From a virus, in the IMG/VR virus record IMGVR_UViG_3300032213_000350, positions 1 through 21,555 of that record: a stretch of 21,555 nucleotides of DNA. One strand, 5' to 3'. The notes below the pieces were generated by a model. That model was given only the letters and a program-made list of their open reading frames with translations, made no database searches and was not told the origin of the DNA. Of this stretch, positions 1-21,555 are shown one piece after another; positions within the stretch are counted from its first letter, which is position 1; every line of letters begins with the position of its first letter. The position numbers and the translations under genes were made by a program.

Positions 1-1
1 C

Positions 2-1045
2 AAGAAAAAGGGCTTTGTTGAGCGGCAAATCGAAGAAAACCGCAAACTCAAAGAAGAACTTGAGAAATACAAGAAAGACGAAATCCCAAGGTTTGAAACA
101 AAAATCCAAGAGCTTGAGCGAATGGTGTCCGAGTCAACATCGACCAAAGAAGCGAATCATTACCAAGAACAACTCAACAAAGCCAGCCAAGAGAAAGTTG
201 AAGTTGAGCAACAACTATCAGAACAAATCAAAGAACTGCGGGGTAAGTTGGATTTCCACGATATTACAAGCAATCCAGACTTTAAAAAAACCTACCTCGA
301 TCCGATCAAGAATACATACGACACTGCGAGACAGTTGCTATCGAATGATCCAACGCTTCTTTCAACCTTCTCCCGTGCTGTCAATGCAAATGCCTCCATC
401 TTTAATTCGGCATCCGAAGAAGATCGTAGAGCAGCAGAAAATGACCGAGACCAAGCGTTCGAGGAAATCACGAACTCGCTCTCGCAATTCAAGCAATACC
501 AATTCGCGGAGCAAGTCAACAGCTTCATCAAAGCAACTCAGGGACATCACGCTGCTCTTGTCAACTTTGAAGAAACCAAGCAGAATATACTCCAAACCGC
601 TAAACAAAAAGAGCAAGAAGGCAGGAACAAGTATCTGAACCAATGGCGTGAAGGATACAAGAATACTCAGCAAGAGATTGATCGGGCTACTGAAATACCA
701 GATACGATTGCTGACTACATGAAGGAGAAGGGAATCAACTTTGATCTTTCGCGCGACGAGGCTATTGCACTTGCTGCAACTCAGCAGAGTAATGAGCAAG
801 CATCAGTTGAGGATATGAACCGACTGATTAATCAAGGCCGCGCATATCAGAAGATTCAAGCACAACTCAAAGCATATAAAGAGATGGTAAAAGAGAAAGA
901 CGATTACATCGCACAACTGAAAGGATCATCTCGCATCTCGTCATCGCCAAGTGCATCGGATTCCCAGAAACCAAGAATGAGTATGACAGAGGGACTGGCT
1001 GCAAAAATCGCAAGATTTTCGCCGCAAAATCGTTTGACTGCATAG
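2..1045 (+). CDS. Coiled-coil protein, putative capsid scaffolding protein (5' end outside window)
   Basis: The reading frame is open from base 2 to the TAG at 1043-1045, so the start lies left of the window; the ATG at 122 is internal. About 347 residues are visible. The first ~60 visible residues are highly charged heptad-like coiled coil (rich in Glu, Lys, Gln), followed by an Asp/Asn-rich middle, a second charged helical stretch, and a Ser/Pro linker ending in a basic C-terminus (KIARFSPQNRLTA). Acidic-helical composition, a basic C-terminal tail and a position directly before the major capsid candidate are typical of tailed-phage scaffolding proteins, which bind capsid subunits through a basic C-terminal segment. 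That role is inferred from context and composition; no family motif is recognised. It could instead be a coiled-coil minor head protein. A strong terminator follows, so it probably ends a transcript. Confidence 0.5.
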   Translation, partial: KKKGFVERQIEENRKLKEELEKYKKDEIPRFETKIQELERMVSESTSTKEANHYQEQLNKASQEKVEVEQQLSEQIKELRGKLDFHDITSNPDFKKTYLDPIKNTYDTARQLLSNDPTLLSTFSRAVNANASIFNSASEEDRRAAENDRDQAFEEITNSLSQFKQYQFAEQVNSFIKATQGHHAALVNFEETKQNILQTAKQKEQEGRNKYLNQWREGYKNTQQEIDRATEIPDTIADYMKEKGINFDLSRDEAIALAATQQSNEQASVEDMNRLINQGRAYQKIQAQLKAYKEMVKEKDDYIAQLKGSSRISSSPSASDSQKPRMSMTEGLAAKIARFSPQNRLTA

Positions 1046-1071
1046 CCCAACATTCCTAATTCTGGTTGTCA

Positions 1072-1114
1072 TTGGGGGAGGTAGAACATAAGACTACCTC
1101 CCCCAAACTTTTTT
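1072..1114 (+). terminator. Rho-independent terminator after the scaffold-like gene
   Basis: Perfect 13-bp inverted repeat: TTGGGGGAGGTAG at 1072-1084 pairs with CTACCTCCCCCAA at 1094-1106 around a 9-nt loop. ACTTTTTT follows at 1107-1114. This is the clearest intrinsic terminator in the window and separates the scaffold-like gene from the capsid unit. Confidence 0.9.
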
Positions 1115-1125
1115 AAAAAAAGTTG

Positions 1126-1154
1126 TTGACATATTAAATAGTCACCTGCATTGT
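1126..1154 (+). promoter_or_regulatory. Candidate sigma70-like promoter for the capsid unit
   Basis: A perfect TTGACA (1126-1131) lies 17 nt before CATTGT (1149-1154), a weak -10 match. It sits just after the terminator and about 220 nt before the capsid gene, where a new transcript must begin. The -10 is poor, so the assignment rests mainly on position and the -35 match. An alternative is that transcription starts near the palindrome at 1178-1191. Confidence 0.4.
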
Positions 1155-1176
1155 CCCGCAAAGAGAAATCCGAAAA

Positions 1177-1192
1177 TTATCGTTTACGATAA
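1177..1192 (+). promoter_or_regulatory. Palindromic element copy 1 (TATCG-TTTA-CGATA)
   Basis: Arms TATCG (1178-1182) and CGATA (1187-1191) flank TTTA; a further T-A and A-T pair extends the symmetry to 7 bp (1176-1193). Unlike most copies it is not directly before a start codon. It lies 180 nt before the capsid ATG and 48 nt before the ATG of a 30-codon ORF, at the 5' side of a stem-loop cluster. Confidence 0.6.
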
Positions 1193-1239
1193 TAATTAGG
1201 GATTCAGCCGCACTCTGGCTGGCGAGTTTTCGACCTCGC

Positions 1240-1332
1240 ATGAAAAACGATTTCTGGACAGATAAAAACTCTGGGTTGAGTCCAGCAGAGGAAACCAAGC
1301 ATTCGCTTGCTATTCCTCGATGGTATAGTTAG
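1240..1332 (+). CDS. Possible 30-residue small protein
   Basis: ATG at 1240 to TAG at 1330-1332 gives a 30-residue peptide beginning MKNDFWTDKN and ending IPRWYS, with two Trp and a plausible mixed composition. The frame is also open without an ATG back to 1138. There is no Shine-Dalgarno sequence, but other genes here lack one too. The start lies 48 nt after palindrome copy 1. It is too short to judge by composition and overlaps strong inverted repeats, so it may be chance. I recognise no family. Confidence 0.2.
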   Translation: MKNDFWTDKNSGLSPAEETKHSLAIPRWYS

Positions 1333-1371
1333 CGGTGCAAAACTAAACCAAAACTAAAATTAAATAAATCA

Positions 1372-2781
1372 ATGAGCGATCAACTCTATTTCAACAGTTG
1401 TGCCGAGATTGACAGTTTCTTCCGCGAGGGCCGCGAATATTTCAACGACCTCTATGTGAAGAAGCTTGTTACTAACAGCGCATACTTCACACGTTTCGAG
1501 GAGCAAGCATGGCCCCTCAATCACACCACTGAGCAAAAAGCGTTCCGCTTTGGCCGTGGATTCCACGATCCTTGCACGCCCTTCCGTGCAATCACCGACA
1601 CCTATTGCGAGACTGATTCTTGCGACAGCAAACCAGAAGTCATTCAGCGTCCCGGCACTGAGAGCTACACTTTCGAGCTTCTCCGTAAAGAGATGACCAC
1701 TGACTGGATTTGCGTTGAGAGCCTTCTCTATCGCCTTTTCCCTGCTGAAGAGATTCTTCAGTTCGAGGAGTCGAATGCTCGCATCACGAAGAATGTCCAC
1801 GAAGAGTTCCTTCGTTCTAACTACATTGGTGGTTCCGGCCACAAATGGATGGGCATCACCACTGATGACGGCACTTACTGCGGTCTCGTTGACGATCAAG
1901 CTTGGTTCGTTCCAGAGCACACGATCAACAACGAAGCTGGCTACGATCTCTGCGCTCTTCGCGTTAAGCTCGCTCCTGCTGACCTCAACAAGATTGCTTA
2001 CCTCTCGCTTGATATGCTTGATGACGCACTCGTTGATCTTCAAGACGAAGATGACGCTTTCCGTCTCGATCTTCAAGACGCGACTGGCCAGCCTTTGCTC
2101 GACATCGTTATCCCTGATCCTCAAGTTGGCCGTGCGCTTTACTTCCAAGCCAAGCGCAACAATGGTTACTGGGATGCAAACACCGACTTCGATGAACGTC
2201 TTACTCGTCTGAAGCTCGGCATCAACCGCATCATCGGTGACTACGCCTTCGGATACGACATCAACTCCGCTCGTTTCAACGCTGATACTGCCTTCAATGC
2301 TGGTCTCGCTGCGTTCAACGAAGCTGATCCTGCAACATGGGCACGTCTCGTTCGCGTTCCTCGTTACATCAAGACTGTTCTTGAAAACGGATGCGCTTAT
2401 ATCCCAAACAAAGCCTACCGCAATGCCGACTTCGGTATCTCGGTTGCTATGGTGAACAAAGCAATGGTTAAGTGGACAATGCCATCCTCGACTGGATACG
2501 GCCAAGCCCAACAGATGACCCAGAACTACGCTGGCGATTGGGAGTGGAAGAATCCAGATTGGGAGTGCAACCGCTGGCGCAAAACGGGCTTTTATCAAGC
2601 CCAGTTCCGTCTTGCCGCACAGGTCAAAGACCCAACCATCATGCACTCGTTCCTGCATCGTCTGCCTAAGAGCAAGAATCTCTATGGTTCCTGCTGCCCT
2701 GTGCAGAGCTACATCGTTCCTGAGAACAATCAGGATTGCTATAGCTGCGCTGGTGTGGGTGACATCGTTGTGCCTTCCTAA
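1372..2781 (+). CDS. Putative major capsid protein
   Basis: A 469-residue protein, within the usual size range for HK97-fold major capsid proteins. It follows a coiled-coil scaffold-like gene and precedes small head-associated genes, the usual head-module order. The N-terminal ~70 residues are charged; a long acidic/amphipathic helical stretch follows in the middle (around LSLDMLDDALVDLQDEDDAF), then mixed alpha/beta sequence. Its codon choice is strikingly biased to C-ending codons (ttc, gac, ctc, cgc) compared with the fibre genes, as expected for the most expressed virion gene. There are 13 Cys, including SCC and CYSC near the C-terminus, unusual for a capsid. No Shine-Dalgarno sequence is seen; the ATG follows an A-rich leader. 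The call rests on size, context and codon bias rather than a diagnostic motif. Confidence 0.7.
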   Translation: MSDQLYFNSCAEIDSFFREGREYFNDLYVKKLVTNSAYFTRFEEQAWPLNHTTEQKAFRFGRGFHDPCTPFRAITDTYCETDSCDSKPEVIQRPGTESYTFELLRKEMTTDWICVESLLYRLFPAEEILQFEESNARITKNVHEEFLRSNYIGGSGHKWMGITTDDGTYCGLVDDQAWFVPEHTINNEAGYDLCALRVKLAPADLNKIAYLSLDMLDDALVDLQDEDDAFRLDLQDATGQPLLDIVIPDPQVGRALYFQAKRNNGYWDANTDFDERLTRLKLGINRIIGDYAFGYDINSARFNADTAFNAGLAAFNEADPATWARLVRVPRYIKTVLENGCAYIPNKAYRNADFGISVAMVNKAMVKWTMPSSTGYGQAQQMTQNYAGDWEWKNPDWECNRWRKTGFYQAQFRLAAQVKDPTIMHSFLHRLPKSKNLYGSCCPVQSYIVPENNQDCYSCAGVGDIVVPS

Positions 2782-2789
2782 GTTAAACA

Positions 2790-2817
2790 GGGGGGGGGCT
2801 TATTCAAGCCTCTCCCC
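2790..2817 (+). terminator. G-rich hairpin after the capsid gene (attenuator or mRNA 3'-end stem)
   Basis: A run of nine G (2790-2798) followed by CTT pairs with AAGCCTCTCCCC (2806-2817) around an ATTC loop. That gives about 12 bp including two G-T pairs. No T tract follows, so it is more likely a leaky attenuator or a 3'-end stabiliser that keeps capsid mRNA abundant than a full terminator. Confidence 0.55.
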
Positions 2818-2836
2818 ACAACCTTAAATAAAAAAT

Positions 2837-3451
2837 ATGTCTAATTCTCGACCACTCGCTTATGATCGCGTCAACCTTTTTGGCCCGATTGCCGTTAACC
2901 TCCTCGCTGCTGGAGACGCTGACCTCCTCGTTCTTAACGACGAAGAAACCAAGTTCTTTCCAACAAGCATCGTGCTGGAGACTGCCTACGCTCGCGGAAC
3001 CACTGCCACTGATCCAATCGTGATCGTGGACAACGGAACCACTGGCGAAAACATCACAGCTTCGCTTACTATCACTGACGCTCTTGATAACCAAGGTCGC
3101 TACAATCCTCTTGCGATTGCCGCCAATCCTTATGTTATCACTGGTTCCCGCAAACTTCGTTTGTTGAAATCCACTGTTGGTCTTGGTCAAGCTACCGCAA
3201 CTCGCGCCCGCACTTCTGGTGTGGCTACAATTGTTACTGGTGCTGCTCATGGTTTTGCCACGGGCGACACTATCACGATTGCCAGCATGACCGACACTAC
3301 GTTCAATGACGTGCAGGCTGAAGTTACTGTTGTTGATTCAACTACCTTCACCTATGCAAACGCTGGCGTTGATGTTGCTTCCGGTGCTGATACCGCAGGG
3401 CGCGTTGGTGCGCTCTATGTTAATGCCTACGTTGTTGGCATCTACTACTAA
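2837..3451 (+). CDS. Putative head decoration / capsid-associated protein
   Basis: A 204-residue protein placed directly after the capsid candidate and written with the same C-ending codon style, so probably abundant. The N-terminal ~115 residues (beginning MSNSRPLAYDRVNLFGPIAV) are beta-rich and predicted soluble. Residues ~122-185 contain an HGFATGDTITI...VTVVDSTTFTY pattern. It resembles the small beta-barrel E1-FCCH/Ig-like module often found in phage virion surface proteins. Position and composition suggest a capsid decoration or stabilising protein; a head-fibre role is also possible. The start follows an A-rich leader with no Shine-Dalgarno sequence. A hairpin follows the stop. Confidence 0.5.
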   Translation: MSNSRPLAYDRVNLFGPIAVNLLAAGDADLLVLNDEETKFFPTSIVLETAYARGTTATDPIVIVDNGTTGENITASLTITDALDNQGRYNPLAIAANPYVITGSRKLRLLKSTVGLGQATATRARTSGVATIVTGAAHGFATGDTITIASMTDTTFNDVQAEVTVVDSTTFTYANAGVDVASGADTAGRVGALYVNAYVVGIYY

Positions 3452-3462
3452 ACCTAAACCTT

Positions 3463-3501
3463 GGGTGGGGAAGTAAATCCTTCCTCACCCATACCCTTTT
3501 T
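3463..3501 (+). terminator. Likely (leaky) terminator after the decoration-like gene
   Basis: GGGTGGGGAAG (3463-3473) pairs with CTTCCTCACCC (3480-3490), 11 bp with one G-T pair and a 6-nt loop. Six bases later a run of five T (3497-3501) follows. The next start codon is at 3507, so read-through or partial termination is likely. Confidence 0.6.
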
Positions 3502-3506
3502 AAATT

Positions 3507-3773
3507 ATGGCTTGCTTTACCGCTCTCGATTACCGCAATAAATCCTACCCTTTCGTTCTAACAATCGCCGCTGCTGCTGGAATTGATCCAATCTCTTATG
3601 GTTGTTATGATGCTGCCAGTGATGCTGCTAAACTTTATCAATTTTATGTTGGACTTGCAACCATCGGTGGCCTCACCCCAGTTACTGAAAACTGCTTTGT
3701 GCAAAAAACTGAAGACCAGCAATACTTCCTCACTAACGAAGCTCTTGCTGCCGCTCTTACACCAGTTGGTTAA
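3507..3773 (+). CDS. Small virion-region protein, unknown function
   Basis: An 88-residue protein beginning MACFTALDYRNKSYPFVLTI, Ala- and aromatic-rich, with three Cys and no clear signal peptide or membrane segment. It follows the decoration-like gene and still shares the head block's codon style. The start ATG lies 16 nt after the preceding hairpin's pairing arm, with no Shine-Dalgarno sequence. I do not recognise a family. A minor capsid, head-completion or connector role is possible from location only. Palindrome copy 2 lies directly after its stop. Confidence 0.6.
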   Translation: MACFTALDYRNKSYPFVLTIAAAAGIDPISYGCYDAASDAAKLYQFYVGLATIGGLTPVTENCFVQKTEDQQYFLTNEALAAALTPVG

Positions 3774-3789
3774 TTATCGTAACCGATAA
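3774..3789 (+). promoter_or_regulatory. Palindromic intercistronic element copy 2 (TATCG-TAAC-CGATA)
   Basis: Arms TATCG (3775-3779) and CGATA (3784-3788), extended by a T-A pair to 3774/3789. It begins immediately after the stop codon at 3771-3773 and ends 7 nt (AAATATT) before the ATG at 3796. It fills most of the 22-nt gap. Confidence 0.7.
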
Positions 3790-3795
3790 AATATT

Positions 3796-4062
3796 ATGGC
3801 AATCACTCAACCCTGCTTTACTGATCTTGCTCCAGATCAGCAAAACTTTAATATCTACGAGTCTTTAAAACAGATTGCAGGATTTGATATTCCTGCCTAC
3901 GATCAGATTGACATTTCGTATTATGGAGTAACAAACAATATTGCTACTGTTCAATATTTGAATGGTGGTAGTCCAGTTGCGACATTAACACTTACTTATG
4001 CAATTCAGCCTCCAACAGCAAATGATGCTAATTTGACTGGTGTTGCTGTATCGTATCCATAA
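3796..4062 (+). CDS. Small beta-rich virion-region protein, unknown function
   Basis: An 88-residue protein beginning MAITQPCFTDLAPDQQNFNI. The second half has alternating hydrophobic residues and the pattern IATVQYLNGGSPVATLTLTY. Such strands occur in small phage fibre-associated beta proteins; this is a family resemblance only. The gene is separated by 3 nt from the large fibre gene that follows, so it is probably cotranscribed and may be a fibre-attachment or accessory protein. Codon use shifts here to the A/T-ending style of the fibre genes. The start is placed 7 nt after palindrome copy 2. Confidence 0.6.
   Translation: MAITQPCFTDLAPDQQNFNIYESLKQIAGFDIPAYDQIDISYYGVTNNIATVQYLNGGSPVATLTLTYAIQPPTANDANLTGVAVSYP
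4049..4061 (+). promoter_or_regulatory. Decayed palindromic element before the large fibre gene
   Basis: TATCG-TATC-CATA followed by AAAT-ATG. Compared with copy 3 (10686-10699), it differs by one lost G in the right arm and one substitution in the centre, while keeping the same AAAT spacer to the start codon at 4066. It overlaps the end and stop codon of the preceding gene. Confidence 0.4.
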
Positions 4063-4065
4063 AAT

Positions 4066-7000
4066 ATGGCATTTAAGTTCAATCCTTTTACTGGTAAACT
4101 TGATATTGATATTGGGGCCAGTGCTGGCCTTGGTGCTACAGGAGCTACAGGCCCGTCTGGTGGCCCCATAGGAGCTACAGGCTCTACGGGCGCAACTGGA
4201 GAACAGGGAGCCACAGGAGTTGGTTCCACGGGCGCAACTGGTATTCAAGGTATTCAAGGCGCAACCGGATTACAGGGATCAACGGGATTGGGAGCGACTG
4301 GTGCTACTGGAGTAATTGGATTAACTGGAAGCACTGGAGCTACAGGAGTTACTGGAGCAACAGGGATTGGCTCGACTGGAAATACTGGGCCTATAGGAGC
4401 TACTGGAGCAACTGGAGTTACTGGAGATGTTGGAGCAACAGGATTACAAGGAGTGCAAGGCATTCAAGGATTAACTGGTTCTACTGGTGCAAGTGGCCCG
4501 CAAGGAGATACTGGTTCCACTGGTGCCACTGGAATTACTGGAGATGTTGGTGCTACCGGAGCCACAGGCAATGCTGGTGGACAAGGATCAACTGGAGCAA
4601 CGGGTATCACTGGAAACGATGGAGCAACGGGTAGCACAGGTGCAACTGGTGCTTCTGGAATTGACGGAGCTACAGGGGCAACAGGAGTAGGAATTCAAGG
4701 CAGCACGGGCGCAACAGGTGTTACTGGAAGTAACGGAACCACTGGAGCAACGGGTGTTGTTGGAGCGACAGGGCTTATTGGTGCAACTGGCGCAACGGGT
4801 TTAACAGGCGCAACTGGAATCGCTCCAGATACATCTACATTCGTTCAAAAGTCTGGCGACACAATGACTGGAAAGTTGATTGCCGCCGCAAATGCAACCA
4901 CTTCAAAACTAAATATTGGAAATGCTCTTTCTGGAGTATCGAGTCCAGCAACAACAGTTGATGGTGACATATGGATCAGCAATTCAAACCGATTGGCATA
5001 TAAGGCTAATACCTCAGTTTATACTGCTGCGGCAGTAAATTCAGCAAACACATTTACTTCAGTTCAAATAATTGATGCTACAAACAATACAAGTCCAGCT
5101 TTACGCGTTACTCAAAAAGGAACAGGTGAAGCACTTAGAGTTGAAGATGATACAAGCCCTGACGCGACTGCTTTTGTAGTTAGTAATGTAGGGAGAGTAG
5201 GTATTGGTGTTACACCAGACGCAACTGTTGCACTTTCAGTAGACACAACAGGTATTAAATTTGGAGATGGCACCATTCAAACAACTGCTGCATTTGGAGT
5301 TTCTGGAGCAACAGGGGCCACTGGAATTACAGGAGCAACTGGATTAACCGGAGCTACTGGAGTTGGAGTAATCGGCGCAACGGGGGCTACTGGATCTTCT
5401 GGTCTGACTGGTGCTACTGGATTAACGGGAGCCACAGGTGCTTCAGCAGTTGTAAATCAAGTATCTGGAGTTTATTATGTAGCTAAAAATGGTAGCAACT
5501 CTGGAACCGGAACGGTTGCTGAACCATATCTAACAATTCAACACGCCATAAACCAAGTTCCCGCTGGAACTGATGATTACACGATTTATGTTGCGTCTGG
5601 AATATACGATGAAAATCTGACGATTAACAGAATCAACATTCACATCGTCGGAATGACCGATGATGCGTTGCAGAATAAAGCTGTAGTTATTCGTGGAACA
5701 ACTTCGATTACGGCTACAGGAACAGGCAGCTTATTTAACAATACAATTGTTTTAAATAATCTAACTTTAGCAAATACATCGACGGCAGGATACACTGTAA
5801 GCAACACTGGCTCTGTATATACTCTCACTATTAAAAATTCTGTAATCGAGCAAGATAATGCTGGATTCGGAGCAGTTAATATTGCGAATGCGACAAATGA
5901 TACTCGCACATATTTTGACAACTGTTTTGTTATAGCAAATCCAGCAAATAGAAACGCAATTGATTTTTCTGCTGGCACAATTTTCGAGATAAGAGATTCG
6001 TTTTTCTATGCCAATGGATCTGGTGGTCTTGCTCTTAACGTAACAAGCTCTAATGCTTGGATTGTTAGCTCTAAGAACTCTGTATTCCAAGCACTCGGTA
6101 AAGCGGTTACTCTTTCAACAAACAACCAATCGACATCGAATCTTTCCTCTTTCGAGAATTGCACGGTCACTGGAATCCCGGCTAGCAGCACAACTGGTAT
6201 TATTTCATTGGGCGGTGGGACTCAATCTGCATTTAGCTTTACTCGATGCAATCTCAATAACCTAGCAACCAATGGTTCTAGTGATTTCCCATACTTTGAG
6301 TTTAATACTGCTGCAATACTATTCTCTGTTGGAAATATATTCTCCAGCCTAAAGACATCTGCTGTAAATTTCAGACCAGTATATGCTGTAACAACTGCTG
6401 CTCCAAATGCAGTTTTCAAATATCTAGGTAATACTTACGTTTCAAATAAAACAAGTGGAACAGATACGATTGTTACGCCGACTGCTGGTGTAGCTGGATG
6501 GGCTATTGTTGAACAATTGCGTGGTGACTATATTGGCGCAACTGGAGCTACTGGAATCACTGGAGCGACTGGTGTTGCTGGTGCAACAGGGCTAACGGGG
6601 GCCACGGGGGTTGGGGCAACTGGAGCCACCGGAATTGCTGGAGTAACTGGCTCAACAGGAGCAACAGGTGTAGGAACGCAAGGCGCAACTGGGGCAACTG
6701 GTTCTGCCGCTGCAATAACCCCCGGAACAGTAGCAAATGCTATTGTTCGCGCAAATGGAACTGGAAACAATGCAATTCAAGGTTCTGGTCTTATTATTGA
6801 TGATGCCATCGTTTCTTTTGCAGTAACTGGTGTTGCAGCAACTGACATTATCACGGCAACTGGGTCTGCTTTTGCAAATGGTCAGCCAGTTCGATTTACC
6901 GCATTGACTGGTGGATCGGGTCTTGTCACTACGACAAATTACTATGTCATCAATGTAAGCGGAGATAGCTTTCAAGTCAGCACAAGCGTAGGTGGGTCGG

Positions 7001-7956
7001 CTTCGTTGTTTACAACAAACATCACAGCAGGAACGCTTGTAAATGGTCACAGCGTCAGCACGAATGTAACTCTTTCCGAGAATACAACCGCAACCAATTC
7101 TGATCTCGTCCTCACGCCGAAAGGCACGGGAGCTTTCATCCTTGGGCCGAAGCCAGATGGAACTACAACTGGCGGGAATGCAAGGGGGGCAAATGCTGTT
7201 GATTTGCAAACAATCCGAGGGGCCACAACACAAGTTGCAAGTGGCTTATATGCATTTTCTTGCAACGCATCAAACACGGCATCTGGACAACAAAGTTTCT
7301 CTTCTGGTGGCGGGAATATAGCATCAAATCTACAAGCTGCCTGTTTAGGGGGTCAAGACAACACGGCATCTGCCAACCAATCCACTGTCATAAATGGAAG
7401 GGCGCAAACAGCTACCGCAGCAGGCGCTATTGTAGTTGGTGGAGGAAACGGAGGGGCAACAGGCGGGAATACAGCGTCCGCAACATCTGCGGCTACTCTT
7501 GGAGGAATGCAGGCTTTAGCAAATCGCTACTCCATGCACGCTCACTCAGCAGGTATGTTCGCAGTCCAAGGCGATGCCCAACGCGCCCGTTTCGTCATGC
7601 GTTGTAAGACAACAACGAACGCTGCCGTAGAAATGGCGTTGGATGGATCAACGACATATCTTAGCATCCCATCTGGCAAATATCTTACAGGAACAATTAA
7701 CATTGCCGGAATAAAAAGCGACGGATCAGCAACAGCAAGTTATATTCGTCAATTCTCAATTAAAAATGTTGCCGCAACTACAACACTTGCAGGAACAGTT
7801 AATATAATTGGAATAGATACAGCATCACTGACATCAATTAGCATTACAGCAAATGATGCAAGCGACTTTTTAAGTGTTCAAGTTACAGGGATTCTATCTG
7901 AAACTTGGAGATGGGTTGCCAGCGTTGATGTTGTTGAGGTAGCCTACGGAACATAA
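4066..7956 (+). CDS. Large collagen-like tail fibre/adhesin with beta-helix domain
   Basis: A 1296-residue virion adhesin. Residues 1-20 hold an FNPFTGKLD motif shared with the fibre at 8210. Residues ~21-252 are an almost unbroken Gly-X-Y repeat (mostly GAT). Residues ~253-409 form the shared cassette from GDTMTGKL to [12 protein letters not shown] second Gly-X-Y block covers ~412-461. Residues ~468-800 begin [13 protein letters not shown] and show repeated short strands typical of a right-handed beta-helix (DUF1565/pectin-lyase-like), often a glycan-binding or glycan-cutting fold. A third Gly-X-Y block is at ~823-882, then a small beta module (~890-1000). The final ~290 residues are Gly/Ala/Ser-rich with a beta-rich tip, a typical fibre end. 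No catalytic residues can be assigned. It probably trimerises and binds the host surface. Confidence 0.85.
4123..4821 (+). repeat. Collagen-like Gly-X-Y coding repeat, block 1 of the large fibre
   Basis: About 230 codons with Gly at nearly every third position, mainly Gly-Ala-Thr, Gly-Ser-Thr and Gly-Ile-Gln. The DNA is a degenerate 9-nt repeat related to GGAGCAACT. Such tracts form trimeric stalks in phage fibres and are prone to length change by slippage or recombination. Confidence 0.9.
5305..5445 (+). repeat. Collagen-like Gly-X-Y coding repeat, block 2 of the large fibre
   Basis: Roughly 47 codons of Gly-X-Y linking the GDTMTGKL cassette to the beta-helix domain, including a short interruption (GVGVIGATG). 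Confidence 0.85.
6535..6705 (+). repeat. Collagen-like Gly-X-Y coding repeat, block 3 of the large fibre
   Basis: Roughly 57 codons of Gly-X-Y between the beta-helix region and the C-terminal beta modules. Confidence 0.85.
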
Positions 7957-7959
7957 TTT

Positions 7960-8196
7960 ATGAAAACATTTGGACTTATATTTCCAGACGGAACAAGGGA
8001 ACTTGCCAGTGTAGTTTTGGATGATGAAGGCAATCCACGGATTGACACCATTCGACCATATCCAGTTCCTGATGGATGGGTTGATCCCCGTCTTGTAGAA
8101 GTGGTAAAAATAGAAAAACCAGAAGAAGGCGAATGGGAACCGATTGTGGTTTGGTTTGAAGATAGAGTTGAAAGGCAGTGGGAGAAAGTATTGTAA
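7960..8196 (+). CDS. Small acidic protein between fibre genes, unknown function
   Basis: A 78-residue protein beginning MKTFGLIFPDGTRELASVVL, with a Pro/Asp-rich middle and a C-terminal stretch that includes EWEPIVVWFEDRVERQWEKV. It lies 3 nt after the large fibre and 13 nt before the next fibre. Small proteins in this position are often fibre-assembly or attachment factors, but I recognise no family, so the role is positional inference. Its stop codon TAA (8194-8196) forms the centre of the variant palindrome at 8189-8202. Confidence 0.6.
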   Translation: MKTFGLIFPDGTRELASVVLDDEGNPRIDTIRPYPVPDGWVDPRLVEVVKIEKPEEGEWEPIVVWFEDRVERQWEKVL

Positions 8197-8202
8197 ACAA
8201 TA
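8189..8202 (+). promoter_or_regulatory. Variant palindromic element with compensatory arms (TATTG-TAAA-CAATA)
   Basis: Both arms carry the matching change (C to T on the left, G to A on the right), so symmetry is kept. The stop codon of the preceding gene is the TAA of the centre. The spacer to the ATG at 8210 is AAATATT, identical to copy 2. Confidence 0.55.
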
Positions 8203-8209
8203 AAATATT

Positions 8210-9637
8210 ATGGGGCTAACATTCAATCCATTTACAGGTAATTTAGATTATACTGGAAATTCTGGTCTTGGAGCTACAGGAGCTACAGGCCCGTCTGGTG
8301 GCCCTATAGGAGCTACAGGTGCAACGGGAGAACAAGGAGCTACAGGTCTTGGAGCTACCGGAGCCACAGGTCTTGGAGCTACTGGTGTTGAAGGCGCAAC
8401 AGGATCGACTGGCGCAACAGGAATTCAAGGTGTAATAGGTGCAACTGGCCCGCAAGGAGTTCAAGGCATCCAAGGCCCAGCAGGAGCGACTGGAGCTACT
8501 GGGCCTGCTCCAGACACATCTGTATTTGTGTTAAAAGCTGGGGACACAATGACAGGCAAGTTGACACTTCCTGCTTCAACAACAATAAATGCTCCAATTA
8601 ATATTGGAACTGGTTCTGCGCCTACATCTCCAATCAATGGCGACATTTGGCTTACAGGATCAAATTTAACATGGAAAGGAACTTCTGCGGATATTCAAGA
8701 AGCTGCCGCCTTAAAAAAAACTAATTTTTTCACTCGTCCACAAACAATTCAACTTGGTATAACTGACACTGGAGTTGGATTAAAAATTGCAAATACAGGA
8801 ACTGGAGAATCTTTGCGTATTGAAGACGAGTCTCCTGAGACAACACCATTTGTAGTGTCTGCAAGCGGAAGAGTTGGAATTGGAGTTACGCCAGATGTAG
8901 CGGTTGCCATGTCTGTAGATACAACTGGTATTAAATTTGGCGATGGAACTATTCAGACAACTGCAACTATCGCGGGAGCTACAGGAGCTACAGGTGCAAC
9001 TGGAATCGGAACTACTGGAGCTACAGGAGCTACAGGGCCAACAGCAGACCTTTCAGCGTATGTGTTGAAGTCTGGTGATACGATGACTGGAAAACTAAAT
9101 TTACCAGCGTCAACAACAACAGAAGCCGGATTGAATATCGGCAACGGAGTCAATCCAACATCTCCTGTAACTGGAGATGCTTGGATTTCAACTGCCGACA
9201 ATTTACTTAAATGGAGAACAGCATCAACAACAATCTCTGCTGCTGCATCTAATCTTGCAAATTCCTTTAGTGTAAACCAAACAATACAAACACCAATTTC
9301 CAGCACAGTTCCAGCATTGCGAGTTACACAACGAGGAACAGGGGAAGCATTGCGCGTTGAAGACGACACAACACCAGATTCAACAGCATTTGTTATTAGT
9401 TCGGATGGAAGAGTTGGAATTGGAGTTACTCCAGACGCAACTATTGCGCTTTCCATAGACACAACTGGCGTAAAATTTTCTACTGGTGCACTGATATTAT
9501 CTGGAGTTGGTTCACCAGAAGGAGTTGTTGCCGCTCCGTTAGGAAGTATATACATGAACTCATCTGGAGGAGCAGGAGTAACATTATGGGTGAAAGAATC
9601 TGGTGCGTCCACAAACACAGGTTGGGTTTCAAAATAA
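8210..9637 (+). CDS. Collagen-like tail fibre protein with two shared cassettes
   Basis: A 475-residue fibre. Its N-terminus (FNPFTGNLD then [19 protein letters not shown]) closely matches that of the fibre at 4066, suggesting the same virion attachment site. Residues ~18-100 are Gly-X-Y. Cassette B (about 101-253) and cassette C (about 280-427) run from GDTMTGKL to the [10 protein letters not shown]...IKFGDG motif and are separated by a short Gly-X-Y linker. The last ~50 residues ([20 protein letters not shown]...ESG...NTGWVSK) follow a pattern familiar from C-terminal tips of phage tail fibres. It is probably a paralogue of the large fibre lacking the beta-helix. The start is placed 7 nt after the variant palindrome; no Shine-Dalgarno sequence is seen. 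Confidence 0.85.
8261..8509 (+). repeat. Collagen-like Gly-X-Y coding repeat in the second fibre
   Basis: About 83 codons of Gly-X-Y. The opening stretch is nearly identical in DNA to the start of the repeat in the large fibre (around 4129-4175), a sign of recent duplication or recombination. Confidence 0.85.
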
Positions 9638-9652
9638 ACAATATAAATAACA

Positions 9653-9832
9653 ATGGACACCCACTCATTTAACGCAGGTATGGCAGGAATGTTTGCAACG
9701 GCAACATCAGTTGGTATTAGTCTTCTTCCAGAAGTAGAGGCATGGTTGCGGATTGCTTCACTCTTGGTTGGCATTATGGTTGGTATCGGATCACTTGTAG
9801 TGCTTGCAAAAAATTGGCATAAATCAAAATGA
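9653..9832 (+). CDS. Small holin-like membrane protein
   Basis: A 59-residue protein beginning MDTHSFNAGM. It has a moderately hydrophobic stretch at residues ~9-25 and a strong membrane segment at ~31-52 (WLRIASLLVGIMVGIGSLVV), ending in a basic tail (KNWHKSK). Size, topology and position at the head of a compact lysis cassette fit a class II-like holin or antiholin. Its TGA overlaps the next ATG as ATGA, implying translational coupling. Small holins diverge fast, so the call rests on topology and context. A second holin-like gene lies 151 nt downstream. Confidence 0.5.
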   Translation: MDTHSFNAGMAGMFATATSVGISLLPEVEAWLRIASLLVGIMVGIGSLVVLAKNWHKSK

Positions 9833-9987
9833 ACGCTAAACAAATCGCACTTGGGATGATTTTGATCTCTTTCGCTTTTCTTGCAATGGCATTCCTAACA
9901 AGTTGCGCAACGCTTGGAATTTCACTACAGACAGACTATGGAATGTTCACATATGAACTTCCGCAACCAAAAGGAACAAAAAAATGA
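9829..9987 (+). CDS. Small lipoprotein, possible spanin-like lysis protein
   Basis: A 52-residue protein. It has a Lys near the N-terminus, a hydrophobic core (residues ~6-23) and a lipobox-like LTSC, with the modifiable Cys at about residue 26. A short polar mature part rich in Tyr/Pro follows. This is the architecture of a Gram-negative outer-membrane lipoprotein such as the o-spanin (Rz1-like) of phage lysis cassettes. ATGA overlaps join it to the genes on both sides. No matching inner-membrane spanin partner is evident, so it may be a unimolecular or unrelated lipoprotein. The lipobox is seen; the spanin role is inferred. Confidence 0.5.
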   Translation: MNAKQIALGMILISFAFLAMAFLTSCATLGISLQTDYGMFTYELPQPKGTKK

Positions 9988-10154
9988 AAATCGTAAATAC
10001 ACTACTTGAAAAACTAAGTGAAAACTCTACATGGCGCGGATTGATTCTGATCGCTACGGCAGTCGGAGTTAAACTTGAACCAGAACTTCAAGAAGCAATT
10101 CTTATTGCTGGACTTGGACTTGTTGGACTTATTAACGTAATCCGCAAAGGTTAA
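9984..10154 (+). CDS. Small holin-like membrane protein (second)
   Basis: A 56-residue protein with a charged N-terminus (KIVNTLLEKLSENSTWRG), a hydrophobic segment at ~19-29, a short acidic turn (EPELQE) and a second hydrophobic segment at ~38-53 (AILIAGLGLVGLINVI), ending RKG. The two-segment hairpin with an acidic turn is common among small phage holins. It overlaps the lipoprotein gene (ATGA) and the next gene (TAATG), so all four lysis-region genes are translationally coupled. Which of the two small membrane proteins is the pore-former cannot be told from sequence. Confidence 0.55.
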   Translation: MKIVNTLLEKLSENSTWRGLILIATAVGVKLEPELQEAILIAGLGLVGLINVIRKG

Positions 10155-10693
10155 TGGTTCCAAATTCCAGACCGCAGCAATCGAAAGAAAAGACTCTTGC
10201 AATGGTTATCAAAGCAAGAATTGAAGATCGCGTTGCTCTGGTAGGAATTAGAGGGTATTATTCTGAAACATTTGCTCCGTCAGGAAATAATCGCGGCATT
10301 TATGATGATGCGATTATATTACTATCACCAAGCGTTCACGCTACATTTAATGCTAATACTGATCCATCGGTTTTTAAGAAAGGTATTGCGGTTCTTAAAA
10401 CGGGGGTGCATAGGTTTCGTAAGGGAAATCACGGCATTAGTAAACCCGGAGGCGGCTATCCAGCGTTGCGACCTGCTAACGCAAAAGAAGAGTTGCCAGT
10501 CACGCGAGATATTACTGGAGACGATATGGGTATCGCTATCAACATCCATAAGGGTAGTTACAAATCGACTTCCTCTGAAGGTTGTCAAACGATCTACCCG
10601 CCACAATGGGACGGATTCATTAACCTCGTCTATTCGGAAATGAGTAGATACAATCAAAAAACAATTCCATACCTTTTAACAGAATTATCGTAA
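10154..10693 (+). CDS. Putative cell-wall enzyme (endolysin or L,D-transpeptidase-like)
   Basis: A 179-residue protein without signal peptide or membrane segment, as expected for an endolysin that relies on a holin. A conserved-looking core (GIYDDAIILLSPS...NANTDPS) is followed by GIAINIH (His132), a Ser-rich loop and SEGC (Cys144). The His-x(n)-S-x-G-C arrangement resembles the active site of YkuD-type L,D-transpeptidases (H...S-H-G-C), though the spacing is shorter and the second His is replaced by Glu. The TAATG overlap with the preceding holin-like gene supports the start at 10154; an internal Met at residue 17 is an alternative. The lysis role is inferred from position and these residues. 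The stop codon lies inside palindrome copy 3. Confidence 0.5.
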   Translation: MVPNSRPQQSKEKTLAMVIKARIEDRVALVGIRGYYSETFAPSGNNRGIYDDAIILLSPSVHATFNANTDPSVFKKGIAVLKTGVHRFRKGNHGISKPGGGYPALRPANAKEELPVTRDITGDDMGIAINIHKGSYKSTSSEGCQTIYPPQWDGFINLVYSEMSRYNQKTIPYLLTELS

Positions 10694-10700
10694 CCGATAA
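10685..10700 (+). promoter_or_regulatory. Palindromic intercistronic element copy 3 (TATCG-TAAC-CGATA)
   Basis: Arms at 10686-10690 and 10695-10699, plus an outer T-A pair. The preceding gene's stop codon TAA (10691-10693) forms the centre. The spacer AAAT leads to the ATG at 10704. The 16-bp element is identical to copy 2, about 6.9 kb away. Confidence 0.7.
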
Positions 10701-10703
10701 AAT

Positions 10704-11597
10704 ATGAAAACATCAAAGTGGAATTTTAAAGAAATAAGCAGAAATGTTCACGCCATTGAAATACATCTTGCAAAAGTTGGAGATGAACAATGGGTTTTGC
10801 TTCAGAGCGATGTCCACTGGGACAATCCAAAGTGTGACAGATCGAAGTTTAAAAAACATTTAGATTTAGCATTAGAGCGAAATGCTCCTGTAATTGATGC
10901 AGGAGATTTCTTTTGTGCAATGCAGGGCAAGTATGACAAGAGAAGCAACAAAAAAGATTTACGTCCAGAACACGCCACTGGAAATTATTTAGATTCGTTA
11001 GTTGAAACCGCTGTAAAGTATCTTGATCCTTATAAAAAAATACTGACTTTAAGAGCGGCGGGAAATCATGAAAGTGCAATCCAAAAAAATCACGAAACTG
11101 ATCTTGGTGAAAGATTAGTTGAAAGACTGAGAGGTAATGGAGGAATTGCACGTAGGGGTGGGTATTCTGGATTTATCAAATTCTCACTTTATAGTAGTAA
11201 AACAAACGGCAAAATAGCTGGAATTCAATTATACAAACTTTGGTATTTTCACGGCAGCGGTGGGGGCGGCCCAGTAACTCGCGGGGTTATCCAAACAAAC
11301 CGACAAGCGGTTTATGTTGCGGATGCTGACTTTGTTGTAACGGGGCATACACACGATTCATGGCAGGTTCCAATTCAAAGAATCAAATTAAATAGTGCTG
11401 ATGTTATTGAACAGTTTCGCCAAACTCACATCAAAGTCGGTGGATACAAAGAAGAGTTTACAGATGGATATGGAGGGTGGCACGTTGAAAGAGGTGGCCC
11501 ACCTAAACCAACAGGAGCATATTGGATTAGATTTTATTTTGATAGATATGAAAAAGACAAAAGAATCTTTGAATACGAAATCATCGAAGCTAAATAA
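10704..11597 (+). CDS. Calcineurin-like metallophosphoesterase
   Basis: A 297-residue enzyme with the metal-binding motifs of the calcineurin-type phosphoesterase superfamily in order: D-x-H in SDVHWD (Asp36, His38), GD (67-68), GNHE (120-123), a lone His in YFHG (His183) and GHTH (214-217). All expected ligands are present, so it is probably an active dinuclear metal phosphatase, phosphodiesterase or nuclease; the substrate cannot be read from sequence. There is no signal peptide. It sits between the lysis cassette and a fibre gene, not near replication genes, which is unexpected. Palindrome copy 3 precedes the start and copy 4 follows the stop, so it may be separately regulated. Confidence 0.88.
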   Translation: MKTSKWNFKEISRNVHAIEIHLAKVGDEQWVLLQSDVHWDNPKCDRSKFKKHLDLALERNAPVIDAGDFFCAMQGKYDKRSNKKDLRPEHATGNYLDSLVETAVKYLDPYKKILTLRAAGNHESAIQKNHETDLGERLVERLRGNGGIARRGGYSGFIKFSLYSSKTNGKIAGIQLYKLWYFHGSGGGGPVTRGVIQTNRQAVYVADADFVVTGHTHDSWQVPIQRIKLNSADVIEQFRQTHIKVGGYKEEFTDGYGGWHVERGGPPKPTGAYWIRFYFDRYEKDKRIFEYEIIEAK

Positions 11598-11600
11598 CAC

Positions 11601-11631
11601 TTGACTGAAACAAAGGTATCGTTAACGATAA
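11601..11631 (+). promoter_or_regulatory. Palindromic element copy 4 with upstream TTGACT, candidate promoter
   Basis: Perfect palindrome TATCGTTAACGATA at 11617-11630, 5 nt (all A) before the ATG at 11636. TTGACT (11601-11606) lies 10 nt upstream of the palindrome, the same spacing as at copy 5. If TTGACT is a -35 element, a 17-nt spacer puts AACGAT at the -10 position and the transcript start would fall at or near the ATG. Confidence 0.6.
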
Positions 11632-11635
11632 AAAA

Positions 11636-14014
<2,379 letters not shown>

Positions 14015-14018
14015 TTTT

Positions 14019-14423
14019 ATGCTTATCACCTATCCACAACCAAACGGACAAGTAGCAGTGGTCATTCCTACTGGAGATGTTAATAATGCAATCAAAGATG
14101 TTCCAGAAGGCGTAGAATACAAGATCGTTGATTCAGTTGACATTGATAACGACTACTTCAACGCATACGAGTTTGATGCTGAACTTGGCGCAAAGGTAAA
14201 CATTGATAAAGCCAAGGCTATTCATCTTGATAAGTTTCGTTCTGCTCGCGCTCCAAAGCTCTCTGCTCTTGACGTTGAATATATGAAGGCAGTTGAGGGC
14301 AACGACGAAGCAAATAAGGCCGCAGTAGCCGCAGACAAACAAGCACTACGCGATGTTACTTTGACTCTGCTTCCTAATGATCTTGCTGGTATCAAAGCAA
14401 CTTGGCCGGAAATCTTGAACTAA
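14019..14423 (+). CDS. Tail-fibre assembly/chaperone-like protein
   Basis: A 134-residue protein. The start is taken at ATG 14019 (MLITYPQPNG), just after the upstream stop at 14012-14014; an earlier in-frame ATG at 13977 would overlap the fibre gene by 38 nt and is less likely. The N-terminal half is a small beta-like domain. Residues ~63-113 contain the pattern KAKAIHLDKFRSAR...LSALDVEYMKAVE...KQALRDV. It resembles the C-terminal helical region of phage tail assembly chaperones (Phage_tail_APC/DUF4376 type), where L-D-x-x-(Y/F)-(M/L) and K-Q-x-L-R-D are typical. A position directly after a fibre gene agrees. It probably helps fold or attach the collagen-like fibre. The family link is from memory of the pattern, not a search. 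Confidence 0.6.
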   Translation: MLITYPQPNGQVAVVIPTGDVNNAIKDVPEGVEYKIVDSVDIDNDYFNAYEFDAELGAKVNIDKAKAIHLDKFRSARAPKLSALDVEYMKAVEGNDEANKAAVAADKQALRDVTLTLLPNDLAGIKATWPEILN

Positions 14424-14432
14424 CAATAAATC

Positions 14433-14463
14433 TTGACTTAACTTAAACTATCGTTAACGATAA
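14433..14463 (+). promoter_or_regulatory. Palindromic element copy 5 with upstream TTGACT, candidate promoter
   Basis: Perfect palindrome TATCGTTAACGATA at 14449-14462, 8 nt (AAACTATT) before the ATG at 14471. TTGACT (14433-14438) is again exactly 10 nt upstream of the palindrome. The two sites share no other close similarity in the spacer, which supports a functional spacing. Confidence 0.6.
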
Positions 14464-14470
14464 AACTATT

Positions 14471-15454
14471 ATGAGTTGCGGAAATTCCAGAAGTTCTAAA
14501 TGCAATCCGTGTGGCCCAAGTGAGGCAGCAATGAATGCGATTGCAGAAAAGGCAGCATACTATGCAAGGATGGCGCAATATACATCTGATGGGTTCAACC
14601 AAGTATATCTTGGAGCCAAGGATGTCGCCCCAACTACTGATAATAATGGTAATCCAATAGTTGAAGGGGCCTTGTATTTTAATACTGTAAATGAACTTCT
14701 CTACGCTTGGGACGGAGCAGCGTGGGTATCTGCTATTGTAGGAACAAATACTGTTACTACAGATACAGTGCAGACAATTACTGCTCAAAAAACATTTTCT
14801 CAACCTATCGTTGGGAGCATTACTGGGAATTCAGCTACCTCCACAACAGCCACCACACTTCAAAACGCAAGGACTATTGCTATTTCTGGTGCGGTTACAG
14901 GGACAGCTACTTCATTTGATGGTTCTGCTAATATTTCTATTCCAGCAACAATAACATCTGGAGCAACAATAACATCTCCAAACTTAGCAGGAACAGCTAC
15001 TGGATCACTTACCTCAACTGTTTTACAAGGTGTAACAAGTGGAGTTGCTGCTGCATCTGGATTTGTTGGAGAAATAATCTCTTCGACAATTGCTGTTGGA
15101 AGCGCAGTCTCGTTGACAAGCACAGTTACAAGTGATGTTACATCAATTTCATTACCTGCCGGAGAATGGTATATAAACGGGCAAGTTAATTATCGTGCAG
15201 CAGCCACAACAAGTATTACAATTTTAACACAAGGAATTAGTTCAACATCAGCAACTCTTGGGGCGCAAAATACCTTTTCACGAAATGTATCCGGTGCATT
15301 TGTTCCAACCGCTTCAGTTGATGTTTGTTTGCCCGTAAGAGGACAAGCACTTTCTCTTACCACAACTACTACAGTTTATCTTGTGGCAAATTCTACTTTT
15401 ACTGTCGCGGCCCTTTCCGCTTACGGAACTATACAAGCACGAAGAGTCAGATAA
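14471..15454 (+). CDS. Tail fibre/adhesin with Cys-rich N-terminus
   Basis: A 327-residue protein. The N-terminus MSCGNSRSSKCNPCGPSEAA has three Cys in 14 residues, followed by an Ala-rich helix. Residues ~46-78 (YLGAKDVAP...GALYFNTVNELLYAWDGAAW) follow a pattern frequent near the start of phage tail fibres. The middle (about 90-190) is a Ser/Thr/Ala-rich strand region with short repeats (AISGAVTGTATSFDGSANIS), and the last ~130 residues (from EIISSTIAVGSAV) look like a beta-sandwich receptor-binding tip. No collagen repeat is present. It is probably a second type of adhesin on the same virion. Palindrome copy 5 precedes it. Confidence 0.75.
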   Translation: MSCGNSRSSKCNPCGPSEAAMNAIAEKAAYYARMAQYTSDGFNQVYLGAKDVAPTTDNNGNPIVEGALYFNTVNELLYAWDGAAWVSAIVGTNTVTTDTVQTITAQKTFSQPIVGSITGNSATSTTATTLQNARTIAISGAVTGTATSFDGSANISIPATITSGATITSPNLAGTATGSLTSTVLQGVTSGVAAASGFVGEIISSTIAVGSAVSLTSTVTSDVTSISLPAGEWYINGQVNYRAAATTSITILTQGISSTSATLGAQNTFSRNVSGAFVPTASVDVCLPVRGQALSLTTTTTVYLVANSTFTVAALSAYGTIQARRVR

Positions 15455-15461
15455 AAATATT

Positions 15462-16787
15462 ATGAGTTACTGCACACCATGCCCTCCTTGCGATACGAAC
15501 TTCCCAATCCTCTGCGAGCCTCTTGAGGTAACAACTCAAGCAAAACGATTGGTTGTAGAAGATACCGCCGCTTGTCAGAAAACACTCCAAACTCCATCAT
15601 CCTCACAACAGATACTTAAATCTGTTGGAGGAAACTTGTCTTGGACAACTGGAGGCAACAATTCTCTTCTAACAAAAGATGTCAATGGTTTCATCGAGTT
15701 AAAGAATGGATCAGTATCAGAACCTATTGTTCTTCCAAACATAACCGCAGACACAACTAATACTGTTGCAAAACAATTAGTGATGATGGCTGATGGAACT
15801 GTAAAAGTTTGGCAACCTTCTCAAACTGGCGATAAGTTTGTTGCTTATTGGGATGGGGGTAACTGGGTAGCATCAACGCTAACGAACATTCTTCCATCTG
15901 GGCAAGGCGTATTGATTCGTGATACTTCAAATGCCCTCCAAATCGTCCCTAATGGAGTTTCTGGTTCGTCACTGCAAATGGTTGGAACCTCTCCACAATT
16001 TGTAGCCGCCGCGCCAAACCAACTACCTCAAGGTTTTCTTTTTGGTTTAACCATCGAAAATAATGGTGGTTCTCCATTGGATACACTTGATATTAATATT
16101 GGTCGATGCAGAAGTTCAGACAATACATCTGACTTGGTTCTTTCTGCATTGATGACCAAGTATGCAAATACTGCTTGGAACCAAGGAACAAATGAAGGTG
16201 GACTTGATGCTGGATCAATTGGTGCAAACCAAACATGGCACGTCTATGTTATTTCAAATTCATCTATTGTTGATGTAATTTTTTCGCAAAATGGAATCTC
16301 TCCAACGCTTCCTTCTGGATATAACTTGTATCGTCGCATAGGATCATTCACTACAAATGCTTCTGCTCAAGTTCGTCAATTCTCGCAAATTGGTAATCGG
16401 TTTTTTTATACCGAAAGACCAACTGTATCTCAATCTGGAATTGCATTAGGTATCGGAGGAAATCTTATTGCGCTTAATGGAATACCAAATGATTTGCGTG
16501 TTAAACCAATTATTTCAAGTCAAATTACAGCAGCAGTTGCATGGGCTTTTTACGAATCCATATCTACATATCCAAGCACTCAAATACCGGGGGCAAATAA
16601 TACTGCTGCAAATACATACCTTCGCCAAGGGCAAGCCGCCGCAATGGTTGGAGCTTATAGTTTAGAAGTTTACACAAATACAGTTAGACAAATAGGTATT
16701 GAAGTTAGTGCAGCAGTAGCGGTAGGTGCAACTGGTCTATATGTTGATGTATATGGTTGGTATGATGATCGCGGTCAATCTTACTAA
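15462..16787 (+). CDS. Fibre/adhesin protein with Cys-rich N-terminus
   Basis: A 441-residue protein starting at ATG 15462 (MSYCTPCPPCDTNFPILCEP), chosen because it lies 7 nt after the upstream stop behind an AAAAATATT leader. An in-frame ATG at 15381 would overlap the previous gene by 74 nt. Four Cys occur in the first 18 residues. The body is beta-rich with repeated Gly/Asn turns. Residues ~208-310 include DINIGRCRSSDNTSDLVLSA and a PSGYNLYRRIGSF motif seen in C-terminal parts of many phage fibre or tail proteins. The last base of its TAA is the first base of the next ATG. The exact place on the virion (fibre, tail tip or nozzle-associated) cannot be told. Confidence 0.7.
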   Translation: MSYCTPCPPCDTNFPILCEPLEVTTQAKRLVVEDTAACQKTLQTPSSSQQILKSVGGNLSWTTGGNNSLLTKDVNGFIELKNGSVSEPIVLPNITADTTNTVAKQLVMMADGTVKVWQPSQTGDKFVAYWDGGNWVASTLTNILPSGQGVLIRDTSNALQIVPNGVSGSSLQMVGTSPQFVAAAPNQLPQGFLFGLTIENNGGSPLDTLDINIGRCRSSDNTSDLVLSALMTKYANTAWNQGTNEGGLDAGSIGANQTWHVYVISNSSIVDVIFSQNGISPTLPSGYNLYRRIGSFTTNASAQVRQFSQIGNRFFYTERPTVSQSGIALGIGGNLIALNGIPNDLRVKPIISSQITAAVAWAFYESISTYPSTQIPGANNTAANTYLRQGQAAAMVGAYSLEVYTNTVRQIGIEVSAAVAVGATGLYVDVYGWYDDRGQSY

Positions 16788-18631
16788 TGGCTACTGAAGG
16801 ATCAGTATTTGATGGATTCACAAGTATTGTATCGCAAGATGCAGATACTCATCCATCATATTTACCAGAGTCTATAGTAGCAGAATCTGTAAATAGGACA
16901 TTCCGAGGCGGCATCAACCGAACCAGACCGAGCATTCGAAATATTTCAATACTTGCAGGAGTAGGGCAATCTGAAACTATCGTTAACGATATTCAGAACG
17001 GAAATTTCCAAGGCGCGTATCCATATCGCAGGACGAAATATGAATCAGCAGACGGAATACTAATTTCAGTATCTGGCGTTATTTACTTTCTGAAGATCGT
17101 AAACAATCAAGCCACGGCATATAAGATCATTGATGGAAATGATCCGGGTATGATGCACACATGGTTCGTGCAAGCTGAAGATCGGGTGTATATCCAGAAT
17201 GGATACCAAAATGCTATAGCATGGGATGGAGATTTAAATATACCAGCTTATCGTTTGAATCCATACGAGAAAAAAATGCCGATTGGCACGATAATGGAAT
17301 ATGCATTTGGCAGAGTATTTGTTTCTGATAGATTCAATCAAATCTACGCTTCGGACATCATCTATGGCGGTGGGTTTACGGATACCAAGAATACCGAGAA
17401 TTTTACAGAGATAGGATACTGGGCAGAAGGAGGGGCATTTTCAACTCCAGCAATGATGGGAAACATTACTGGCATGAAAGTAATGCCACAGATTGGATCA
17501 AATCTTCGTGGGCAAGGTGAGCTTGTTATCCTTACTGGTAATGGAGCATTCTCAATGGATGTCTCTATACCAAGAAGCCAATGGAACACATCGAACATCC
17601 AACGCATCTCATTGCTTGGGCGCGGATGCACAAGTCCATATGTCGGTCTGGCAAACTCGGAGCTTTGGTTTAGGTCACACGATGGTTGGGCATTTTATTC
17701 TAATAGCCAATCTGAGTTCGCACGATATTTCTCACTTCGTAAACTTTCGAGGGAAGTAAACAAATGGGTGCAGAACGATACGCCTTGGTTAAAACAATTC
17801 GCCTCTACAATGTTTTTCGACAACTACCTTATCAGCACAGTAGCTCCACAAACATATCGTGCAGCAGGGGTAGAAGGATTGAATCGTTATCATCGCGGAA
17901 TGGTAGTTCTTGATCTTGACCAATCATCCTCACCTGCACCGGACGCACAGCTTACATTTAGATGGAATGGCATCTGGACTGGATTTAGACCAACTCAGCT
18001 ACTCTCAGCATTAATCCAAAATGAGAAGCGTGGATTTGGGTTCTCGTTTGATAAAGACAACAAGAATCGACTTTACGAATTCACTACCGCACAAGGCGAC
18101 GATTACGGCCCAAATGGAAATAGGCAAATTACCTCTTTCTTTACTACTGGCAGATATGACTTCAATCGAAGTGGAGCAACAAACAAGTTCCTTCGTAAAA
18201 AGATCACTGGTGGAGAAATGTGGATGAGTGAAATCAAAGGACAAGTGAATAGTGCAGTTGAGTTTCGTTCCGATTCTAATCCATGTTGGTCAGAACTAAA
18301 GGTTCCTACAACTTATGGATGCGACCCGTGCTCGCCAAAAGTAACTGAATGTATCCCGCAGAAAGGTGGCAATCGCTATAAACGCTACAAGTTTAATACT
18401 CCCGACCCAAGTGAGTGTAATGACTTGGCAGGCATTCCAGCGGTAGAAGGAAGTGAGTTTCAAATTAAAGTTAACCTCACTGGCGCGGCTACTGTTGACC
18501 GAGTAAGGTTGATGGCAAACATCAAGAACAACGATGATTCACCAGTTGGTGACTGCCCAGAAGAAAATCAAGAATGCGAACCATTTTTGTGTTGCCAAGA
18601 AAAATATTGGGAATACAATATCGTAAATTAA
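16787..18631 (+). CDS. Putative tail nozzle / tail tubular protein B-like
   Basis: A 614-residue protein. The N-terminal part (SQDADTHPSYLPESIVAESVNRTFRGG) and successive strand-rich segments, such as TWFVQAEDRVYIQNGYQNAIAWDG, YAFGRVFVSDRFNQIYASDI and LVILTGNGAFSMDVS, resemble the propeller-like tail nozzle proteins of short-tailed phages (T7 gp12 or P22 gp10 type). That would form the distal tube through which DNA leaves. The adaptor-like gene downstream supports this pairing. The last ~115 residues carry about nine Cys (GCDPCSP, CEPFLCC) and look like an added domain, perhaps disulfide- or metal-stabilised. An exact copy of the palindrome lies inside the gene at 16978-16991. The structural analogy is inference. 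Confidence 0.6.
   Translation: MATEGSVFDGFTSIVSQDADTHPSYLPESIVAESVNRTFRGGINRTRPSIRNISILAGVGQSETIVNDIQNGNFQGAYPYRRTKYESADGILISVSGVIYFLKIVNNQATAYKIIDGNDPGMMHTWFVQAEDRVYIQNGYQNAIAWDGDLNIPAYRLNPYEKKMPIGTIMEYAFGRVFVSDRFNQIYASDIIYGGGFTDTKNTENFTEIGYWAEGGAFSTPAMMGNITGMKVMPQIGSNLRGQGELVILTGNGAFSMDVSIPRSQWNTSNIQRISLLGRGCTSPYVGLANSELWFRSHDGWAFYSNSQSEFARYFSLRKLSREVNKWVQNDTPWLKQFASTMFFDNYLISTVAPQTYRAAGVEGLNRYHRGMVVLDLDQSSSPAPDAQLTFRWNGIWTGFRPTQLLSALIQNEKRGFGFSFDKDNKNRLYEFTTAQGDDYGPNGNRQITSFFTTGRYDFNRSGATNKFLRKKITGGEMWMSEIKGQVNSAVEFRSDSNPCWSELKVPTTYGCDPCSPKVTECIPQKGGNRYKRYKFNTPDPSECNDLAGIPAVEGSEFQIKVNLTGAATVDRVRLMANIKNNDDSPVGDCPEENQECEPFLCCQEKYWEYNIVN
16978..16991 (+). promoter_or_regulatory. Intragenic palindrome copy 6 (TATCG-TTAA-CGATA)
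   Basis: Exact match to copies 4 and 5 but inside the nozzle-like gene, about 190 nt after its start. No TTGACT precedes it at the 10-nt spacing. It may be a second binding site or a chance result of its codons (Thr-Ile-Val-Asn-Asp-Ile). Confidence 0.4.
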
Positions 18632-18635
18632 CACT

Positions 18636-19127
18636 ATGGACAATTCCGATTCATCTCCTGCAATTACATTTCCCAATGTTCCAGATGATTTCTGTCCAAC
18701 TGGTAACTGGCAGAATGTATTTCAAATATTTATTGATGAAGTTCTTTCCAATGGAACTATTCTTGTTCCGGGGTTGGGTGATGTTACGCCGCAAGAAATA
18801 ATTAATATCAATCAAGATATTCAAAATTTACAAAATCAAATAGCGGCATTGGATACCTTGCAGATACGCAGGGGGATATTTACTGGCCTTGGTTCTGGAG
18901 ACAGCACAGTTCCGGTTACATTTGATACAGACATGACTACAAGTGATTATACAGTAACTGTTACTTCCGTCCTGCCATCTTCTCCAATAACCGCTGCTTC
19001 ACCAAATTTATTTCTTCTTAATGGAACTAAATCTATTTCTGGATTTACAGTTGCTATTGAAAATAACGGGACAAGTCCAGCGACTACCATAACAAGTTTT
19101 GAGTGGATGGCTATCTACTCAGAGTAA
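18636..19127 (+). CDS. Small virion protein with fibre-like C-terminal domain
   Basis: A 163-residue protein. The N-terminus (ITFPNVPDDFCPTGNWQNVF) and the next segment (IDEVLSNGTILVPGLGDVTP) are followed by a short helical coiled coil (INQDIQNLQNQIAALDTLQI, residues ~56-76). A beta-rich C-terminal domain (about 80-163) follows and ends EWMAIYSE. A coiled coil joined to a small beta domain suggests a trimeric neck, tail or fibre component. It lies between the nozzle-like and adaptor-like genes, so it is likely part of the tail. A half-site of the palindrome (TATCG at 18619) precedes its start. No family is recognised with confidence. Confidence 0.65.
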   Translation: MDNSDSSPAITFPNVPDDFCPTGNWQNVFQIFIDEVLSNGTILVPGLGDVTPQEIININQDIQNLQNQIAALDTLQIRRGIFTGLGSGDSTVPVTFDTDMTTSDYTVTVTSVLPSSPITAASPNLFLLNGTKSISGFTVAIENNGTSPATTITSFEWMAIYSE

Positions 19128-19148
19128 ACAACAAACCAAAATAAAAAT

Positions 19149-19316
19149 ATGACACCACTAAAAGGAACCGATCCTCGCCTCGTATCAGGCGGCTCACCAA
19201 CTCGCGGCATGATCCGTGAAACCATGGGCAACAAACCAAATCTTGGCTCTAAAACACCAAGCCCATACTCCAGCGCACCGCTTCCAAAATCTGGCAAGCC
19301 CGTTGGTGGAAAATAA
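19149..19316 (+). CDS. Small basic Gly/Pro/Ser-rich protein, unknown function
   Basis: A 55-residue peptide beginning MTPLKGTDPRLVSGGSPTRG and ending SGKPVGGK. It is rich in Gly, Pro, Ser and Lys, probably disordered, with no Cys or membrane segment. It fits the gap between two structural genes in the same orientation, with a 21-nt A-rich leader (AATAAAAATATG) and a stop abutting palindrome copy 7. This positioning supports it as a real gene. A small tail-assembly or internal peptide is possible; nothing more can be said. Confidence 0.55.
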   Translation: MTPLKGTDPRLVSGGSPTRGMIRETMGNKPNLGSKTPSPYSSAPLPKSGKPVGGK

Positions 19317-19332
19317 TTATCGGTAACGATAA
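19317..19332 (+). promoter_or_regulatory. Palindromic intercistronic element copy 7 (TATCG-GTAA-CGATA)
   Basis: Arms at 19318-19322 and 19327-19331 with an outer T-A pair. It starts immediately after the stop at 19314-19316 and ends 4 nt (ACCT, after the outer A) before the ATG at 19336. It fills nearly the whole gap. Confidence 0.7.
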
Positions 19333-19335
19333 CCT

Positions 19336-20298
19336 ATGGCTGATACCCTCGAAGAGATGGTAGAGCTTGTGAAGGGTTTCGTCGGCGACTCTGGCACTTG
19401 TTCATATGAGCGCGGAGTCAAGGCCGTAAACCAAGCAAGACGACTACTTTGGAATAAGCGAGCATGGACTACTCAAGAAGAGTATGTCCAAATTTGCTGC
19501 GTGAACGATTGCTTCACGCTTCCATCTCGCTATGAGCAAATCAAACTTGCATGGATCGGCAATGAATCAGCATCTCTCGCAGATGAATGGTTCAATGCGA
19601 CCAATGCTTTTGCTCTGCAAGCAGGCAACTCATGCCATAGAGGAATTACTGAAGTAGGAGGACTCCATGTTCTCTTCCGAGATTACACTACACATCCATA
19701 CCAAATAGGGGTGATGGCAGAGGAGACTGAAGACATCGGCGTAGAGTTGATGTTTGAAGCACAAGACCAGTATGACACTTATCATAAGGTTAAGGTAACT
19801 ACTGAGAATCCACCAACGCTGGCTAAATCTGATCTTCTTGTTAAAGGAATTCGGTCGGTAACCAAACCAGTAACTAAAGGTAGGATTCGGGTATATGCCT
19901 ACGACACGGCATTGGAAGCAAAAACTCTTATTGCCATCTATCAACCTAACGATGCACATCCTACATTCCGCAGGTTCAAAGCCCCCAAAACTTGCGAGTG
20001 CATTACTCTCTACGCATCGAAGAAATACTTTGATCTAACCGATCCCAAGGAACTGGTAGAGTTTATTCCAGATGCAATGATCTATGCGGTTCTTGCATTG
20101 AACTCGCGTGAGAATCGTAAGGCGCAAGAGTTCTTGACTAACCTGTCACTTGCTGTGCAGGAGCAAGAGAAAGAAATGTCAAACGCAGAAATCCCAACCG
20201 CAGCGCCAATTCGATTTTCCAACTATAGCAGAGCAGAGAATCTAATTGGGTCTGACCTATTGTCACCATCACCAAACGATTACTTTCTTTACAGATGA
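19336..20298 (+). CDS. Putative head-tail adaptor / tail tubular protein A-like
   Basis: A 320-residue protein. The N-terminal ~50 residues (TLEEMVELVKGFVGDSGTCSYERGVKAVNQARRLLWNKRAWTTQEEY) form helices typical of the helix-bundle adaptors of short-tailed phages (T7 gp11 or P22 gp4 type). A beta region follows, then C-terminal helices (PDAMIYAVLALNSRENRKAQEFLTNLSLAVQEQEKEM), also a familiar feature of these proteins. It would connect the portal ring to the nozzle. It is longer than the T7 and P22 examples because of a middle beta domain (about 100-220). It overlaps the next gene by 4 nt (ATGA). Seven Cys fit the Cys-rich trend of this virion. Confidence 0.6.
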   Translation: MADTLEEMVELVKGFVGDSGTCSYERGVKAVNQARRLLWNKRAWTTQEEYVQICCVNDCFTLPSRYEQIKLAWIGNESASLADEWFNATNAFALQAGNSCHRGITEVGGLHVLFRDYTTHPYQIGVMAEETEDIGVELMFEAQDQYDTYHKVKVTTENPPTLAKSDLLVKGIRSVTKPVTKGRIRVYAYDTALEAKTLIAIYQPNDAHPTFRRFKAPKTCECITLYASKKYFDLTDPKELVEFIPDAMIYAVLALNSRENRKAQEFLTNLSLAVQEQEKEMSNAEIPTAAPIRFSNYSRAENLIGSDLLSPSPNDYFLYR

Positions 20299-20783
20299 CA
20301 CTGACAATCCCAGACAAAATTGATGCGAGGAATGTAGTTGGGTATGGTGATCCAGACTACGAACTCAACTTGATAGATTTGGAAATTCTAAAGTTACCTC
20401 CACGGGAATGTCCGTTGATTCATAGATTTACTCCGGGTATGTATATTCGGGAAATTTATATGCCGAAGGATACGATTCTTACGACCATGCTTCACCTCAC
20501 TACGCATCCCTTCTTTGTAATGAAAGGTGATGTGACTGTATGGTATCATGGAATCCCCGCCCATAGGTATAAAACGGGCTACAGTGGCATCACAGAAGCA
20601 GGAACAAGGCGTTTGCTGGCTACTCACAAAGACACAGTTTGGATTACCTGCCATGTCACAGACTTAACTGATCCAGACGAAATTATTGACAGCATCACTT
20701 CAAGGGACTTTAATCCTCACATCGCCAAGGAAGACCCAAGGGTTCAGAAGTGGCGGCATAACAGAACCGATTTAATTAAATGA
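20295..20783 (+). CDS. Cupin-like protein
   Basis: A 162-residue protein with the look of a single cupin beta-barrel: MLHLTTHPFFVMKGDVTVW (residues ~65-83) is a typical first cupin motif with His67 and His71, and GTRRLLATHKDTVWITCH (~103-120) the second, with His111 and His120. Hydrophobic strands alternate between them. Cupins of this kind occur among phage structural genes, where their role (sugar binding, enzyme or assembly factor) is unknown. It overlaps the genes on both sides by 4 nt, so it is translationally coupled to the adaptor-like and internal-protein genes. Metal binding is suggested by the His residues but not shown. Confidence 0.65.
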   Translation: MTLTIPDKIDARNVVGYGDPDYELNLIDLEILKLPPRECPLIHRFTPGMYIREIYMPKDTILTTMLHLTTHPFFVMKGDVTVWYHGIPAHRYKTGYSGITEAGTRRLLATHKDTVWITCHVTDLTDPDEIIDSITSRDFNPHIAKEDPRVQKWRHNRTDLIK

Positions 20784-21555
20784 GATTTCTTTTACCAGAC
20801 CATTTAGGCAACGATAAACATTCAATGATGTTTCATTCCACCGCATTGGCTATTGGGGCTGGAGTGGTTGCCGTTGCTGCTGCTGGAACTTCAGCGGCTA
20901 TCTCAATGTCAGCGGCAGATAGGGCAAAAAAAGCTCAAGGCGCGGCGGCTGGAGCTTATAAAAAAGGACAACGCCAAGTTCAGGGAATGATTAATGCAGT
21001 GCAAGCCCCAGTGTATAGCCTTAAAGCAATGACTGGCGATGCTGCAAAAATTTCAGAATACAATAGACAGCAAGTTGAAAAATTCATGCCCGGAGCAACA
21101 GCTCAACGAGCTAAAGCAGCAGAAACAATAGCAGCATGGCAAGCAGGTGAAATTCCTCAAGATGTCAGAGAACAAACCATGCGAAATATTGCTGAGTTTG
21201 GCGGGGCAGGATTTGACCCAAATGTTGCAGGAAGAACTGGAGGATTTCAAGCTGCACAAGGATTAGTTCCAAGACAATTTGGTTTAACTTCCCTTGATCT
21301 TCAAAGACAAGGAATGGGTGCAGCGCAAAATTGGCAACAATTATCCCGCGCATTTATATCTGAACCATTAGATGTAGGTAGGGTTCAACTTGGATTCCAA
21401 ACAGCAGCAGCAGAAGTAGGATTGCAGAAAGCAAGAATGACTGCTGGCGTTTACGATAACATCTACGGAGCAAACAAAGAAAACATCGCCGCAAGTTATG
21501 CCGCGCAGCAAGCAGTAGGACAAGGTGTCTCTGACATCGGTAAGGCTACCTCTGG
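20780..21555 (+). CDS. Putative internal/ejection virion protein (3' end outside window)
   Basis: The frame opens at ATG 20780, overlapping the cupin stop (ATGA), and stays open to the end of the window (258 codons seen). After a short polar start, residues ~18-44 form a hydrophobic Ala/Gly-rich segment (LAIGAGVVAVAAAGTSAAIS). The rest is Ala/Gln/Gly-rich helical sequence (RAKKAQGAAAGAYKKGQRQV and similar). Short-tailed phages place internal or ejection proteins of this composition after the adaptor and nozzle genes; these enter the host envelope with the DNA. A tape-measure or peripheral virion protein is an alternative. No enzymatic motif is visible in the part present. Confidence 0.55.
   Translation, partial: MRFLLPDHLGNDKHSMMFHSTALAIGAGVVAVAAAGTSAAISMSAADRAKKAQGAAAGAYKKGQRQVQGMINAVQAPVYSLKAMTGDAAKISEYNRQQVEKFMPGATAQRAKAAETIAAWQAGEIPQDVREQTMRNIAEFGGAGFDPNVAGRTGGFQAAQGLVPRQFGLTSLDLQRQGMGAAQNWQQLSRAFISEPLDVGRVQLGFQTAAAEVGLQKARMTAGVYDNIYGANKENIAASYAAQQAVGQGVSDIGKATS

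Follow-up and report, generated by a model that had tools for sequence, protein, structure and literature searches.

Why does a viral genome with closely spaced genes keep a long gap in front of its putative major capsid gene? The window analyzed here comprises 21,555 nt of viral DNA, one strand, taken from positions 1–21,555 of the record IMGVR_UViG_3300032213_000350. Its intergenic gap at 1046–1371 measures 326 nt, whereas all other gaps checked in the window are 55 nt or shorter, in line with an earlier note that had pointed to a long gap before the capsid gene. The inverted repeats named in that note are also present: GAGGAA (1288–1293) and TTCCTC (1313–1318) enclose CAAGC (1296–1300) and GCTTG (1305–1309), and there are others. 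We found that the repeats at 1177–1332 belong to a larger cis-acting leader RNA of ~170 nt, spanning about 1161–1345. Comparison with relatives shows a conserved and co-varying 5′ leader RNA with several predicted hairpins and three predicted pseudoknots, one of which would be formed by the very 5′ end. That this RNA is a functional leader acting in cis is very likely.

Flanking signals of the leader and the putative capsid gene

Inspection of the plus strand upstream of the repeats revealed the intrinsic terminator of the upstream operon (1072–1114). Its hairpin (1072–1106) is a perfect 13-bp inverted repeat, TTGGGGGAGGTAG/CTACCTCCCCCAA, followed by TTTTTT at 1109–1114. The earlier note had located the repeats between this terminator and the capsid gene. 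Both the terminator and the general setting were found as described, with the correction that a TTGACA promoter element on the plus strand (−35, 1126–1131) separates the terminator from the RNA. The −10 region lies at about 1149–1154 and the predicted +1 at about 1160–1161. An exact TTGACA occurs in all 97 unique leaders, 43–48 nt 5′ of an [AC]CGA anchor. Judged from the TTGACA match and the usual sigma-70 geometry, the transcript would start ~1–3 nt from the 5′ strand of the first pseudoknot (PK1). The near-constant distance of TTGACA, together with a strong terminator just upstream, indicates that the RNA is a 5′-terminal leader.

The gene downstream (1372–2781, plus strand) encodes a 469-aa protein for which no match was found in PHROGs, Pfam or PDB profiles, and its AlphaFold model is poor (pLDDT 30) and unusable for fold assignment. 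The protein is putatively assigned as the major capsid protein by gene context. The gene that follows has a weak major-tail-protein match, and in a relative a gene resembling a terminase, by a weak PHROG match, lies close to this late cluster. The putative capsid protein also carries many invariant cysteines. An A/C-rich, almost G-free spacer without a Shine-Dalgarno (SD) motif (1341–1371, plus strand) leads to the start codon. G makes up 1.6% of the last 35 nt before the AUG, and an SD-like motif is found in the last 20 nt of none of the 97 leaders. Right after the capsid stop codon lies a strong hairpin without a U-tract (2790–2817, plus strand), with about −21 to −36 kcal/mol in relatives. 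Its structure is retained while its sequence varies in all relatives checked. A terminator-like hairpin with CCCTTTTT follows the next gene (3462–3500, plus strand).

Architecture and covariation of the leader RNA

The IMG/VR loci of capsid-gene relatives supplied 97 unique leaders, which include 55 non-redundant ones. We aligned 54 non-redundant leaders by sequence only, with MAFFT, and measured the alignment against a two-pseudoknot structure. Mis-registration of some rows in hairpin H2 and PK1 depresses the counts for these two helices and does not inflate them. All the elements below lie on the plus strand.

The 5′ strand of PK1, AGAG (1162–1165), lies at or beside the predicted transcript 5′ end and pairs with 1213–1216. 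Compensatory changes are seen in all four pairs of PK1, and 90% of its cells are paired. The helix P1 (1170–1171/1199–1200) closes the apical hairpin H1 (1176–1182/1187–1193). P1 is paired in 54/54 rows through a clean exchange, C-G in 37 sequences and A-U in 17. Hairpin H2 (1205–1209/1217–1221) presents the loop CUCU (1213–1216), which is the 3′ strand of PK1, and has compensatory changes in 5/5 pairs. PK2 (1222–1250) consists of the stem GCGAG/CUCGC (1222–1226/1235–1239), the loop UCG (1230–1232) of which pairs with CGA (1248–1250). Every pair of PK2 shows compensatory changes, and its strands appear among relatives as UCG/CGA, CAGA/UCUG, CAGC/GCUG, CAUC/GAUG, UAG/CUA and CCG/CGG.

The 3′ part contains the stem S3, CUGGAC/GUCCAG (1254–1259/1280–1285), and PK3, in which strand a (CUCUG, 1269–1273) pairs with strand b (CAGAG, 1286–1290). 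As MAFFT had placed a gap at PK3, this pseudoknot was scored in its own register. Its strands are paired in 90% of cells, whereas shuffling of the strands leaves 61% and sliding no more than 41%. There are six complementary solutions: CUCUG/CAGAG, CGAG/CUCG, UUCGG/CCGAA, GAGG/CCUC, CCUUG/CAGGG and UCCUA/UAGGA. A further hairpin within 1286–1318 (b/c, 1288–1293/1313–1318) has the near-invariant tip AAGC-AYUC-GCUU and is a rival of PK3 for strand b. A weak 3′ mini-hairpin, UAGUU/AACUA (1326–1345), was recognized by eye in many, not all, relatives. Several unpaired positions are highly conserved, namely GGUNGA, UUAG and AAGCAYUCGCUU. By eye, the leaders look mosaic (L101, L241 and L298), with 5′ and 3′ modules combined differently among phages, which suggests recombination within the leader.

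Over the 54 leaders, 94.4% of the cells to be paired are paired, against 79.1% in shuffles and 31–42% with the partners slid, and double-sided compensatory cells number 269 against 85 in shuffles, the null in both comparisons being blind to kinship. Conserved structure is therefore accompanied by compensatory change, as in cis-regulatory leader RNAs generally, and the alignment of relatives proposed in the earlier note gives compensatory RNA pairs far beyond chance. The same note had named conservation as protein among the outcomes that would refute its reading. We reject a protein-coding explanation, as no frame is generally open and the core lengths fall into all three frame classes. Nested folding of the plus strand exceeds chance only mildly (z −2.1 to −2.2), as the decisive helices are pseudoknots. 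A minus-strand RNA folds slightly better against shuffles (z −3.2), yet the promoter and the gene orientation favor the plus strand, which is also weakly favored by the G·U and A·C cells (28 vs 16). Two further pairings were discarded after inspection by eye: the long-range pairing GGATTCAGCC/GGGTTGAGTCC of the MFE structure is not kept in relatives, and no consistent pairing links the H2 loop to the loop of the 3′ mini-hairpin.

The earlier note had the element begin with a copy of a palindrome. The palindrome is indeed there, but the real start lies ~15 nt earlier, at the PK1 strand 1162–1165. In the clade of the window, the palindrome ATTATCGTTTACGATAAT (1176–1193, TTATCG-N4-CGATAA) is the apical hairpin H1, and a divergent clade has GC-GUGA-GC in its place. 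The palindrome thus appears as a replaceable peripheral hairpin outside the core. TATCG-N4-CGATA also occurs 4–8 nt before five start codons (3775, 10686, 11617, 14449 and 19318), and likewise in relatives; further copies are at 1178 and 16978. Before start codons it could be an RNA hairpin or a DNA operator controlling initiation.

Distribution of the leader family

Scanning IMG/VR with the 469-aa protein yielded 207 stretches encoding a relative, of which the best 80 of 207 were kept, and a second scan with an alignment returned capsid-candidate relatives down to about 79% identity. In 110 of 113 pattern matches, 60–84 nt separate the hairpin tip of the leader from the capsid start codon downstream; the other three are cut by contig ends. 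Among the matches listed in two further scans, the leader again stands before this putative capsid gene or is truncated at the end of its contig. This exclusivity holds for the matches inspected, with search patterns derived from the leader family itself. In 14 of 15 long records, a covariance model of the nested helices matched just once at full length with a high score, and low-scoring matches elsewhere in the genomes are mostly the palindrome hairpin alone. The 58-kb contig G010, which carries L023, L096 and L133, has two equal full-length matches (269–438 and 54479–54648). This may be redundancy at the contig ends and not a genuine second copy. The RNA therefore keeps the constant 5′ UTR position before one gene that is typical of a cis-regulatory leader, its start being placed by the promoter match.

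A free small RNA or a DNA packaging site, two of the jobs put forward in the earlier note, would also be a compact, conserved and non-coding element. The linkage to the capsid gene is invariant and no terminator follows the RNA, which argues against a small RNA, and packaging has no need of a promoter-locked 5′ end or of compensatory RNA pairs. We regard either role as very improbable.

The covariance search suggested in the earlier note returned no family: the window has no match in Rfam 15 at the gathering threshold, and the leader with eight divergent relatives gives only sub-threshold matches at a permissive E-value. ARAGORN found no tRNA or tmRNA. By keyword, no such motif appears in two motif surveys (PMC2864571, PMC8040213). 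Neither the protein nor the RNA has a match in cultured phages, among which one weak terminase fragment is the only match. A collection of bacterial and archaeal genomes has no match to the protein or to the RNA pattern. From the scarcity of SD motifs, our guess is that the host belongs to Bacteroidota.

Competition for strand b

Strand b is complementary both to a (PK3) and to c (hairpin). With nucleotides in common, the two pairings are in part mutually exclusive, and b/c can be an alternative fold to PK3. Many sequences have the same letters in a and c, which strand exchange would lead one to expect. L241 and L298 have joint changes in a and b next to an unchanged c, and there wobble pairs maintain b/c. 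Over the shared nucleotides, b/c has 4.70 of 5 positions paired, compared with 4.27 with swapped c, a weak statistical contrast. The retention of this competition suggests a conformational role.

Such a role would fit a regulated switch. The folded RNA would be bound by the capsid protein, by some other protein of phage or host, or by a ligand, and capsid output would depend on which of a/b and b/c forms, be it through autogenous control or through co-transcriptional timing. The competition and the conserved unpaired motifs make the switch the main rival to the protective function discussed below. A phage precedent exists in T4 gene 32, whose product is described as an autogenous, mRNA-specific repressor (PMC535899). 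The leader, however, has no visible expression platform. No U-tract follows c, and the A/C-rich spacer likewise does not provide the terminator of a riboswitch; the start codon is 50+ nt further on, behind a spacer that is open in either state. With the b/c statistics weak as well, we consider a switch possible but unlikely.

Possible function in 5′-end protection

The function that we favor, tentatively, is protection of the 5′ end and thereby high expression of the putative capsid mRNA. The first few transcribed nucleotides would be locked into the H2 loop through PK1, and PK2 and PK3 would compact the rest of the leader. The nearly G-free, SD-less spacer could then serve as an open landing site for ribosomes, and the leader together with the stable post-stop hairpin would yield a long-lived and heavily translated capsid message. 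We prefer this mechanism for three reasons: the covarying PK1 would sequester the extreme 5′ end, the capsid gene is presumably one of the most strongly expressed late genes, and the 3′ side is guarded by a stable hairpin. It is known that 5′-terminal stem-loops stabilize mRNA (PMC3997798), and bacterial RNase J1 is stopped in vitro by a flaviviral exonuclease-resistant RNA (PMC5760640). Against simple armor, the unpaired GGUNGA, UUAG and AAGCAYUCGCUU are more conserved than armor needs, and the competition for strand b hints at a conformational role. The regulatory leader for capsid output proposed in the earlier note fits an element that is in cis, co-oriented, promoter-adjacent and evolving as RNA structure; such a leader may raise, lower or conditionally control capsid output.

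A bolder version of 5′-end protection sees in the leader a bacterial counterpart of viral exonuclease-resistant RNAs (xrRNAs), that is, a phage three-pseudoknot 5′ armor evolved to protect the capsid mRNA, possibly with co-transcriptional strand exchange from a/b to b/c as a folding clock. We treat this version as a speculation with a rather low chance of being correct.

The open spacer also invites the view that the fold itself contacts the ribosome and recruits translation, in a genome that hardly uses SD motifs (SD-like motifs precede only 4 of 57 mechanically chosen ORFs in a 60-kb relative). Other genes of the same genome nevertheless start with neither an SD motif nor a leader RNA, and 50+ nt lie between the end of the fold and the AUG, which makes direct recruitment improbable. 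The place of the leader at the start of a late transcript, with hairpins and a terminator-like site downstream, is reminiscent of a put-like RNA that modifies RNA polymerase for read-through of late-operon terminators. The architecture is unlike the two-hairpin put RNAs, however, and the first downstream terminator-like site lies behind the second gene, consistent with a short capsid operon; we think a put-like action quite improbable too.

Comparison with known systems

The leader represents an RNA family absent from Rfam 15 and linked to the putative capsid gene across a widespread group of uncultivated phages. It offers a system in which to ask how phages with little use of SD motifs reach very high capsid expression, and possibly a test case for exonuclease-resistant RNA in bacteria.

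The T4 gene 32 operator is a leader pseudoknot. It is likewise part of a phage mRNA leader before an abundant protein, although this autogenous operator differs in size and architecture from the present leader. The put RNAs of HK022, too, are cis RNAs with which a phage transcript begins. They consist of two hairpins, which sets them apart from the leader described here. The manA and wcaG motifs are structured RNAs from environmental phages as well, linked to metabolic genes (PMC2864571), whereas our RNA is capsid-linked and has no Rfam match. Flaviviral xrRNAs (PMC5760640) share with the leader a compact pseudoknotted fold in which 5′ nucleotides pair back into the structure. Ring topology and nuclease resistance are features of xrRNAs; the phage fold is a comparative prediction, has no family match and occupies the leader position of a gene in a DNA phage. 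The 5′-terminal stem-loops of ompA and papA (PMC3997798) likewise sequester the 5′ end before an abundant structural protein, the function which we infer for the phage RNA. Those are simple stem-loops, whereas the phage leader is a covarying three-pseudoknot RNA of ~170 nt.
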